Source: Colwellia sp. (lineage in GTDB: Bacteria > Pseudomonadota > Gammaproteobacteria > Enterobacterales > Alteromonadaceae). From it: DNA of 64,000 nucleotides. Under the pieces are notes generated by a model. It had not been told where the DNA came from. It searched no databases and saw only the letters and a list, made by a program, of their open reading frames with translations. A program made the position numbers and the translations under genes. Each line of letters begins with the position of its first letter. The stretch's first letter is position 1. The stretch lies in the NCBI RefSeq assembly GCF_013215345.1, contig NZ_JABSOV010000001.1, positions 1 to 64,000 of the forward strand, read 5' to 3'. Positions 1 to 64,000 of this stretch are shown piece by piece.

Positions 1-455
1 GCTTATTTGGCGGAATTATTCTGACAAATACTGTACCACTTATTTGGAAAAAATTACCTTGGCCTTCAGGCACACCAACATTGGCATTAATTTCAGATTT
101 TTGCTTAGGCTTATTTTTAGCGATGTCTTTGATGAGTTTGCAACTATGGACTCTAATAGACCTTGCCCTGCCAATTCTATTACTGCTTGGTGCGCAAGTG
201 ATTATGGTGTTAGGTTTTTCTATTTTTGTAATCTTTAGAGCACTTGGCAAAAATTATGATGCGGCAATTATGGCTTCTGGCTATGCCGGCCTAGCCCTTG
301 GAGCAACTCCCACCGCTATTGCCAATATGACCACAGTTACCAAAAAATATGGCCCGTCACCACAGGCATTTATTGTTGTACCACTAATTGGCGCCTTCTT
401 TATTGATATTTCCAATGCATTTATTATCCAAATTTTTCTTGGCTGGCTAAGCTAA
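1..455 (+). CDS. gltS: Sodium/glutamate symporter GltS, C-terminal part (5' end outside window)
   Basis: The frame is open from the first bases of the window to the TAA at 453-455 and encodes about 150 residues of a polytopic membrane protein. Visible features are several hydrophobic helices, a Gly/Ala-rich segment (YAGLALGATPTAIANM) followed by a TTVTKKYGPSPQAF loop, and a final helix ending in GWLS. That glycine-rich re-entrant loop is characteristic of the C-terminal half of GltS, which imports glutamate with Na+ across the inner membrane. The N-terminal half lies upstream of the window, so the start and promoter cannot be judged. No terminator hairpin is obvious after the stop. Confidence 0.85.
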   Translation, partial: LFGGIILTNTVPLIWKKLPWPSGTPTLALISDFCLGLFLAMSLMSLQLWTLIDLALPILLLLGAQVIMVLGFSIFVIFRALGKNYDAAIMASGYAGLALGATPTAIANMTTVTKKYGPSPQAFIVVPLIGAFFIDISNAFIIQIFLGWLS

Positions 456-498
456 CGATGCCGATAAACCTTCTACTAAATGATGAGCCTCCACCATT

Positions 499-868
499 AT
501 GAAAAATTTTTATCAAACTTTAATCGCTATTTTTCTCACCAGATTTTTTTAGGATGTGTGAATTACAGTCGATATTCTGGGGTAGAAAACCTTTGGCGTC
601 AGCCACAAAGCTTTACTAACGACACCACCACTAGCCAGTAAGTATTAAGAGCTTTAGGACCACCATCACAGGTCTTGGCCATTAGAAAGCAACTAGCTAT
701 TGCTTTAATTTTTGTCGTTGAGAAATCGTTTATTTGGCCCGTTTTTAAGCTCTACATGCCGTCAATTTTGAGGGTGAATGTTTACTTTTTGAGACCAGCC
801 TTATTGAATTTTCTTTTGAGGAAATAATTTTAGCAAAACGTTTAGATCTAATTGGTCAATATTACTAA
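499..868 (+). pseudogene. Decayed small lipoprotein gene (remnant)
   Basis: This stretch has no intact ORF, but joining frames gives a plausible ancestral protein. An ATG at 499 opens MKNFYQTLIAIFLTRFF; a frame change leads to a lipobox-like LGC followed by VNYSRYSGVENLWRQPQ. After an in-frame TAA the same frame continues VLRALGPPSQVLAI, and after another shift NFEGECLLFETSLIEF up to a TAA at 866-868. The N-terminal hydrophobic stretch plus Cys and the LRALGPPSQV phrase look like a small outer-membrane lipoprotein. At least two frameshifts and one stop are needed, so it should be non-functional. I cannot name the family. Confidence 0.4.
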
Positions 869-1008
869 CAAAAACAGACAGCTTTAAAACATCCTTAGGT
901 AAGCTATAGCCACCTAAAAGCCAAACAAACCGCCAAGCTATTACCGGCTTCAATTACACAAATAAGGTTTTACTATCTTCCTTACCCCATCTGAGGTATA
1001 ACAGCGCA

Positions 1009-1866
1009 ATGAAAATTCCAAAGCGACTATTGCCTCTCGTAGAAGAAGGCATAATTGATGATGTACTCAACCAATTAATGAGCGGTAAAGAAGCCACAGT
1101 GTACCGAGTACGTTGTGGTGATGAAATTCGCTGTGCGAAAGTATATAAAGAAGCCACTAAACGAAGCTTTAAAAAAGCATCACAGTACACAGAAGGCAGA
1201 AAGGGCCGAAGTAGTCGACGTGCAAGGGCCATGGAAAAAGGCTCTAAGTACGGTAAGAGTCAACAAGAAGAAGCTTGGCAAAATGCTGAAGTTGATGCTT
1301 TGTATACTCTTGCCGAACACGATGTACGTGTACCACAACCCTACGGCTGTTTTGACGGCGTATTATTGATGGAACTTATCACTGATGAAGAAGGTGATGT
1401 TGCACCACGCCTTAATGATGTAGTGATGCCAGCAGAGCAAGCCATAGAAGATCATGCTTTAATGATGATTTACATTATGCGTATGCTTTGTGCGGGTATT
1501 GTGCACGGTGACTTATCCGAATTTAATGTTTTAGTTGATGCATACGGCCCTGTTGTGATCGACTTACCACAAGCGGTTGATGCCTCAGCGAATAACAATG
1601 CCAAGGCTATGTTACTGCGTGATGTTAACAATATCACTAGTTATTATGCTCAATTCGCCCCTACGCTAGCTTTAACCAAATTTGGTGAAGAAATGTGGGC
1701 GTTATATGAAGCCGGTGAACTCAGTGACACGACTAAGTTAACAGGACAATTTGCCGAGGATACGCAAAGCGCCGATGTTGAAACTGTACTGGCAGAGATC
1801 CAAGCCGCTTTTGAACAAGAGCAAGACCGACTTGCTTACCTTAAAGAAGCTGCTGAACAAGATTAA
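1009..1866 (+). CDS. RIO1-like serine protein kinase (PA4780 type)
   Basis: The 285-aa protein belongs to the bacterial RIO kinase group. It shows the ATP-loop region SGKEATVYRV (around residues 25-35) with a following CAKVY lysine, a basic stretch rich in Lys/Arg/Ser (residues 55-85), the catalytic loop HGDLSEFNVL (Asp168) and the metal-binding IDLPQ (Asp185). RIO kinases phosphorylate serine or autophosphorylate, and in archaea and eukaryotes act in ribosome maturation; the bacterial role is poorly defined. The length fits the family. It stands alone, with a hairpin just after the stop. The ATG at 1009 is preceded by GTATAACAGCGCA, without a strong Shine-Dalgarno. Confidence 0.88.
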   Translation: MKIPKRLLPLVEEGIIDDVLNQLMSGKEATVYRVRCGDEIRCAKVYKEATKRSFKKASQYTEGRKGRSSRRARAMEKGSKYGKSQQEEAWQNAEVDALYTLAEHDVRVPQPYGCFDGVLLMELITDEEGDVAPRLNDVVMPAEQAIEDHALMMIYIMRMLCAGIVHGDLSEFNVLVDAYGPVVIDLPQAVDASANNNAKAMLLRDVNNITSYYAQFAPTLALTKFGEEMWALYEAGELSDTTKLTGQFAEDTQSADVETVLAEIQAAFEQEQDRLAYLKEAAEQD

Positions 1867-1876
1867 TATACTAATG

Positions 1877-1905
1877 AGTGATAGCTTCACACGTAAGCTA
1901 TCACT
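1877..1905 (+). terminator. Hairpin after the RIO kinase gene
   Basis: AGTGATAGCTT (1877-1887) and AAGCTATCACT (1895-1905) form a perfect 11-bp stem with a 7-nt loop, 11 nt after the kinase stop. There is no T-run, so it may be a weak terminator or an RNA-stabilising stem. Confidence 0.45.
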
Positions 1906-2143
1906 GTTAACTTCGAGCTATAGCGGCAAGGTAGCACGTACTATTTAAACTCAAATATTTAATCCCTCATAATATTGCTATATACGCTATAACCTTTTAT
2001 TAAGTGCCTAGTGTTGTGGCAATATCTAGCTAAAGAGTTTTAATACCACCTAAAAATTACTATGTAGATCACTGTATCAACCATGTACGCTACACTCTTT
2101 ATTAGAAAACTTATTATTTCACTAACCTAGCTGTAACGTTATT

Positions 2144-2914
2144 ATGAAATATTTTTGCTGTTTTTTTTTTATTATCATTGGGTTATTTAACTGTGCTGTT
2201 GCGGCAACGGGTAAGCTAAATGTTGCTGTATTTCTTGAACCACCCTATGTTGATTTAGTTGCTAACAAGTTAGTAGGTGAAAATATTGACATTATTCATC
2301 TGTTAGCTAAATCCATTGGGCTTAAGCCTGTTTTCCTTCGATGTCCTCCTGTGCGTTGTTTAACTATGGTCAAACAAGGTCAGGCTGATATGATATTGGG
2401 ATTAAGTAAATCTTCTCCTAGAGAACAGCATTTTATCTTTATTAATCCCCCTTATTTACTCCAACATCAGCCTTTACGTTTTTTTACGCTGAAAGCAGAC
2501 AACTTAACAATAAAAAAATTCAGTGATCTTACCCCTTTACTTGTGGGTACATTAAGAGGTGCTTTGTATTTCCCATTGTTTGATGAAAGCCAATTGATAA
2601 AAAAAATAGAGCTAACATCAAGGCAACAACTCGTTAAGATGTTGCTCAAAGGTCGAATAGATACTTTTTTAGAGAGAGAAGAAACCGTATTACCCTTGTT
2701 ATCAACAGCTGAGTATCAAAATAAATTTTCCATGGCTAATTATCAATATAACAAACCCATGAATAGCTATATTGCTATATCCAGACAGTCAAAAATTAAA
2801 CATTATGCGAATGAGTTATCTCAAGTATTATCAAAAGCGATATCTGACGGTACTATTGAAAAAATCAGGACAAAAAATCGAAACCAATATCTTAATAATC
2901 CTACGAATAAGTAA
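2144..2914 (+). CDS. Periplasmic solute-binding protein, family 3-like
   Basis: This 256-aa protein starts with a signal peptide (MKYFCCFFFIIIGLFNCAVA, cleavage probably near residue 21). A bacterial extracellular solute-binding family 3 fold follows: KLNVAVFLEPPYVD, then GENIDIIHLLAKSIGL, and VKQGQADMILGLSKSSPR, the usual 'low-resolution amino-acid receptor' order. No ABC permease or ATPase gene is next to it, so it is a solitary binding protein; such proteins in Alteromonadales can be receptors rather than transporter parts. The ligand cannot be read from the sequence. A very strong terminator follows. Confidence 0.7.
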   Translation: MKYFCCFFFIIIGLFNCAVAATGKLNVAVFLEPPYVDLVANKLVGENIDIIHLLAKSIGLKPVFLRCPPVRCLTMVKQGQADMILGLSKSSPREQHFIFINPPYLLQHQPLRFFTLKADNLTIKKFSDLTPLLVGTLRGALYFPLFDESQLIKKIELTSRQQLVKMLLKGRIDTFLEREETVLPLLSTAEYQNKFSMANYQYNKPMNSYIAISRQSKIKHYANELSQVLSKAISDGTIEKIRTKNRNQYLNNPTNK

Positions 2915-2981
2915 CCTTTACAGCATTAATTTTCGTTCGATGCGGCATCAGAACTCTTTACAATAAAAATATAACCTTTAT

Positions 2982-3019
2982 AAAAAAGGCAGATTAACCT
3001 AGGTTAATCTGCCTTTTTT
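2982..3019. terminator. Bidirectional rho-independent terminator (38-bp perfect palindrome)
   Basis: A perfect 38-bp palindrome centred between 3000 and 3001 begins with A6 and ends with T6 around the core GGCAGATTAACC/GGTTAATCTGCC. It lies between the convergent solute-binding protein gene and the S9 peptidase gene and can terminate both. Confidence 0.9.
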
Positions 3020-3071
3020 GTTATGACTAGTTAATCACCTGCAACAGCATGACTTAATCGTTAGTTTATAA

Positions 3072-5168
3072 CTATTGCTTGGTATATTTTTCTAACCATT
3101 TGAATACTTCATCATACCAAACTACTAGGTTATCAGGCTTACGAATGTGGTGGTCTTCATCAGGAAACATCACTAAACGGCTATCAATGCCTTTACGCTG
3201 TAACGTAGTAAATGCACCTAAACTTTGTGCGTACGGCACGCGGTAATCTAATTCACCTTGAATCACTAACATAGGTGTTTGCCAGTTATTAACGTAAGCC
3301 GCAGGATTAAATTTTGAATAATCCGTGCTTATTTTACCTTTAGCACTACCAGTTTCTTTGCCCCAAGACGGGCCACCCATATCGTATTCTGGGAACCATA
3401 ATTCTTCAGTAGTTTGATAAAAACTTGGCATATCATATAAACCAGCGTGATTTATCAAACATTTAAAACCTGTAGGCCAGTTACCGGCAATCCAGTTCAT
3501 CATATAACCACCGTAAGATGCACCTAACGCACAAGCGTTATCACCATCTAACCAAGGTTGGTCTTTAACGATAAAGTCTAAACCTTTTTGTAAATCTTCT
3601 AATGGCTTACCACCCCAATCTCGACTGATTGAATGGGTAAACTCTTGGCCATAACCAGTTGAACCGTGGAAATCTACCATAACGACACCATAACCTTGGG
3701 CTGCCCATAATTGCGCATTCCAACGGTAATGAAACATGTTGCCAAAGCTTCCTTGTGGGCCGCCATGTACTAAGAAGGCGATAGGATATTTTTTACCCGC
3801 TTCATAGTTAGCAGGCTTTAACCAGTAACCATGGACAGTTTCATCATTCCAACCTTTAAAATTAAATTGTTTATAATCAGCAAATTTAACTCCGGCAAGC
3901 TTGTCTTTATTGATATTTGTTAGTTGCTTTAACTCATCACCATGGTCATCAATTGAGAATACATCTTTTGGTGAGTTTAAGGTATGACGGGTAAAATAAA
4001 GTTTGTTGCCATAGCTAGTTACATCACCGTTACTGCCGACATTGTAAATTTTGCGCACTTCATCAAACTCAGGGGTAATAGAGAAAATGCTCTTTTGGCC
4101 AACATCTTGAGCAACGACATAAAGCGATTTATTATCCGGTGCAAAAGCTAAGCTGCTAATTGAACGATCCCAATCTTGTGCGACAGCACGAGTTTTCCCG
4201 GTTCGGTTATCACGAAGTTGTAAGGTAAATTTATCCGCTTCATAACCCGGCGTTTTCATTGCTTTATAAGCTAAGAAACGACCATTTGAAGAATAAACTG
4301 GATTAGCATCCCAAGCTTTATTTTGTTCAGTAATATTTTTTAAGTTAAAAGCTGTTTGTCCTGCTGACAGCGCAACTTCAAAGATATCAAAGTTAGTGGT
4401 CCAAGCATGATCTTTCGCTGCAGCTTTACTTGAAGAGTCTTTCGCTGAAAAGGCTAACGAGGTAGCATCTGGGTTAATGGTAACTTGGCTCATACCCGAA
4501 AAATCACTTTGCCAATTTGGCATTATGTCTTGGGCACTCTTAAGCTGACCGTCTTTACTTAAATGAGCGACAAATAAATGCTCTTTATATTCTGTTGCCC
4601 AAACATCCCAGTGACGCACCATTAACTGATCATAAGCGCGGATGTTATATTTCTTCTCGGCATCAATTTTTTTAGCGGCAACAGTACAAGCTAAGCTGTC
4701 ACAACCCGGCTTAACGGTAAACGACAAAGCAAATACTTGCCCATTTTTAGCCAGCTTAAAGCCATTAATTGCTAATGGAAAATCAGAGATTTGCTTGGCT
4801 TTATTGTCATCTAGACTCTTTTGCCAAATTTGGCTGCTGCCACTACGTGAAGAAAGGAAGTAAACCGACTGACCATCATCCGCCCAAACGACATTACTTT
4901 CACTTTTCTCATGGCCGGTAAACTGACTGACTTTGCCCGTTTTAACATTTTGTCGATAAAGGTGATTGTCGCTAGCACCTTTTTTCAAACCATAAATTAT
5001 GCTATCTCCCTGCGGAGAAACACTAACATCATGTAGTTGGTTTAATTGGTTTAGCTTTTCAACGGTAAACACTTCGCTATTAGTGTGCGCATTAGCGCTT
5101 ACCGACATTGATAGCGATGCTGATGCAGCGAGAGAAATCGCTGCCAGAGTAAATAGTTTTTTCATCAT
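3072..5168 (-). CDS. Exported prolyl oligopeptidase family (S9) serine peptidase
   Basis: About 698 aa. A signal peptide (MMKKLFTLAAISLAASASLS, cleavage near SANA) precedes a beta-propeller region with WD/PD40-like phrases (WADDGQSVYFLSSRSG, FAPDNKSLYVVAQD). A C-terminal alpha/beta hydrolase follows: AFLVHGGPQG oxyanion segment, nucleophile GASYGG (Ser551), LDYRVPY for the Asp and DEDHH for the His. This is the acylaminoacyl-peptidase/dipeptidyl-peptidase group that trims oligopeptides in the periplasm. I chose the ATG-ATG at 5168/5165 because GAGAATT lies just upstream; an ATG at 5177 is also in frame. The gene stands alone and shares a terminator with the gene opposite. Confidence 0.88.
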   Translation of the reverse strand: MMKKLFTLAAISLAASASLSMSVSANAHTNSEVFTVEKLNQLNQLHDVSVSPQGDSIIYGLKKGASDNHLYRQNVKTGKVSQFTGHEKSESNVVWADDGQSVYFLSSRSGSSQIWQKSLDDNKAKQISDFPLAINGFKLAKNGQVFALSFTVKPGCDSLACTVAAKKIDAEKKYNIRAYDQLMVRHWDVWATEYKEHLFVAHLSKDGQLKSAQDIMPNWQSDFSGMSQVTINPDATSLAFSAKDSSSKAAAKDHAWTTNFDIFEVALSAGQTAFNLKNITEQNKAWDANPVYSSNGRFLAYKAMKTPGYEADKFTLQLRDNRTGKTRAVAQDWDRSISSLAFAPDNKSLYVVAQDVGQKSIFSITPEFDEVRKIYNVGSNGDVTSYGNKLYFTRHTLNSPKDVFSIDDHGDELKQLTNINKDKLAGVKFADYKQFNFKGWNDETVHGYWLKPANYEAGKKYPIAFLVHGGPQGSFGNMFHYRWNAQLWAAQGYGVVMVDFHGSTGYGQEFTHSISRDWGGKPLEDLQKGLDFIVKDQPWLDGDNACALGASYGGYMMNWIAGNWPTGFKCLINHAGLYDMPSFYQTTEELWFPEYDMGGPSWGKETGSAKGKISTDYSKFNPAAYVNNWQTPMLVIQGELDYRVPYAQSLGAFTTLQRKGIDSRLVMFPDEDHHIRKPDNLVVWYDEVFKWLEKYTKQ

Positions 5169-5177
5169 AATTCTCAT

Positions 5178-5909
5178 GTGAAACTGCCAAGATTTTGAAT
5201 GTAGCAAGAATATACAATCTATATGTTATAAGCAATATTGCTCGGGTCAGTGATAGTTATAACTTTATAAACTAAAGTCACCATTTTATCGCATCAATAT
5301 AGTCTCAGCTCCAGTCAGCAATCTTAATGATCGGTTTATGTGTACAAAAAGCATAAAGGAAAAAGGAAAGATTTTTTCATATAAAGAATTTCGACTATTT
5401 AATGGTAATCAAACTTAATATATTGGCGCGTATTGCAAAGGCTGTATTTAGGTTCGTTATGTATATTTACAAGTTAAAATTGAATACAATATATGAGTAT
5501 GATGAATTGCAATACAATAACAAAAAAGCAGTTAGCTCTTTTTAGCCTCGCAATATACTTAAATGAACTATTACTTATTAGGCCATTATAGAAACAGAAT
5601 TTAATCCAAGACAGTGTTTATGGAGTACAGCCGTTAGTAGATGTTATCGTAATCAGTTTTTCACTCATATATTGACCACAAAATGATAATTAGGTTTAGT
5701 GTCCTACGCACACTTTAAGCTACCGCAGAACCCAGAAAATAAAAATAATCCTTTAATATCAAATAAATAACATTAATACCCCCCGCTTTGGCTCAAATTC
5801 GCTAAACGAAAAGGGATCTTCATTAGTGAAGGTCAAAATATTTACATCACAAACGGCGGAGAATTCCCCCGCAAAAACAAATCGTTTTTAGTATTAAAGG
5901 ATATATTTT
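5178..5909. other. Long intergenic region before the chemoreceptor gene
   Basis: About 730 bp between the divergent S9 peptidase and chemoreceptor genes. It is AT-rich and broken by stops in all frames. I see no tRNA, strong hairpin or recognisable coding remnant. It must hold both promoters; AAAGGA at about 5897 is the ribosome-binding site for the chemoreceptor. Confidence 0.5.
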
Positions 5910-7892
5910 ATGAAATTGAAAACTAAATTATTGATGACTTTTTTAGTACTAGCACTAATTCCTACCTTGCTTGTGGGTTTTATTGCGAGTTACATCTCCA
6001 GTGCCTCCATTGAAAAACAGGTCTTCTCACAACTTGTTGCCGTTCGAGAAATTAAAAAATCACAAATTGAAAATTACTTTGCTGAGCGTAAAGGTGATAT
6101 TGAAGTACTCAGTGCTACTATTGAAAAGATACTAGATTTTAGCTCTACTGATGCACTAAACACTTCGGTACATAATAATCACCAGTATTTTGATAATTTT
6201 ATAAAAGCCTATGGTTATTATGATTTTTTCCTTATTGATGAAGTTGGTGAAATTTTTTACACCGTGACTAAAGAAGCAGACTACCAAACGAATCTACTGA
6301 CGGGGAGATATAGTCGTTCTGGATTGGGGCAGTTATTTAAAAAAGTACAAAATGATCGCACTTTTGCTATGTCTGATTTCAGCCGGTATGCTCCGAGCAA
6401 TGATGTCCCGGCAGGATTTATTGCACTACCTTTTACAACAAAGTCAGGTGTAAATATTGTGGTTGCGCTACAACTGTCTATTAAGAAAATCAATGATGTT
6501 ATGCAACAACGTGCGGGTATGGGTGACACAGGAGAAAGTTACTTAATTGGTAGTGACCTCTTAATGCGGTCAGACTCTTTTCTTGACCCCAAAGGACATT
6601 CTGTTCTTGCTTCTTTTGCGGGTAATGTAAAGCAAAATGGTGTTGATACCGAAGGCGCAAAACTTGGCGTCCAAGGGAAAACAGGTGAGAAAATTATTAT
6701 AGATTACAATGGTAACCCTGTGTTGTCAGCGTTTACTCCGATTGAAATCAATGGTATTCGCTGGGTTTTACTCTCTGAAATTGATGTAGCAGAAGCCTTC
6801 GAGCCAATTCATACTCTTTATTGGTATATTGTCATCGTAGTGCTGTTTTTTATTGTCATCATAACCTCCGTCGCCTTAATTATTACTAAATCAATTATAA
6901 CACCTCTAGGTGGTGAACCTGGCGAAATGAAAATGATATCAGAAACAATCGCTAGTGGTGATTTAACCGTTTCTTTTGATGAAGGGCGTGTTGAGCAAAG
7001 TGTTTATGGTGCAATGAAAGCAATGGCAAGTCATCTTCTTGGTGTTGTCAGTAAAATTGTTGATAGCAGTAATAGCTTAGCAAGTTCAGCTGAAGAAACT
7101 AGCGCATTAAGTTTGCAGTCTTCAACAAGTTTAGCTGAGCAGCAATCTAGTATTGAGCAGGTTGCAACGGCTGTAGAGGAAATGTCTGTGAGCATTAGTG
7201 AAGTTGCAACTAATGCAACTAATGCGGCATCTTCAGCACAATCAGCGCAACAAGCGTCAAGTGAAGCTAACAGCAAAGTGATTCAAACCATAGATGATTT
7301 AGGGCGGTTGGATAAAGAAATTAGTCGAGCAAGTGAAGTTATTAAAACATTAGAAACTGACTCTCATGAAATTGGCTCGGTATTAGAGGTAATAAGAGGC
7401 ATTGCAGACCAAACCAACTTGTTAGCACTTAATGCAGCTATTGAAGCAGCAAGAGCTGGAGAGCAGGGTCGAGGTTTTGCTGTGGTTGCTGATGAAGTCA
7501 GAACACTTGCTTCAAAAACACAAGAGTCCACTAAAAACATTGAAGAAATGATAGGCAAACTACAAAACGCCTCAAACGATGCCGTAAAAGTGATGACGGT
7601 AAGTAGAGACGTATGTGAGCAGACCTTGTCTAACGCTCAAACTACGGCAGATATGATTCAGGGAATGGACGCTGAAATAGATAGCATTACGCAAATGACC
7701 GAATTAATCGCTGCAGCTGTAGAAGAGCAATCTGGTGTGTCTAATGAAATAAGCCAGAGTATTACTGCTATTAGTGATGTCGCCTACGAAAATGCTGCGG
7801 CAGCGGCTCAAGTATCAACAGCAGGGCAAGAGATTAGTGTTATTGCAGCAATGTTGCATCAATTAACACAACAATTTACAGTAGCTAAATAA
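5910..7892 (+). CDS. Methyl-accepting chemotaxis protein
   Basis: This 660-aa chemoreceptor has a first membrane helix at residues 7-30 and a periplasmic Cache-type sensor of about 270 residues ([26 protein letters not shown], then a second [15 protein letters not shown] subdomain). A second helix follows ([19 protein letters not shown]), then a short HAMP-like PLGGEPGEM linker and a long methyl-accepting coiled coil. The signalling tip [20 protein letters not shown] is conserved, so it should couple to CheA/CheW. No chemotaxis kinase genes are adjacent. The ligand is unknown; dCache receptors often bind amino or organic acids. AAAGGA precedes the ATG. Confidence 0.93.
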
Positions 7893-7974
7893 AAGCATTC
7901 AAATGGTATTACCCTGACAATGCTGTGAATGTAGTCATATATCGACTGATAATGCGCGGCTAATATTTGGCCAA

Positions 7975-8014
7975 TAAAAAACGCCAGCTTGAAATTCAAG
8001 TTGACGTTTTTTTT
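7975..8014. terminator. Bidirectional terminator between chemoreceptor and trhO
   Basis: AACGCCAGCTTGAA pairs imperfectly with TTCAAGTTGACGTT, flanked by an A-run on the left and T8 on the right. It lies between two convergent genes. Confidence 0.8.
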
Positions 8015-8046
8015 AATATTTACGCTTATCTGATGCAGATATACTG

Positions 8047-9093
8047 CTATTTAGCTGCTTGCTTAGCCTTTTTATCGGCTTTTTCTTGGCGACGTTCTTC
8101 AATAACATTTTGAATATCACCACCTATATGACTTTCACCGCGTTGCTCTGCTAAAGAGATTTGACGCTGACGTTCAGCATAACGATTACGTTGTTGCTCG
8201 GTGACTTTGTCATGACAACGATGACAGCTCACGCCTTTAACGTAATGCTCGCCTTCTTTTTCAGCTTCAGTTAGTGGAAAACGACAAGCAAAACATTGAT
8301 CATATTGACCTTGCTCTAAGTCATGATTAACCGCGACACGACCATCAAAAACAAAACACTCACCTTCCCACAGTGTCTCAGTACTCGGCACTTCTTCAAG
8401 ATACTTTAAGATGCCGCCTTCAAGATGATAAACCTCTTCAAAGCCCTGCTCTTTTAAATAAGCGGTAGATTTTTCACAACGAATGCCACCAGTACAATAC
8501 ATGGCAACTTTCTTGTGTTTGTTTTTATCTAGGTTTTTCGCTACATATTCTGGAAATTCACGGAAAGTTTCCGTATTTGGATTGATGGCATTTTTAAAAG
8601 TACCAATCTCTATTTCATAATCGTTACGGGTATCAACCAAAACTACGTCGGGATCAGAAATTAGCGCATTCCAATCTTTTGGTTTTACGTAAGTGCCGAC
8701 CACTTGGTTAGGATCAATACCTTCAATACCCATGGTGACGATTTCTTTTTTCAACTTCACTTTAGTGCGATGAAATGGATTTTCTTCACTATAAGATTCT
8801 TTATGAGAAATGTTATCTAAACCCGGCTGCTCACTTAGAAAAGCCAGTACGGTATCAATTCCTGCTTGAGGGCCAGCAATAGTACCGTTGATACCTTCGG
8901 CCGCTAATAACAAAGTACCTTTCACTTCAACATTGGCCATTTTATTTGCTAATGGCTCACGTAATGCTTCAAATGCGTCTAAACGCACGAACTTGTATAA
9001 CGCACAAATGGTGATTGCATTAGGTGTATTGGCGGTAACTTTAGAAGGTATAGCTGTGACAAAGGTAGATAATTTTTTTTCTAATGAACTCAT
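8047..9093 (-). CDS. trhO: tRNA uridine(34) 5-hydroxylase TrhO (rhodanese family, YceA)
   Basis: 348 aa, matching the TrhO/YceA length (about 350 in E. coli). The N-terminal acylphosphatase-like part contains [16 protein letters not shown]. The central rhodanese domain ([17 protein letters not shown]) carries the catalytic Cys in [12 protein letters not shown]. The C-terminal region holds Cys-pair motifs CFACRFPL and CHRCHDK, then a basic helical tail ending in lysines and alanines. TrhO hydroxylates U34 of a subset of tRNAs using oxygen, the first step to cmo5U/mo5U. The gene is monocistronic. The start is an ATG just after a GGAGACTC ribosome-binding sequence. Confidence 0.95.
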
Positions 9094-9446
9094 AGAGTCT
9101 CCATTGAACTAGCTGGAACGTAAATCCAGTGCTGTAGATTAAAGTGCTTACTAAATGAAAGTAAAACATGCTCTAGAACATGTTTTTAGGGAGCGCATTC
9201 TAGCAGAAATTTTCAATAAGTAACATAGCCTATAAATTAAGCAAACCCGAAGTAAAAATTAGCAAGGATAAAAGATAGCTGTCAATTTTCGTTCATTAAC
9301 ATTTTAGCGAACTATTACTTAGCCACTTATTGCGGCTTTAATATACAATCAAGAAAATGATGTATTCCAACGAAAATCATTTTCTTGTCAACTGACTGCT
9401 CTAAATAAAAGAGCCATGATGAAAATAAATCCTATGAGGAAAAAAA
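9094..9446. other. Intergenic region with a 12-bp inverted repeat
   Basis: About 350 bp upstream of trhO and downstream of the small exported protein gene. CAAGAAAATGAT (9350-9361) and ATCATTTTCTTG (9376-9387) form a 12-bp stem without a T-run; it may end transcription of the gene at 9447. A shorter ACATG...CATGT stem lies at about 9167-9184. No coding signal is seen. Confidence 0.4.
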
Positions 9447-9791
9447 TTACAAACCACGTCCAAACTGCAGATAGGTTTGAACGAGAATTTGTTCTGCTGT
9501 TTCCCTAGATAGGCAAGTAGCTAAAATATCATGGTTAACAACCTCTTGGTTAACTTCCTTTGCCACCGATGTCCATTTCATTTGGTCTAATAGAATCTCA
9601 ACTCTACATTTCTTATTTTCATCGTTGGTGATGTAGAAAACATTAACAACATCAGTGCGATTGATCAGGTTTTTATAGGGGTAATTGTTCGCCGTTTTTA
9701 TAGTGATATGCTCAGCCTTAGCTAGCTGACAAAAAATAATCATACTTATAAATACTATGTTTTTAATAATCTTAATTGATAAATTTTTCAT
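9447..9791 (-). CDS. Small exported protein of unknown function
   Basis: 114 aa with a signal peptide (hydrophobic IVFISMIIFCQLAKA, cleavage near residue 26). The mature part is about 88 residues, with NVFYITNDENKKCRVEILLD and a second cysteine near CLSRETAEQ; the two Cys could form a disulfide. I do not recognise the family. It is divergent from the LysR regulator with about 100 bp between them, so the regulator may control it, but that is inference. Confidence 0.55.
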   Translation of the reverse strand: MKNLSIKIIKNIVFISMIIFCQLAKAEHITIKTANNYPYKNLINRTDVVNVFYITNDENKKCRVEILLDQMKWTSVAKEVNQEVVNHDILATCLSRETAEQILVQTYLQFGRGL

Positions 9792-9893
9792 TTAAATTCT
9801 CTGTTCATGTCTTAAGTGTTGATAACAGATTAGTTATGATATGGTGGTAAAACAAACGATATAAAATTGATTGTAATTAAGAAAATCTTAACT

Positions 9894-10808
9894 ATGAAAT
9901 ATTTACCGCCATTGAAGTCGCTACAATTTTTTCTGGTAGCAGGACAATCTAAAAATTTTAAACAAGCCGCTGAACAGCTCAATGTCACACAAGCAGCAGT
10001 CAGCCAACAAATTCGATTGTTAGAAGAAAACCTACAAGCGAAATTGTTTGAGCGCACCAATAAACAAACCATGCTTACCGAAAAAGGACGAAAACTATTA
10101 CCCTTTATGCAAAGGGGATTTGAAGAGTTAAGCAGTGGTATTCAAGTCGTTACCGGGGATCCAAATCCACAAATATTACGTATTTCTACCGTGCATTCTT
10201 TTTGCTCTCTTTGGCTGGTTCCTAGGCTTCAGGAGTTCCAAAAATTACACCCTGAAATAATGGTGCAACTTGCTCCATCCAGTGCTCTTATTGATTTTCA
10301 ACAATCAAATATTGATTTGGCAATTCGTATGGGCAGAGGTGGTTATGCTGATTTAACCGAGAAGAAAATCTATGATGATAACCTCATCTTTGTGGCAAGC
10401 CCGAAGCTGCTAGACGGTATTGATAAGGATGACCCTGAGCAAGTATTTCAGTTACCTTGGATAGAGGATACCAGCATAGGAATACAGGAAACCTTTCAAA
10501 AATACTGTAAAAACATAAATTTTAACTATGAAAATTTGGTTCCCGTCATTCAAACCAATGATGCACTGCCGCTAATTGATAGTGCGGTGCATGACCGCGG
10601 TTTCTTAATGGTAAATAGTAGCTTAGTGGCTGAACATATACGCGCTGGTCGTTTAGTTAAGCTACTCAACTACTCGATAAAAAGTCCCTATTCACTTTAC
10701 CTTGTCGCGCCAGAACAGCAATTTTCATGGAGAAAAGTTAAGCTATTTGAAGACTGGATAGTACCTAAACTACGTAAGTCATTCTCCGATCTAGACAGTT
10801 ATGAATAA
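9894..10808 (+). CDS. LysR family transcriptional regulator (GcvA-like)
   Basis: About 304 aa. The N-terminal winged helix-turn-helix reads LPPLKSLQFFLVAGQSKNFK...LNVTQAAVSQQIRLLEE, and the effector domain follows with ISTVHSFCSLWLVPRL and DLAIRMGRGGY. The opening LPPLKSLQFF and the TQAAVSQQI recognition helix resemble the GcvA subgroup. I start at the ATG at 9894; an in-frame TTG at 9867 lacks support. The adjacent divergent gene (9447-9791) is the natural candidate target. The effector is unknown. Confidence 0.88.
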   Translation: MKYLPPLKSLQFFLVAGQSKNFKQAAEQLNVTQAAVSQQIRLLEENLQAKLFERTNKQTMLTEKGRKLLPFMQRGFEELSSGIQVVTGDPNPQILRISTVHSFCSLWLVPRLQEFQKLHPEIMVQLAPSSALIDFQQSNIDLAIRMGRGGYADLTEKKIYDDNLIFVASPKLLDGIDKDDPEQVFQLPWIEDTSIGIQETFQKYCKNINFNYENLVPVIQTNDALPLIDSAVHDRGFLMVNSSLVAEHIRAGRLVKLLNYSIKSPYSLYLVAPEQQFSWRKVKLFEDWIVPKLRKSFSDLDSYE

Positions 10809-10881
10809 CTCATGATCTTTAGGGTTTACTCAACAAAAATGCCACCTTGATTAACAAGATGACATTTTATAAAACAAATTC

Positions 10882-11002
10882 ATTTGAAGCGTTTCTTTAA
10901 GATGAATGGCGCTAGAACAAGGCGGAAGCACGGAGCTTGGTTTACCAAGTGAGTACTTACAACGCTGTTATCGCTCCATTTAGCGATAAGAAACCTTCAA
11001 AT
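10882..11002. mobile_element. Short inverted-repeat element (MITE-like), 121 bp
   Basis: ATTTGAAGCGTTTCTT (10882-10897) and AAGAAACCTTCAAAT (10988-11002) are near-perfect inverted ends. Inside are CAAGGC (10918), the palindrome CTTGGTTTACCAAG (10936-10949), AACGC (10961), and a TTATCGCT...AGCGATAA stem near the right end. The right end abuts the acnB stop codon. It has no coding capacity. The layout matches three other elements in this window. An alternative reading is a terminator-like RNA structure for acnB. Confidence 0.5.
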
Positions 11003-13605
11003 TAGGCTTCTACTTGTAAGATAACAGTATCTGCTTTCTTGGTGTACTGCTCCATCTTATCGAAGTTCAAGTACCTATAAGTATCAGCTGATGTGGCATC
11101 AATTTTAGACGCGTATTCCATGTACTCAGCCGGGCTAGGTATTTTACCTAAGATAGCACCAACACCAGCAAGCTCTGCAGAGGTTAAGTAAACATTGGCG
11201 CCATTTCCTAAACGGTTAGGGAAGTTACGTGTAGACGTTGAAAGTACTGTAGATTTATCAGCTACACGTGCTTGGTTACCCATACATAATGAACAACCAG
11301 GTGCTTCAACACGCGCGCCAGCTTTACCGAAAATAGAGAAATAACCTTCGTCACTTAACTGCGCGCTATCCATTTTCGTTGGTGGTGCTACCCACATACG
11401 TGTTGGTAATGTGCCACCACTCTCTTCAAGGAAAGAGTCAATTATTTTACCCGCGGCACGAAAATGTCCAATGTTAGTCATACATGAACCGATGAATACT
11501 TCATCGACTTTAACACCAGCAACTTCTGATAATAATTTGGCATCATCAGGGTCATTTGGACAACAAACGATAGGCTCTTTGATATCAGCTAAATCAATTT
11601 CAATAATATGTGCGTATTCGGCATCGCTATCAGCAGACATTAATGAAGGTTTAGCTAACCATGCTTGCATACCTTTAATACGACGAGTAATGGTACGAAC
11701 ATCGCCATAGCCTTCGGCAATCATCCACTTAAGCATAACAATGTTAGAGTTTAAGTACTCGCTAACTGAATCTTCTTCAAGTTTAATAGAACAACCGGCA
11801 GCGCTGCGTTCAGCTGATGCATCTGATAATTCAAATGCTTGCTCAACTGATAAACCTTTCAGGCCTTCAATTTCTAGTATGCGGCCTGAGAATTCATTAA
11901 TTTTACCTGCTTTCTCAACGGTTAATAAACCTTTCTTGATACCGTAGTAAGGGATGGCATGAACTAGGTCACGTAAAGTGATGCCTGGCTGCATTTCACC
12001 TTTAAAGCGCACTAATATCGATTCCGGCATATCAAGGGGCATAACACCTGTTGCCGCGGCAAAAGCAACTAAACCGGAGCCTGCGGGGAAAGAAATACCT
12101 AATGGGAAACGTGTATGTGAATCACCACCAGTACCAACAGTGTCTGGTAATAACATACGGTTTAACCAAGAGTGAATAACCCCATCACCAGGGCGGAGTG
12201 ATATGCCACCACGATTCATCATGAAATCAGGCAGGGTGTGATGAGTAATAACATCAATAGGCTTAGGATAAGCAGAGGTATGACAGAAAGACTGCATAGT
12301 TAAATCAGCGGAGAAACCTAAACAGGCTAAATCTTTTAATTCGTCACGCGTCATAGGACCGGTAGTATCTTGCGATCCTACTGTGGTCATTTTAGGTTCA
12401 CAGTATTGACCTGGGCGCACACCATCAACATCACAGGCTTTACCAACCATCTTCTGCGCTAAAGTAAAACCTTTAGTAGAAGCTGCAGGGTCTACAGGTG
12501 TTGCAAATAAATCAGTCACTACAAGACCTAATGCTTCACGCGCACGACCGGTTAAACCACGACCGATAATTAATGGAATGCGGCCACCAGCACGCACTTC
12601 GTCTAATAATACTGGCGCAAGTTTAAAGGTAGAAATAACCTCACCGGCAGCATTCTTAACAACACCTTGGTATGGGTAAATGTCAATAACATCACCCATA
12701 TTCATTGCTTGTACGTCTAATTCAATGGGTAATGCGCCGGAATCTTCCATGGTGTTGTAGAAAATAGGGGCGATTTTACCGCCTAAACAGACACCACCAC
12801 CACGTTTATTAGGGATATAAGCAATATCATCACCCATAAACCATAAAACCGAGTTCGTTGCTGATTTACGTGAAGAGCCAGTTCCAACAACATCACCAAC
12901 ATAAGCCAGTGGAATACCATCTTTTTGTAATTCTTTAATTTGCACGATTGGCCCAACGCTGCCGTCTTTATCCGGTGTAATTCCTTGACGAGCAATTTTA
13001 AGCATGGCTTTAGCGTGTAATGGAATATCAGGACGAGACCAAGCATCGGGTGCGGGCGATAAATCATCTGTATTGGTTTCACCGGTAACTTTAAAAACTT
13101 TAACAGTAATTTTTTCTGCTACTTTTTCTTTTGCAGTAAACCACTCGGCATCAGCCCAAGATTGCATAACTTGCTTAGCAGCCGCGTTGCCTGCTTCGGC
13201 TTTTTCTTGCACGTCATGGAAAGCATCAAACATTAGTAAGGTATGTGATAAACCTTTCGCTGCTGTGGCAGATAATTTGTCACAGTCAAGAAGATCAATC
13301 ATGGGTTGGATATTATAACCACCTAACATGGTGCCTAATAATTGTGTGGCTTTTTCAGCGCTTAAAATAGCTGAAGTGACTTCACCTTTAGTCACAGCGG
13401 CTAAAAAACCTGCTTTAACGTAAGCCGCATCATCAACCCCTGCGGGTACACGATTACTTAATAAATCAATTAAAAAGGCTGCTTCACCCATCGGTGGGTT
13501 TTTAATTAATTCAACTAATGCAGCTGTTTGTTCGGCGTCTAAAGCCTTAGGTACTATGCCTACTGCTGCACGTTCCGCTACGTGGTTGCGATATTCTTGA
13601 ATCAC
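11002..13605 (-). CDS. acnB: Aconitate hydratase B / 2-methylisocitrate dehydratase (proteobacterial type)
   Basis: About 867 aa, close to the 865 of E. coli AcnB. It carries the N-terminal HEAT-like domain ([13 protein letters not shown]..., [19 protein letters not shown]), the swivel domain ([33 protein letters not shown]), and the iron-sulfur catalytic domains with [32 protein letters not shown], and the [4Fe-4S] cysteines in GSCMTN and GCSLCMGNQ. It interconverts citrate and isocitrate in the TCA cycle and can serve the methylcitrate pathway. I place the start at GTG 13605, which follows AGGTGAG with a 5-nt gap and gives the expected N-terminus; an in-frame GTG at 13614 is less likely. 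A second acnB is transcribed divergently. Confidence 0.96.
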
Positions 13606-14053
13606 GACTCTCACCTTTTGATAGGGCGGACACTTATTACTTCTTATTAATTGGACTCGATTCTTTGGTTATCAAGACTAGGACAAAGTGGTTAAGTATC
13701 CGAAATTAAAAATTATCGATACCTTGCTGCAGTTACTTATTTAAAAGTTAAAGGACAGCAGGGTGATGACTACTATTTGGACTCTATCACTAAATATAGA
13801 CGATAATTAATCTACACAGGCGCCAAATAAATTGATATTTACCATTACGTGTGAAGAAAGTGTTATGAGTAAAGTGGTATAACCACTATAACTATATCCA
13901 CTACCAACTATAACCAATGTGAATAGTGCTTATTTAAGCAAATGATTACGTAGTGCTTAGAAAATCAGGTAAAATAGAGATAAGTAGAGATAAAATTTGT
14001 CCATGCTAATGATGACAATGTTATTAGCGCCTTAGAACTAGAGAGAGTTTTAA
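13606..14053. promoter_or_regulatory. Divergent promoter region between the two aconitase genes
   Basis: About 450 bp containing no ORF. It must carry promoters for both aconitases. The clearest element is the palindrome at 13873-13887. GAGAGAG at about 14041 is the ribosome-binding site of the right-hand gene. Confidence 0.6.
13873..13887. promoter_or_regulatory. Palindromic operator candidate, TGGT-N3-ACCA (GntR/PdhR class)
   Basis: AGTGGTATAACCACT has 6-bp perfect arms around ATA. Its core TGGTnnnACCA is the half-site pattern of FadR-subfamily GntR regulators, including PdhR, whose gene and strong operators occur at 39-40 kb in this window. It lies about 167 bp upstream of the second aconitase. 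Which regulator binds is inference. Confidence 0.4.
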
Positions 14054-16861
14054 ATGAGTCTATATATAGAATACATTAAAGAAATTGAAAGTCGTAAAAA
14101 TGATCTAGCATTGGCTCCTTTGCCAATTGATGGCGCGGAGTTATTATCTGAGATTATTGCTCAAATTAAAGATTCAGCAAATGAGCATAGAGCTGATTCA
14201 CTTAACTTTTTCATCTATAACACTTTACCAGGCACAACTAGTGCTGCCGGTGTAAAAGCTGCTTTCCTAAAAGAAATAATCTTAGGCGAATCTGTACTAG
14301 CAGAAATTACCCCTACGTATGCTTTTGAATTGTTGTCTCACATGAAAGGCGGACCTTCAATTGAAGTACTTCTTGATTTAGCATTATCTGATGACGCAGC
14401 AGTCGCAAAACCAGCAGCAGAAGTATTAAAAACACAAGTATTTTTATATGACGCTGATACAGCTCGTCTTGAAGCGGCTTTTAAAGCAGGCAATGCGCTT
14501 GCTAAAGAGGTTTTACAAAGCTACGCACAAGCTGAATTTTTCACTAAGCTTCCAGAAATAGCAGAAAAAATTGAAGTCGTTACTTATATTGCTGGTGAAG
14601 GCGATATATCAACTGACTTACTTTCTCCTGGTCATCAAGCTCACTCTCGTGCTGATCGTGAATTACACGGCAAGTGTTTGATCACTCCAGAAGCTCAAGC
14701 AGAAATACAAGCATTACAAGCTAAGCACCCTAAAGCTAAAGTAATGCTTATCGCAGAAAAAGGCACTATGGGTGTTGGTTCTTCTCGTATGTCTGGTGTT
14801 AACAACGTTGCACTATTGGCGGGTAAAAAAGCAAGTCCTTACGTACCATTTATTAACATTGCCCCAGTTGTTGCAGGTACTAACGGCATCGCTCCTATCT
14901 TCCTGACTACTGTTGATGTAACTGGTGGTATTGGTCTTGACCTTAAAAATTGGGTTAAGAAAGTAGATGCTAATGGTAACAATGTTGTTGACGATAATGG
15001 CGATGCAGTGCTAGAAGAAGCTTACTCGGTAGCTACAGGTACTGTATTAACTATCGATACTAAAGGGCAGAAGTTATATAACGGTGATAAAGAATTAGTT
15101 GACGTATCTTCAGCATTCACTCCACAAAAAGTGGAATTCATGAAAGCAGGTGGTTCTTACGCGGTTACTTTCGGTAAGAAATTGCAAACATTTGCGGCAG
15201 AAACTTTGGGCGTTGAAACACCTGCTGTTTACGCAGCATCTAAAGAGATCTCACATGAAGGTCAAGGTTTAACTGCTGTTGAAAAAATATTTAACCGTAA
15301 CGCAGTTGGTGTTGCTTCAGAAACTCCATTACATGCAGGTTCTAACGTTCGCGTGACAGTGAACATTATTGGTTCTCAGGACACCACTGGCCCAATGACA
15401 TGCCAAGAGTTAGAAGCGATGGCTGCTTCTACAATTTCGCCAATCGTTGACGGTGCTTATCAGTCTGGTTGTCACACCGCATCGGTATGGGATAGCAAAG
15501 CAAAAGCGAACATTCCTAAGCTCATGAGCTTTATGAATAAGTTTGGTCTTATCACTGCGCGTGATCCTAAAGGTGCTTACCTGCCGATGACAGATGTTAT
15601 TCATAAAGTATTGAATGATATTACTGTGGACGACCGCGCTATCATCATCGGTGGTGATTCGCATACTCGTATGTCTAAAGGCGTCGCTTTTGGTGCCGAC
15701 TCAGGTACAGTGGCGATCGCATTAGCAACGGGTGAAGCGGCTATGCCAATCCCTGAATCAGTTAAAGTAACCTTTAAAGGTCACATGAAAGACCACATGG
15801 ATTTCCGTGACGTAGTACACGCAACGCAATTGCAAATGCTTAAGCAATTTGGTGGCGAGAATGTTTTCCAAGGTCGTGTGATTGAAGTACACATTGGTAC
15901 TTTATTAGCTGACCAAGCATTCACTTTTACCGATTGGTCTGCAGAGATGAAAGCAAAAGCGTCTATCTGTATTTCTGAAGATGACACTTTAGTTCAATCA
16001 CTTGAGCTAGCTAAAAATCGTATCCAAATAATGATCAATAAGGGTATGGAAAACACAGAAAAAACACTTAACGGTTTAATTGCTTTAGCTGATAAACGTA
16101 TCGACGGGATCAAAGCAGGCACTACCCCGGCATTATCACCAGATGATACCGCTAAGTATTACGCAGAAGTGGTTGTTGATTTAGATGCTATTGATGAGCC
16201 AATGATTGCTGATCCTGACGTAAATAATGATGATCTATCTAAGCGTTATACCCATGACGTAATTCGTCCTGTTTCATTCTACACAGATAAATCAGTTGAT
16301 TTAGGTTTTGTTGGTTCTTGTATGGTGCATAAAGGCGATATGCAAATCATCGCGCAAATGTTACGTAACATGGAAGCACAAGGTAAGAAGATTGAATTTA
16401 AAGCACCATTAGTTGTCGCGCCACCAACATACAACATTGTTGATGAGCTTAAAGCTGAAGGTGACTGGGACATTTTACAAAAGTATTCCGGCTTTGAATT
16501 TGATGATGCACATCCGAAAGGTGCTGCTCGTACTAAGTACGAAAATATCATGTACCTTGAACGCCCAGGTTGTAACTTATGTATGGGTAACCAAGAGAAA
16601 GCTGAACCAGGCGATACGGTAATTGCTACTTCTACACGTTTATTCCAAGGTCGTGTGGTAGCGGATACTGCAGAGAAGAAAGGTGAATCATTACTTGGTT
16701 CAACGCCTCTAGTTGTACTTTCAACTATGCTGGGTCGTTTCCCTACTCTTGCAGAGTACAAAAGTGCTGTAGACGGTATTAACTTAACTAAGTTCACTCC
16801 ACCAACACATGAGCTGAGCACTAAGTTCACCGGTGAAGCTGTACCAATTAAAGTAGTTTAA
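14054..16861 (+). CDS. Second aconitate hydratase B, Bacteroidota-like long form
   Basis: 935 aa, about 70 residues longer than the neighbouring AcnB and clearly different from it. The N-terminus reads YIKEIESRKNDLALAPLPID..., with NFFIYNTLPGTTSAAGVKAA and LLSHMKGGPSIEVLLDLAL. An insertion around residues 295-350 (NWVKKVDANGNNVVDDNGDA, YNGDKELVDVSS) is absent from the other copy. The active site is complete: [42 protein letters not shown] and the cluster cysteines GCNLCMGNQ. From memory this form is the one typical of Flavobacteriia and other Bacteroidota, which suggests horizontal transfer; a tree would decide. It should catalyse citrate-isocitrate and/or 2-methylisocitrate interconversion. 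A strong terminator follows. Confidence 0.92.
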   Translation: MSLYIEYIKEIESRKNDLALAPLPIDGAELLSEIIAQIKDSANEHRADSLNFFIYNTLPGTTSAAGVKAAFLKEIILGESVLAEITPTYAFELLSHMKGGPSIEVLLDLALSDDAAVAKPAAEVLKTQVFLYDADTARLEAAFKAGNALAKEVLQSYAQAEFFTKLPEIAEKIEVVTYIAGEGDISTDLLSPGHQAHSRADRELHGKCLITPEAQAEIQALQAKHPKAKVMLIAEKGTMGVGSSRMSGVNNVALLAGKKASPYVPFINIAPVVAGTNGIAPIFLTTVDVTGGIGLDLKNWVKKVDANGNNVVDDNGDAVLEEAYSVATGTVLTIDTKGQKLYNGDKELVDVSSAFTPQKVEFMKAGGSYAVTFGKKLQTFAAETLGVETPAVYAASKEISHEGQGLTAVEKIFNRNAVGVASETPLHAGSNVRVTVNIIGSQDTTGPMTCQELEAMAASTISPIVDGAYQSGCHTASVWDSKAKANIPKLMSFMNKFGLITARDPKGAYLPMTDVIHKVLNDITVDDRAIIIGGDSHTRMSKGVAFGADSGTVAIALATGEAAMPIPESVKVTFKGHMKDHMDFRDVVHATQLQMLKQFGGENVFQGRVIEVHIGTLLADQAFTFTDWSAEMKAKASICISEDDTLVQSLELAKNRIQIMINKGMENTEKTLNGLIALADKRIDGIKAGTTPALSPDDTAKYYAEVVVDLDAIDEPMIADPDVNNDDLSKRYTHDVIRPVSFYTDKSVDLGFVGSCMVHKGDMQIIAQMLRNMEAQGKKIEFKAPLVVAPPTYNIVDELKAEGDWDILQKYSGFEFDDAHPKGAARTKYENIMYLERPGCNLCMGNQEKAEPGDTVIATSTRLFQGRVVADTAEKKGESLLGSTPLVVLSTMLGRFPTLAEYKSAVDGINLTKFTPPTHELSTKFTGEAVPIKVV

Positions 16862-16865
16862 TCCC

Positions 16866-16909
16866 TAATTAGGGGCTAACTAGGAGCTAATTAGGCGCTA
16901 GCTAGGCGC
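16866..16909. repeat. Four tandem 11-bp repeats
   Basis: TAATTAGGGGC, TAACTAGGAGC, TAATTAGGCGC and TAGCTAGGCGC follow directly one after another, starting 4 nt after the aconitase stop and ending before its terminator. One unit is about a helical turn. No function is known. Confidence 0.75.
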
Positions 16910-16932
16910 TCTATTTTAATAGCTAAATCAAT

Positions 16933-16970
16933 AATGGGGGCTACTTGTATAAGTAGCCCCCATTTTTTTC
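16933..16970 (+). terminator. Strong rho-independent terminator of the second aconitase
   Basis: ATGGGGGCTACTT (16934-16946), loop GTAT, AAGTAGCCCCCAT (16951-16963), then a T-run: a 13-bp perfect stem. Confidence 0.95.
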
Positions 16971-17066
16971 ATCTTAAATTTATTTACAATAAGCTTTATT
17001 AAACGTGAGTCGATAACCACTGCACAGGATTAATATCCGTGACTTAATACCCGTAAAAAGGATCAT

Positions 17067-17444
17067 TTATTTGCTTATTGCACACTCTAATTTTGCGGTT
17101 AAGTTTGGCATAATCAAATTTGGTGAAGCACGCGGATAATCAAAACTCTCAACCCCTTTAACTAACTCCAATTTGTAGCCATACTGACCACAAATTAAAT
17201 ATCCTCTACGCAATAAAAAAGCAGATAAACGGTCAAAACTAACGTTATTATTAGCTATAACTTCAAGTTGATAATTATTATCATCAAATTTCGTTTTTTT
17301 TAATTGCAGCTGGTGATCAAAGTCCCACTCAGATTTCGCTTGGCCTAGAACGGCTGTACTTGGTCCAGCACATGCACCTAAAAAGAATGCACATAGTGGT
17401 GGAAGGATATATTTATGCGCGAGCTTAGTTTTTAGCATTGTCAT
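17067..17444 (-). CDS. Putative lipoprotein of unknown function
   Basis: About 125 aa. A type II signal peptide ends in the lipobox LGAC (AFFLGACAG), so it should be lipidated and membrane-anchored. The mature region contains LEVIANNNVSFDRLSAFLL and a later pair of cysteines (YLICGQYG and KLECAIS). I chose ATG 17444 because AAGGAA lies about 9 nt upstream; the longer in-frame start at 17471 lacks this. The family is not recognised. The metalloprotease gene upstream on the same strand ends about 90 bp before it, so co-transcription is possible. Confidence 0.55.
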   Translation of the reverse strand: MTMLKTKLAHKYILPPLCAFFLGACAGPSTAVLGQAKSEWDFDHQLQLKKTKFDDNNYQLEVIANNNVSFDRLSAFLLRRGYLICGQYGYKLELVKGVESFDYPRASPNLIMPNLTAKLECAISK

Positions 17445-17533
17445 CGTTATTTTCCTTATAACTTTTGCCATTACCTTGAATTTTATAGTTTATCAAAAAA
17501 CAAGCTATTACAATACTTAACAGTAACTTAAGG

Positions 17534-18349
17534 CTAATGATCTTTTGCCCAGGTAACATAAGTTAAGTGTCTGATACCATGACGATCAATTCGAATAAAC
17601 ACTTCTTTATTCCCCCTACGTCCTAGTGACATCCCCCAACCTATTTCACTATTATTCGATGGTTCCTCCGATTTATTACAGCCCTTACCTTTGGGTGCAT
17701 TACATGAATTACCATCAGTTGAGTTACTACCTGTACTCGGGCCACCTGAATATGAATTATAACTATCAAAAGAATGATACATCGCCGCTAACTGCTCAAA
17801 GTCATGAGAGTCTGGGTCCAAGAAAGGTGGATCCTGATATTCCATACATGAGGTAGAGGAAGCTTGGTCAAAGTCTTCATCTTGGTGACCTAAGCCCAAG
17901 TTATGCCCTAACTCTTGGCAGGTAACACTTTGCTTCCAATCAGCACTGTTATAATAATTCCAAGAAAAATAAGTATCATTAAGTTTGGTGTAGCCACGAG
18001 TGATGTGACCTTCAGCATCAAGAGATATGCCGGCAATGCCAAGCCAACCAGTTTGACCATAGGCTAAATTACAGATACGTACTTTGCCAGCTGGCGCTTT
18101 ACACTGACGGCGTATTTTTTTATTGTTTGTACCATCGCCCTCTTTAACTAAGTTGACTTCGGTGCTTGCTGACCAATCAATAACGGCTTGTCCGACATGC
18201 TCATGCCAATCAGCCGTAGTGCTATTAATAAGAATTAAATCAAAAGAAGCAGTGGTTCTTGCCCAGTGATAAGACGACCAAGCATGTTCTGCAAATACAG
18301 ATGTTGAAAGTAAATAAGTTGCCATTAATATAGCAAGTAGCTTTTTCAT
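17534..18349 (-). CDS. Exported matrixin-like metalloprotease homologue with altered zinc motif
   Basis: 271 aa with a signal peptide (LLAILMATYLLSTSVFA, cleavage near residue 20). The central domain has a metzincin layout: QELGHNLGLGH at 145-155, followed by a SCMEYQDPP Met-turn-like segment and SHDFEQLAAMY. The first zinc-ligand position, normally His in HExxHxxGxxH, is Gln145; Glu146, His149 and His155 are present. The C-terminal part is Ser/Gly/Asn-rich with several cysteines, then a short domain ending in TYVTWAKDH. I recall similar CQE(V/L)GH motifs in related bacterial proteins but cannot confirm this. It may be a protease with modified metal binding or a non-catalytic binding protein. 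Confidence 0.7.
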   Translation of the reverse strand: MKKLLAILMATYLLSTSVFAEHAWSSYHWARTTASFDLILINSTTADWHEHVGQAVIDWSASTEVNLVKEGDGTNNKKIRRQCKAPAGKVRICNLAYGQTGWLGIAGISLDAEGHITRGYTKLNDTYFSWNYYNSADWKQSVTCQELGHNLGLGHQDEDFDQASSTSCMEYQDPPFLDPDSHDFEQLAAMYHSFDSYNSYSGGPSTGSNSTDGNSCNAPKGKGCNKSEEPSNNSEIGWGMSLGRRGNKEVFIRIDRHGIRHLTYVTWAKDH

Positions 18350-18567
18350 AACTTACCTCTTTATCAGTGAGTTATAAGTGCAACATAACTACACCAAATA
18401 AATATGTTAGACATCTGTTAAGTATAGCGAACTGTACGGCAATTTCTTCTTCTCAACTAAGCTACTCATGTTAGTTATTTTCGCCCACAATTACCGTAAA
18501 GGGGCTTTGCTGGATAAAAAACAACCTATACTAATAACTTGTTTTTTAATTTTGTACGGTGGTTATC

Positions 18568-19206
18568 ATGTCCGATGAAAAATCAAATGAAAACGCTTGG
18601 TCGCTAGCTATGCATCAAATTGAATGCTGTAATTGTAGTCATGGCTGTGGTTGTCAGTTCTCCGGTTTTCCAGATAGTGAGTCCGGCAGTTGTGAGGCAC
18701 TACTTGGCTTTTATATTAAAAGTGGTCAGTTAGACAGTTTAGATCTCACTGGCATAAAAGTAGTTTTTGCTGCCGCTTGGCCTAAAGCCATTCATGAAGG
18801 TGATGGTAAGGCATTGTTATTTATCGACTCTGCCGCATCTTCTGAGCAAGTAGCCGCTATTGGTGGTATCTTTTCCGGTCAGTTTGGCGGTATGCCCTTT
18901 GAAGCGTTAGCAGGTACCTTCTCTGAGATGGAAGGACCCATAGTAGCCGCTATTACTATGAATACTGATGATAAACACTCTAGCTTTAGCATTGCCGATG
19001 TACTTGCAGTAGAACAAACACCCTTGATAAATCCGATGAATGGTGAAGATCAAAATGTCCATATCACCTATCCTGATGGTGGCTTCTTTTGGAATGATGG
19101 CATCATAGGCACCAGTAAAACCATGTCAATAAAACATAATATGTTGTCGTTTGACCATGTTGGTCAGTTTGCTGCCAAAGCTGAAGTTAACTGGGCTAAC
19201 TCTTAG
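18568..19206 (+). CDS. DUF1326 domain protein
   Basis: About 212 aa, cytosolic by appearance. A cysteine cluster near the N-terminus (QIECCNCSHGCGCQFSG, residues about 17-33) followed by SGSCEALLGFYIKSG is typical of DUF1326. The rest is a compact beta-rich domain ending near SKTMSIKHNML. The Cys cluster suggests metal or redox binding, but no function is established. I start at ATG 18568, preceded by GGTGG, rather than the in-frame GTG at 18559. The next gene encodes a DUF2182 membrane protein 7 bp downstream; the two families are often neighbours and probably act together. Confidence 0.85.
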   Translation: MSDEKSNENAWSLAMHQIECCNCSHGCGCQFSGFPDSESGSCEALLGFYIKSGQLDSLDLTGIKVVFAAAWPKAIHEGDGKALLFIDSAASSEQVAAIGGIFSGQFGGMPFEALAGTFSEMEGPIVAAITMNTDDKHSSFSIADVLAVEQTPLINPMNGEDQNVHITYPDGGFFWNDGIIGTSKTMSIKHNMLSFDHVGQFAAKAEVNWANS

Positions 19207-19213
19207 CACAGCA

Positions 19214-19966
19214 ATGAAGATGACTTATCAGAAAATCAACATGATTCAATTAAAGAAACACTGGTCACTACACGCGGTGGCAATCATTATCGTAGCCGCT
19301 TGGTATTACATGTTTTTTTTGATGACTATGAATATGGCTCCGGTTACTCAGTGGAGTTACCTAGATATAATTGTGCTGTTTAGTATGTGGTCAATCATGA
19401 TGGCAGGTATGATGTTACCTTCTGCCTTGCCAATATTTCACTTAATTGAAAAGATTAATGATCAGCGTAAGGCACGTAATGCTCCATACGCGGCAAGCTT
19501 TTATTTTATTATTGGCTACTTACTCGCTTGGCTTGGCTATAGCTTAGCGATTACCCTGCTGCAATGGTGGTTTCATCATTTAGCCTTATTAACACCTATG
19601 ATGAACAGCGCTCAGCTTGAGTTTACTTGTTTAATTCTGTTGATTTCCGGGGTGTATCAGTGGTTACCTATTAAACAGCGTTGCTTAAACTATTGTCGTT
19701 CGCCACTGGGCTTTTTAACTTCCTCTTGGCAAGAAGGCATAGCAGGTGCTATTAAAATGGGCTTCTGTCACGGTCAGTACTGTCTTGGCTGTTGCTGGCT
19801 GTTAATGACATTGCTCTTGATTTTTGGGGTAATGAGTTTACCGTGGATCATTGCCTTAACGCTTATAGTTGCCATTGAAAAGCTATTTGCCCATGGCTTG
19901 ATATTTAGCAAGATACTAGGGGCGTTATTGGTATTTTTGGCCTGCTATATGTGGTTTATGAATTAA
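19214..19966 (+). CDS. DUF2182 integral membrane protein, predicted metal-binding
   Basis: About 250 aa with five or six membrane helices. Features seen are a Met-rich segment (SMWSIMMAGMMLPSALPIF), typical of DUF2182, and a Cys/His cluster in the second half (MGFCHGQYCLGCCW). These suggest metal handling in the membrane, though the reaction or cargo is unknown. The start is uncertain: ATG 19214 begins 7 nt after the preceding stop and fits translational coupling, but no good Shine-Dalgarno is visible; ATG 19220 and 19241 are alternatives. Confidence 0.8.
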   Translation: MKMTYQKINMIQLKKHWSLHAVAIIIVAAWYYMFFLMTMNMAPVTQWSYLDIIVLFSMWSIMMAGMMLPSALPIFHLIEKINDQRKARNAPYAASFYFIIGYLLAWLGYSLAITLLQWWFHHLALLTPMMNSAQLEFTCLILLISGVYQWLPIKQRCLNYCRSPLGFLTSSWQEGIAGAIKMGFCHGQYCLGCCWLLMTLLLIFGVMSLPWIIALTLIVAIEKLFAHGLIFSKILGALLVFLACYMWFMN

Positions 19967-20054
19967 CCACTCTTAGTACTTTAAATAGTAGTAGTGATCA
20001 CTATCCAATAACGCGCGACTATTAGACATTAACTCGAAACTGAAAGTCATGACT

Positions 20055-20879
20055 TTATTGCCAGTCAACTAAACCATACTTAGCTAATATAAGTGATAAT
20101 TCACCACTGGCACGTAACTGTTCAATACCCTCAGATAAAATGCTGGCATACTCTTTTGACTCTGCAATAGCTGGAGAAAAGGCAATATATGCAGGCTTCG
20201 CAGGAGAAAGCACGCCAGCAAGAATAAAATTTTCTTGTTGTTCTTCTTGTTGATTTAGTTGCTTACTTACATACCAAAATACCGCATCAGTCTCGATCAA
20301 TACATCAATTAAGCCCTGCTCGAGTAAAGCAATATTCTCCGTTAACGGTTTATTACCAAACGCGGTATAGATACGTTTTGCATCACCTTGATTGATTGCG
20401 ATATATCGATCCAAACTATCTGTATAAGCATAGCCATCTGCTACCGCTAACAACTGATTATTCAATGAGTCTATCTGCTGATAGCGCCAATAACTTTTAT
20501 CTAAAGTAAAGAAACTAAAGCCAATCAAACCTTGCTCATTTTTTGGATAAATAAAATCTGGCGCATCGGATTTATAGCCACCAACGACAGCTGAAATTCT
20601 GCCGGTTCGGCATAGTTGTAATGCTCTTGACCAAGGAATAATTTGATAACTAATTTTGATATTATGCTCAGCAAACACTTGCTGAGCAATTTCAACCATA
20701 TAACCTGGATAATCTGAATTAGGTAGGCAATTAAATGGGCACCAATGATCAGCAGCAATAGTAAGAATGACCTTGCTTCGATTTAAGTTATCTTGGCCAC
20801 TTACTGGTAGTGAATTATTTGCACTTATAGCAAGAGGAAAAATAACGACAGTGATAAATAAAATTGCGTATTTGTACAT
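20055..20879 (-). CDS. Periplasmic solute-binding protein, family 3-like
   Basis: 274 aa with a signal peptide (YAILFITVVIFPLAISA). The mature protein has the family 3 layout: LTIAADHWCPFNC, GYMVEIAQQVFAEHNI, IIPWSRALQLCRTGRISAVV and a C-terminal ASGELSLILAKYGL. Several cysteines occur. As with the gene at 2144, no transporter subunits are adjacent, so it may be an orphan receptor; the ligand is not predictable. The WYL regulator upstream on the same strand is about 70 bp away. Confidence 0.72.
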   Translation of the reverse strand: MYKYAILFITVVIFPLAISANNSLPVSGQDNLNRSKVILTIAADHWCPFNCLPNSDYPGYMVEIAQQVFAEHNIKISYQIIPWSRALQLCRTGRISAVVGGYKSDAPDFIYPKNEQGLIGFSFFTLDKSYWRYQQIDSLNNQLLAVADGYAYTDSLDRYIAINQGDAKRIYTAFGNKPLTENIALLEQGLIDVLIETDAVFWYVSKQLNQQEEQQENFILAGVLSPAKPAYIAFSPAIAESKEYASILSEGIEQLRASGELSLILAKYGLVDWQ

Positions 20880-20946
20880 GTAACAACTAAAAATAGAATC
20901 AGCTTAATAGTTAGTTAAGCACAAAAAATTTTATAGTGTTAATGCC

Positions 20947-21645
20947 TCAACATTGCTCGCCATAAAGCTCACGCAACAGCTTGAGATAACTCGCTAAGTT
21001 AATATTTTCATCTGTACTGAATTTTTCAGACTCCACCACTAGTGCTTGTATTCTATCTAAACGAAACTCTCGATAATCATGGCGAAGTTGGCACCAAGCA
21101 ATCAAGGTCCATTTTTGTCCCCAATAAACTAAACCAAGCGGTATAAGCACTCTATTTGAATGTTCACCATCGGCTTTTTGATATGCCATGGTGAGGTAGC
21201 ATTGCTGCTGAATAGCTTTACGTATTGACAACGAATGTTGCGCCGCTTCAGTATTGAGATAATGTTTAGAAACCAGTAAACAGTTTTGCTGATTAGTTTC
21301 TTTTAATCGCTCGGGAATAACCGCTTCAATCTTTACTCTTGCCTCTTCGGCCGATATTGCTAACTCTTTATCACTCCAGCCTTGCACCATTTTCAAGCCA
21401 AGCTGAACGGCAAGTAATTGCTCGGCGGTGAACATTATCGGCGGTATTTCAAAACCTGGTTGCAATCGGTAGCCAACACCCGCCTCACCTTCAACAGGGA
21501 AGCCCGTATCAAGTAACACTTGGATATCACGATAGATGGTGCGCTCTGACGTTTCTAACACCTCAGCAAGCTGACGGGCTGTTATCACAGTACGCCGCCC
21601 TTTGAGCAAGGTAATTATTTTAAGTAAGCGATCCGCTTTAGCCAC
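20947..21645 (-). CDS. YafY-type transcriptional regulator (HTH_11 + WYL)
   Basis: About 232 aa. The N-terminal winged helix reads ADRLLKIITLLKGRRTVITA...ETSERTIYRDIQVL. The middle contains GEAGVGYRLQPGFEIPPI, and the WYL domain includes LGLVYWGQKWTLIAWC and YREFRLDRIQ. WYL regulators often sense nucleic-acid-like or small ligands. I start at GTG 21645, with GGAAAG about 5 nt upstream and an 8-nt overlap with the preceding gene; a longer frame back to 21717 exists but would overlap that gene far more. It forms a two-gene operon with the small ABM-like protein. Confidence 0.85.
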   Translation of the reverse strand: MAKADRLLKIITLLKGRRTVITARQLAEVLETSERTIYRDIQVLLDTGFPVEGEAGVGYRLQPGFEIPPIMFTAEQLLAVQLGLKMVQGWSDKELAISAEEARVKIEAVIPERLKETNQQNCLLVSKHYLNTEAAQHSLSIRKAIQQQCYLTMAYQKADGEHSNRVLIPLGLVYWGQKWTLIAWCQLRHDYREFRLDRIQALVVESEKFSTDENINLASYLKLLRELYGEQC

Positions 21646-21964
21646 AGCTTTCCGTTTCCGTACATTGAGATGACAGCAGAATATCAGCGTGTTGCATCTT
21701 CGTTGACTCGATATCAATGATAGCCATTAACTGCTGGCATACTTTTGACTGCATAAACTTTTCTTGCGCGGATTTCGCCGCTACTTCATCTTGCCAATAA
21801 ACCACATCAAACCAGCTATCACTGTCTTTTTGATAACAGACAGAGCGATACAAAAAACCAGAGAATTCCCGCACTTGCTCCATGACCAATTTATTTAGCT
21901 CAAGCATTTGTTGCTGACTAACACCTGCTTTACTTTTAAAGGTCACTAATTCTAATACCTGCAT
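21638..21964 (-). CDS. Small ABM-fold protein (antibiotic biosynthesis monooxygenase-like)
   Basis: About 108 aa. It has the ferredoxin-like pattern of ABM/dimeric alpha-beta barrel proteins: VLELVTFKSKAGVSQQQML, FSGFLYRSVCYQ, SWFDVVYWQDEVAAKSA and a final ADILLS strand. Many such proteins are small oxygenases or ligand-binding partners; the substrate is unknown. ATG 21964 has AAGGAAG at an ideal distance, so the in-frame ATG at 22003 is not used. The inverted-repeat element upstream begins only 20 bp from this start, so the operon promoter probably lies inside the element. Confidence 0.7.
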   Translation of the reverse strand: MQVLELVTFKSKAGVSQQQMLELNKLVMEQVREFSGFLYRSVCYQKDSDSWFDVVYWQDEVAAKSAQEKFMQSKVCQQLMAIIDIESTKMQHADILLSSQCTETESCG

Positions 21965-21984
21965 AATATCTTCCTTATTTGATA

Positions 21985-22250
21985 TATACCCAAGCGACTT
22001 CAATATGCTCGTTTCAGGACGCCTGAGCGATTCATGATCAAGGCGTGTATTTCATTAATGATTGTTCCCTTAATGAACTACGCAACCATGAACTTGATTT
22101 ACTCAGACGTCCCAGAATGGCTGGTTTAGCAACGCTTTACGCTACGTTATTGACTTCGACAATAGAATAACTATTCTCTTCATTCAATGCCTTGCCTAAA
22201 GACGTTTCTAATTCCAGCTGAATCCTGCATCTTGAGGTGGCTTGGGTATA
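21985..22250. mobile_element. Inverted-repeat element (MITE-like), 266 bp
   Basis: Imperfect 24-bp terminal inverted repeats: the left begins TATACCCAAGCGACTTCA (21985) and the right ends TGAGGTGGCTTGGGTATA (22250). No ORF. Read on the minus strand it contains CAAGGC, the palindrome AGAATAGTTATTCT (22164-22177) and AACGT, the same order as in two other elements here. I recall closely similar TATACCCAAG-ended repeats in other Alteromonadales genomes, but cannot search. It lies directly upstream of the ABM-WYL operon. Confidence 0.7.
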
Positions 22251-22290
22251 GTTAGTATGTTTGTTTTCTCGCTCACTATTATCAAACAAG

Positions 22291-22315
22291 GCTACTGACA
22301 AAAACTGTCAGTAGC
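22291..22315 (-). terminator. Hairpin after the beta-galactosidase gene
   Basis: GCTACTGACA (22291-22300), AAAAC loop, TGTCAGTAGC (22306-22315): a 10-bp perfect stem about 70 bp after the stop at 22382. The T-run is weak. Confidence 0.55.
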
Positions 22316-22381
22316 GGAAAATATATTAAAATTAACAGGTAAATAGCCGACTTTCTTAACTCTTATAAACCGCTTGCTTCA

Positions 22382-25651
<3,270 letters not shown>

Positions 25652-25767
25652 CTAGTTCAAGTGTTTTACTATTATTTTATCACTAAAAAATGACTTTATA
25701 GCGCTTTCATCTAGAAGCTAGTAAGGCTCTAAAAGTAGATCCTTGCTATGAATTTAAACTATGTAAG

Positions 25768-26841
25768 CTAACTTTTGAGTGGATGTTCAATTAACTTAAA
25801 TTGAGTATTGGGCTCACCAAAAACATAGATGCTACAGTTTTCCCAGCTTGTTGGTAGCTTCCAGGTAGAATTTTGTCCTATGGTATAAACATGACGTTTA
25901 TTAGCACAGCGAACATCTAGAGTATGTAACGATCCTTCGACATCGGTTAATGAAAACTCCTTTCTAACTAGAGCTGCACTCCAAAAGTCGTGGTCGACAA
26001 TATCGGCTGACCTGACTAAATTTTGATCACCCCCAATAAATTCATCGACCTTTGCCATAGTTTCTGCCAATTTTGCTAAATATGGCTTTGCTGCCTCCAG
26101 CTTAATAAGTCTATTATAGCTGCCGTGTGCTGCTCGGAATTCATTCAACTCAAGCTCAAGAGAAAGTATTGTATAAAGAGTTGCCAATCTTTGTTTTTCG
26201 TTGTTATCACCTTTTATACTTCGTACTCGCCTTAAATGAAACAACCTTAATTCCTTGTCACCTTTAGCTTTTGCATAATCCGCTGCTAATAAGTGCATAT
26301 AGTTATTTTCAGACAAATGCATATATTTACTCTTTTTCATCAAGGCTATCTGTATTTCTACCTCGTCATAGTCCTTTGCAGTTAACGCTTTCTGTGCTTT
26401 TTTATATTTAGATATGAATTTCCTCGTGGCTCCTGTGGTGCCATTTTTATTCATTTTAAAGTCCATTTGCACTGAGTTGACACATTGCTGAATCGGTTTA
26501 CCTTTTTCATAGGCTGGTTTATATTTCCATTTCTTTACCGCTCTTACCGCTTCTTTAGCAAAATCTATACTACCTGATGTTTCGTTCACCAAAACATCGC
26601 TGACATTACCCTCTTTATCGATAACAAAACTAAGCCTTGCCCATCCTTCTCGACGGCTTCTAGCAGCATTAATTGGGTATTTAGGTTGTACTCTTTTTAT
26701 TGGCTCAGGAAGAAATATAGTCGAGAGATGTTTAGAAAGATTATTGGCATGATTCGTAGTAGTGCTATTTTCTTGCGCTTGGATAGAGTTTGTAAAAAAT
26801 AGCGATGTCATTAGCATCATGCTGATAGGGTAAATTTGCAT
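25768..26841 (-). CDS. Secreted protein with TonB C-terminal-like domain and helical tail
   Basis: 357 aa. The signal peptide appears cleavable (MMLMTSLFFTNSIQA), so unlike TonB it lacks a lasting membrane anchor. A TonB C-terminal-type domain lies near residues 45-135 (VQPKYPINAARSRREGWA, FVIDKEGNVSDVLV, AVRAVKKWKYKPAYEKG). It is followed by about 130 residues of TPR-like helices (ALTAKDYDEVEIQIALMKKS, LYTILSLELELNEFRAAH) and a short beta-rich end. TonB normally transfers energy to outer-membrane receptors, but no ExbB/ExbD or receptor gene is near. The role is unknown. Confidence 0.7.
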   Translation of the reverse strand: MQIYPISMMLMTSLFFTNSIQAQENSTTTNHANNLSKHLSTIFLPEPIKRVQPKYPINAARSRREGWARLSFVIDKEGNVSDVLVNETSGSIDFAKEAVRAVKKWKYKPAYEKGKPIQQCVNSVQMDFKMNKNGTTGATRKFISKYKKAQKALTAKDYDEVEIQIALMKKSKYMHLSENNYMHLLAADYAKAKGDKELRLFHLRRVRSIKGDNNEKQRLATLYTILSLELELNEFRAAHGSYNRLIKLEAAKPYLAKLAETMAKVDEFIGGDQNLVRSADIVDHDFWSAALVRKEFSLTDVEGSLHTLDVRCANKRHVYTIGQNSTWKLPTSWENCSIYVFGEPNTQFKLIEHPLKS

Positions 26842-27209
26842 TAGTCAGTCCTTTGGTTTTTACAATAGGTTAACACCTACACCAGAAAAAACCATTCATT
26901 ACCCCGGTAAAGATTCCCGCAGATAAGCCAATGGATACATTTACCACTGACGGAGCATAAATAACCAAACAGAGCTCATGTACAAAGAAGGAGTCATTTC
27001 GATTAACTTTCCCACAATTCCCAACACTTAATTTCATCTCCCTGATAACTATAAAAAATGACATAGACCGAATAAATTAAAACATTTTTATTCAGAGTAA
27101 ATAACAAGTATGATAATCAACCAAAATAAATTAAGCTATTGTTCTTTGGGTACTTTTAAACCCAATAATGCACTATTGGTGGCAAACATAATAATAAGAA
27201 GAAAATAGT
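26842..27209. other. Intergenic region, no gene seen
   Basis: About 370 bp between divergent genes. CCAATA...TATTGG (27162-27179) is a small inverted repeat just upstream of the right-hand gene. A 64-codon minus-strand ORF at 26870-27064 has no ribosome-binding site and no recognisable features. Confidence 0.4.
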
Positions 27210-27821
27210 ATGCAAATGAAGAAAAAAACTTACTGGCAGTATATTCGCACTATAGCTTTCACTGGAGTGAGCATAAGTGCGCTTTTTAGCCCCATGGCAA
27301 ATGCTATTGAAATAACGGCAGAAATGAGCCCTGAAGTTACCGCTGAATTTAATAAACGGTTAGCTTTGCAAACTTGGCCAGAGATGCATACTAAGTTAGC
27401 CTTGATGGATAACCCCTACGCTACATTTTATAAGGTCATCAGAAAGAAGCTTAAGGCAGAAGCAGAGCCAGGTCAAAATCGGCGCTTAATGACTGATGAA
27501 GAAAGCATAGTAACAGCTAAAAAGAAACGCTTTGATTATTGCCAAGCATCATTACCCTTTTTTGTTAGCTTTGCGAAAAGGGCAGATAATTTATCTACTC
27601 TAGAAGACAACCCTCTTACTAAAGCTCAGCTTATGAAAGGCAATGGCGTTAAGTATCCCTTTACTGAAGAGCAAACTAATAATGCTAACTTTAGACCTGC
27701 GCAAATAGCGTTAACACTAGGTTGGAAATACCAAGGTAAAGGGGAACAATATGCAGAAGAATTTCTTGCTACCTGTTTAGCTATACCCCTTAACTTGTAT
27801 GTCACTAAAGATAAGCTTTAA
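27210..27821 (+). CDS. Exported protein of unknown function
   Basis: 203 aa with a signal peptide (YIRTIAFTGVSISALFS...ANA, cleavage near residue 32). The mature region is charged and mostly helical, with RLMTDEESIVTAKKKRFDYC and a second cysteine near FLATCLAIPLN; the pair could form a disulfide. I do not recognise the family. A strong terminator follows, so it is a single-gene unit. Confidence 0.55.
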   Translation: MQMKKKTYWQYIRTIAFTGVSISALFSPMANAIEITAEMSPEVTAEFNKRLALQTWPEMHTKLALMDNPYATFYKVIRKKLKAEAEPGQNRRLMTDEESIVTAKKKRFDYCQASLPFFVSFAKRADNLSTLEDNPLTKAQLMKGNGVKYPFTEEQTNNANFRPAQIALTLGWKYQGKGEQYAEEFLATCLAIPLNLYVTKDKL

Positions 27822-27845
27822 TAATCTAAACAAGAATATAAACCT

Positions 27846-27885
27846 AAAAAAAGCCAGTTATTTTAGTTAAGTAACTGGCTTTTTT
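27846..27885 (+). terminator. Rho-independent terminator
   Basis: AAAAAGCCAGTTA ... TAACTGGCTTTTT: a 13-bp stem counting the A/T runs, directly after the gene at 27210-27821. Confidence 0.9.
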
Positions 27886-27938
27886 AATTAATATCTTCAA
27901 CTTACCGCAAAGGTAAAAACTTTCCGGAATTGATACCA

Positions 27939-28116
27939 ATCATAGCCTTCCACATAACACCAGCGGTTCATTTTTTTAAATTATATACTTTTTCCTGCAT
28001 GGCCTACGCTAGCATTATCTCAACGAGAAAAGCCCAAGAGAAGGTTTTTAAGGCTTGTATTGTTTGTATCAAACTTGATACAAATGTTAAACAAATGGGT
28101 ACGCCGAGGCTATGAT
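27939..28116. mobile_element. Possible short inverted-repeat element, 178 bp
   Basis: ATCATAGCCT (27939-27948) is inverted as AGGCTATGAT (28107-28116). Inside are AAGGC (28050), the palindrome TTTGTATCAA-AC-TTGATACAAA (28063-28084) and ACGCCG (28101). This resembles the module in the three clearer elements. It lies between a terminator and the start of the metallopeptidase operon, so that operon's promoter is in or beside it. The short ends make this the least certain of the four. Confidence 0.4.
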
Positions 28117-28167
28117 AAGCAAGGTACATTAACTTCATCTTTAACGGGTAATAAATTCGAGATTTTT

Positions 28168-30474
28168 ATGAAAACATCAATACTGCTTGCCAGCCTGCTA
28201 TGCATGGTAACTAATGCAAACGCACAAAATAGTGCACTCTTCTCAAATGAACAATGGCTGACCACCAAGTTAACCAATGAGCATAATAATAAGCTTATTA
28301 ATGGCAAAGCCTCAGGTAAAAAAACTTTCGATATCAATATCGCTGAATTAGAGCAATTAACCAGAGATAACAAATCCTTACTTATCGATTTACCTTTGCC
28401 AAATGGAGAGTTTGTCCAATTCAAACTTAACTCTTCAGCGGTAATGAGTAGCGAGTTAGCTGATAAATACCCATCAATTAAAACCTTTACTGGCTACCAA
28501 GTTAATAATCCCGAACATTCAGGCCGATTTGATATTACCCCCCATGGTTTCCATGGTGTATTTAATTATGAAAAAGAAAAAGTCTACATAGAACCCATTA
28601 GTCGAGAGAATAATTACCAATATCAAAGTTATTTTAAAAAAGATGCTCAGCCATTAACTAAAGATGCTCCAGGACGTCGATTAGCACCGAGAAAAAGTTC
28701 ATTACCTTCTTTCCCGCTAAAAAATATAGCTCGAAAAACCATGAAAAAAACAGCGAATGACTTAATCACTTATAAAATAGCCATGGCGGCGACAGGTGAA
28801 TATAGTAGTTTCCATGGCGGTACTAAGGAAAAATCGTTAGCGGCCATAGTAACCTTACTCAACAGAGTAAATGATGTTTACAGTAGAGACTTGGCGATAC
28901 AATTTGAACTAGTGGCCAATAATGACGCCATTATTTACTTAAATGCGTCTACCGACCCCTTTAAAAATACCGATGAAGATATAGATACCGTTAGCCAAGT
29001 TATTAATGGCGCAATAGGGGCAGGCAATTATGATATAGGGCATTTGGTTGGCACCGGCGGTGGTGGTTTAGCAAGCTTTGCTGTTGTCTGCTCTGCTGGA
29101 AAAGCGGAAGGTATTACCGGTAGTGACAGTCCAACAGCAGATGCCTTTCATATTGACTATGTGGCCCACGAGATTGGTCATCAGTTTGGTGCAGAACATA
29201 CCTTTAATGGCAGCCAAGATGCTTGTGAGGGCAACCGAGTATCAACCAGTGCATATGAGCCAGGTAGTGCTTCTACCATCATGGGCTATGCAGGAATTTG
29301 CGCTGAGCAAAACTTACAAAACAGCTCAAATCCATATTTTCATATCCATTCAATTGACCAAATTAGTGCCTTTAATCGACAAATCAGCTCATCATGTGGC
29401 GTTAAAACACAGCTAAATAATACTGCACCCATAGTCAATGCGGGAAGTGACTATACCATTCCTGCTCGTACACCTTTCACGTTAACAGGGTCAGCAACTG
29501 ATGTAGACGGTGACTCGCTAACTTATAGCTGGGAACAAGTTGACTTAGGTGGCGCAACGAGTAGCAAAGCTGAAGATCAAACAGATGACGGTAGTAAACC
29601 ATTATTTAGAACACTATCTCCGACATCAAATACAAGCCGTACTCTTCCTGCCATGGCAGACATTCTAGCCAATAAAAACGTTTATGGAGAGACATTACCA
29701 ACAACTACCCGAGAGCTAAATTTCAGACTAGTTGTTAGAGATAACCAAGGTAATGTCAGTGATGATGCGACAAAGATTAGTGTAATTACTAACCAGCAAG
29801 GTTTCACCATTAACCAACCTAGCACTTGGCATGGTACAAAACAGTTAGTCACTTGGAATACGGCAGCAACCGAACAAGCCCCAGTTTCATGTACACAAGT
29901 TAACTTACTGCTTTCAGTGGATTCTGGTTTAACCTTCAGCCAAACATTAGCAAATAAAACAGCAAATGATGGCAGTGAAGAAGTCATCTTACCTGAGTTA
30001 ACAACCGAAAAAGCGCGATTAAAATTAACATGTGAAAATAATATTTTCTTTGCTATCAATAACCAAGATTTTCAGATTAATAGTCAAAGCACGACAAATA
30101 GTAAACCTACAGCGGTTGATGACCAAATAACGCTAGAGCAAGATAAAGTAACAACAATCGACGTGTTAAGTAATGACATCAGTACCGATGGTCAGAGCTT
30201 ACAATTGAAGAGTGTTAACTATACAGGTACAGGTAACGTCACCATCACTGACAATAAACTTAGCTATACACCAGCAACAGGCTTTGTTGGCAATGAACAG
30301 TTAACTTATACCATAGCAGATAGCAGCGGTGACCAAGCTACAGCAGCATTAACCATTACCGTCACAGCTAAGCCAGTTGTTACACCAACAGCAAGCTCTT
30401 CTGGTGGTAGTATGTATTATCTAATATTACTAACTGTACTGGCTTTGAGAAATAGAATTTTTAAAAGGATATAA
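28168..30474 (+). CDS. Secreted reprolysin-like metallopeptidase with GlyGly-CTERM tail
   Basis: About 768 aa from ATG 28168. Signal peptide KTSILLASLLCMVTNANA; a propeptide of about 170 residues; a metzincin catalytic domain with HEIGHQFGAEH (His334, Glu335, His338, His344) and a later STIMGYAGIC Met-turn. Ig-like modules follow (VNAGSDYTIPARTPFTLTG, then AVDDQITLEQDKVTTIDVLS). The extreme C-terminus SSSGGSMYYLILLTVLALRN...KR matches the GlyGly-CTERM sorting signal, which in gammaproteobacteria is processed by rhombosortase and marks type II-secreted surface enzymes. It is the first gene of a tight operon with a lipoprotein and a two-component system. Confidence 0.88.
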   Translation: MKTSILLASLLCMVTNANAQNSALFSNEQWLTTKLTNEHNNKLINGKASGKKTFDINIAELEQLTRDNKSLLIDLPLPNGEFVQFKLNSSAVMSSELADKYPSIKTFTGYQVNNPEHSGRFDITPHGFHGVFNYEKEKVYIEPISRENNYQYQSYFKKDAQPLTKDAPGRRLAPRKSSLPSFPLKNIARKTMKKTANDLITYKIAMAATGEYSSFHGGTKEKSLAAIVTLLNRVNDVYSRDLAIQFELVANNDAIIYLNASTDPFKNTDEDIDTVSQVINGAIGAGNYDIGHLVGTGGGGLASFAVVCSAGKAEGITGSDSPTADAFHIDYVAHEIGHQFGAEHTFNGSQDACEGNRVSTSAYEPGSASTIMGYAGICAEQNLQNSSNPYFHIHSIDQISAFNRQISSSCGVKTQLNNTAPIVNAGSDYTIPARTPFTLTGSATDVDGDSLTYSWEQVDLGGATSSKAEDQTDDGSKPLFRTLSPTSNTSRTLPAMADILANKNVYGETLPTTTRELNFRLVVRDNQGNVSDDATKISVITNQQGFTINQPSTWHGTKQLVTWNTAATEQAPVSCTQVNLLLSVDSGLTFSQTLANKTANDGSEEVILPELTTEKARLKLTCENNIFFAINNQDFQINSQSTTNSKPTAVDDQITLEQDKVTTIDVLSNDISTDGQSLQLKSVNYTGTGNVTITDNKLSYTPATGFVGNEQLTYTIADSSGDQATAALTITVTAKPVVTPTASSSGGSMYYLILLTVLALRNRIFKRI

Positions 30475-30476
30475 AA

Positions 30477-30836
30477 ATGAAAAATTTACTTTGGTTAAAT
30501 GTACTAATCTTAGCGGCTTGCGGCAGTGATATAAGTAAGGGTGCACAGGAACAACAGGTCGAATTACCTACTAATATTGCTCAAGCAATCAATATAGCTA
30601 AGGAGAATAAAGATCACAGATTAATGTACACTCTTGGCAGAAACCCTGTCATTCCGGGTTTTGAAACAAACAACTTTGCTGCACTTAAAAAACAATGTGG
30701 TATAAAGCCCATACACGGCACCGGCGATGTAATAAAAAGCCCAAGTGATAAACAAGAGCGCAGAGTGAAGTATCAGTTTGCTAAAGAATATAATAGTAAG
30801 ATCTATGATATTTGCCAAAAATTAGAGCATAAATAA
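30477..30836 (+). CDS. Small lipoprotein of unknown function
   Basis: 119 aa. The N-terminal hydrophobic segment ends in the lipobox LAAC (VLILAACGSD), so a lipidated Cys near residue 15 is expected. The mature domain contains YTLGRNPVIPGFETNNFAAL and a Cys pair (KKQCGIKP, YDICQKL). It begins 2 nt after the metallopeptidase stop and ends 6 nt before the response-regulator start, so it is co-transcribed with both. It may be a sensor partner or protease-associated factor; no family was recognised. Confidence 0.65.
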   Translation: MKNLLWLNVLILAACGSDISKGAQEQQVELPTNIAQAINIAKENKDHRLMYTLGRNPVIPGFETNNFAALKKQCGIKPIHGTGDVIKSPSDKQERRVKYQFAKEYNSKIYDICQKLEHK

Positions 30837-30842
30837 CATATT

Positions 30843-31553
30843 ATGAACAATGACATTCAAAGCAGTGAAACCATTTTAATTATCGATGATGATGCCGAGT
30901 TGACCTCACTCATTAGTCAATATTTAACAATGAATGGTTATCAGGTAAGTGTGGAACATAATGGTGCCAATGCGCTAACAATGGCCGCACATATTCAGCC
31001 AGACCTCATTGTTTTGGATCTCATGTTGCCAGGCGTAGATGGCTTAACTATTTGCCGTCAATTAAAGCCTGACTTTATCAATCCTATCATAATGTTAACT
31101 GCGTTAGATGATGATATTGATGAGGTTACTGGGCTAGAAGTAGGCGCCGACGATTACTTATGTAAGCCAATAAAGCCTAGGGTTTTATTGGCTCATATCA
31201 GGGCTCAGTTAAGAAGACAATCACATCTTAAAAACCTAATTCCACAAGATATAAAACATGTCAGCAATGGCGCTCTCACCATTGATATTAGAAAACGTAT
31301 AGTTCGCTATAATGAAAAGGAAATTACCTTATCCAGCGCTGAGTTCGATTTACTCTGGGTACTGGCAATGAATGCTGGCAGTATTATCTCAAGAGATCAG
31401 TTACATAAAGAAATCTTTAAATTAGATTATGATGGTTTTGACCGCTCTATTGACCTTAGAATTTCAAGATTAAGAAAAAAGTTGGGCGATGACCCCAAAG
31501 AACCAAAAATTATTAAAACTATTCGTAATAAGGGTTATTTACTTGCAAATTAG
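30843..31553 (+). CDS. OmpR-family response regulator (RstA-like)
   Basis: 236 aa. Receiver domain with the acidic cluster IIDDDAE (15-17), phospho-acceptor Asp59 in LIVLDLMLPG, conserved Thr in MLTALDDD and Lys in LCKPIKP. The C-terminal winged-helix DNA-binding domain runs from GALTIDIRKRIVRY to KTIRNKGYLLAN. It overlaps the downstream histidine-kinase gene, as typical for a cognate pair. Being at the end of the metallopeptidase operon suggests it may control that operon in response to envelope or nutrient signals; this is inference. Confidence 0.92.
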   Translation: MNNDIQSSETILIIDDDAELTSLISQYLTMNGYQVSVEHNGANALTMAAHIQPDLIVLDLMLPGVDGLTICRQLKPDFINPIIMLTALDDDIDEVTGLEVGADDYLCKPIKPRVLLAHIRAQLRRQSHLKNLIPQDIKHVSNGALTIDIRKRIVRYNEKEITLSSAEFDLLWVLAMNAGSIISRDQLHKEIFKLDYDGFDRSIDLRISRLRKKLGDDPKEPKIIKTIRNKGYLLAN

Positions 31554-32838
31554 CAATGCTAAACCAAGCACACTTGTTCTAGCTCTTTTGCTATTTAATA
31601 TTACTATCGCCAGTTTATTAAATACCCATGTTTATTACTCTCTAGAAACTTATGTTTATAAGCAATATGAAAATTTTTTATTACAAGTCAAAGAGAAAAT
31701 GCACCAAGCCTTCAGCGATGTTCCACATAATCAATGGCAAAAACAAGCCATTATACTTGGACAAACCTTCGATACTGAATGTTTACTCATTGATAGAATG
31801 CCCGAAAACTTCTCTGCTGAAAACTTTAAATTATTGCAGTTAAAACAAGCCCAATCTGGCCTTATAGATATTAATAGCGCAGTGATTTATTACCCGCTGG
31901 ATGAACATTATATTGCAGAAATAGGACCAATCGCCTTCACTAACTGGCAGACCTTCTTACTAGACTGGTTTAGCTGGCTCTGTGCTCTTATTATCAATTT
32001 ACCGATAATATATTGCTACTTAACCACTATAGAAAAACATAAAAACAACGTCTCTGCTATGTTACAAAATTTGCCTTTTAATGTTCGTAACGACAAGCAC
32101 AGCATTTATGAAAATATTAAAGAGCTCAATAGAGTAATGCTTAAAGCTCAGCAAGAAAATTCAGAAAGATTAATTCTACAAAGAGATCTGCTTCATGGCG
32201 TAGCCCACGAATTTAGAAGCCCTATGGCAAGAATTCAATTTGCCTTAGAAATGCTTGAAGAGACTCCTGAAAATGAACATGAGCGCTTAAGACATAGCAT
32301 GCATACTGCTCTTGAAGATCTTGATAAATTGGTAAAAGAACTGCTTTATTATGCCAAATTAAAAGATAGTGAAGCTATTATTTCCCTAGAAAAAGTTAAT
32401 CTGCACGATACTTGTATAGCTGCTATTGCCGAGGTAAAACACTTTTATCCCGAAGTTACTTTCAATTTGACAACAAATGAAGCGGTCTACCTTGAAGGCA
32501 ATACTAAGCTACTTAAGCGACTATTAATAAACCTGCTAAGAAATGCCGGTCGTTTTGCCAGTAGCCATTGTGAGATTGCCCTAGATGATACAAATGACAG
32601 TATTACCATCATAGTAGAAGACGACGGCATGGGAATTCCACCGGGTAAATCTTCAAGGATATTTGAACCTTTTACTCGCTTAGATGCTAGTCGTTCAAGA
32701 GATTCTGGCGGCTGCGGACTTGGCCTTGCTATAGTCTTATCTATTATTAACAAACACCACGGCACAATTAACCTAGTTGAAGGTAAGTTATCTGGGGCCT
32801 GTTTTAAAATAGTTATTCCTCAAAATTCTGCAGAGTAA
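31543..32838 (+). CDS. Sensor histidine kinase partner of the OmpR-family regulator
   Basis: About 431 aa from TTG 31543, chosen because AAGGG lies about 9 nt upstream and the overlap with the regulator gene is short. Membrane helix 1 is near STLVLALLLFNITIASLL, a periplasmic sensor of about 110 residues follows, and helix 2 is near LLDWFSWLCALIINLPIIY. The dimerisation domain has His222 in LLHGVAHEFRSPM. The ATPase domain has the N-box LLINLLRNAG, DDGMGIPPG, and GLGLAIV. RstB-like arrangement. The signal is unknown. Confidence 0.9.
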   Translation: MQISNAKPSTLVLALLLFNITIASLLNTHVYYSLETYVYKQYENFLLQVKEKMHQAFSDVPHNQWQKQAIILGQTFDTECLLIDRMPENFSAENFKLLQLKQAQSGLIDINSAVIYYPLDEHYIAEIGPIAFTNWQTFLLDWFSWLCALIINLPIIYCYLTTIEKHKNNVSAMLQNLPFNVRNDKHSIYENIKELNRVMLKAQQENSERLILQRDLLHGVAHEFRSPMARIQFALEMLEETPENEHERLRHSMHTALEDLDKLVKELLYYAKLKDSEAIISLEKVNLHDTCIAAIAEVKHFYPEVTFNLTTNEAVYLEGNTKLLKRLLINLLRNAGRFASSHCEIALDDTNDSITIIVEDDGMGIPPGKSSRIFEPFTRLDASRSRDSGGCGLGLAIVLSIINKHHGTINLVEGKLSGACFKIVIPQNSAE

Positions 32839-32859
32839 AATCACTAAATTACAGACAAT

Positions 32860-32910
32860 AAAAAAGCCAGCGACTTACTTAATTAATCAAGTAAGCCGCT
32901 GGCTTTTGAA
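32860..32910. terminator. Bidirectional terminator between histidine kinase and lpdA
   Basis: AAAAAGCCAGCG-CTTACTT pairs with AAGTAAG-CGCTGGCTTTT across an 8-nt loop, with one A/C mismatch. It separates convergent operons. Confidence 0.88.
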
Positions 32911-32944
32911 ATAATTTAACTTATTAAATTATTTTATTTTTATC

Positions 32945-34378
32945 TTATTTCTTTTTCTTAACTGCTTTAGCATTTGGTAAATCAGTGATTGAACCTTCAA
33001 AGATTTCTGCTGCTAAGCCAATTGATTCATTTAACGTTGGGTGAGCATGGATAGTTAATGCCAAGTCTTCAGCATCAGCGCCCATTTCAACCGCTAAACA
33101 AATTTCACCAAGCATTTCACCTGCATTGATACCAACAATAGCACCACCAAGAACACGACCAGTTCCTTTTTCAAAGATCATCTTAGTTTTGCCTTCAGTA
33201 CGTGCAGAAGCGATAGCACGACCAGAAGCAGCCCACGGGAAGTTAGCAACTTCAATGTTCAAGCCTTGCTCTTTTGCTTCAGCTTCAGTAACACCAACCC
33301 AAGCCATTTCAGGATCGGTATAAGCAATTGAAGGAATACAACGAGGGTCGAATTCATGTTTCTTACCAGAAATAACTTCTGCAGCACAATGTGCTTCATG
33401 AACAGCTTTATGAGCAAGCATAGGTTGACCAACAACATCGCCAATAGCGAAGATGTGCGGTACGTTAGTACGTAATTCTTTAGACACGTTAATGAAACCA
33501 CGCTCATCAACATTTACGCCAGCTTTATCAGCAGCAACTAAGTGACCGTTAGGCTTACGACCAACAGCAACTAAAATCTTGTCATAACGAACTTGTTCAG
33601 CTGGTGCTTTTTTACCTTCAAAAGTAACGTATAAACCGTCATCTTTTGCTTCAACAGCAACAACTTTAGTAGACAACATTATGTTGAATTTTTTCTTGTT
33701 GTAGTTGGTATAAACTCTAACAATATCTTTATCAGCCGCAGGCACTAATTGGTCAGCAAACTCAACTACAGATACATTAGAACCTAATGCAGAGTACACA
33801 GTTCCCATTTCTAGACCAATAATACCGCCACCCAATACTAATAATTCTTCTGGTACGTCTTTAAGTTCTAAAGCACCAGTAGAATCAATAACACGTGGGT
33901 CATCGGTTGGAATGAATGGTAAGTTAACCACTGATGAACCTGCCGCTATAATGGCATTATCAAAAGTAATAGTGGTTGTTTCACCGTCGTTACCTGCAAC
34001 TTCGATTGTTTTATCAGAAGTAAATTTACCGTAACCATAAACTGTGGTTACTTTACGGCTTTTTGCCATACCCAATAAACCACCGGTAAGCTGTGCAGTT
34101 ACACTGTCTTTCCAGCTACGGATTTTATCTAAATCAATTTCAGGCTTACCAAAAGTAACACCGTGAGATGCCATTGCTGCTGCATCATCAATTACTTTAG
34201 CTACGTGAAGTAGTGCTTTAGAAGGAATACAACCAACGTTTAAACAAACGCCGCCTAATGTTTCACGACTTTCTACTAACACTACATCTAAGCCTAAATC
34301 GGCTGCGCGGAATGCTGCAGAATAACCGCCAGGGCCTGCACCTAATATCACTACTTGAGTTTTAATTTCGTTACTCAT
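32945..34378 (-). CDS. lpdA: Dihydrolipoyl dehydrogenase (E3 of 2-oxo acid dehydrogenases)
   Basis: About 477 aa, standard length. FAD motif VVILGAGPGGYSAAFRAADL, the redox disulfide GGVCLNVGCIPSKAL, NAD-binding LVLGGGIIGLEMG, and the C-terminal IHAHPTLNES with the catalytic His. It reoxidises lipoyl groups of the pyruvate, 2-oxoglutarate and glycine cleavage complexes. Last gene of the pdhR-aceE-aceF-lpdA order. ATG 34378 follows GAGGAAAATT; an in-frame ATG at 34390 is less well placed. A terminator follows. Confidence 0.97.
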   Translation of the reverse strand: MSNEIKTQVVILGAGPGGYSAAFRAADLGLDVVLVESRETLGGVCLNVGCIPSKALLHVAKVIDDAAAMASHGVTFGKPEIDLDKIRSWKDSVTAQLTGGLLGMAKSRKVTTVYGYGKFTSDKTIEVAGNDGETTTITFDNAIIAAGSSVVNLPFIPTDDPRVIDSTGALELKDVPEELLVLGGGIIGLEMGTVYSALGSNVSVVEFADQLVPAADKDIVRVYTNYNKKKFNIMLSTKVVAVEAKDDGLYVTFEGKKAPAEQVRYDKILVAVGRKPNGHLVAADKAGVNVDERGFINVSKELRTNVPHIFAIGDVVGQPMLAHKAVHEAHCAAEVISGKKHEFDPRCIPSIAYTDPEMAWVGVTEAEAKEQGLNIEVANFPWAASGRAIASARTEGKTKMIFEKGTGRVLGGAIVGINAGEMLGEICLAVEMGADAEDLALTIHAHPTLNESIGLAAEIFEGSITDLPNAKAVKKKK

Positions 34379-34609
34379 AATTTTCCTCACAATTAGTTAA
34401 GAAAAATTCAATACGTTGTTCTTTTGTCCAATTGCTACGGTGAAAGTACTCATTGACTAACGTCAACTCCATGCATTCTTCTTGCTATCGGACAAAGTCA
34501 CTTCGACTTGAAATATTCTTGAATATTTATATTTATTGGTTTTAAATTTTATGGGCGAAATTCTACTCTTATGCGTTGAATTTCGCCAACTTTAATTAAT
34601 CAATATCGA

Positions 34610-36277
34610 CTAAAGTATCAATTTACGAATATCAGACATTACGCCAGCTAAATGCACAGTAAAACGTGCTGCTAAGGCACCATCAATAACACGGTGATCG
34701 TATGACATAGATAAAGGCAACATTAATTTAGGTTCGAAATCTTTACCATTCCATTTAGGTTTCATTTCTGATTTAGAAACACCTAAAATAGCAACTTCTG
34801 GTGCATTAACGATTGGCGTAAATGCCGTTCCGCCAATACCACCAAGGCTAGAAATAGTAAAACAACCACCTTGCATATCAGTGGCTTTTAATTTGCCATC
34901 ACGTGCTTTAAGACTGATTTCAAGTAATTCACGCGATAACTGGTGAATACCTTTTTGATCAACATCACGCACTACTGGTACAACTAAACCGTTCGGTGTA
35001 TCTACGGCAACACCAATATGGATGTACTTTTTCAAAATTAAGCTTTCACCGTCTTCACTCAAGCTTGAGTTAAACGTTGGGAATGCACGTAAGGCATTTG
35101 CCGCCGCTTTTAAAACAAACACTAATGGCGTAATTTTAAAACCAAGCTTTTGCTTTTCACAAAGTACGTTTTGCTCTTTACGGAAGGCTTCAACGTTAGT
35201 GATATCAGCTTCATCGAATTGAGTAACATGTGGAATAGTTACCCAGTTGCGATGTAAGAAGGGTCCAGAAATTTTCTGAATACGTGATAATGCTTTTGTT
35301 TCAATTTCGCCGAATTTAGAGAAATCAATGGCTCTAGCACTAACAACTTGTAGACCACCTTCACCGCTAGCAACAGAGGTACCTGCATTAGCTTTCGGGC
35401 GAGACAATTCATATTTAACGTATGATTGCACATCTTCTTTTAAGATACGGCCTTTACGACCAGTACCTTTAACTAAGGTTAAATCAACACCAAATTCACG
35501 GCCAATACGGCGAATAGAAGGTGAAGTGTAAATGTTACCTTTACTAACATTACCCGCTTGTGGGTGATGTGGTACAGGTGAAGCCGCAGGTTTGGTCGTT
35601 GCAGCAACTGTAGCAGTAGGCGCAGCAACTGGTGTAGGTGCTACTACAGGAGCTGGAACCGTTACAGGTGCAGCAGCTGCACTGCCAACAGTTTCAAGCT
35701 TGATTACTAATGAACCTTGCTTAACTTTATCACCGTTGTTAATGAATACTTCTTTAACAGTACCGGCATGTGTAGATGGCACATCCATAGTAGCTTTATC
35801 AGTTTCTAAAGTGATTAAACCATCTTCTTCTTCGATGACATCACCAACGCTAACAAGTACATCGATAACTTCAACTTCACCGTCTTCACCAATATCTGGT
35901 ACAGAAATTTCAATGATTGCTGATGCAGTAGCGGCCGCAGCAACTACAGGCGCCGCTTCAACTACCGGAGCAACAGGAGCGGCTACAGATGCTTCAACTA
36001 CAGGCGCTGGTGCAGCTTCTTCTGCTGATGCCGAAGCACCTGCAGATTTCATTTCGGCAATAACATCGCCTTCTTTAATTTTATCGCCAACACTTACCAA
36101 TAAGCTAACAAGCTCACCAGCAAATGGCGCAGGGATATCCATTGAAGCTTTATCTGTTTCAACGGTGATAATACCTTCGTCTGCTTCTAGGCTATCGCCA
36201 ACAGCAAAACAAATTTCAATAATTTCAACTTCATCGCCGCCAACATCAGGGACTAGGATTTTTTCAATATCAGACAT
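34610..36277 (-). CDS. aceF: Pyruvate dehydrogenase E2, dihydrolipoamide acetyltransferase
   Basis: 555 aa. Two lipoyl domains with lipoylated Lys in [10 protein letters not shown] (near residue 43) and [10 protein letters not shown] (near residue 164), joined by Ala/Pro/Val-rich flexible linkers. A peripheral-subunit-binding domain ([20 protein letters not shown]) and the catalytic domain ([19 protein letters not shown], with [10 protein letters not shown] near the C-terminus) follow. E. coli AceF has three lipoyl domains; two is common in related marine gammaproteobacteria. It passes acetyl groups from E1 to CoA. It lies 25 bp downstream of aceE. The Ala/Pro-rich linkers create long antisense ORFs that are not genes. 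Confidence 0.97.
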
Positions 36278-36302
36278 TTTATATTCCTTCTCTAGTCAAT
36301 AA

Positions 36303-38984
36303 TTATGCGTAAAGTGGGTTAAGTTTTTCAGTATCAATATCAAAGCGTTTAATTGCTTTAGTTACTACTGAACGTTCAATTTCACCACGATTCGCTAATT
36401 CATACAATGAAGCTACTACCACGTATGCTGCACTTACTTCGAAGTGAGTACGTAAGTTTGCACGGCTATCACTACGACCAAAGCCATCAGTACCTAAACA
36501 ACGGTATTCAGTATCGATGTACGCACGTACTTGCTCAGAGTAGTTTTTAATGTAATCAGTAGCCGCAATTGCAGGACCTGCTGCTTTAGTAATAACTTGG
36601 CTAATATAGGGTACACGTGGTGTACTTTCAGGGTGAAGCATGTTCCAACGTGTTACATCTTGACCGTCACGAGTAAGTTCATTAAATGAAGTCACCGAAT
36701 AAACATCACTTGAGATGTTGTAATCATTAGCAAGAATTTGTGCTGCTTCACGTACTTTCTCTAAGATAGTACCTGAGCCTAATAACTGCACATTAGCAGT
36801 CGCTTTACCTTTAGCCGGCGCAGCTTGTTCAAGTTGGTAAATACCTTTAATGATCTCATCAGCAACGTTTTCTCTTTCTGGTAACGCTGGATGTTGGTAG
36901 TTTTCATTCATTAACGTTAAGTAGAAGAAGATATTTTCATTTTCTTCGTACATGCGACGTAAACCTTCACGAACGATAACCGCAATTTCATAACCGTAGG
37001 TTGGATCATAAGTCACACAGTTAGGAATTAAACCGGCTTGTACATGTGAATGACCATCTTGATGTTGCAGACCTTCACCGTTAAGTGTGGTGCGACCTGC
37101 AGTAGCACCTAATAAGAAACCACGTGTTTGGCTATCGCCTGCTGCCCATGCTAAATCACCAACACGTTGGAAACCAAACATTGAATAGTAGATGTAGAAT
37201 GGAATCATTGTTGCATTACAGGTTGAGTAAGAAGTACCCGCAGCAATCCAAGATGCCATAGCACCTAGCTCGTTAATACCTTCTTGTAAAACTTGGCCTT
37301 TTTTATCTTCGCGGTAATAAGCTACTTGATCAGCATCTTGTGGAATATATTTTTGACCTTCGCTTGCGTAAATACCGACTTGACGGAACAAACCTTCCAT
37401 ACCAAAGGTACGTGCTTCATCAGGAATGATTGGCACGATACGCTTACCTATTTTTTTGTCTTTTAATAAGGCATTTAATACACGAACAAAAGTCATGGTA
37501 GATGATACTTCACGCTCACCAGAGCCTTTCAAAATAGCATCGAAAACTTTTAACTTTGGAATTTCAAGTACTTCTTCCGCTTGTTTACGACGTGCTGGTA
37601 GAGAACCACCTAATGCTTCACGACGTGCTTTCATGTACTTAAATTCTTCGCTGTCTTCAGGGAACTTGTAAAAAGGTAAGTCAGCAATATTTTCATCACT
37701 TACCGGAATATTGAAACGGTCACGGTAATGTTTAATTGATTCAACGTCCATTTTCTTAACGTTATGCGCAATGTTTAATGCTTCACCAGAGGCACCTAAA
37801 CCAAAACCTTTAACTGTTTTAGCTAAGATTACCGTTGGGCGACCTTTAGTATTATTGGCTTTTTCATAAGCAGCATAAACTTTAACTGGATCATGACCAC
37901 CACGGTTTAAACGCCAGATATCTGCATCTGACATGTTAGCAACCATAGCCGCTGTTTCAGGGTACTTGTTAAAGAAGTTTTCGCGGGTGTACTTACCACC
38001 TTTCGCTTTACAGTTTTGGTATTCGCCATCTACTGTTTCGTTCATTAACTGTAATAATTTACCTGAAGTATCACGAGCAATAAGTGAATCCCAGTAAGAG
38101 CCCCAAATAACTTTCACTACTTCCCAGCCTGCGCCACGGAAAGTACCTTCAAGTTCTTGGATGATTTTACCATTACCACGTACCGGACCATCTAAGCGCT
38201 GTAAGTTACAGTTGATGATGAAAGTTAAGTTGTCTAAACCTTCACGAGACGCTAAACCAATAGCACCTAATGATTCTGGCTCATCCGTTTCACCATCACC
38301 TAGGAAACAGTATACGCGTTGACCTGAACAATCTTTAATACCACGGTCAGTTAAGTATTTTAAAAAACGTGCAGTATAGATAGCTTGTAATGGACCTAGA
38401 CCCATAGAAACGGTAGGGAACTGCCAGAAATCATCCATTAAATGTGGATGAGGGTATGAAGATAAACCTTTGCCATCACATTCTTGACGGAAATTATTCA
38501 TTTGATCTTCAGTTAAACGACCTTCCATAAAGGCACGAGAATAGATACCCGGAGAAATATGACCTTGGGCAAAGATGAAATCACCGCCATCTTTTTCTGA
38601 GGCTGCTTTAAAGAAGTGGTTAAAACCTACATCGTATAACGTTGAAGAAGAAGCAAAGCTACCAATGTGACCACCAAGATCTAAATCTTTTTTAGAGGCG
38701 CGTAATACTAATACTAAGGCATTCCAACGAATTGCCGCACGGATGCGTGATTCAATGGTTTGATCCGCAGGCATATGAGGCTCTTGTCCTGGTGGGATAG
38801 TGTTTACATAAGCTGTAGTCGCATCAAATGGTAAATGAGTACCACCACGACGTGCGCGTTCAATTAATGCTTCTAATAACTGATGTGCACGCTCTGGACC
38901 TTCATTTTCTAACACTGATTCCATTGATTCTAACCACTCTTGGGTTTCTGCTGAATCAATATCGATATTTGGTAGATCTGACAT
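36303..38984 (-). CDS. aceE: Pyruvate dehydrogenase E1, homodimeric type
   Basis: 893 aa, close to the 887 of E. coli AceE. N-terminal region SAETQEWLESMESVL; thiamine diphosphate binding seen in GDGETDEPES and the later NCNLQRLDGP; core DEARTFGMEGLFRQ and SYSTCNATMIPFYIYYSMFG, with the conserved QHQDGHSH loop. It decarboxylates pyruvate and acetylates E2. It is the first enzyme gene after pdhR; the 136-bp gap to pdhR may hold an internal promoter. Confidence 0.98.
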   Translation of the reverse strand: MSDLPNIDIDSAETQEWLESMESVLENEGPERAHQLLEALIERARRGGTHLPFDATTAYVNTIPPGQEPHMPADQTIESRIRAAIRWNALVLVLRASKKDLDLGGHIGSFASSSTLYDVGFNHFFKAASEKDGGDFIFAQGHISPGIYSRAFMEGRLTEDQMNNFRQECDGKGLSSYPHPHLMDDFWQFPTVSMGLGPLQAIYTARFLKYLTDRGIKDCSGQRVYCFLGDGETDEPESLGAIGLASREGLDNLTFIINCNLQRLDGPVRGNGKIIQELEGTFRGAGWEVVKVIWGSYWDSLIARDTSGKLLQLMNETVDGEYQNCKAKGGKYTRENFFNKYPETAAMVANMSDADIWRLNRGGHDPVKVYAAYEKANNTKGRPTVILAKTVKGFGLGASGEALNIAHNVKKMDVESIKHYRDRFNIPVSDENIADLPFYKFPEDSEEFKYMKARREALGGSLPARRKQAEEVLEIPKLKVFDAILKGSGEREVSSTMTFVRVLNALLKDKKIGKRIVPIIPDEARTFGMEGLFRQVGIYASEGQKYIPQDADQVAYYREDKKGQVLQEGINELGAMASWIAAGTSYSTCNATMIPFYIYYSMFGFQRVGDLAWAAGDSQTRGFLLGATAGRTTLNGEGLQHQDGHSHVQAGLIPNCVTYDPTYGYEIAVIVREGLRRMYEENENIFFYLTLMNENYQHPALPERENVADEIIKGIYQLEQAAPAKGKATANVQLLGSGTILEKVREAAQILANDYNISSDVYSVTSFNELTRDGQDVTRWNMLHPESTPRVPYISQVITKAAGPAIAATDYIKNYSEQVRAYIDTEYRCLGTDGFGRSDSRANLRTHFEVSAAYVVVASLYELANRGEIERSVVTKAIKRFDIDTEKLNPLYA

Positions 38985-39120
38985 ATTGTTTAGTCTCCAA
39001 TACTTTCTTATATAATAAAAAGTTTAATAAAATGTTTTATAACTGTTTAACGTTAATTGTTCTAATTATTCGTTGTACAAAATTGGTAAATTCTTTCTGC
39101 AAGATTTTTTGTGTTAGCTA

Positions 39121-39912
39121 CTACATGCGCCGCATCGATCTTTCCATGCGACTGTTCTCTTGAGTAAGCTTTAATAAAAGCTCTTCAATAAAAGCTAAAT
39201 GTCTATGGCTCGCTCCCCACGCTTTTTGTGGTTGGCCACTAATAATGGCGTTGAGCAAGCGTTTTCTATAATCGGTAATCTTGCTAAAGATATCAGGACG
39301 CTTAGCCAATACTGTTAAGTTTTGTGCAATATTATCTGCAAGTAATGACGACATGCTACGCGCAAGTTGCAATATCACCGCATTATGTGACGCTGCACAA
39401 ATAGCTAAATGAAACTCAACTACCGCTTCGGCTTCCGCGCGAAAGTCATCTTCTAATTGGATATTGCCAATTTCATCATGCTTAGTTTGAATTTGTTCAA
39501 AATCTGCCGGTGTACCGCGCATGGCAGCATAATACGAGGCCATACCTTCAATTCCATGACGAAACTCCAATAAATCAAATTGTGATTCATTGTTATTCGA
39601 CATTAATTCAAACAGTGGATCAGAAAAACCACTGAGTAAGTTATCACAAACAAAGGTGCCGCCACCTTGCTTACGCGTTACTAGACCTTTTGCTTCTAAC
39701 TTTTGCACTGCTTCACGTAACGATGGTCTTGATACTTCAAACTGCAACGCCAGTTCACGCTCGGGTAATAATTTTTCACCCGGCTTTAAACTGCCTTCAA
39801 TAATCATACCTTCAAGCTCGGCTAAAATGATGTCAGCCAACTTCTGTGGCTTTACTCGGCCGGTGCTTTTTGATGCTCGCATTGATTTATTTGTCGTTTG
39901 GTTGGCATTCAT
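39121..39912 (-). CDS. pdhR: Pyruvate dehydrogenase complex repressor PdhR (GntR/FadR subfamily)
   Basis: 263 aa. GntR winged helix: LADIILAELEGMIIEGSLKP...LQFEVSRPSLREAVQKLEAKG, then GTFVCDNLLSGFSDPLF and an all-helical FCD effector domain (LLEFRHGIEGMASYYAA, FHLAICAASHN). In E. coli PdhR represses the pdhR-aceEF-lpd operon until pyruvate binds. Gene order and upstream palindromes here match. The ribosome-binding site before ATG 39912 is weak, and an in-frame ATG at 39882 is an alternative. Confidence 0.95.
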   Translation of the reverse strand: MNANQTTNKSMRASKSTGRVKPQKLADIILAELEGMIIEGSLKPGEKLLPERELALQFEVSRPSLREAVQKLEAKGLVTRKQGGGTFVCDNLLSGFSDPLFELMSNNNESQFDLLEFRHGIEGMASYYAAMRGTPADFEQIQTKHDEIGNIQLEDDFRAEAEAVVEFHLAICAASHNAVILQLARSMSSLLADNIAQNLTVLAKRPDIFSKITDYRKRLLNAIISGQPQKAWGASHRHLAFIEELLLKLTQENSRMERSMRRM

Positions 39913-39988
39913 AAAAGTAAATTAACTAATAATCCCGTGATATTAAAGAGTCAAGTAAGGGTTAAAATCACCCAAAAACCTCTTGGTC

Positions 39989-40005
39989 AATTGGTAAGAC
40001 CAATT
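39989..40005. promoter_or_regulatory. PdhR operator, perfect palindrome
   Basis: AATTGGTAAGACCAATT has 7-bp perfect arms around AAG and matches the known PdhR consensus AATTGGTnnnACCAATT. It sits 77 bp upstream of the pdhR start, where it would autoregulate the operon. Confidence 0.85.
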
Positions 40006-40087
40006 GATTTTAGAGCAATAATATAGCAAATATAGCTACTTTTGACAAGTAAACTTAGTTTATGGTTAGTATTTAAGCAAGGTTTTT

Positions 40088-40127
40088 ATGCGCTAAACCA
40101 AGAAAAAACTGTTTATTTTTAGCGCAT
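40088..40127. repeat. 10-bp inverted repeat between the two PdhR-like sites
   Basis: ATGCGCTAAA (40088-40097) and TTTAGCGCAT (40118-40127) pair perfectly over a 20-nt loop. It could act as ampE terminator or as another protein site. This 314-bp gap (39913-40226) holds no gene. Confidence 0.45.
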
Positions 40128-40143
40128 TAAGGCAATAACGATG

Positions 40144-40158
40144 AATGGTCTGACCATT
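40144..40158. promoter_or_regulatory. Second PdhR-like operator
   Basis: AATGGTCTGACCATT has the TGGTnnnACCA core with 6-bp arms, 155 bp from the first operator. It lies between pdhR and ampE; because both are minus-strand, it is upstream of pdhR and downstream of ampE. Two sites could allow looping. Confidence 0.6.
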
Positions 40159-40204
40159 GGTTTTGACTGTGCTTGATTAGCTTAGTTAAATTTAATTGAG
40201 TCTA

Positions 40205-40236
40205 GTTTAGCTAAGTTTAGTTTAGTTTAGTTTAGT
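40205..40236. repeat. Pentanucleotide GTTTA repeat overlapping the ampE stop
   Basis: Four perfect GTTTA units at 40215-40234, with one more GTTTA at 40205-40209. The ampE stop codon (40227-40229, minus strand) is supplied by the repeat. A change in copy number would alter only the last residues. Confidence 0.75.
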
Positions 40237-41141
40237 AAGCCTGCTAGGGTAAGTATTGAAATTACCGCAAGTACCAGTAAAACATTACGTTTGGCTAATC
40301 TAACTAATAAACAAGGCTCAGCTGTGCAGTCATCTTCATTAACCATAATGTCTTCTGATTTTTCTGCGACATCAATTAAAACTTGATGGGTCGGCTTTTG
40401 CACATCAAATAAACTTTCTAGCCAAACAGGTAGCGCCTTGGAGAAATGACCAACAAACATATAACCAAAAGAAGCAATGCGTACGGGTAACCAATCAAGC
40501 CAAAAGAGTACGTCATGATGATTCTGACAGCCACTAGCAATATTAGGCGCAGCATTCGCTTCATGATCAGCCTTGCTATCCACATCTGCCGATACCGCTT
40601 CATCAAGCTCATTACTTTCATTAGACGCGGCAATACATTGCGCTTTTTTATGTTCTATGACTGTCGTAAGTAAACGATAAAATACCGCGCCCGCAGCACC
40701 AAAGACGATGAAATACAGCATAATAGCGATGTAATAGCGGTAGTTTAACCAAATCAGTGCTTGGCCAAAACCCATATTAGGTAAGTTCTTGTCCGATAAT
40801 AGCTGCTGGTGATGCATTTCCGTAGTCGCCTCTTCACCACGAAAGGCCGAAGTCAGATAGTTTTTATAACTATTTCTGGTGGTGGTACAACCAAAACAAA
40901 CGATAAGCACTAAGGTGGAGATAAGCAATTGCATAACGCTATTATCAATTAGCTCAAGCAATAAATACGTGGCAACAACAGGCAAGATAATAAATACCAC
41001 ACTAGCGGCCGTACCTTGTTTAGCGGTAAAGTTTTTGCTAAACAAATTAAAATAATGTTGGTAATAAAAATTAAATCGCCATACTTTGGCAGATAAAGCA
41101 CGCTCTGCAGCCAATGCAATTAATAAACTTAATAAACTCAT
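40227..41141 (-). CDS. ampE: AmpE-like membrane protein
   Basis: 304 aa (E. coli AmpE 284). Starts LLSLLIALAAERALSAKVWR, with several membrane helices (FIILPVVATYLLLEL, LLISTLVLIVCFGC, YYIAIMLYFIVFGAAGAVFY) and the conserved FAEE-type region replaced by SAFRGEEATTEMHHQ. AmpE is related to CobD/CbiB and forms an operon with ampD; it is proposed as a sensory membrane partner in cell-wall recycling and beta-lactamase induction. Translation starts 1 nt after the ampD stop region, so the two are coupled. An acidic insert near residues 175-200 (Glu/Ser/Asp/Ala) is unusual and may be lineage-specific. Confidence 0.88.
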   Translation of the reverse strand: MSLLSLLIALAAERALSAKVWRFNFYYQHYFNLFSKNFTAKQGTAASVVFIILPVVATYLLLELIDNSVMQLLISTLVLIVCFGCTTTRNSYKNYLTSAFRGEEATTEMHHQQLLSDKNLPNMGFGQALIWLNYRYYIAIMLYFIVFGAAGAVFYRLLTTVIEHKKAQCIAASNESNELDEAVSADVDSKADHEANAAPNIASGCQNHHDVLFWLDWLPVRIASFGYMFVGHFSKALPVWLESLFDVQKPTHQVLIDVAEKSEDIMVNEDDCTAEPCLLVRLAKRNVLLVLAVISILTLAGLLN

Positions 41142-41142
41142 G

Positions 41143-41712
41143 TTAGGTGTTATTCCTTGTCGCTTGTTCAGTTAAACGCTGACGAAAGTATTGCCAATCA
41201 AATACCAGCCCAGGATCGGATTTCCTCTCTGGGGCAATATCGCAATGACCAACAATATGGTCCATGATAATGGCAGGAAATTGATTTTGCAAACAAAGTG
41301 TTAACGCAATTAGCTGCTGATATTGCTCTCTAGTATAAGGAATATCATCAGTGCCCTCTAATTCAATACCGATGGAATAATCATTACAACGCTCTCTTTG
41401 TTCAAACGAAGAAACTCCCGCATGCCATGCCTTGTCAGCAAAAGATACATACTGGCAAATACTACCGTCACGGCGGATAAGACAATGTGCTGAAACCTCA
41501 ACGCCCTTTAAGTCATTGAAGCTAGCATGGGCATTACAATCTAATTGCCCAAGAAACAAATCATTAATGCAATTGCCTCCAAACTGCCCTGCCGGTAAAG
41601 AAATATTGTGAATAACCAATAAACTGACTTCATCACCTAATGCGCGCGGAGAAAAGTGCGGAGAAGGTAAATGTTGTGCTTGCGCCAGCCAACCAGAAGA
41701 AATTGAAAGCAT
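41143..41712 (-). CDS. ampD: 1,6-anhydro-N-acetylmuramyl-L-alanine amidase AmpD
   Basis: About 189 aa, near the 183 of E. coli. The amidase 2 fold shows the first zinc His in LLVIHNISLPAGQF, GSICQYVSFADKAWHAGVS, GIELEGTD and the second His/Asp pair in VGHCDIAPERKSDPG. It removes the peptide from anhydro-muropeptides in the cytosol during murein recycling. ATG 41712 follows GAGAAA; a longer frame to 41811 lacks conservation. Operon with ampE. Confidence 0.95.
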   Translation of the reverse strand: MLSISSGWLAQAQHLPSPHFSPRALGDEVSLLVIHNISLPAGQFGGNCINDLFLGQLDCNAHASFNDLKGVEVSAHCLIRRDGSICQYVSFADKAWHAGVSSFEQRERCNDYSIGIELEGTDDIPYTREQYQQLIALTLCLQNQFPAIIMDHIVGHCDIAPERKSDPGLVFDWQYFRQRLTEQATRNNT

Positions 41713-41823
41713 GGGTTTCTCATTTTTATTGTGATGGGTACTGTATATATGGTTACACTTTCTACTTTCTTGCTTACTTAAGAAAACATACAATACTACT
41801 AACCTTATCAAGAGTTGCTTAGT

Positions 41824-43270
<1,447 letters not shown>

Positions 43271-43289
43271 CGCTCTGCTAATTTACAAT

Positions 43290-43326
43290 AAAAAAGCGGT
43301 AAGTATTTTATGTTTACCGCTTTTTA
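43290..43326. terminator. Bidirectional terminator between nadC and DUF3667 gene
   Basis: AAAAAGCGGTAA and TTACCGCTTTTT with a short AT loop, between convergent genes. Confidence 0.88.
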
Positions 43327-43357
43327 TTTATGAAAAATTTATCTTGGCTGCTTAAGC

Positions 43358-44650
43358 TTAAGTGCCCATCAAGCCCCAGACAAAAGCAATAAGTCCTGTT
43401 ACCAATATCATCATGCTATATATGGTGCCAATAATAGTAAACTTCACTAAGGTGAAAAAGTAGCCCTGTTTATAAACTTTTTTCTGCATTAAGAATAAAT
43501 ATATGGGTATCCAAAGTAACAAACCACCAGCAACAACACCAAAAAAGTTAGCTATGCTTGGGCTTGTCGGCTCCAGATAGTCATCTAATAGCTCCAGCAT
43601 TTCAGATAACAGTATGGCTATAAAAATAAAACTGTGACTGTGCAGGGCAACCGTCAAATGCTCCATATATAAGCGCTTAGAGAAAATAAACATTATTTTT
43701 AGTAAGAACGCAAACAGTGGCAATAAGATGAACATCAGTTGTGGTAATTTACCGATAATCTGCTCAATTAACGGCCCGGTATCTGAGTTAAATGCTTTTT
43801 CAAATTTACCCGTTAATTCTTTCGAAAAAGTACTGAGTTTTTTATTATGCTCATCCGATAAAAAATCAAATGTTATTGTACCATCGCCATTATTACCGAT
43901 AGTTAAATCGGGTTCTTCTTCGCTGTCAACTTCACCTTTTTTCGCTTTAACCCTACTAGTAATTAAGGCATCAAAGCGAGCTTGTTCATCTTCCGGTAAA
44001 TCTCCTTTTACCTTATCAAACTCTAATTCAACCAGTTTGCGGGTTATCTTAATGATTTTCTTATTATTACCAACACCGTAATCACTATTCAAATCACTTA
44101 GGTAGCCATTAAATGTTGCTATATCAGCCTTTAACCTAGCCTCTTCATCATTACTTTCAATAACACCTTCCACATCCACTTTCGGGATTTTCTCTAACTC
44201 AATTTTATCGACTTTGAGCGATTTTATATGACCTTTAACTTGCGTAATTAGCGCCTGTTTATCATTAATATTAATGACTTTGTTATTATCGCCGCCAATA
44301 AAAAAATTTAAGGTGAGAAAGAAGATAATACTAATAAATAAATATAATCGTATTGGCGGCACATAATGCACTCTTCTGCCGGCGAAATATTCATTGGTTA
44401 TAAAAGCAGGTCTAGTCACTAATGGCCAAACAGTTCGACTAGCACGAGAATCAAAACTAAGAATATCATCGAGTAAATGCATAATCACTACCCAGAAGTA
44501 TTTCAACTTTGAGTCAGCTTCTTGACCACAATTTGCACAATAAGGGCCATTTAAGGGCTGATGGCAGTTCTCACACTCTTTAATTTCCACGGTTGAAACA
44601 ACAGCAGTTTCAGCTGCCGGCTCTGTTTCGATTAATTCGTTTGTTGGCAT
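43358..44650 (-). CDS. DUF3667 membrane protein with zinc ribbon
   Basis: 430 aa. The N-terminus has a zinc-ribbon pair CENCHQPLNGPYCANCGQEA (about residues 26-45). The DUF3667 signature follows: LLDDILSFDSRASRTVWPLV, FAGRRVHYVPPIRLYLFISI and a first membrane helix. A charged cytosolic or periplasmic middle of about 180 residues lies before three or four C-terminal helices (LMFILLPLFAFLLKIMFIFS, GVVAGGLLLWIPIYLFLM). Function is unknown. It is monocistronic. Confidence 0.85.
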   Translation of the reverse strand: MPTNELIETEPAAETAVVSTVEIKECENCHQPLNGPYCANCGQEADSKLKYFWVVIMHLLDDILSFDSRASRTVWPLVTRPAFITNEYFAGRRVHYVPPIRLYLFISIIFFLTLNFFIGGDNNKVININDKQALITQVKGHIKSLKVDKIELEKIPKVDVEGVIESNDEEARLKADIATFNGYLSDLNSDYGVGNNKKIIKITRKLVELEFDKVKGDLPEDEQARFDALITSRVKAKKGEVDSEEEPDLTIGNNGDGTITFDFLSDEHNKKLSTFSKELTGKFEKAFNSDTGPLIEQIIGKLPQLMFILLPLFAFLLKIMFIFSKRLYMEHLTVALHSHSFIFIAILLSEMLELLDDYLEPTSPSIANFFGVVAGGLLLWIPIYLFLMQKKVYKQGYFFTLVKFTIIGTIYSMMILVTGLIAFVWGLMGT

Positions 44651-44891
44651 AATGAATAGTTATTGAATAGCGATAGACCATAAAGCATAACATTATAGTA
44701 ACTTAAAATTACACGTTATTAAAAACTGTAGTAAATAAGGTGTCCTGACTGACTTATTCTGCTAAATTAATATCGAGAGGATAGATAAAATCAATGTGTT
44801 TCAACTGGCTCTATACAAACGAGCCAAGTATGCCTCGGCATAATTACCGATAAGACACATTGGAAATAAAGCCAAAATCAGGAGAATTATA

Positions 44892-45440
44892 ATGGCGTTT
44901 GAAGTTAAATTTGAATTAACCGATTCAGACTTAGAGCATTTTCGCGATGTTATGCGCAAGGCGCAAACCAGTGCAAAGCAACTTAGTGAACAAGAAATCT
45001 TAGCAAATGCTAAAGAGCTCAGTAAAAGCATCAAAGCTAATGTCCCTGAATTTGTCCGTGAGCGAATCCAAAAATTAGAAACATTTGTTGCCATGATTGA
45101 AGATGGTGAATGGCAAATGCCTAGTGAAGAGCGCACTGAAGTATTAAGTGCTTTAGCTTATTTTAGTGACCCTGAAGATTTAGTCCCTGATCATATTCCT
45201 GTATTAGGCTTTTTAGATGATGCCATTATGATAGAGCTAGTGGCTGAAGAATTTAAAGATGATGTTGAAGCCTTTGAAGAGTTTTGTGCTTACCGTGAAC
45301 GTGAAGAAGGCCGACATGGTGAAGAAGCTATTACTCGTGAAGAATGGTTAGATTCAAAGCGTCACGAACTTCATAGTCGCATGAGAAGCCGTCGTTCATC
45401 AAGACGCAGTGGCCGTTCATCATTTCGTTCGGTCTTTTAA
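44892..45440 (+). CDS. YkvA-like DUF1232 domain protein
   Basis: 182 aa. The central DUF1232 segment reads LAYFSDPEDLVPDHIPVLGF followed by LDDAIMIELV, typical of the YkvA group. The N-terminal part is helical and charged; the last 25 residues are very rich in Arg and Ser (MRSRRSSRRSGRSS), a basic tail that might bind nucleic acid or lipid. AGGAG lies 8 nt before the ATG. Function is unknown. Confidence 0.85.
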   Translation: MAFEVKFELTDSDLEHFRDVMRKAQTSAKQLSEQEILANAKELSKSIKANVPEFVRERIQKLETFVAMIEDGEWQMPSEERTEVLSALAYFSDPEDLVPDHIPVLGFLDDAIMIELVAEEFKDDVEAFEEFCAYREREEGRHGEEAITREEWLDSKRHELHSRMRSRRSSRRSGRSSFRSVF

Positions 45441-45488
45441 TAAAAAAACGCTTTAAAGTTTTTATTATTAAGGTCTTAGACTGTTAAA

Positions 45489-45524
45489 AATAAGCTGACG
45501 AGACACTTTCTTCGTCAGCTTATT
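45489..45524. terminator. Bidirectional terminator
   Basis: AATAAGCTGACGA (45489-45501) and TCGTCAGCTTATT (45512-45524): a 13-bp perfect stem between convergent genes. Confidence 0.85.
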
Positions 45525-45558
45525 ATAAATTCCCCCGTCAAAGCGATAATAAAAATCC

Positions 45559-47745
45559 CTAAATATCTTTAGGCCGACCGGCATCTCCTTGGCTATAGTC
45601 ACAGACCCCACTGGCAAAAATAGCCCGCAAATCATTAAGCTGCTCTGATAGGTCTATCTCGCCATACATGCCTTGTTTAACCGCCTGCTCAAATGGAATT
45701 TTATGACATTTGAAAACACTGCCCTGCCAAGGACCTTCGGCTTGAATACGACTATTAGAAAAAATGGCATAATGTTCTGCACACGCCCCTCGTTTTAAAG
45801 ATTTTTTGTCCAAGTCAGGCTCATTCCAATTACCATGCCAAACCCCCTTTCCTTGAGCAAGTATCTCACCTTGATCATCAAAACAAGTATCTTGCAATTG
45901 TATAGGTTTACTTTGTGCGGCATTCAATTCCGGAAATTGTTTACGCTTTAGTAGCCATAAGTCCATTAAGTCAAACGCTTGATAAGTAGGATCAAAATCA
46001 CGTTTTGCCACCCAAATGACTTGGTTATCAAAATGACCATTCGCTTGTTGTAAACGTATGCGAGTACTAAAAGATGCCGACATATGGTGCATATCAAGCT
46101 TTTCTTCTAAGTAATGGCGAACATCAATAATAGGCAGTTCAAGCTTGCCAATGAAAACCTGTCCGCCACGATAAGCCGCGGCAATTGCTTTAAGTGAAGC
46201 ACTACGCCTAGGCGCACTTTGGTTGTCAATTACTTCAGTGATATTGTCACTGCCCCATAGAGACACCCAAAAAGGCATTTTCCGGCCAAATGGTATGATA
46301 ATATTTTCAGCTTTCATTTGGTGCTGCTCTTTCCAACTCCCAATATTTTTATTGATATGCACAAACTCAGCTAAGGTTATCTGTTTTTGTTTTAAGGCAT
46401 GCAAACCATATTGCACACCATCATTATCCCAAGTACTTTCCACTAGCCCATGTTGATCACGACTGAATAGCCAAGCCATGTCTTCCCAATAATTCCAATT
46501 GGTTTGCTCAACCACTTCATCGCTATAAAAATGTCGTAAGAAACCCTGCCTAGGGTTGTGAATAAAGGTAGATAAGCCAAAGTAGCCATTAATACATTCA
46601 CTATTACCTTTAGGGAAACTTGGTACCATACCCGCCATTAATTGCGCTACAGGCTGTAAAAAGGCTATTTTTTGTGGGAAGTCTTGTAAGCTATTCATGC
46701 CTTCAAGTAATTGTCGCTGATCCCATTGCTGCCAGCGGCTATTATCCTTGGCTCGGAAGGTAAAATAGTTGTTAAACAAATCACAATCTAAGGTATAGAT
46801 GGTTTGACTGACCATATCAGGATATGAATATTGCGGAATTAGGCCATCGAGAATACCACTACTATTTTGCCCAATAAGATATTGCGCTAAACCACCACCT
46901 GAGCCACCAATACCTACAGTGTATAAAGGCTCACCAAATAAACTGATAAAATGCAGTTTTACTCGACGGGCGGTATCTTCAGCCAATAACATATTGTAGG
47001 TATAACTGGTGCGATTACCACTTGAGCTGATAAGCGCATAGCCTTTTTGTACTTCGGTTAAACGACGGGTAATGGTTCTAGTCGCTTTTTGCCGACCTTG
47101 CCGAAAGCCTATGCCTGAGCCGCCATTAAACTGATAGATTAATTTTTTATTCCACAAAGAACTCACTGTACGTGTGCCAAGCTCTTCAGGTGTTATTGCC
47201 ATGGCAATGGTATAGATAAAACGATTAATACTACCTTGTTCCGCACGAAATAACTCTAAAGGTCGCTTTGCATCCCTCAAAGCATCTAAGTGACTGAACT
47301 TTTTAGGAACAAGTTTGGCTAATTTATCATCTTGATTTAAATAGTAAAACTGTAAATGGCTTTTGAATAAACAATCTTTTGAGTAGCCTATAACATTATT
47401 ACGCTGTATTAAATCCTCATAGACAGGCACACCAAAACCTTCTTGGTTATCAACCAAAGGCTGACCTATATTTGAATCTATGGTCATACAATAAAAAGGG
47501 TATTGTTTGGGCCCTGAATACAACGAATTACTGGGACCAACATCGCCTAAATTAATAGGAAAATGAAAGGTTTCCTTGGGTCGACTAACTTGACTAATAT
47601 GTGGAGAAATTGGCAGTAAATAATTTTCTTCTGCCGTAGCTAGTCGTTTAACTTGCCGAAATTTATAAGGTTGTTCCGCCGGATATAACCAGACTAGAAC
47701 CACTAATAGCGCAAAAATAGAGACAATAAACTTTTTCTTATGCAT
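45559..47745 (-). CDS. DUF6351-like exported hydrolase
   Basis: About 728 aa. An N-terminal hydrophobic segment (FIVSIFALLVVLVWLYPAEQ) is a signal peptide or anchor. The central region has LIYQFNGGSGIGFRQGR (oxyanion-like) and the nucleophile elbow GIGGSGGGLAQYL, with a Ser in GxSxGG; later PIIDVRHYLEEKLDMHHMSA may supply Asp/His. The overall pattern resembles DUF6351/tannase-like alpha-beta hydrolases, but assignment is from memory. Several Cys could form disulfides. ATG 47745 follows GGTGGTG. Substrate is unknown; an esterase of periplasmic or surface location is the best guess. Confidence 0.65.
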   Translation of the reverse strand: MHKKKFIVSIFALLVVLVWLYPAEQPYKFRQVKRLATAEENYLLPISPHISQVSRPKETFHFPINLGDVGPSNSLYSGPKQYPFYCMTIDSNIGQPLVDNQEGFGVPVYEDLIQRNNVIGYSKDCLFKSHLQFYYLNQDDKLAKLVPKKFSHLDALRDAKRPLELFRAEQGSINRFIYTIAMAITPEELGTRTVSSLWNKKLIYQFNGGSGIGFRQGRQKATRTITRRLTEVQKGYALISSSGNRTSYTYNMLLAEDTARRVKLHFISLFGEPLYTVGIGGSGGGLAQYLIGQNSSGILDGLIPQYSYPDMVSQTIYTLDCDLFNNYFTFRAKDNSRWQQWDQRQLLEGMNSLQDFPQKIAFLQPVAQLMAGMVPSFPKGNSECINGYFGLSTFIHNPRQGFLRHFYSDEVVEQTNWNYWEDMAWLFSRDQHGLVESTWDNDGVQYGLHALKQKQITLAEFVHINKNIGSWKEQHQMKAENIIIPFGRKMPFWVSLWGSDNITEVIDNQSAPRRSASLKAIAAAYRGGQVFIGKLELPIIDVRHYLEEKLDMHHMSASFSTRIRLQQANGHFDNQVIWVAKRDFDPTYQAFDLMDLWLLKRKQFPELNAAQSKPIQLQDTCFDDQGEILAQGKGVWHGNWNEPDLDKKSLKRGACAEHYAIFSNSRIQAEGPWQGSVFKCHKIPFEQAVKQGMYGEIDLSEQLNDLRAIFASGVCDYSQGDAGRPKDI

Positions 47746-47838
47746 AGCACCACCACCGAAAAGAATTACCACACTTAATCTAAATATAGTGGAGATAATC
47801 CATCTCAGTAGAAGATATTACGCTGAAAAAGTCGTCGC

Positions 47839-48393
47839 TTATTTCAATTTGGCAACAAAGGTTTTTCTAAACTTGGCTAATTTAGGTGATACCACGGCTT
47901 GGCAATATTGATTTTCAGGGTTATTTTTAAAATATTCTTGATGGTAATCTTCACCACAATAAAAAATAACCGCGGGACTCACTTTAGTAACAATAGGGTC
48001 ATCGAATAATTGCTCTTGGCTTATTTCTGCAATTATTTGTAGCGCTAATTCTTCTTGCTGAGCATCATGAGTAAAAATCTCAGAGCGATACTGGCTGCCG
48101 ATATCGTTGCCTTGTCGATTCAATTGCGTTGGATTATGCAAACTGAAAAATATCTCCAGTATTTCACGGTAACTAATCACCTGACTATCAAACTGCAACT
48201 GCACTACTTCGGCATGGCCCGTATCTCCAGCACAAACCTGTTTATAACTAGCATTATCACTCTGACCGCCCATATATCCAGACGTTGCGCTAATAATACC
48301 GTTAACACAGTTAAATGCACTTTCAATACACCAGAAGCACCCTCCGGCCAGCGTGGTTTTTTGATGCGATTTTTCGTTCACTTGCTCTGTCAT
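47839..48393 (-). CDS. msrA: Peptide methionine sulfoxide reductase MsrA
   Basis: 184 aa. Active-site AGGCFWCIESAF with catalytic Cys near residue 19, SATSGYMGGQ, GDTGHAEVVQLQFD, GNDIGSQYRSEIF and resolving Cys near the C-terminus (ENQYCQAVVSPKLAKF). It reduces methionine-S-sulfoxide using thioredoxin. It is divergent from the RegB-type kinase gene with about 130 bp between, so redox control by that system is possible but not shown. Confidence 0.96.
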   Translation of the reverse strand: MTEQVNEKSHQKTTLAGGCFWCIESAFNCVNGIISATSGYMGGQSDNASYKQVCAGDTGHAEVVQLQFDSQVISYREILEIFFSLHNPTQLNRQGNDIGSQYRSEIFTHDAQQEELALQIIAEISQEQLFDDPIVTKVSPAVIFYCGEDYHQEYFKNNPENQYCQAVVSPKLAKFRKTFVAKLK

Positions 48394-48523
48394 TTTTATC
48401 TGCTGCCTTAATCAATGTTTTTTATGATTTACCTCAGCCTTTATATTGATAAGTAGGCTAAAATGTCATCGTGAATTTTCGTCAATATCATTATTATACT
48501 CATATTAAGTCAGTAAGAAATAT

Positions 48524-49819
48524 ATGCCACAATTTTTCAAAAGAGCCAGCCAGATACAGGTCATTACTGCACTGCGTAGTGTCGCCATTGCCATCCAATT
48601 ACTGTTAATTCTCTTTGTCAATTTAGCCTTAGCGTATCAACTACCCTGGATGCCATTGGTAAGTATTATTAGTTTAGAGATACTTTTCACGCTAAGCAGT
48701 ACTTTTTATTATCGCCGCTATCCTTTAAGCGAAAAGAAAGCCAGTCAAAAAGCTATCTTGGTGCAAATATGTGCTGATATTATTTTTCTGTCACTATTGC
48801 TGTTTTTTAGTGGCGGGGCAACAAATGCTTTTGTCTCTCTATTACTTATTCCCATCGCTATTGCCGCTGTTACCTTAACGCCGCTATTACTCTCGGTAGT
48901 CGCCTCTCTAGCTATCGCTTCTTACAGCATTTTATTATGGTCATTACCTATGAGTGTTATGCACGGCAACATGCAGGGACACTTTATTGGCATGGGTATC
49001 AATTTTTTATTCTCGACCATGGTGGTTGCCATTGTGGTAGGGAAAATGGCGCGCAGTATTAATCAGCAAGAACTTGCCATAGCAGCTTACCGTGAAAACT
49101 TATTAAAACAAGATCAAGTGACTGCACTAGGGGTGGCTTCAGCACAAGTAACCCATCAATTAGCAACACCTATAGCAACGGTACAACTACTGGCCGATGA
49201 ATTAAGTGAAGACTTACCTGACAATAACATTGTTATTGAGATGCAAAGCCAACTGGCTCGCTGCCGAAATAGCTTAAACGATTTTCGCGCCATGGTTTTT
49301 GATATAAAAGAACAAGTAATTAAGTCTATAAATTGCCGAGATTTATTCGATGACATAACTGATAGCGTCCGGGTAAATAACCCAGAAATAAACTTACAAT
49401 TACACAAAAAAAACACCCCTGACTCGACTAAAACGGTCGCTATTAACGCTGATGCCGCTTTGTTACCCGCAATTATCAATTTAATTAATAATGCCATTAG
49501 AGCCAGCAAAGCCAATAACAGCAATGCACTTAGTCTCACTAGCCAAATTATTGAAGATAACTGGCAATTGACTATTCGCGACTTTGGTAAAGGCTTTACC
49601 TTGAAAAAGCTTAATGATTTAGGTGTTAAACCTGTGACCAGTGAACAAGGCTTCGGCATGGCCGTTTTTTTAAGTCATGCAAGTTTAGAGCGCCTTGGTG
49701 GTAAGTTAGCCTTAACAAACCATCAAGATGGTGGCGCACTAGTAACTTTAAGTTTACCTATTGCAGCAAAGGAAATACCCTCCAATAAACAAGTAAGGAG
49801 TGAGTCATGCCTCACTTAA
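48524..49819 (+). CDS. regB: RegB/PrrB-type redox sensor histidine kinase
   Basis: 431 aa with six membrane helices in the first 180 residues. A GGATNAF motif (near residues 103-109) lies in the position of the quinone-binding GGxxNPF of RegB. The dimerisation box AQVTHQLATPIATVQLLADE contains His211. Cys247 in LARCRNSL aligns with the redox-active Cys of RegB. The ATPase domain has INLINNAIRAS and DFGKGFT with GFGMAVFL. RegB senses respiratory-chain redox state and controls aerobic/anaerobic metabolism. Overlaps the regA gene by 13 nt. Confidence 0.9.
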   Translation: MPQFFKRASQIQVITALRSVAIAIQLLLILFVNLALAYQLPWMPLVSIISLEILFTLSSTFYYRRYPLSEKKASQKAILVQICADIIFLSLLLFFSGGATNAFVSLLLIPIAIAAVTLTPLLLSVVASLAIASYSILLWSLPMSVMHGNMQGHFIGMGINFLFSTMVVAIVVGKMARSINQQELAIAAYRENLLKQDQVTALGVASAQVTHQLATPIATVQLLADELSEDLPDNNIVIEMQSQLARCRNSLNDFRAMVFDIKEQVIKSINCRDLFDDITDSVRVNNPEINLQLHKKNTPDSTKTVAINADAALLPAIINLINNAIRASKANNSNALSLTSQIIEDNWQLTIRDFGKGFTLKKLNDLGVKPVTSEQGFGMAVFLSHASLERLGGKLALTNHQDGGALVTLSLPIAAKEIPSNKQVRSESCLT

Positions 49820-50379
49820 CTAGGACAAGAGCAATGACAACAGCAAAGTCAAAATTATTAATCGTTGAAGATGATGTTATTTTTGCCAACACCCTGAATA
49901 GACGGTTGAGCAAATATGGCTTTGATTGTGTGCAGGTCGATAATAATAATGATGCACTACTCGCCTGCCATAGGCACACGCCCGATTATATTTTGCTGGA
50001 TATGAAATTGGCCCAGGAAAACACTCTGTCGATCATCACACCATTACGTAAATTACGGCCGAAAAGTCGTATTGTATTACTGACTGGTTTTGCTAGCATT
50101 GCCACCGCGGTTGAAGCGATAAAGCTAGGCGCTGATGACTATTTATCTAAACCAGTAGATAGCCAAACTTTACTTGCCACCCTTAAGGGCAGTAAAGCTT
50201 CAGCTATCGAAGTAGATAATCAAAGCGAGCAAACGTTATCTGCCGAGCAAGTTGAATGGCAACATATTCAGCAAGTGTTAAAAGCCAACCAAGGTAATAT
50301 TTCGGCTACCGCTAGGCAGCTTTCAATGCACCGCAGAACATTGCAACGCAAGTTACAAAAACGACCTCAATCAACTTAA
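49807..50379 (+). CDS. regA: RegA/PrrA-type response regulator
   Basis: 190 aa. Receiver with LLIVEDDVIF, Asp65 in ILLDMKLAQ, VLLTGFAS and LSKPVD. A proline-poor linker joins a Fis-type helix-turn-helix ending GNISATARQLSMHRRTLQRK. The terminal HTH is the RegA hallmark. AAGGAG precedes ATG 49807; a second ATG at 49834 is also possible. It is the cognate partner of the adjacent kinase. A degraded copy of its 3' end follows about 100 bp downstream. Confidence 0.92.
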   Translation: MPHLTRTRAMTTAKSKLLIVEDDVIFANTLNRRLSKYGFDCVQVDNNNDALLACHRHTPDYILLDMKLAQENTLSIITPLRKLRPKSRIVLLTGFASIATAVEAIKLGADDYLSKPVDSQTLLATLKGSKASAIEVDNQSEQTLSAEQVEWQHIQQVLKANQGNISATARQLSMHRRTLQRKLQKRPQST

Positions 50380-50413
50380 CTGTTAGGTAATATTTTTACA
50401 CAAACATTAGCCA

Positions 50414-50480
50414 CTAGACAGATTTTCAATGCTCCGCAGAACTTTGCCAAGCAAGTTACAAAACGGCCTCAGTCTGCTTA
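50414..50480 (+). repeat. Degraded duplicate of the regA 3' end
   Basis: Bases 50414-50480 align with 50312-50379, the end of regA including the helix-turn-helix codons and stop. Shared runs include TTTCAATGC, CCGCAGAAC, GCAAGTTACAAAA and CGGCCTCAG-like. Two 1-bp indels break the frame, so it is non-coding. It abuts the stop of the convergent gene at 50491. Confidence 0.8.
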
Positions 50481-50490
50481 GAGCGATCAG

Positions 50491-51603
50491 TTAAAAATTA
50501 TAAGCAATGTGTTGATGGAATCTAACCATCAGCTCTTCTTTACTCGGCTCAATTTCAAGCTCAATCGCCATCAATTGCATCGCTTGTTCTATTTGATTTA
50601 AAAACTGACCAAAGCCATATTCACTATTATTCTCAGGGGTGGCAACAAAGATCAAATGTATGCTATCCGCTAGCTCGCCAGCACGCCACTTACTAATAAT
50701 TCCGCATGGGCTTTGCTCGGGATTGTAACCCAACATTTGTAACTCGCCGACACGGGAAACTATCTCATGAATACTATAGCGAACAATAGGCACTAAACCG
50801 TTAGCAATCAGTGCACCATTATTTAAATTATAGTGCTTTGCTGCCATAGTAAAAATGTCAGTTAAGTAAGTGTATAAAGGGTTATAGGGATCTTGCGAGT
50901 GACTATCAATTTCAACTTGTTGCAACAGCTTATTACTAATATTCAAGGTAACTACGGCATAACTCATGGCGCTGTGATAAGTGGGTAATTGTACATCTTG
51001 GCTAGCATAACGTTTTTTAATTTCACGTAACTTATGAGGCTGTGTGGTGGTGCAGCCTTTATTTTTAGCAAATAAATCATAGGTAAGATGTTGATGATCT
51101 CTAAGGCGCATATCGCTTTTATCTAGCTGAATTTTTTCGCAGAATTTCTGCACCACTTGACTAACTCTACTATGAAACCTGGCAGCATTCACTCGAATTT
51201 CACTACCGGTAGCCAAAAAGAGTAAACAAACTTTTTTAGCTCTTTTACTGCCATCAAAAAACGATTTTTTAAGCTGGTGACTCTCTGGATTATAATAAAA
51301 GAGAATCTGCTGATTGGTTTGCCATTGGTGCATCTCTTGACTAAAACGCACCCGGGCTAATTTGTCGTTAGCAATAAATTGACAGTTATTAAGCTCAACT
51401 TCCTCAGTTAGTTGAAAAAATATTGTCGATAATTGCTGATAAAAATCATAATATGGCTGTGGTTTTAAAGCGCTGTATTTTCCGGAAAACCGCTGCAGCA
51501 TTTCATCGGTCAAAGTAAACTCGGCTAAGATATATTGATTATCGCGGACATTACCAGGCAAATAGGCTTTGTGAGCCGCACTTCGTTTTCTAATAATTGA
51601 CAT
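50491..51603 (-). CDS. Unknown protein with two repeated halves
   Basis: About 370 aa, no signal peptide or membrane helix. Residues about 25-155 and 215-350 look like two copies of one domain: ILAEFTLTDEMLQRF vs AVVTLNISNKLLQQV, LNNCQFIANDKLARVRFS vs LNNGALIANGLVPIVRYS, YNPESHQ vs YNPEQSP, and CLLFLATGSE vs HLIFVATPEN. No family was recognised. ATG 51603 has AGGG upstream with 6-nt spacing; the ATG at 51609 lies too close. It is convergent with regBA. Confidence 0.6.
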   Translation of the reverse strand: MSIIRKRSAAHKAYLPGNVRDNQYILAEFTLTDEMLQRFSGKYSALKPQPYYDFYQQLSTIFFQLTEEVELNNCQFIANDKLARVRFSQEMHQWQTNQQILFYYNPESHQLKKSFFDGSKRAKKVCLLFLATGSEIRVNAARFHSRVSQVVQKFCEKIQLDKSDMRLRDHQHLTYDLFAKNKGCTTTQPHKLREIKKRYASQDVQLPTYHSAMSYAVVTLNISNKLLQQVEIDSHSQDPYNPLYTYLTDIFTMAAKHYNLNNGALIANGLVPIVRYSIHEIVSRVGELQMLGYNPEQSPCGIISKWRAGELADSIHLIFVATPENNSEYGFGQFLNQIEQAMQLMAIELEIEPSKEELMVRFHQHIAYNF

Positions 51604-51713
51604 CGTCATCCCTAATTTTATTCAACCGGTTAACACTGAGTTATTAACCTTTTAAGTTAGGAGCAGTATAATGAGTACAAATGAAGCTTTTGTGACTTAA
51701 CCATGTCACAAAT

Positions 51714-51959
51714 ATGACAAACGCTGTAGAGGACAACATTTTGCTAAACGATCAACAAACATTAGTTGCGGCCATTAATCAGACCATGCCCTTTGGCAAA
51801 TATGCTGGCAGAAAACTGTTACAGCTACCTGAGCCTTATTTGGTTTGGTTTCATAGCAAAGGTTTCCCTGAAGGTAAATTAGGCCAACAACTGGCCTTAA
51901 TGTATGAGGTAAAACTCAATGGTCTAGAAGCTATGCTGCAACCTTTATTAGAGAGTTAA
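51714..51959 (+). CDS. DUF3820 family small protein
   Basis: 81 aa. The core TMPFGKYAGRKLLQLPEPYL followed by VWFHSKGFPEGKLGQQLALMYEV is characteristic of DUF3820 (putative quorum-sensing-regulated virulence factor family). Function is unresolved. An alternative TTG start at 51741, preceded by AGAGGA, would shorten it to about 72 aa. Confidence 0.8.
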   Translation: MTNAVEDNILLNDQQTLVAAINQTMPFGKYAGRKLLQLPEPYLVWFHSKGFPEGKLGQQLALMYEVKLNGLEAMLQPLLES

Positions 51960-52438
51960 TGCTTAACTTCAGCTAAAGTCGAACCTAAGTAAAGTTAACA
52001 GCAGCTGACTAAATCATACTAAACACCCAGCCATTAATTTCCTCTCCGGCTATTTAATATTAAATAATCGATGTTATTTCCTTAGAGTATTTTTGTCTAA
52101 AAAGTAAACGGATTAATATCTCAAGTAATAACGATTATCATTAAATTTTGTTAACAATTTGTTTTATTAGATAAACTTCTAAGCTCAAAATAACCTGTTA
52201 TCTTTTTTACTATAAATCACTTTTTTGCACGGTGTATTTCTATTTTCCTTCTTGCATCGTCTGTCAAAATCATCTTAAATAACCTGTCGATTTAAAAAAT
52301 TCTGCAAAATAAAATACAAAACAAAATTAGTAAATCGGCCACTCTGTAGTAATTAGAAATCTTTAGCTAATTAAGATTTCTATATATGTCATCAATTGAT
52401 TTATAAGATAATTACGAGGTGTTTATGAGGTGCAGTAG
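51960..52438. other. AT-rich leader region upstream of rmf
   Basis: About 480 bp with no ORF or strong hairpin. It must hold the rmf promoter; in E. coli rmf is induced in stationary phase by ppGpp. GAGGTG at about 52427 is the ribosome-binding site. I see no other feature. Confidence 0.4.
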
Positions 52439-52612
52439 ATGAAAAGACAAAAAAGAGATAAATTAGGAAGAGCGCATTCTAATGGCTATCAAGCAGGCCT
52501 AGGTGGTAAAACTAAGGAGCAGTGCCCTTATCAGAACATTGGTGCTAAATCGCAATGGTTAGGTGGTTGGCGTGAGGCTATTACCGATCGAAATATGGGT
52601 TTATTTCGCTAA
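52439..52612 (+). CDS. rmf: Ribosome modulation factor RMF
   Basis: 57 aa. It begins MKRQKRDKLGRAH and contains GYQAG, CPYQ and QWLGGWREAITDR, all hallmarks of RMF (E. coli 55 aa). RMF pairs 70S ribosomes into inactive 100S dimers in stationary phase. It is basic and small as expected. A terminator follows. No companion gene is in the same transcript. Confidence 0.97.
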   Translation: MKRQKRDKLGRAHSNGYQAGLGGKTKEQCPYQNIGAKSQWLGGWREAITDRNMGLFR

Positions 52613-52644
52613 CCAAATAAGATAGTAATAAAAATAATGCGACT

Positions 52645-52670
52645 CCCCGAACTATATCGTTCGGGGTTTT
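52645..52670 (+). terminator. rmf terminator
   Basis: CCCCGAAC, loop TATATC, GTTCGGGG, then TTTT: an 8-bp GC-rich stem. Confidence 0.92.
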
Positions 52671-52747
52671 AATATCTACAACCAACTAAAAAACAAACTT
52701 CCACAACACCTTGATATAAAACTCCCCTCAAGATAATGCAGTATTAA

Positions 52748-54118
52748 TTAAATAACCCGCGAGAAGCGTTGTTGATTAATATGCTTTTTCATATAAGCAT
52801 CAAAGCTCATACAAATAATACGAATTAATAAACGGGCTTTTTGCTCTACTTTAATATGATTAGCAGTATTTTCGACTAAACCATCATCAATAAATGTATT
52901 CAATAGTGGTAAGTCGTCAGCAAAATATTCATTAAAATCAATATTAAATTTTTCACTAATCATTTGTTTATCTAGATACAAGTTACACATCAATTCTTGA
53001 ATTACCTCACCACGTAAAATATCGTCTTCCGTTAAACTTACGCCTTTTATCTGCGCGTGCTGCCTTTCGGTAATTGCTTGATAATATTCTTTTAAGTCTT
53101 TTATATTCTGGCTAAAGCTATTACCAATAGAGCTGATTGATGACACTCCTAAACCTAATAAATCACAACCACCTCGGGTAGTATAACCTTGGAAATTACG
53201 ATGCAAGGTACCATCACTTTGTGCTACTGATAATTCATCATTAGGTTTGGCAAAGTGATCCATGCCAATAAAGTCGTAACCAAAGTCACAAAGCGTTTCT
53301 ATAGCCAACTTCATTAAAGCGAATTTTTCTTGAGTATTAGGCAGCCATTCATCACGTAATTTACGTTGTGCGGCAAAACGACTTGGTATATGCGCATAGC
53401 TAAATAGTGAGATACGATCAACATCCCACTCATGTGCTTTCACTAAAGTTTTCGTAAAGTTCTCAAGAGTTTGATGTGGTAAGCCATAAATTAAATCAAT
53501 ATTAATTGATTTAAAACCAACCGCTTTAGCATGCTGAATAAAGTTACCAATAAACTCGGTTGACTGTACACGGTTAATGGCTTGTTGAACTTTTAAATCA
53601 AGATCTTGCACACCTAAACTTAAGCGGTTAAAGCCTAAGGAATATAAGTGTTCCGCTAAGTTCATCTCAATTTCACGGGGATCTATTTCAATGCTCATTT
53701 CTAAATCATCGGAAAAATTGAATTTCTCTTTTAATAAAGATACCAGCTTAGTGATTTGTGGATGTGTTAAAAAGCTTGGTGTGCCACCGCCCCAGTGTAA
53801 TTTCTTAACGGTATATTCTTCAAACAGTGGTGCCTGAAGGGAAATCTCTTTGGCTAAATATTCAAGGTAAGTATCTGCTTTGTCACGGTGGCGAGTAATA
53901 ACTTTATTACAACCGCAGTAATAACAAAACGTGTGACAAAATGGAATATGTACGTAAAGTGACAATTCACGATTTTGCGAGTCATCTATCGCTTTAATAA
54001 AATCATCATGTTTAAAGTCATCATGGAATTCTAACGCCGTTGGGTAAGAGGTATATCTTGGTCCACTGGTGTTATATTTATTTAATAGTTTATTATCGAA
54101 GAATTCACTTACTTTCAT
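52748..54118 (-). CDS. hemN: Oxygen-independent coproporphyrinogen III dehydrogenase
   Basis: 456 aa, as E. coli HemN (457). Radical SAM motif HIPFCHTFCYYCGCNK (CxxxCxxC plus extra Cys), KLHWGGGTPSFL, SIEIDPREI, NRLSLGVQDL and the C-terminal HemN domain. It decarboxylates coproporphyrinogen III without oxygen in haem synthesis. An FNR-like site lies about 60 bp upstream, fitting anaerobic induction. It is downstream of yihI and the DUF2489 gene, but about 200 bp away, so it has its own promoter. Confidence 0.97.
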   Translation of the reverse strand: MKVSEFFDNKLLNKYNTSGPRYTSYPTALEFHDDFKHDDFIKAIDDSQNRELSLYVHIPFCHTFCYYCGCNKVITRHRDKADTYLEYLAKEISLQAPLFEEYTVKKLHWGGGTPSFLTHPQITKLVSLLKEKFNFSDDLEMSIEIDPREIEMNLAEHLYSLGFNRLSLGVQDLDLKVQQAINRVQSTEFIGNFIQHAKAVGFKSINIDLIYGLPHQTLENFTKTLVKAHEWDVDRISLFSYAHIPSRFAAQRKLRDEWLPNTQEKFALMKLAIETLCDFGYDFIGMDHFAKPNDELSVAQSDGTLHRNFQGYTTRGGCDLLGLGVSSISSIGNSFSQNIKDLKEYYQAITERQHAQIKGVSLTEDDILRGEVIQELMCNLYLDKQMISEKFNIDFNEYFADDLPLLNTFIDDGLVENTANHIKVEQKARLLIRIICMSFDAYMKKHINQQRFSRVI

Positions 54119-54178
54119 ATTTTCGTACCATTTTATTTAGTGATCGAAAATATTATATCCTTTTCAAAAGTATGGTTA

Positions 54179-54192
54179 TTGATCAAGCGCAA
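54179..54192. promoter_or_regulatory. FNR-like site upstream of hemN
   Basis: TTGATCAAGCGCAA matches the FNR consensus TTGATnnnnATCAA in the first half and 3 of 5 positions in the second. It is 61 bp from the hemN start. Functional status is inference. Confidence 0.4.
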
Positions 54193-54316
54193 TAAGCGAG
54201 CAAAAAAGAACACCAATAGCGAGGAGTAATACCCATTGCTAATCAAGGTGCATATTTCAGAGTGCACTTTGAATGGTAACGACTATAACTATTGGCACTT
54301 GTCTATAAATGAGGGA

Positions 54317-54805
54317 TTAAGCAGCTAAACGAGTGAGTTGCTCTGCAGTGAACTGATGAAGACCATCTAAGTCTGCGACAACTTTATCATGCATGTTATT
54401 TAAAGCTGTCATGCGTTTATAGTCTTCACGCATCCGCTCTTTTTTCGTCAGTGTTTTACGGGCATCACGTATGGCTAGATCTTTAATTGCATTGTATAAG
54501 CCATAAATGCCCGGAAATTTCACTGGCATTTCCGTCATTGTTTTCAATGAAGATAACAACACAGATAAACGCCAGCAACCTTCATCAAACTCACATTGTT
54601 CTTGCTGCATCGCGCGCGTAATCAATAACACACTATCAAGTACTTTTTTATCGTGCTTATTTAATGCTTGTTGATGCTTTATTTGCGCTTGGTGTTGTTG
54701 CTCTTTTTGCTGTGTTACTTGCTTTAATAGCTTGCCGGCATAAAAAGCCAGAGCCAAGACAATTACAGCAGCAAGCAACAAAGCATACAGCCAAAAATCA
54801 CTCAT
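54317..54805 (-). CDS. DUF2489 family membrane protein
   Basis: 162 aa. A single N-terminal membrane helix (FWLYALLLAAVIVLALAFYA) then a Gln/Lys-rich coiled coil (QQKEQQHQAQIKHQQALN) and a helical domain with EGCWRLSVLLSSLK and MPVKFPGIYGLYNAIKDLA, the DUF2489 signature. Its location right after yihI and before hemN is conserved in related genera. Function is unknown. Confidence 0.85.
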   Translation of the reverse strand: MSDFWLYALLLAAVIVLALAFYAGKLLKQVTQQKEQQHQAQIKHQQALNKHDKKVLDSVLLITRAMQQEQCEFDEGCWRLSVLLSSLKTMTEMPVKFPGIYGLYNAIKDLAIRDARKTLTKKERMREDYKRMTALNNMHDKVVADLDGLHQFTAEQLTRLAA

Positions 54806-54810
54806 TAAGC

Positions 54811-55431
54811 TTACTCTTTCTCTTCAAAATCTGAAAAGTCGGGGCTATCTAATTTATCCCATAAGTCATCTTCGCTATCACTGCCATTTTCTTCATCACT
54901 TTCACTGGCTTCGTCTTCATCATCGAGACCTAATTCAGCTGATAATACTTGATGACGTTCCATCTTCTCATTGTAGTAATCAACTTCTTGCTCAGTTAAG
55001 GCAATATCATCTTCTTGCTTAGCTAAAATACTTTGCAATGTTTCATCTTGCTCAATAGCATCTAACTCTTGTTCTGCAGACAGTTCTGTTTTAGCTGGCT
55101 GTTCATTATCCGTATTTTCAACATAACGAATACTGGCAATACCGGCTGACTTTTGACTGTTTTGTTGTGCTTTTACTTGCTTAGCTTTTTCTACTTTTGC
55201 GACAATTTTACCTAAAGCAATAGGGGTTTTATTACCTAGGCGAGGATCTTTGTTCGTCTTTTGTTGATTATTATCTGTTTTTTCTTGTGTTGCTTCTTTT
55301 TGGCGATTACCCGCCACCTTACCCGTGGATTTACGGATGCGTTTTTCAACAGTAGCTAATTCTTGCTTACTTAACTTAGGTTTAGCTGTAGGTGCGCCAC
55401 CTGGTTTTCTAGATTTTTTTGAACGAGACAT
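54811..55431 (-). CDS. yihI: Der GTPase-activating protein YihI
   Basis: 206 aa (E. coli 169). Basic N-terminus SRSKKSRKPGGAPTAKPKLS then KRIRKSTGKVAGNRQKEA; middle Gln/Lys-rich; acidic C-terminal third (ELDAIEQDETLQSILAKQED, DDEDEASESDEENGSDSEDD). YihI stimulates the ribosome-biogenesis GTPase Der. The longer linker explains the extra length. It ends 5 nt before the DUF2489 gene, so the two form an operon. Confidence 0.9.
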   Translation of the reverse strand: MSRSKKSRKPGGAPTAKPKLSKQELATVEKRIRKSTGKVAGNRQKEATQEKTDNNQQKTNKDPRLGNKTPIALGKIVAKVEKAKQVKAQQNSQKSAGIASIRYVENTDNEQPAKTELSAEQELDAIEQDETLQSILAKQEDDIALTEQEVDYYNEKMERHQVLSAELGLDDEDEASESDEENGSDSEDDLWDKLDSPDFSDFEEKE

Positions 55432-55515
55432 AAATACAATTACTTTTTTACCAATAATGTCCGCTATTTTACGTTATTAATGGTCGAAAAACCTTAAAAA
55501 GCAGAAAAAAGACAC

Positions 55516-55542
55516 AAAAAAAGCGCCAATAGGCGCTTTTCT
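55516..55542 (-). terminator. Rho-independent terminator
   Basis: AAAAGCGCC-AATA-GGCGCTTTT with a T-run on the minus strand, directly after the gene ending at 55557. Next to it AGCTATCGATAGCT (55544-55557) is a separate 14-bp palindrome touching that stop codon. Confidence 0.85.
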
Positions 55543-55556
55543 TAGCTATCGATAGC

Positions 55557-55823
55557 TTAATCACGAATATCGATATTTGGGTGAGTATTGATTTCTCCTC
55601 CTTTAGAAATCACAGCAATATTTTCATTACAGTTTAATACTGCAATATGAGTATCATAAAAATCTCTTATGAAGTTAAGTTTGTAACCAAATTGAGTCAA
55701 ACTACTAGCAGCAAACTTCTGTGCTAAGGTTAACTCTTCCCATAAATCATCGAAGTCGCCTGACGTTGGTTGTCGCCGTTCTAGCAGATCTTCTCTTTGC
55801 ATCGCTAACGCCATAATCTCCAT
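55557..55823 (-). CDS. Small conserved-looking protein of unknown function
   Basis: About 88 aa, soluble, with FDDLWEELTLAQKFAASSLT and FYDTHIAVLNCNENIAVISK. The pattern of helices then strands looks like a real small domain. The start is uncertain: ATG 55823, 55814 and 55802 are all in frame, and the GGAG at about 55818 does not fit any ideally. No family was recognised. It has its own terminator. Confidence 0.55.
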   Translation of the reverse strand: MEIMALAMQREDLLERRQPTSGDFDDLWEELTLAQKFAASSLTQFGYKLNFIRDFYDTHIAVLNCNENIAVISKGGEINTHPNIDIRD

Positions 55824-56042
55824 CCCAGTCCATTATGATTTTTTAAATGATATATTTTTTTTATTCTTATTATGGATGAAATTTAACCTACTTTACATAT
55901 AACATCAATAGCGATTAAACTAACAACCTTGAATTAATTGGCGTCTAGCCAAATAGTTATACCTGTTTGTATCGAGAAGTTGTCACTTCGTTATGTATAA
56001 CGTTTATGCCGATTGGTATTTCTGCAATAAAAGGTAAAAAAC

Positions 56043-56900
56043 ATGACACGTGTCTTGGATGAGTTATCGGCGTTATTAAAGTTAGAAGTCATTGAGCAAG
56101 GTATCTATCGAGGTCAAAGCCAAGATTTAGGCTTTAGAGCACTCTTTGGAGGTCAAGTCATGGGGCAAGCCCTCTCGGCCGCGCAAGAAACCATTGCCGC
56201 TGATCGCTCGGTCAATTCACTGCATTCTTATTTTCTTCGTGCTGGTGATGCTAGTCTGCCGGTAGTCTATGAAGTAGAAGTCATTCGTGATGGTGCAAGT
56301 TTCAGCACTCGCCGTGTCCAAGCAATACAAAACGGCAAAGCCATCTTCTATATGACCGCATCTTTTCAACATAGCGAAGGCGGCTTTGATCACCAAGATA
56401 CCATGCCTGATGTCCCCGCTCCTGAAGATTTACCATCATTTACCGATTATATTAAAGCCAACCAGCAATACATTCCCGAGCCACTACGGGAAAAATTCTT
56501 AGCTGAAAAGCCTATTGATATGCGTCCGGTGCAGCAATACAACTGGCTGCAACCAAAACCAACCAATTCTGTCAGTCAAATGTGGATAAAAGCTAATGGT
56601 GATTTACCAGATGACTTAGGCATTCATACTTATATGTTGGCTTATACCTCAGATTTCCACTTTTTACCGACGGCGTTATTGCCGCATGGAGTCAGTCATT
56701 GGCAACCAAATTTCCAAATAGCCACCATAGATCACGCTATGTGGTTTCATCGTCCATTTCGCTTCGATGATTGGTTACTTTATTGTATGGATAGTCCGTC
56801 AGCAAGTAATGGCCGTGGCTTAGTACGAGGGCAAATATATGATCGTCAGGGGCAATTAGTCGCTTCAACTATGCAAGAAGGCGTTATTAGACAAAGGTAA
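56043..56900 (+). CDS. tesB: Acyl-CoA thioesterase II
   Basis: 285 aa (E. coli TesB 286). Double hot-dog fold: GQSQDLGFRALFGGQVMGQA, LHSYFLRAGDASLPVVYEVE, then the second half with the catalytic Asp in YTSDFHFLPTALLPHG, IATIDHAMWFHRPFRFDDWL and Gln in ASTMQEGVIR. It hydrolyses medium- and long-chain acyl-CoA. Monocistronic, followed by a hairpin. Confidence 0.95.
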   Translation: MTRVLDELSALLKLEVIEQGIYRGQSQDLGFRALFGGQVMGQALSAAQETIAADRSVNSLHSYFLRAGDASLPVVYEVEVIRDGASFSTRRVQAIQNGKAIFYMTASFQHSEGGFDHQDTMPDVPAPEDLPSFTDYIKANQQYIPEPLREKFLAEKPIDMRPVQQYNWLQPKPTNSVSQMWIKANGDLPDDLGIHTYMLAYTSDFHFLPTALLPHGVSHWQPNFQIATIDHAMWFHRPFRFDDWLLYCMDSPSASNGRGLVRGQIYDRQGQLVASTMQEGVIRQR

Positions 56901-56902
56901 GG

Positions 56903-56931
56903 TATGTGGCTATAAATTTTATCGCCACATA
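56903..56931. terminator. Hairpin between tesB and the Mpo1-like gene
   Basis: TATGTGGC (56903-56910) and GCCACATA (56924-56931), an 8-bp stem with no T-run, between convergent genes. Confidence 0.5.
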
Positions 56932-56953
56932 ATTTCAAGCTAGTTAGTTCAGG

Positions 56954-57505
56954 CTATTTAGCGCGTTTTTGCTGTTCTAATGCTTTACGTTTTTCTACTG
57001 CTAGTGAAGTAATATGAGCTTTTAATACTGGCTCTAAACCGAGCATAAAATACACTTCAGCCATTAAAAATAATGGTCCAATGAGAAACTGGCTCAAATC
57101 ATCAACAAAAGCCGGTTTCGCTTTTTCATAATGATGTCCGACAAATTGAATAATCCAACCAATAACAAACAGACCTATAGCAATATAAAACAAGTTATCA
57201 ATACCACTAAATAAGTGCGCGACAAACAAATTTACTGAGATATAAACCAGCATACCCAAAGCTAATAGTCGGTGCAAAAACAAATAATAAATAGCTATAA
57301 CCGCAAAAATTACCATAGCCAAGTTAAATTCTAAATTGAAGGATGTGCTTAAGACATCATCCACGCTTATTTCAAAGCCTATAGTACTTAGCATCAAGGT
57401 GACGGCCAAAACAATCAAGGGCACACCAATAAAATGGGTATTAATATTTTTTTGATTTAAATGTACACTTTTATAGCGGGCTAATTGCTCTTCAATTGAT
57501 TTCAT
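56954..57505 (-). CDS. Mpo1-like (DUF962) membrane protein
   Basis: 183 aa. N-terminal ARYKSVHLNQKNINTHFIGV then LIVLAVTLML: the H-x4-N-x3-H pattern with a following helix is the DUF962/Mpo1 signature. Four to five membrane helices; a second IQFVGHHYEKAKPAFVDDLS contains further His residues. Yeast Mpo1 is an Fe(II)-dependent 2-hydroxy fatty acid dioxygenase. Bacterial function is unverified. It may be co-transcribed with the channel gene upstream, which ends 40 bp before it. Confidence 0.85.
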   Translation of the reverse strand: MKSIEEQLARYKSVHLNQKNINTHFIGVPLIVLAVTLMLSTIGFEISVDDVLSTSFNLEFNLAMVIFAVIAIYYLFLHRLLALGMLVYISVNLFVAHLFSGIDNLFYIAIGLFVIGWIIQFVGHHYEKAKPAFVDDLSQFLIGPLFLMAEVYFMLGLEPVLKAHITSLAVEKRKALEQQKRAK

Positions 57506-57545
57506 TTTAATACTCTATTTTATTAATTATTGTATGAGTTTTTTA

Positions 57546-58808
57546 TCAGTTATTTTTCCAATCATGACCGCTGGGGTGCTGAAAAATACGTAAATCGAAC
57601 TGCGGTGCAATAGCAAATAGGTGATCAAAAATATCGGCTTGGATTGCCTCATACTCAAGCCAATTGGTGGTATTAGCAAAGCAGTATATTTCCAAAGGCA
57701 AACCCGCTTGCGTCGCAGTAAGCTGCCTAACCATACAAGTTAGGTCCGCGCGGATAAGGCTATTTTGTTGTAGGTATTTGGTGATATAAGCGCGAAATGT
57801 ACCGATATTAGTCAATTGTCGGTTATTGAGAGAACTCAGCGCTTGGGCAGTTTCATCATTATTTTGTTCACTGTTATTTCCTGGTCCACTTTTCGCCAGT
57901 TCTTGCTTTTTATCACTAAGGTAACCGTGTAGTAAATTGGCCTTAGTGAGCTTATTTATTTGTTCGGCACTGTAAAAATCAATACTGGCAATATCAATAA
58001 TAATCGTACGCTTAATGCGGCGCGCTCCGGTGTTATACATATTACGCCAGTTTTTGAAAGAGCCGCTTATCAAAGCGTAAGTGGGTACCGTAGTAATAGT
58101 TTTATCAAAATTTTCTATTTTTACCGTACTTAAGCCTATTTCCAATACATCACCATCGGCGCCATATTCAGGTAATTCAACCCAATCACCAGCAACCACC
58201 ATACGGTTTGCTGAGATTTGAATACTGGCGACCAAACCTTTGATGGTATCTTGAAAAACCAATAATAACACCGCGGTTAAAGCCCCTAAACCACTCAATA
58301 AATACACTGGTGAACGGTCTATAATAAGCGAAATAATAATTATACTGGTCACTAAATATAACGCTAATTTAATGATTTGAATAATGGCGCTTAACGGTAA
58401 AAAGCGCTGTTTGGCACTTTCTTGGTATATGCTTTTACTGACATTTAACAAAGCGCTAATACAGCGAGATATTTGAAAAGTTAACAATACCTTACTTAAT
58501 ACTATCAAGAGGGAATTAGCGACACTGCTAGCTTCTATAATGATAGGTGTTAAAAAAAGGATTATTACCAAGGGTAACAGCAAGGTCATGCGATTGAGCA
58601 CACCATGCTCCATCAATGCATCATCCCAAGTATTTTTGCTATTGATTATCATCTTATTTATCAAGTTTAATACTTGATGTTTAGCGAGGTAATAACTGAA
58701 CGCGGCAAGAAGAAATATCAAGCTGATACCAATGGCGATGGCGGCACTGGCTAAATACTTAGCACTAAGCCCTTGTTCACTCAACCAAATACTGATCAGT
58801 TCATTCAT
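57546..58808 (-). CDS. MscS-family mechanosensitive channel (YbdG-like)
   Basis: 420 aa. Five or so helices, then the pore and beta domain: LSGLGALTAVLLLVFQDTIK, GDWVELPEYGADGDVLEIGL and ITTVPTYALISGSFKNWRNM, followed by a large cytosolic domain. The layout fits the YbdG/miniconductance branch, which opens under osmotic downshift or tension. A small insertion near 305-325 is Asn/Glu-rich (SGPGNNSEQNNDETAQ). It is 60 bp from the acyltransferase gene upstream. Confidence 0.88.
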   Translation of the reverse strand: MNELISIWLSEQGLSAKYLASAAIAIGISLIFLLAAFSYYLAKHQVLNLINKMIINSKNTWDDALMEHGVLNRMTLLLPLVIILFLTPIIIEASSVANSLLIVLSKVLLTFQISRCISALLNVSKSIYQESAKQRFLPLSAIIQIIKLALYLVTSIIIISLIIDRSPVYLLSGLGALTAVLLLVFQDTIKGLVASIQISANRMVVAGDWVELPEYGADGDVLEIGLSTVKIENFDKTITTVPTYALISGSFKNWRNMYNTGARRIKRTIIIDIASIDFYSAEQINKLTKANLLHGYLSDKKQELAKSGPGNNSEQNNDETAQALSSLNNRQLTNIGTFRAYITKYLQQNSLIRADLTCMVRQLTATQAGLPLEIYCFANTTNWLEYEAIQADIFDHLFAIAPQFDLRIFQHPSGHDWKNN

Positions 58809-58867
58809 ACATATCTCCTGTCATTTTCTCGGTGAGTTAATTAGCTCAGCACTAGTAAGCGTAGGTT

Positions 58868-59779
58868 TTATCTAATATTCTGAGCGTCATACTGCTGCCT
58901 AATTTTTTCAAGGCGGGCATCTTTCTCATGCCAAAATTGCGTTAACCATTTTTGAAAAGCAATTCTATCATTACGATCTGAAAAATTGATATGCCCTAAT
59001 TCACTGGCAATATCAAAGGAATGCACTTCAATATGTACTCTTTCTACTTGTCCGCTAACAAAATCACTGAAATTAGGAATGCCATCCGGGTAATAAATAG
59101 TCACATCAACAATTTTAGTTAAATGTTCACCCATGGCATCTAAAACAAAAGACATACCACCTGATTTAGGTTTCAACAAATAGTTAAATGGTGAGCCTTG
59201 TTTTTTATGCTTTTTATCGCTGAAGCGAGTACCTTCAATAAAATTCATCACACTAACCGGTTTGTGCTTGAACTTAGCACAGGCTTTTTTGGTTGTTTCT
59301 AAATCTTTACCACGCAAATGCGGATTCTTCTTTAAAAAAGCTTGGCTATAGCGTTTCATAAAAGGGAAATCGAGTGCCCACCAAGCTAGGCCCAATATTG
59401 GTACATAAATCAGCTCTCGTTTTAAGAAAAATTTTAAAAACGGAATGTTGCCATGTAAAGCTCGTTGTAAAACAACAATATCAACCCAGCTTTGATGGTT
59501 TGCTAACACCAAATACCAGTCCTTAATTTTAAGCTCTTCTAATCCGGTCACCACAATAGTGGTTTTAGTGAATATATTTTGAATAATACTGTTAGTAGCA
59601 ACCCAATTACTTGCCATCAAATCGAGTAGGTAACTAAAAATTTGTTTAGATAAACGTAATGGAATTAACGCTTTAAATAATGAAAATACTAAAATAGGCA
59701 TGAGCCAAAATATCGTATTAATGATATAAAGGGAAAATGATATAAAACCGATCAGTTTGGCGGGTAAAAAATTTAGCAT
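58868..59779 (-). CDS. PlsC-type acyltransferase (YihG-like)
   Basis: 303 aa. N-terminal membrane helices, then the acyltransferase motif I LANHQSWVDIVVLQRAL (HxxxxD), motif III-type VMNFIEGTRFSD, and FVLDAMGEHL. The pattern matches the YihG/lysophospholipid acyltransferase group; E. coli YihG makes vaccenate-containing phosphatidic acid. The gene faces the mechanosensitive channel and Mpo1-like gene in the same direction, suggesting a membrane-related cluster. Confidence 0.88.
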   Translation of the reverse strand: MLNFLPAKLIGFISFSLYIINTIFWLMPILVFSLFKALIPLRLSKQIFSYLLDLMASNWVATNSIIQNIFTKTTIVVTGLEELKIKDWYLVLANHQSWVDIVVLQRALHGNIPFLKFFLKRELIYVPILGLAWWALDFPFMKRYSQAFLKKNPHLRGKDLETTKKACAKFKHKPVSVMNFIEGTRFSDKKHKKQGSPFNYLLKPKSGGMSFVLDAMGEHLTKIVDVTIYYPDGIPNFSDFVSGQVERVHIEVHSFDIASELGHINFSDRNDRIAFQKWLTQFWHEKDARLEKIRQQYDAQNIR

Positions 59780-60130
59780 ATATTGATAATTACTAATAAT
59801 GGATAAGTGACACGGATTGCGTTATTTAATCATGATTTAGCTAATAATTATATTTTTTATTGTCTGCTCACCGTGCTATTCATTTTAATATAACGCGTTC
59901 AGTTGAAATTTTCATAGGATGAAAAGTGATCGCTTTTTTATTAAAGGGCATAAATTACACTGTTTTTTATTAAAGTAAGGCTGTAAAACGCATAGTTACC
60001 TGCATATACTTTATTAAACGTTTGAAAACATACTTTTCACCATTTATTAATAATGCATAATCATCTTTATCAATTGAGTTTTTACTCAGTTTCTTGCATA
60101 CTCAAATAAGCATCAAAAACAGGAGATAAA
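59780..60130. other. Divergent promoter region, acyltransferase/proB
   Basis: About 350 bp, AT-rich, with no ORF, strong hairpin or repeat recognised. GGAG at about 60121 is the proB ribosome-binding site. Confidence 0.45.
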
Positions 60131-61228
60131 ATGAACTTCAATAGAGCCGTAATCAAAGTCGGTAGTGCCTTAGTTGCACCCACTCGCGATGGTTGTAGTG
60201 GCCAATATACCTTAGCAATTGCGCAATTTATTACAAAATGCCAGCAACAAGGTAGAGAGATCATTTTAGTTTCCTCCGGTGGTGTCGCAGCTGGCCGTTC
60301 AGTTATTCAGCATGGCTCACCAAAACTCTCCGTCGCTACTAAAAAAGCCATGGCCAGTGTTGGTCAAATGCAAATGATGGCTAATTGGCAGCGCTTCTTT
60401 GATATTCCATGTAGTCAGATACTCATTACCCAAGATGATTTAGCCGACAGAGAGCGCTTTATCAGCATTCAAGAAACCATTAAAATTCAATTGGCTAATG
60501 GTGTGTTACCTATCGTTAATGAAAATGATACCGTCACCACTAAAGATCTGACCATAGGCGATAATGACAACCTTGCCGCTTTAGTTGCCCAAGTATGTGA
60601 AGCCGACAGTTTGTTCATATTAAGTGATATCGATGGTGTCTTTACTAAAGACCCTAAAATCAATGATGATGCGGTGTTAATCCCTACTATTGATAAGATT
60701 ACTGATGAAATTTATGCCATGGCAGGCACAAGTCGTAATCACCTGGCTACTGGTGGCATGAAAACCAAAATCCAAGCCGCTGAAAAGGCTGTAGAACATG
60801 GCATTAATACTTATATTGTCAACGGCACCAAAAGTGAGGTTTTTAGCGCTCTTTTGGCAGAAGTTAATCCAGGTACTCATTTTGTCGCAGATAAAGATAT
60901 TATCACCGCCAAAAAGCATTGGCTAAAACACACCTTAAAAAGCCGAGGTAAGATTAGTCTTGACCAAGGCGCTGTTAATGCGGTGGTTAATAAAGGCGCC
61001 TCCTTATTACCTGCAGGTATTAAAGCCGTGACTAATAGATTTAAAGCCGGTGATGCTATCGAGCTCATTGATGCACAAAATAATGTGGTGATAGCTAAAG
61101 GCATAACTTTATATAGTCACTATGACTTGAAAAGAATTATGGGCAAACACAGTAACGATATCACCACTATTTTAGGTCATGAGCAAGGTGATGTGGTTGT
61201 ACACCGCGATGATATGGTTATTCTATAA
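60131..61228 (+). CDS. proB: Glutamate 5-kinase
   Basis: 365 aa (E. coli 367). Amino-acid-kinase domain: AVIKVGSALVAPT, ILVSSGGVAAGR, ANGVLPIVNENDTVT, GDNDNLAALVAQV, LSDIDGVFTKDP and GGMKTKIQAAEKAV. C-terminal PUA domain from RGKISLDQGAVNAV to GDVVVHRDDMVIL. It phosphorylates glutamate, the first and feedback-inhibited step of proline synthesis. proA follows after a 124-bp gap that holds a hairpin. GGAG precedes the ATG. Confidence 0.97.
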   Translation: MNFNRAVIKVGSALVAPTRDGCSGQYTLAIAQFITKCQQQGREIILVSSGGVAAGRSVIQHGSPKLSVATKKAMASVGQMQMMANWQRFFDIPCSQILITQDDLADRERFISIQETIKIQLANGVLPIVNENDTVTTKDLTIGDNDNLAALVAQVCEADSLFILSDIDGVFTKDPKINDDAVLIPTIDKITDEIYAMAGTSRNHLATGGMKTKIQAAEKAVEHGINTYIVNGTKSEVFSALLAEVNPGTHFVADKDIITAKKHWLKHTLKSRGKISLDQGAVNAVVNKGASLLPAGIKAVTNRFKAGDAIELIDAQNNVVIAKGITLYSHYDLKRIMGKHSNDITTILGHEQGDVVVHRDDMVIL

Positions 61229-61254
61229 AGAGCTTTATAAAGAAATGTATAAAG
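61224..61254 (+). repeat. Three 12-bp-spaced TATAAAG units overlapping the proB stop
   Basis: TATAAAG at 61224, 61236 and 61248. Each contains an in-frame TAA, giving three consecutive stop codons for proB. Confidence 0.6.
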
Positions 61255-61293
61255 CGGCTATAACCCACATTAAACTTATCGAAAAATACTGAC

Positions 61294-61324
61294 ACCAACG
61301 GGATTAATTAATTATCCCGTTGGT
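61294..61324 (+). repeat. Intercistronic hairpin between proB and proA
   Basis: ACCAACGGGAT, 9-nt AT loop, ATCCCGTTGGT: an 11-bp perfect stem without a T-run, ending 28 bp before the proA start. It may protect mRNA or tune proA expression, or be a REP-like unit. Confidence 0.6.
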
Positions 61325-61352
61325 ATTAAACAACCTTCTAAAGAGTAGCCAG

Positions 61353-62609
61353 ATGACAGACTTTAATATCGCCACTATGGCAAAAAAGGCCAAAACAGCC
61401 AGCAGAGTTGCCGCACAGCTTAACAGTAGTGAAAAAAATGCCCTGCTAAATGCCCTTGCCACTGCTATTGAAAATAATAGTGACATTATTATTAATGAAA
61501 ATAGTAAAGATATTGCTGCCGGTCGAGATAAAGGTTTATCGCAAGCCATGCTCGATCGACTGGTGCTAACCAAACAAGGTATTAAAGATATTTCATCGGC
61601 CATTCGTGAGATTGTTGCCTTAGCCGATCCTGTCGGAGATATTGATAAACTATCATTACGGCCAAATGGGATTCAAGTCGGTAAAATGCGTATTCCTCTA
61701 GGTGTTATTGCCATGATTTACGAAGCCCGACCTAATGTAACCGCCGAAGCTGCTGCTTTATGTATAAAATCAGGTAATGCGGTAATTTTACGTGGTGGCT
61801 CAGAAGCAATTCACTCCAACTTAGCAATCGCTCATTGTTTACATCAGGTATTAATAGCCCATGATGTCGATGAGAATATTGTCAGTGTCGTTCCTGATAC
61901 CAGTCGTAGTGTTATTGAGCAATTATTAAAGCAAAGTGAAACCATTGATCTGGTCATCCCTCGTGGCGGTGAAGGTCTTATCCGTTATGTTAGCGAAAAT
62001 AGTCGTATCCCAGTAATTCAACATTTTAAAGGCGTTTGTCATTTATATATCGATAAACATGCCGATTTAACAAAAGCCGTCGATATTTTGGTGAATGGCA
62101 AGACACAAAAGCCCAGTGCTTGTAATGCCTTTGAAACGGTCTTAGTACATGGCGATATCAGTGCTGAATTCTTACCTTTAGCAGCTAAAGCGCTTGAAGA
62201 TGCTGCGCAAGTTAGAGTACATGCCTGTAAAAATAGTATTGGCTATTTTGTCCACGCTGAATTAGCAACCGAGCAAGATTATCAAGCCGAGTATTTAGCA
62301 CAAGAAATAGCCGTTAAAGTAGTTACTAGCTTTAACGATGCGATTAGTCATATCAATGAGTTTACCTCTGATCATACCGAAGTCATTATCAGCCAAGATA
62401 TTTCGCGTAGCCAAGCCTTTATACGCCAAATTAATTCCTCCGTTGTCATGGTCAACGCTTCTTCACGTTTTTCTGATGGCAATCAATTAGGTTTAGGCTC
62501 AGAAATAGGCATCTCAACCAGTAAGTTACATGCATACGGACCGATGGGCCTTGAAGCGTTAACTACAGAGAAATTTGTTGTCTTTGGTGATGGTCAAGTT
62601 CGACCGTAA
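61353..62609 (+). CDS. proA: Glutamate-5-semialdehyde dehydrogenase (gamma-glutamyl phosphate reductase)
   Basis: 418 aa (E. coli 417). Motifs: VGKMRIPLGVIAMIYEARPN, SGNAVILRGGSEAIHSN, DLVIPRGGEGLI, VNGKTQKPSACNAFETVLVH with the catalytic Cys, and the C-terminal HAYGPMGLEALTTEKFVVFG. It reduces gamma-glutamyl phosphate to the semialdehyde for proline synthesis. ATG 61353 follows AAGAG; an in-frame GTG at 61320 lies in the intercistronic hairpin and is unlikely. The last 19 codons are repeated twice downstream. Confidence 0.97.
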   Translation: MTDFNIATMAKKAKTASRVAAQLNSSEKNALLNALATAIENNSDIIINENSKDIAAGRDKGLSQAMLDRLVLTKQGIKDISSAIREIVALADPVGDIDKLSLRPNGIQVGKMRIPLGVIAMIYEARPNVTAEAAALCIKSGNAVILRGGSEAIHSNLAIAHCLHQVLIAHDVDENIVSVVPDTSRSVIEQLLKQSETIDLVIPRGGEGLIRYVSENSRIPVIQHFKGVCHLYIDKHADLTKAVDILVNGKTQKPSACNAFETVLVHGDISAEFLPLAAKALEDAAQVRVHACKNSIGYFVHAELATEQDYQAEYLAQEIAVKVVTSFNDAISHINEFTSDHTEVIISQDISRSQAFIRQINSSVVMVNASSRFSDGNQLGLGSEIGISTSKLHAYGPMGLEALTTEKFVVFGDGQVRP

Positions 62610-62612
62610 AGC

Positions 62613-62792
62613 AGTATGCATACGGAACTATTGTTAGACATAGAAGCGTTAACTACAGAGAAATTTGTTGTCTTTGGCGATGGTCAAATTCGACTGTAAA
62701 GCTGTATGCCTATGGGGCTCTAATTAGACATAAAAGCGTTAACTACAGATAAAACTGTTGTCTTTGGCGATGGTCAAATTCGTCTATAAAAT
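62613..62792 (+). repeat. Two tandem copies of the proA 3' end
   Basis: The 57-bp end of proA (62553-62609, from GAAGCGTTAACTACAGAG to the stop) recurs at 62643-62699 and 62733-62789, exactly 90 bp apart. The first extra copy differs at 3 of 57 positions, the second at more. Each ends in TAA in the same frame. The first extra copy has its own ATG (62616) and could encode 27 residues ending FVVFGDGQIRL, but no ribosome-binding site is evident. Confidence 0.9.
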
Positions 62793-62827
62793 AATAGAGT
62801 AAGTAATAGTTTCTAAAAAATAGCTCG

Positions 62828-62853
62828 GCCTAAGGTTATTCAAGACCTTAGGC
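62828..62853. terminator. Hairpin between proA repeats and the convergent gene
   Basis: GCCTAAGGT (62828-62836) and ACCTTAGGC (62845-62853): a 9-bp stem, no T-run. Confidence 0.55.
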
Positions 62854-62883
62854 TCAGCATTATATTTAAATTAGCTATTGGCT

Positions 62884-63273
62884 TTAATGAACACGTCGAG
62901 CATTTGGTTTTTGTTTTACCACACTCAATGCTAAACGATCAGCCCATTCACCACGGTGTTGTCGCTGACAAGCCTCTTCACTATCAAAATGCACACTCTG
63001 TTTAATATTTTTAACCACTACGCCCACTTTTAATAATTGCTTTTGAATACTCAAGCGCAATACTTCATCTTGCTGCTGCGCTTTCATTGCAACTACTTCT
63101 TCATCGGTATTAAAGACACAAGTGATCACTAAGCTGGCAGGAAAATTAGTATAATTCGCTCTATGGGTTAACCAAACAAAGCCTGCTACTTCATGTAAAG
63201 AAGACTCACATGCAGCCGTTAACGCTTTACAGACATTATTATCAATTTTTTGATTGGTTTTAGTTAATTTCAT
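62884..63273 (-). CDS. Conserved-looking protein of unknown function
   Basis: About 129 aa, soluble and basic. It starts KLTKTNQKIDNNVCKALTAA and contains EVAGFVWLTHRANYTNFPAS, LVITCVFNTDEEV and a Lys/Arg-rich end. I have seen similar proteins next to yegD or labelled loosely as Fis-like in related genera, but nothing here shows a DNA-binding motif. ATG 63273 has GAGAAA upstream; a TTG at 63279 is also in frame. Confidence 0.6.
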   Translation of the reverse strand: MKLTKTNQKIDNNVCKALTAACESSLHEVAGFVWLTHRANYTNFPASLVITCVFNTDEEVVAMKAQQQDEVLRLSIQKQLLKVGVVVKNIKQSVHFDSEEACQRQHRGEWADRLALSVVKQKPNARRVH

Positions 63274-63343
63274 CAGCAATTTTCTCAGTATTTTTTGCTA
63301 TTTTAACTGCGCCTAAAAGCGAACACAATAAAATGATTTGTTT

Positions 63344-63610
63344 TAGGGTCTGTTGATCTTTCGAGATTACTTTTACAGCAACATGTTTGATATTTAGGCA
63401 AGGCAGAGCATGTGAAGTGTAGCTAGCTACATGAACATACGAAAACGCCGTATAAATTTCAAACAAGTTCTGCCCTTTCGGTTGATTTAAAACGAACTTA
63501 CTCCTTGTTGCTCGCTTTTTTAATAGAATAACTATGATACAAAGCTCGCGCCTCGATTAAGCCCATTTTAAATTGAATAAATTTTAACCCTGAAAAATCA
63601 ACAGACCCTA
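63344..63610. mobile_element. Inverted-repeat element (MITE-like), 267 bp
   Basis: Perfect 14-bp terminal repeats: TAGGGTCTGTTGAT (63344-63357) and ATCAACAGACCCTA (63597-63610). Inside are CAAGGC (63399), the palindrome GTAGCTAGCTAC (63419-63430) and AACGC (63444), in the same order as in the element at 10882 and, reversed, at 21985. There is no transposase ORF, so mobility would need a partner element elsewhere. The gap 63274-63732 otherwise holds only the yegD promoter. Confidence 0.72.
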
Positions 63611-63732
63611 GCTTTCCGCTTATGTTGTTAACTTCACTACAAAAAATGAAATTCAGCCACTAATTCTTGTGATTATCTAAGTTACTGTGTATGCTACGCG
63701 ACCTTTTTCTCCCAGGCATTCTCTAGGTATTA

Positions 63733-64000
63733 ATGATGATAGGTTTCGATTACGGTACGTCCAATTGTGGTGTTGCCACTATGCGCAACGGCCAACCCCA
63801 CATTATTCCGTTATTAGGTGACGAGTCATACATTGCTTCAAACCTATACGCGCCAAGCCGCGATGTAATTACTAATTGGCTCTCGCAACAATTAGTTGGC
63901 ACACAACACGCTGACTTTCTCGCTGCGCGCAAAAATCAGCTACAGAAGGGCCAATCAGCACTACGTGAGTTAAAATTTGATGGCATATCCAGTGAGTTAC
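63733..64000 (+). CDS. yegD: Hsp70-family chaperone YegD (3' end outside window)
   Basis: The first 89 codons are present. MMIGFDYGTSNCGVATMRNG is the Hsp70/actin phosphate-1 motif with the YegD-type GTSNC, followed by IIPLLGDESYIASNLYAPSR. YegD lacks the usual substrate-binding domain and its role is unclear. Either ATG 63733 or 63736 may start translation. The gene runs off the end of the window. Confidence 0.85.
   Translation, partial: MMIGFDYGTSNCGVATMRNGQPHIIPLLGDESYIASNLYAPSRDVITNWLSQQLVGTQHADFLAARKNQLQKGQSALRELKFDGISSEL

Follow-up and report, generated by a model that had tools for sequence, protein, structure and literature searches.

Two AcnB genes of different type

The window, a 64,000-nucleotide stretch of Colwellia sp. 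DNA, contains two divergently oriented genes for aconitase B (AcnB), here called T1 and T2 (Table 1). Both reading frames are open, in line with the original prediction that the two genes are intact. T1 had been described as the standard AcnB, and it does pass the curated cut-off of the acnB family TIGR00117 (1512.6 versus 1287.2 bits), which T2, with 369.1 bits, does not. Family NF006690 (bifunctional aconitate hydratase 2/2-methylisocitrate dehydratase; cut-off 782 bits) is passed by both proteins (T1, 1476.6 bits; T2, 953.6 bits), and its name spans both types without separating them; plasmid-borne T2 genes bear this name as well. An in-frame GTG at 13614 provides an alternative start for T1, giving 870 aa.

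Table 1. Features of the aconitase locus, in window coordinates
Feature	Position	Strand	Basis or remark
LysR-type regulator beyond T1	9867..10808	+	best match GcvA, 239 bits, below cut-off 288
T1, classical gammaproteobacterial AcnB, 867 aa	13605..11002	-	GTG start; TIGR00117 1512.6 bits; PF11791+PF06434+PF00330
T1 Cys771-x2-Cys774, predicted [4Fe-4S] ligands	11284..11295	-	alignment; role by homology
T1 Cys708, predicted [4Fe-4S] ligand	11482..11484	-	alignment; role by homology
Divergent intergenic region, 448 bp, between both start codons	13606..14053		
T2 leader: TAAAAT 13970-13975, TTTGTCC 13996-14002, inverted arms GCTAAT 14005-14010 / ATTAGC 14023-14028	13970..14053	+	
T2, second-type AcnB, 935 aa	14054..16861	+	ATG start; NF006690 953.6 bits; same three Pfam domains
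T2 24-residue insert relative to T1, residues 298-321, within PF06434 match	14945..15016	+	alignment
T2 Cys756, predicted [4Fe-4S] ligand, GSCMVH (T1: GSCMTN)	16319..16321	+	alignment; role by homology
T2 Cys840-x2-Cys843, predicted [4Fe-4S] ligands	16571..16582	+	alignment; role by homology
Small gene, 134 aa, convergent to T2, synteny marker	17067..17471	-	no NCBIfam family at E 1e-5

The domain order PF11791-PF06434-PF00330 is common to T1 and T2, which are 30% identical over 930 columns (BLASTP), T2 being 68 residues longer. The two genes had been proposed to be of different evolutionary type, and their low identity, their separate families and the saturated branch between them all agree with this. 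The phylogeny with both proteins in which this branch is seen does not make T1 and T2 a recent paralogue pair. Only their adjacency would suggest a recent duplication inside the genus, and given the degree of divergence and the separate families the probability of such an event is negligible. The AcnB label in databases thus covers two enzymes that are about 30% identical. No description of two AcnB types was found in titles and abstracts of the open-licence literature, and the second type is apparently uncharacterised so far.

Conserved motifs and predicted structure

When 58 T1 and 117 T2 proteins are aligned, 175 positions hold the same residue at ≥95% in both types, among them two arginines following the CxxC. 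The cluster cysteines (T1: Cys708, Cys771, Cys774; T2: Cys756, Cys840, Cys843) are equivalent and, like the motifs GSQDTTG, QSx[14 protein letters not shown] and STSTR..R, reach a conservation of 95% or more in each family. These motifs belong to the catalytic apparatus of AcnB, and those expected for the right-hand gene are therefore present. At a further 170 positions each type has its own fixed residue, for example in the segment of the first cluster cysteine, GSCMTN in T1 and GSCMVH in T2. T2 shares domain order, cluster cysteines and motifs with Escherichia coli AcnB, the TIGR00117 representative of known structure (PDB entry 1l5j), but falls far below the cut-off of that family, which T1 passes, and has type-specific residues near its first cluster cysteine.

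Two other features attributed to T2 need to be restated. Its N-terminus, described as different, is divergent, yet it is a copy of the same domain (PF11791, residues 6–163, 144 bits). The insertion placed around residues 295–350 exists, but the alignment limits it to 24 residues at 298–321; smaller inserts relative to T1 lie at residues 508–514, 666–673, 731–738, 813–824, 827–834, and 869–873.

The best solved relative of T2 by sequence is 1l5j (E 9e-88). A first structure prediction from T2 rows alone had a pLDDT of 53, and a second, with T1 rows added to the input alignment, had a pLDDT of 69. The closest Foldseek match of the latter model is again 1l5j (E 4e-52), with TM scores of 0.72 by target length and 0.67 by query. 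This middling-confidence model suggests that T2 adopts the AcnB fold.

The intergenic region and the T2 leader

A leader similar to that of the window precedes many T2 genes of Colwellia, Psychromonas, Litorilituus, and Paraglaciecola, and its inverted arms often pair in single-sequence folds. RNAalifold returned no consensus base pair for 36 leaders chosen by a motif and aligned here, two matches in an Rfam scan were both far under the gathering scores, and a promoter scan gave 2 matches versus 2.7 in shuffles. From their sequence, the arms may represent either an RNA hairpin or a DNA operator. Of all loci inspected, G034 alone has a close homolog of the LysR-type regulator, which lies on the other side of T1 in the window, next to its T1.

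T2 as a core gene in Colwellia, with T1 optional

The closest named relatives of the window T2 belong to Colwellia, at 94% identity and below. Of 37 genus genomes, 36 hold T2, and the sole miss is 76% complete; every searched genus genome of at least 90% completeness has the gene. The count of 36 includes G035, whose T2 is truncated where a contig stops, and G008, whose split frames are taken as an assembly error because its rpoB is also broken. T1 occurs in 21 of the 37, always together with T2, and 15 of the 36 T2-bearing genomes lack it. A 39-genome search of the genus adds one genome with both genes (G447) and one, 87% complete, in which neither was found (G448). Within the genus, then, it is the supposedly foreign T2 that is core and the supposedly native T1 that is optional, which runs counter to the idea of T2 as a newcomer beside the native gene. 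The occurrence of the pair elsewhere in Alteromonadales had been suggested as a check: both genes are found in many Colwellia, and the 15 family genomes outside the genus comprise nine with T1 only, five with both, and one with T2 only.

The presence of T1 changes frequently between close relatives. On an rpoB tree of 30 of the 39 genus genomes (five had no rpoB match and four had only a partial or broken rpoB and no locus), it requires at least 10 changes, nine of them forced by well-supported branches; shuffled labels require 9.7 on average, so T1 presence is not clustered. On the T2 protein tree, with 96 of 117 rows scored, the presence of T1 in the locus requires 20 changes (16 forced; shuffles, 22.4), where a T1 elsewhere in the genome, as in L027, counts as absent. 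Proteins with fewer than 700 matched residues or identity of 55% or less, and exact duplicates, were excluded from the T1 and T2 tree sets. Near-identical T2 genes are found with different T1 status in L044 and L046 (by locus) and in G001 and G019 (by genome). Gains and losses of T1 are inseparable by counting changes alone. The absence of clustering fits rapid turnover of T1, but it also fits recombination.

Divergence between genomes indicates that recombination does take place. Across 44 pairs with moderate rpoB divergence, dividing dS by that of rpoB gives medians of 2.52 (T1) and 2.34 (T2). The T2 ratio is low between the window genome and G019 (0.95), G001 (0.83), G023 (0.93), and G005 (0.74), and such unusual closeness indicates that T2 was recently exchanged around the lineage of the window. 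The T1 of G019, which has diverged further from the window than its T2, was considered as the replaced copy and rejected: its ratio to the window T1 is a normal 2.88 and that of T2 is low, so that T2, not T1, was exchanged there. Between G032 and G017 it is T1 that is unusually close (dS 0.23, versus 0.84 for T2 and 0.64 for rpoB), which points to a clear exchange of T1 between the G032/G006 and G017 lineages and hence to a real regain of T1. As both genes recombine, T1 may be absent either because it was lost or because donor DNA without T1 took the place of the locus; we infer that its absence is mostly loss.

Both genes are under purifying selection, with median dN/dS values over 88 unsaturated genome pairs of 0.085 for T1 and 0.078 for T2. 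Their dN medians over 136 Colwellia pairs, drawn from 17 genomes with G018 left out, are about equal (0.078 and 0.076). A comparison of codon use, proposed as a further check, found adaptation to be high in both: T2 (0.726) ranks fourth and T1 (0.701) eighth among 42 window genes, relative to 13 frames, not all ribosomal, of the contig bearing ribosomal protein L2. The codon use of T2 is native, and its G+C content of 0.410 is near that of the median gene (0.402).

T2 as a candidate housekeeping aconitase

The window genome encodes four aconitase-family proteins: LeuC (TIGR00170, 784.6 bits; adjoining leuB), AcnD (TIGR02333, 1724 bits; adjoining a methylcitrate-synthase-like frame that is below its own cut-off), T1, and T2. 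AcnD, of the 2-methylcitrate dehydratase route, belongs to the same superfamily as T1 and T2 and is present in most genus genomes, but its architecture is AcnA-like, unlike that of T1 and T2. E. coli AcnA also differs from AcnB in domain order. Of the 15 genus genomes with T2 only, four (G010, G013, G020, G028) encode an AcnA-sized enzyme, about 42% identical to AcnD in the two that were compared. In each of the remaining 11 the aconitase family comprises just three genes, namely a LeuC-sized one, T2, and one for an AcnD-like protein that in all 11 is 85–95% identical to the AcnD of the window genome; no AcnA was found. LeuC was assigned by profile in the window genome and by length and Pfam score in the others, and, as the 11 genomes are 93–100% complete, AcnA could have been missed in a few.

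According to PMC5690661, AcnD requires PrpF, and this route still needs AcnA or AcnB to rehydrate 2-methyl-cis-aconitate. Being the only AcnA/AcnB-type enzyme in these 11 genomes, T2 would by gene content be their housekeeping aconitase; it is the best candidate for the formation of isocitrate and, on the same reasoning, for that of 2-methylisocitrate. The suggestion that the second copy serves only in the cold, under stress, or on methylcitrate does not sit well with this, although T2 may have extra roles. For the same reason it is very improbable that T2 is a dehydratase for some other substrate, such as a methylcitrate-specific enzyme, and not an aconitase. The 170 differently fixed positions, including VH in place of TN just behind cluster cysteine Cys756, might be read in that way, but the methylcitrate dehydratase slot is already taken by AcnD.

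A more serious alternative is that T1 and T2 are isoenzymes with divided labor (by iron, redox state, temperature, or growth phase), T1 being kept where its regime matters. E. coli AcnA and AcnB are a precedent for such a pair, with two aconitases per cell as here, although in Colwellia both are AcnB-type and adjacent. Where both genes exist they are under similar purifying selection, both are highly codon-adapted, and T2 has its own conserved leader. On the other hand, T1 is missing from 15 T2-bearing genomes of the genus, 11 of them without any AcnA, and sister lineages with near-identical T2 (L044/L046 and G001/G019) differ in T1. Divided labor has roughly one chance in three by our estimate.

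Spread of T2 and its origin

A search of 397 Pseudomonadota genomes found T2, at ≥75% identity, in 25, of which 12 belong to the same class and 13 to other classes; among the matches listed, the next below is at 37% and none lies between 37% and 75%. A plasmid search matched 148 records, 39 of them at ≥60% identity to T2, and the T2 hosts among the matches listed include Aliiroseovarius, Paracoccus, Leisingera, Octadecabacter, Shinella, Rhizobium, and Ruegeria. The Octadecabacter gene lies on a 31.6-kb RepABC plasmid. In five plasmid records the contexts of T2 differ, and no shared pathway was found around it.

T2 is 75–78% identical between proteobacterial classes, whereas T1 is only 63–81% identical among 18 other members of the order. 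With the same protein rate for T1 and T2 in Colwellia, such closeness of T2 across classes is hard to square with vertical inheritance since these classes diverged. Psychromonas T2 proteins occupy two places on the tree and their monophyly is rejected (p-AU 0.002); those of Marinomonas are also scattered, but here monophyly is not rejected (p-AU 0.146). The shallow and patchy distribution of T2, its presence on plasmids, and the conflict of its tree with taxonomy point to horizontal spread, and in this respect the idea of a transferred enzyme was well founded.

The proposed donor was a marine member of the Bacteroidota, long segments of T2 having been associated with the AcnB of that phylum. 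T2 does differ in type from T1, and its shallow, patchy crown in Pseudomonadota would fit an earlier entry from outside the phylum. However, all relatives of T2 that were reached are proteobacterial, the window T2 is nested among those of Colwellia, nearly all genus genomes carry the gene, and it shows native codon use. A recent acquisition from Bacteroidota beside the native AcnB is therefore most unlikely. Mobile DNA was a poor place to look for Bacteroidota T2: none was found on plasmids among the matches listed (best 30 and 60 of 148 records), in a phage search (seven records, all below 60%), or among the matches listed in viral-contig scans, two of which gave no relative. A third such scan gave 10 loci at 30–44% identity, including seven T1-like ones that match at 30% over almost the full length. 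As far as sequence goes, the long stem of T2, saturated against T1, would be compatible with an arrival in Pseudomonadota from a different phylum, possibly Bacteroidota.

Three states of the locus

The small gene downstream of T2 was used as a marker in 119 partly redundant synteny loci. T1, T2, and the marker occur together in 21, T2 and the marker without T1 in 26, and T1 and the marker without T2 in two (G250 and G320), where the marker is only 39% identical; 70 loci have no marker. In an Alteromonas-like genus, BLAST-matched flanks enclose T1 alone (G288, G422), T2 followed by T1 (G373, G405), or T2 alone (G074). Relatives thus display the three states at two sites, one in Colwellia and kin and one in this genus, which is what displacement in situ would predict. 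The T2 clade of this genus is separate from that of Colwellia, suggesting that takeover probably occurred more than once.

We consider it likely that T2 is a genuine AcnB of a second subfamily that has spread singly among marine Proteobacteria, and that the window represents a two-gene intermediate of in situ replacement. A sequence-distinct AcnB would have moved as a single gene among these bacteria and settled beside the resident T1, giving the two-gene state; T2 would then have assumed the housekeeping role, leaving T1 dispensable and later absent. T2 would thus probably be an ordinary enzyme activity in an unusual evolutionary situation, in which the mobile type does the housekeeping and the classical type is dispensable. 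Displacement of a resident gene by a foreign one that settles beside it, the resident being lost later, is an established concept (gene displacement in situ, or xenologous displacement). What differs here is that a core enzyme of the TCA cycle is concerned and that the old-only, both, and new-only states are found at one site in close relatives.

Catalysis by T2 is deduced from genomes in which it is the only AcnA/AcnB-type enzyme, and why T2 would be preferred over T1 is likewise a matter of inference. A stronger version of the replacement reading, somewhat short of an even chance, is that T2 is a mobile aconitase, of higher fitness or tuned differently, that brings its own promoter and leader along, ousts the classical AcnB from marine Proteobacteria in one in situ takeover after another, and is still sweeping Colwellia by recombination. 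Should takeover indeed be repeated, Colwellia and the Alteromonas-like genus would form a natural series (old only, both, new only) in which to ask why a core TCA enzyme gets replaced. Enzymes of central metabolism are usually taken to be vertically inherited; T2 would be a type of TCA-cycle enzyme that crosses class boundaries among marine bacteria and assumes the housekeeping role, so that the cell can do without the older gene. Since there are close relatives whose main difference is T1, how a core enzyme is replaced becomes open to experiment.

Linkage of the two genes is not general. Among 44 further T2 genomes, which partly overlap those of the other searches, 33 are without T1, four have T1 within about 8 kb, and seven have it elsewhere. 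An Alteromonas macleodii plasmid carries T2 and, five genes on, T1.

Divergence of the two AcnB genes relative to rpoB

The second-type AcnB gene (T2) of the window is closer to its counterparts in four related genomes (G019, G001, G023, and G005) than expected from rpoB. This closeness suggests that members of the genus have recently exchanged T2. The classical gene (T1) is likewise closer than rpoB predicts between two relatives, G032 and G017. In a further genome, G008 (locus L176), the T2 gene lies in three separate frames, next to a shortened T1; since rpoB of G008 is also broken, these defects are taken as assembly error.

Upstream regions and neighborhoods

The region upstream of T2 resembles those of many T2 genes of Colwellia, Psychromonas, Litorilituus, and Paraglaciecola, and this likeness persists despite differing flanking genes. 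Common elements comprise a AATGATTAGTAG-like element, GGTAAAATA, TTTGTCC, and the inverted arms GCTAAT..ATTAGC, which may form a hairpin or serve as an operator. Several alphaproteobacterial T2 genes have, in place of these elements, an upstream inverted site, GTATAC..GCATAC, presumably resembling GntR-family operators.

Two alternative neighborhoods occur on the T1 side within the genus (loci L162, L163, L166, L174, L175, and L177 contrasted with L179, L180, and L181). The 134-residue marker gene is retained on the T2 side. The aceE-aceF-lpd operon, elsewhere in the window, has the highest codon adaptation of the whole stretch.

Features of the window and of related loci
Feature	Position	Remarks
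T2 promoter and leader	13940-14053	Similar upstream of many T2 genes
T1 side, type one		TrhO, peptidase (putative; named from sequence)
T1 side, type two		Efflux-adaptor-like protein, ABC/MacB-like genes (putative; named from sequence)
GTATAC..GCATAC inverted site	Upstream of T2	Plasmid loci L158, L159, L161; several genomic loci
aceE-aceF-lpd operon	32945-38984	~16 kb beyond T2
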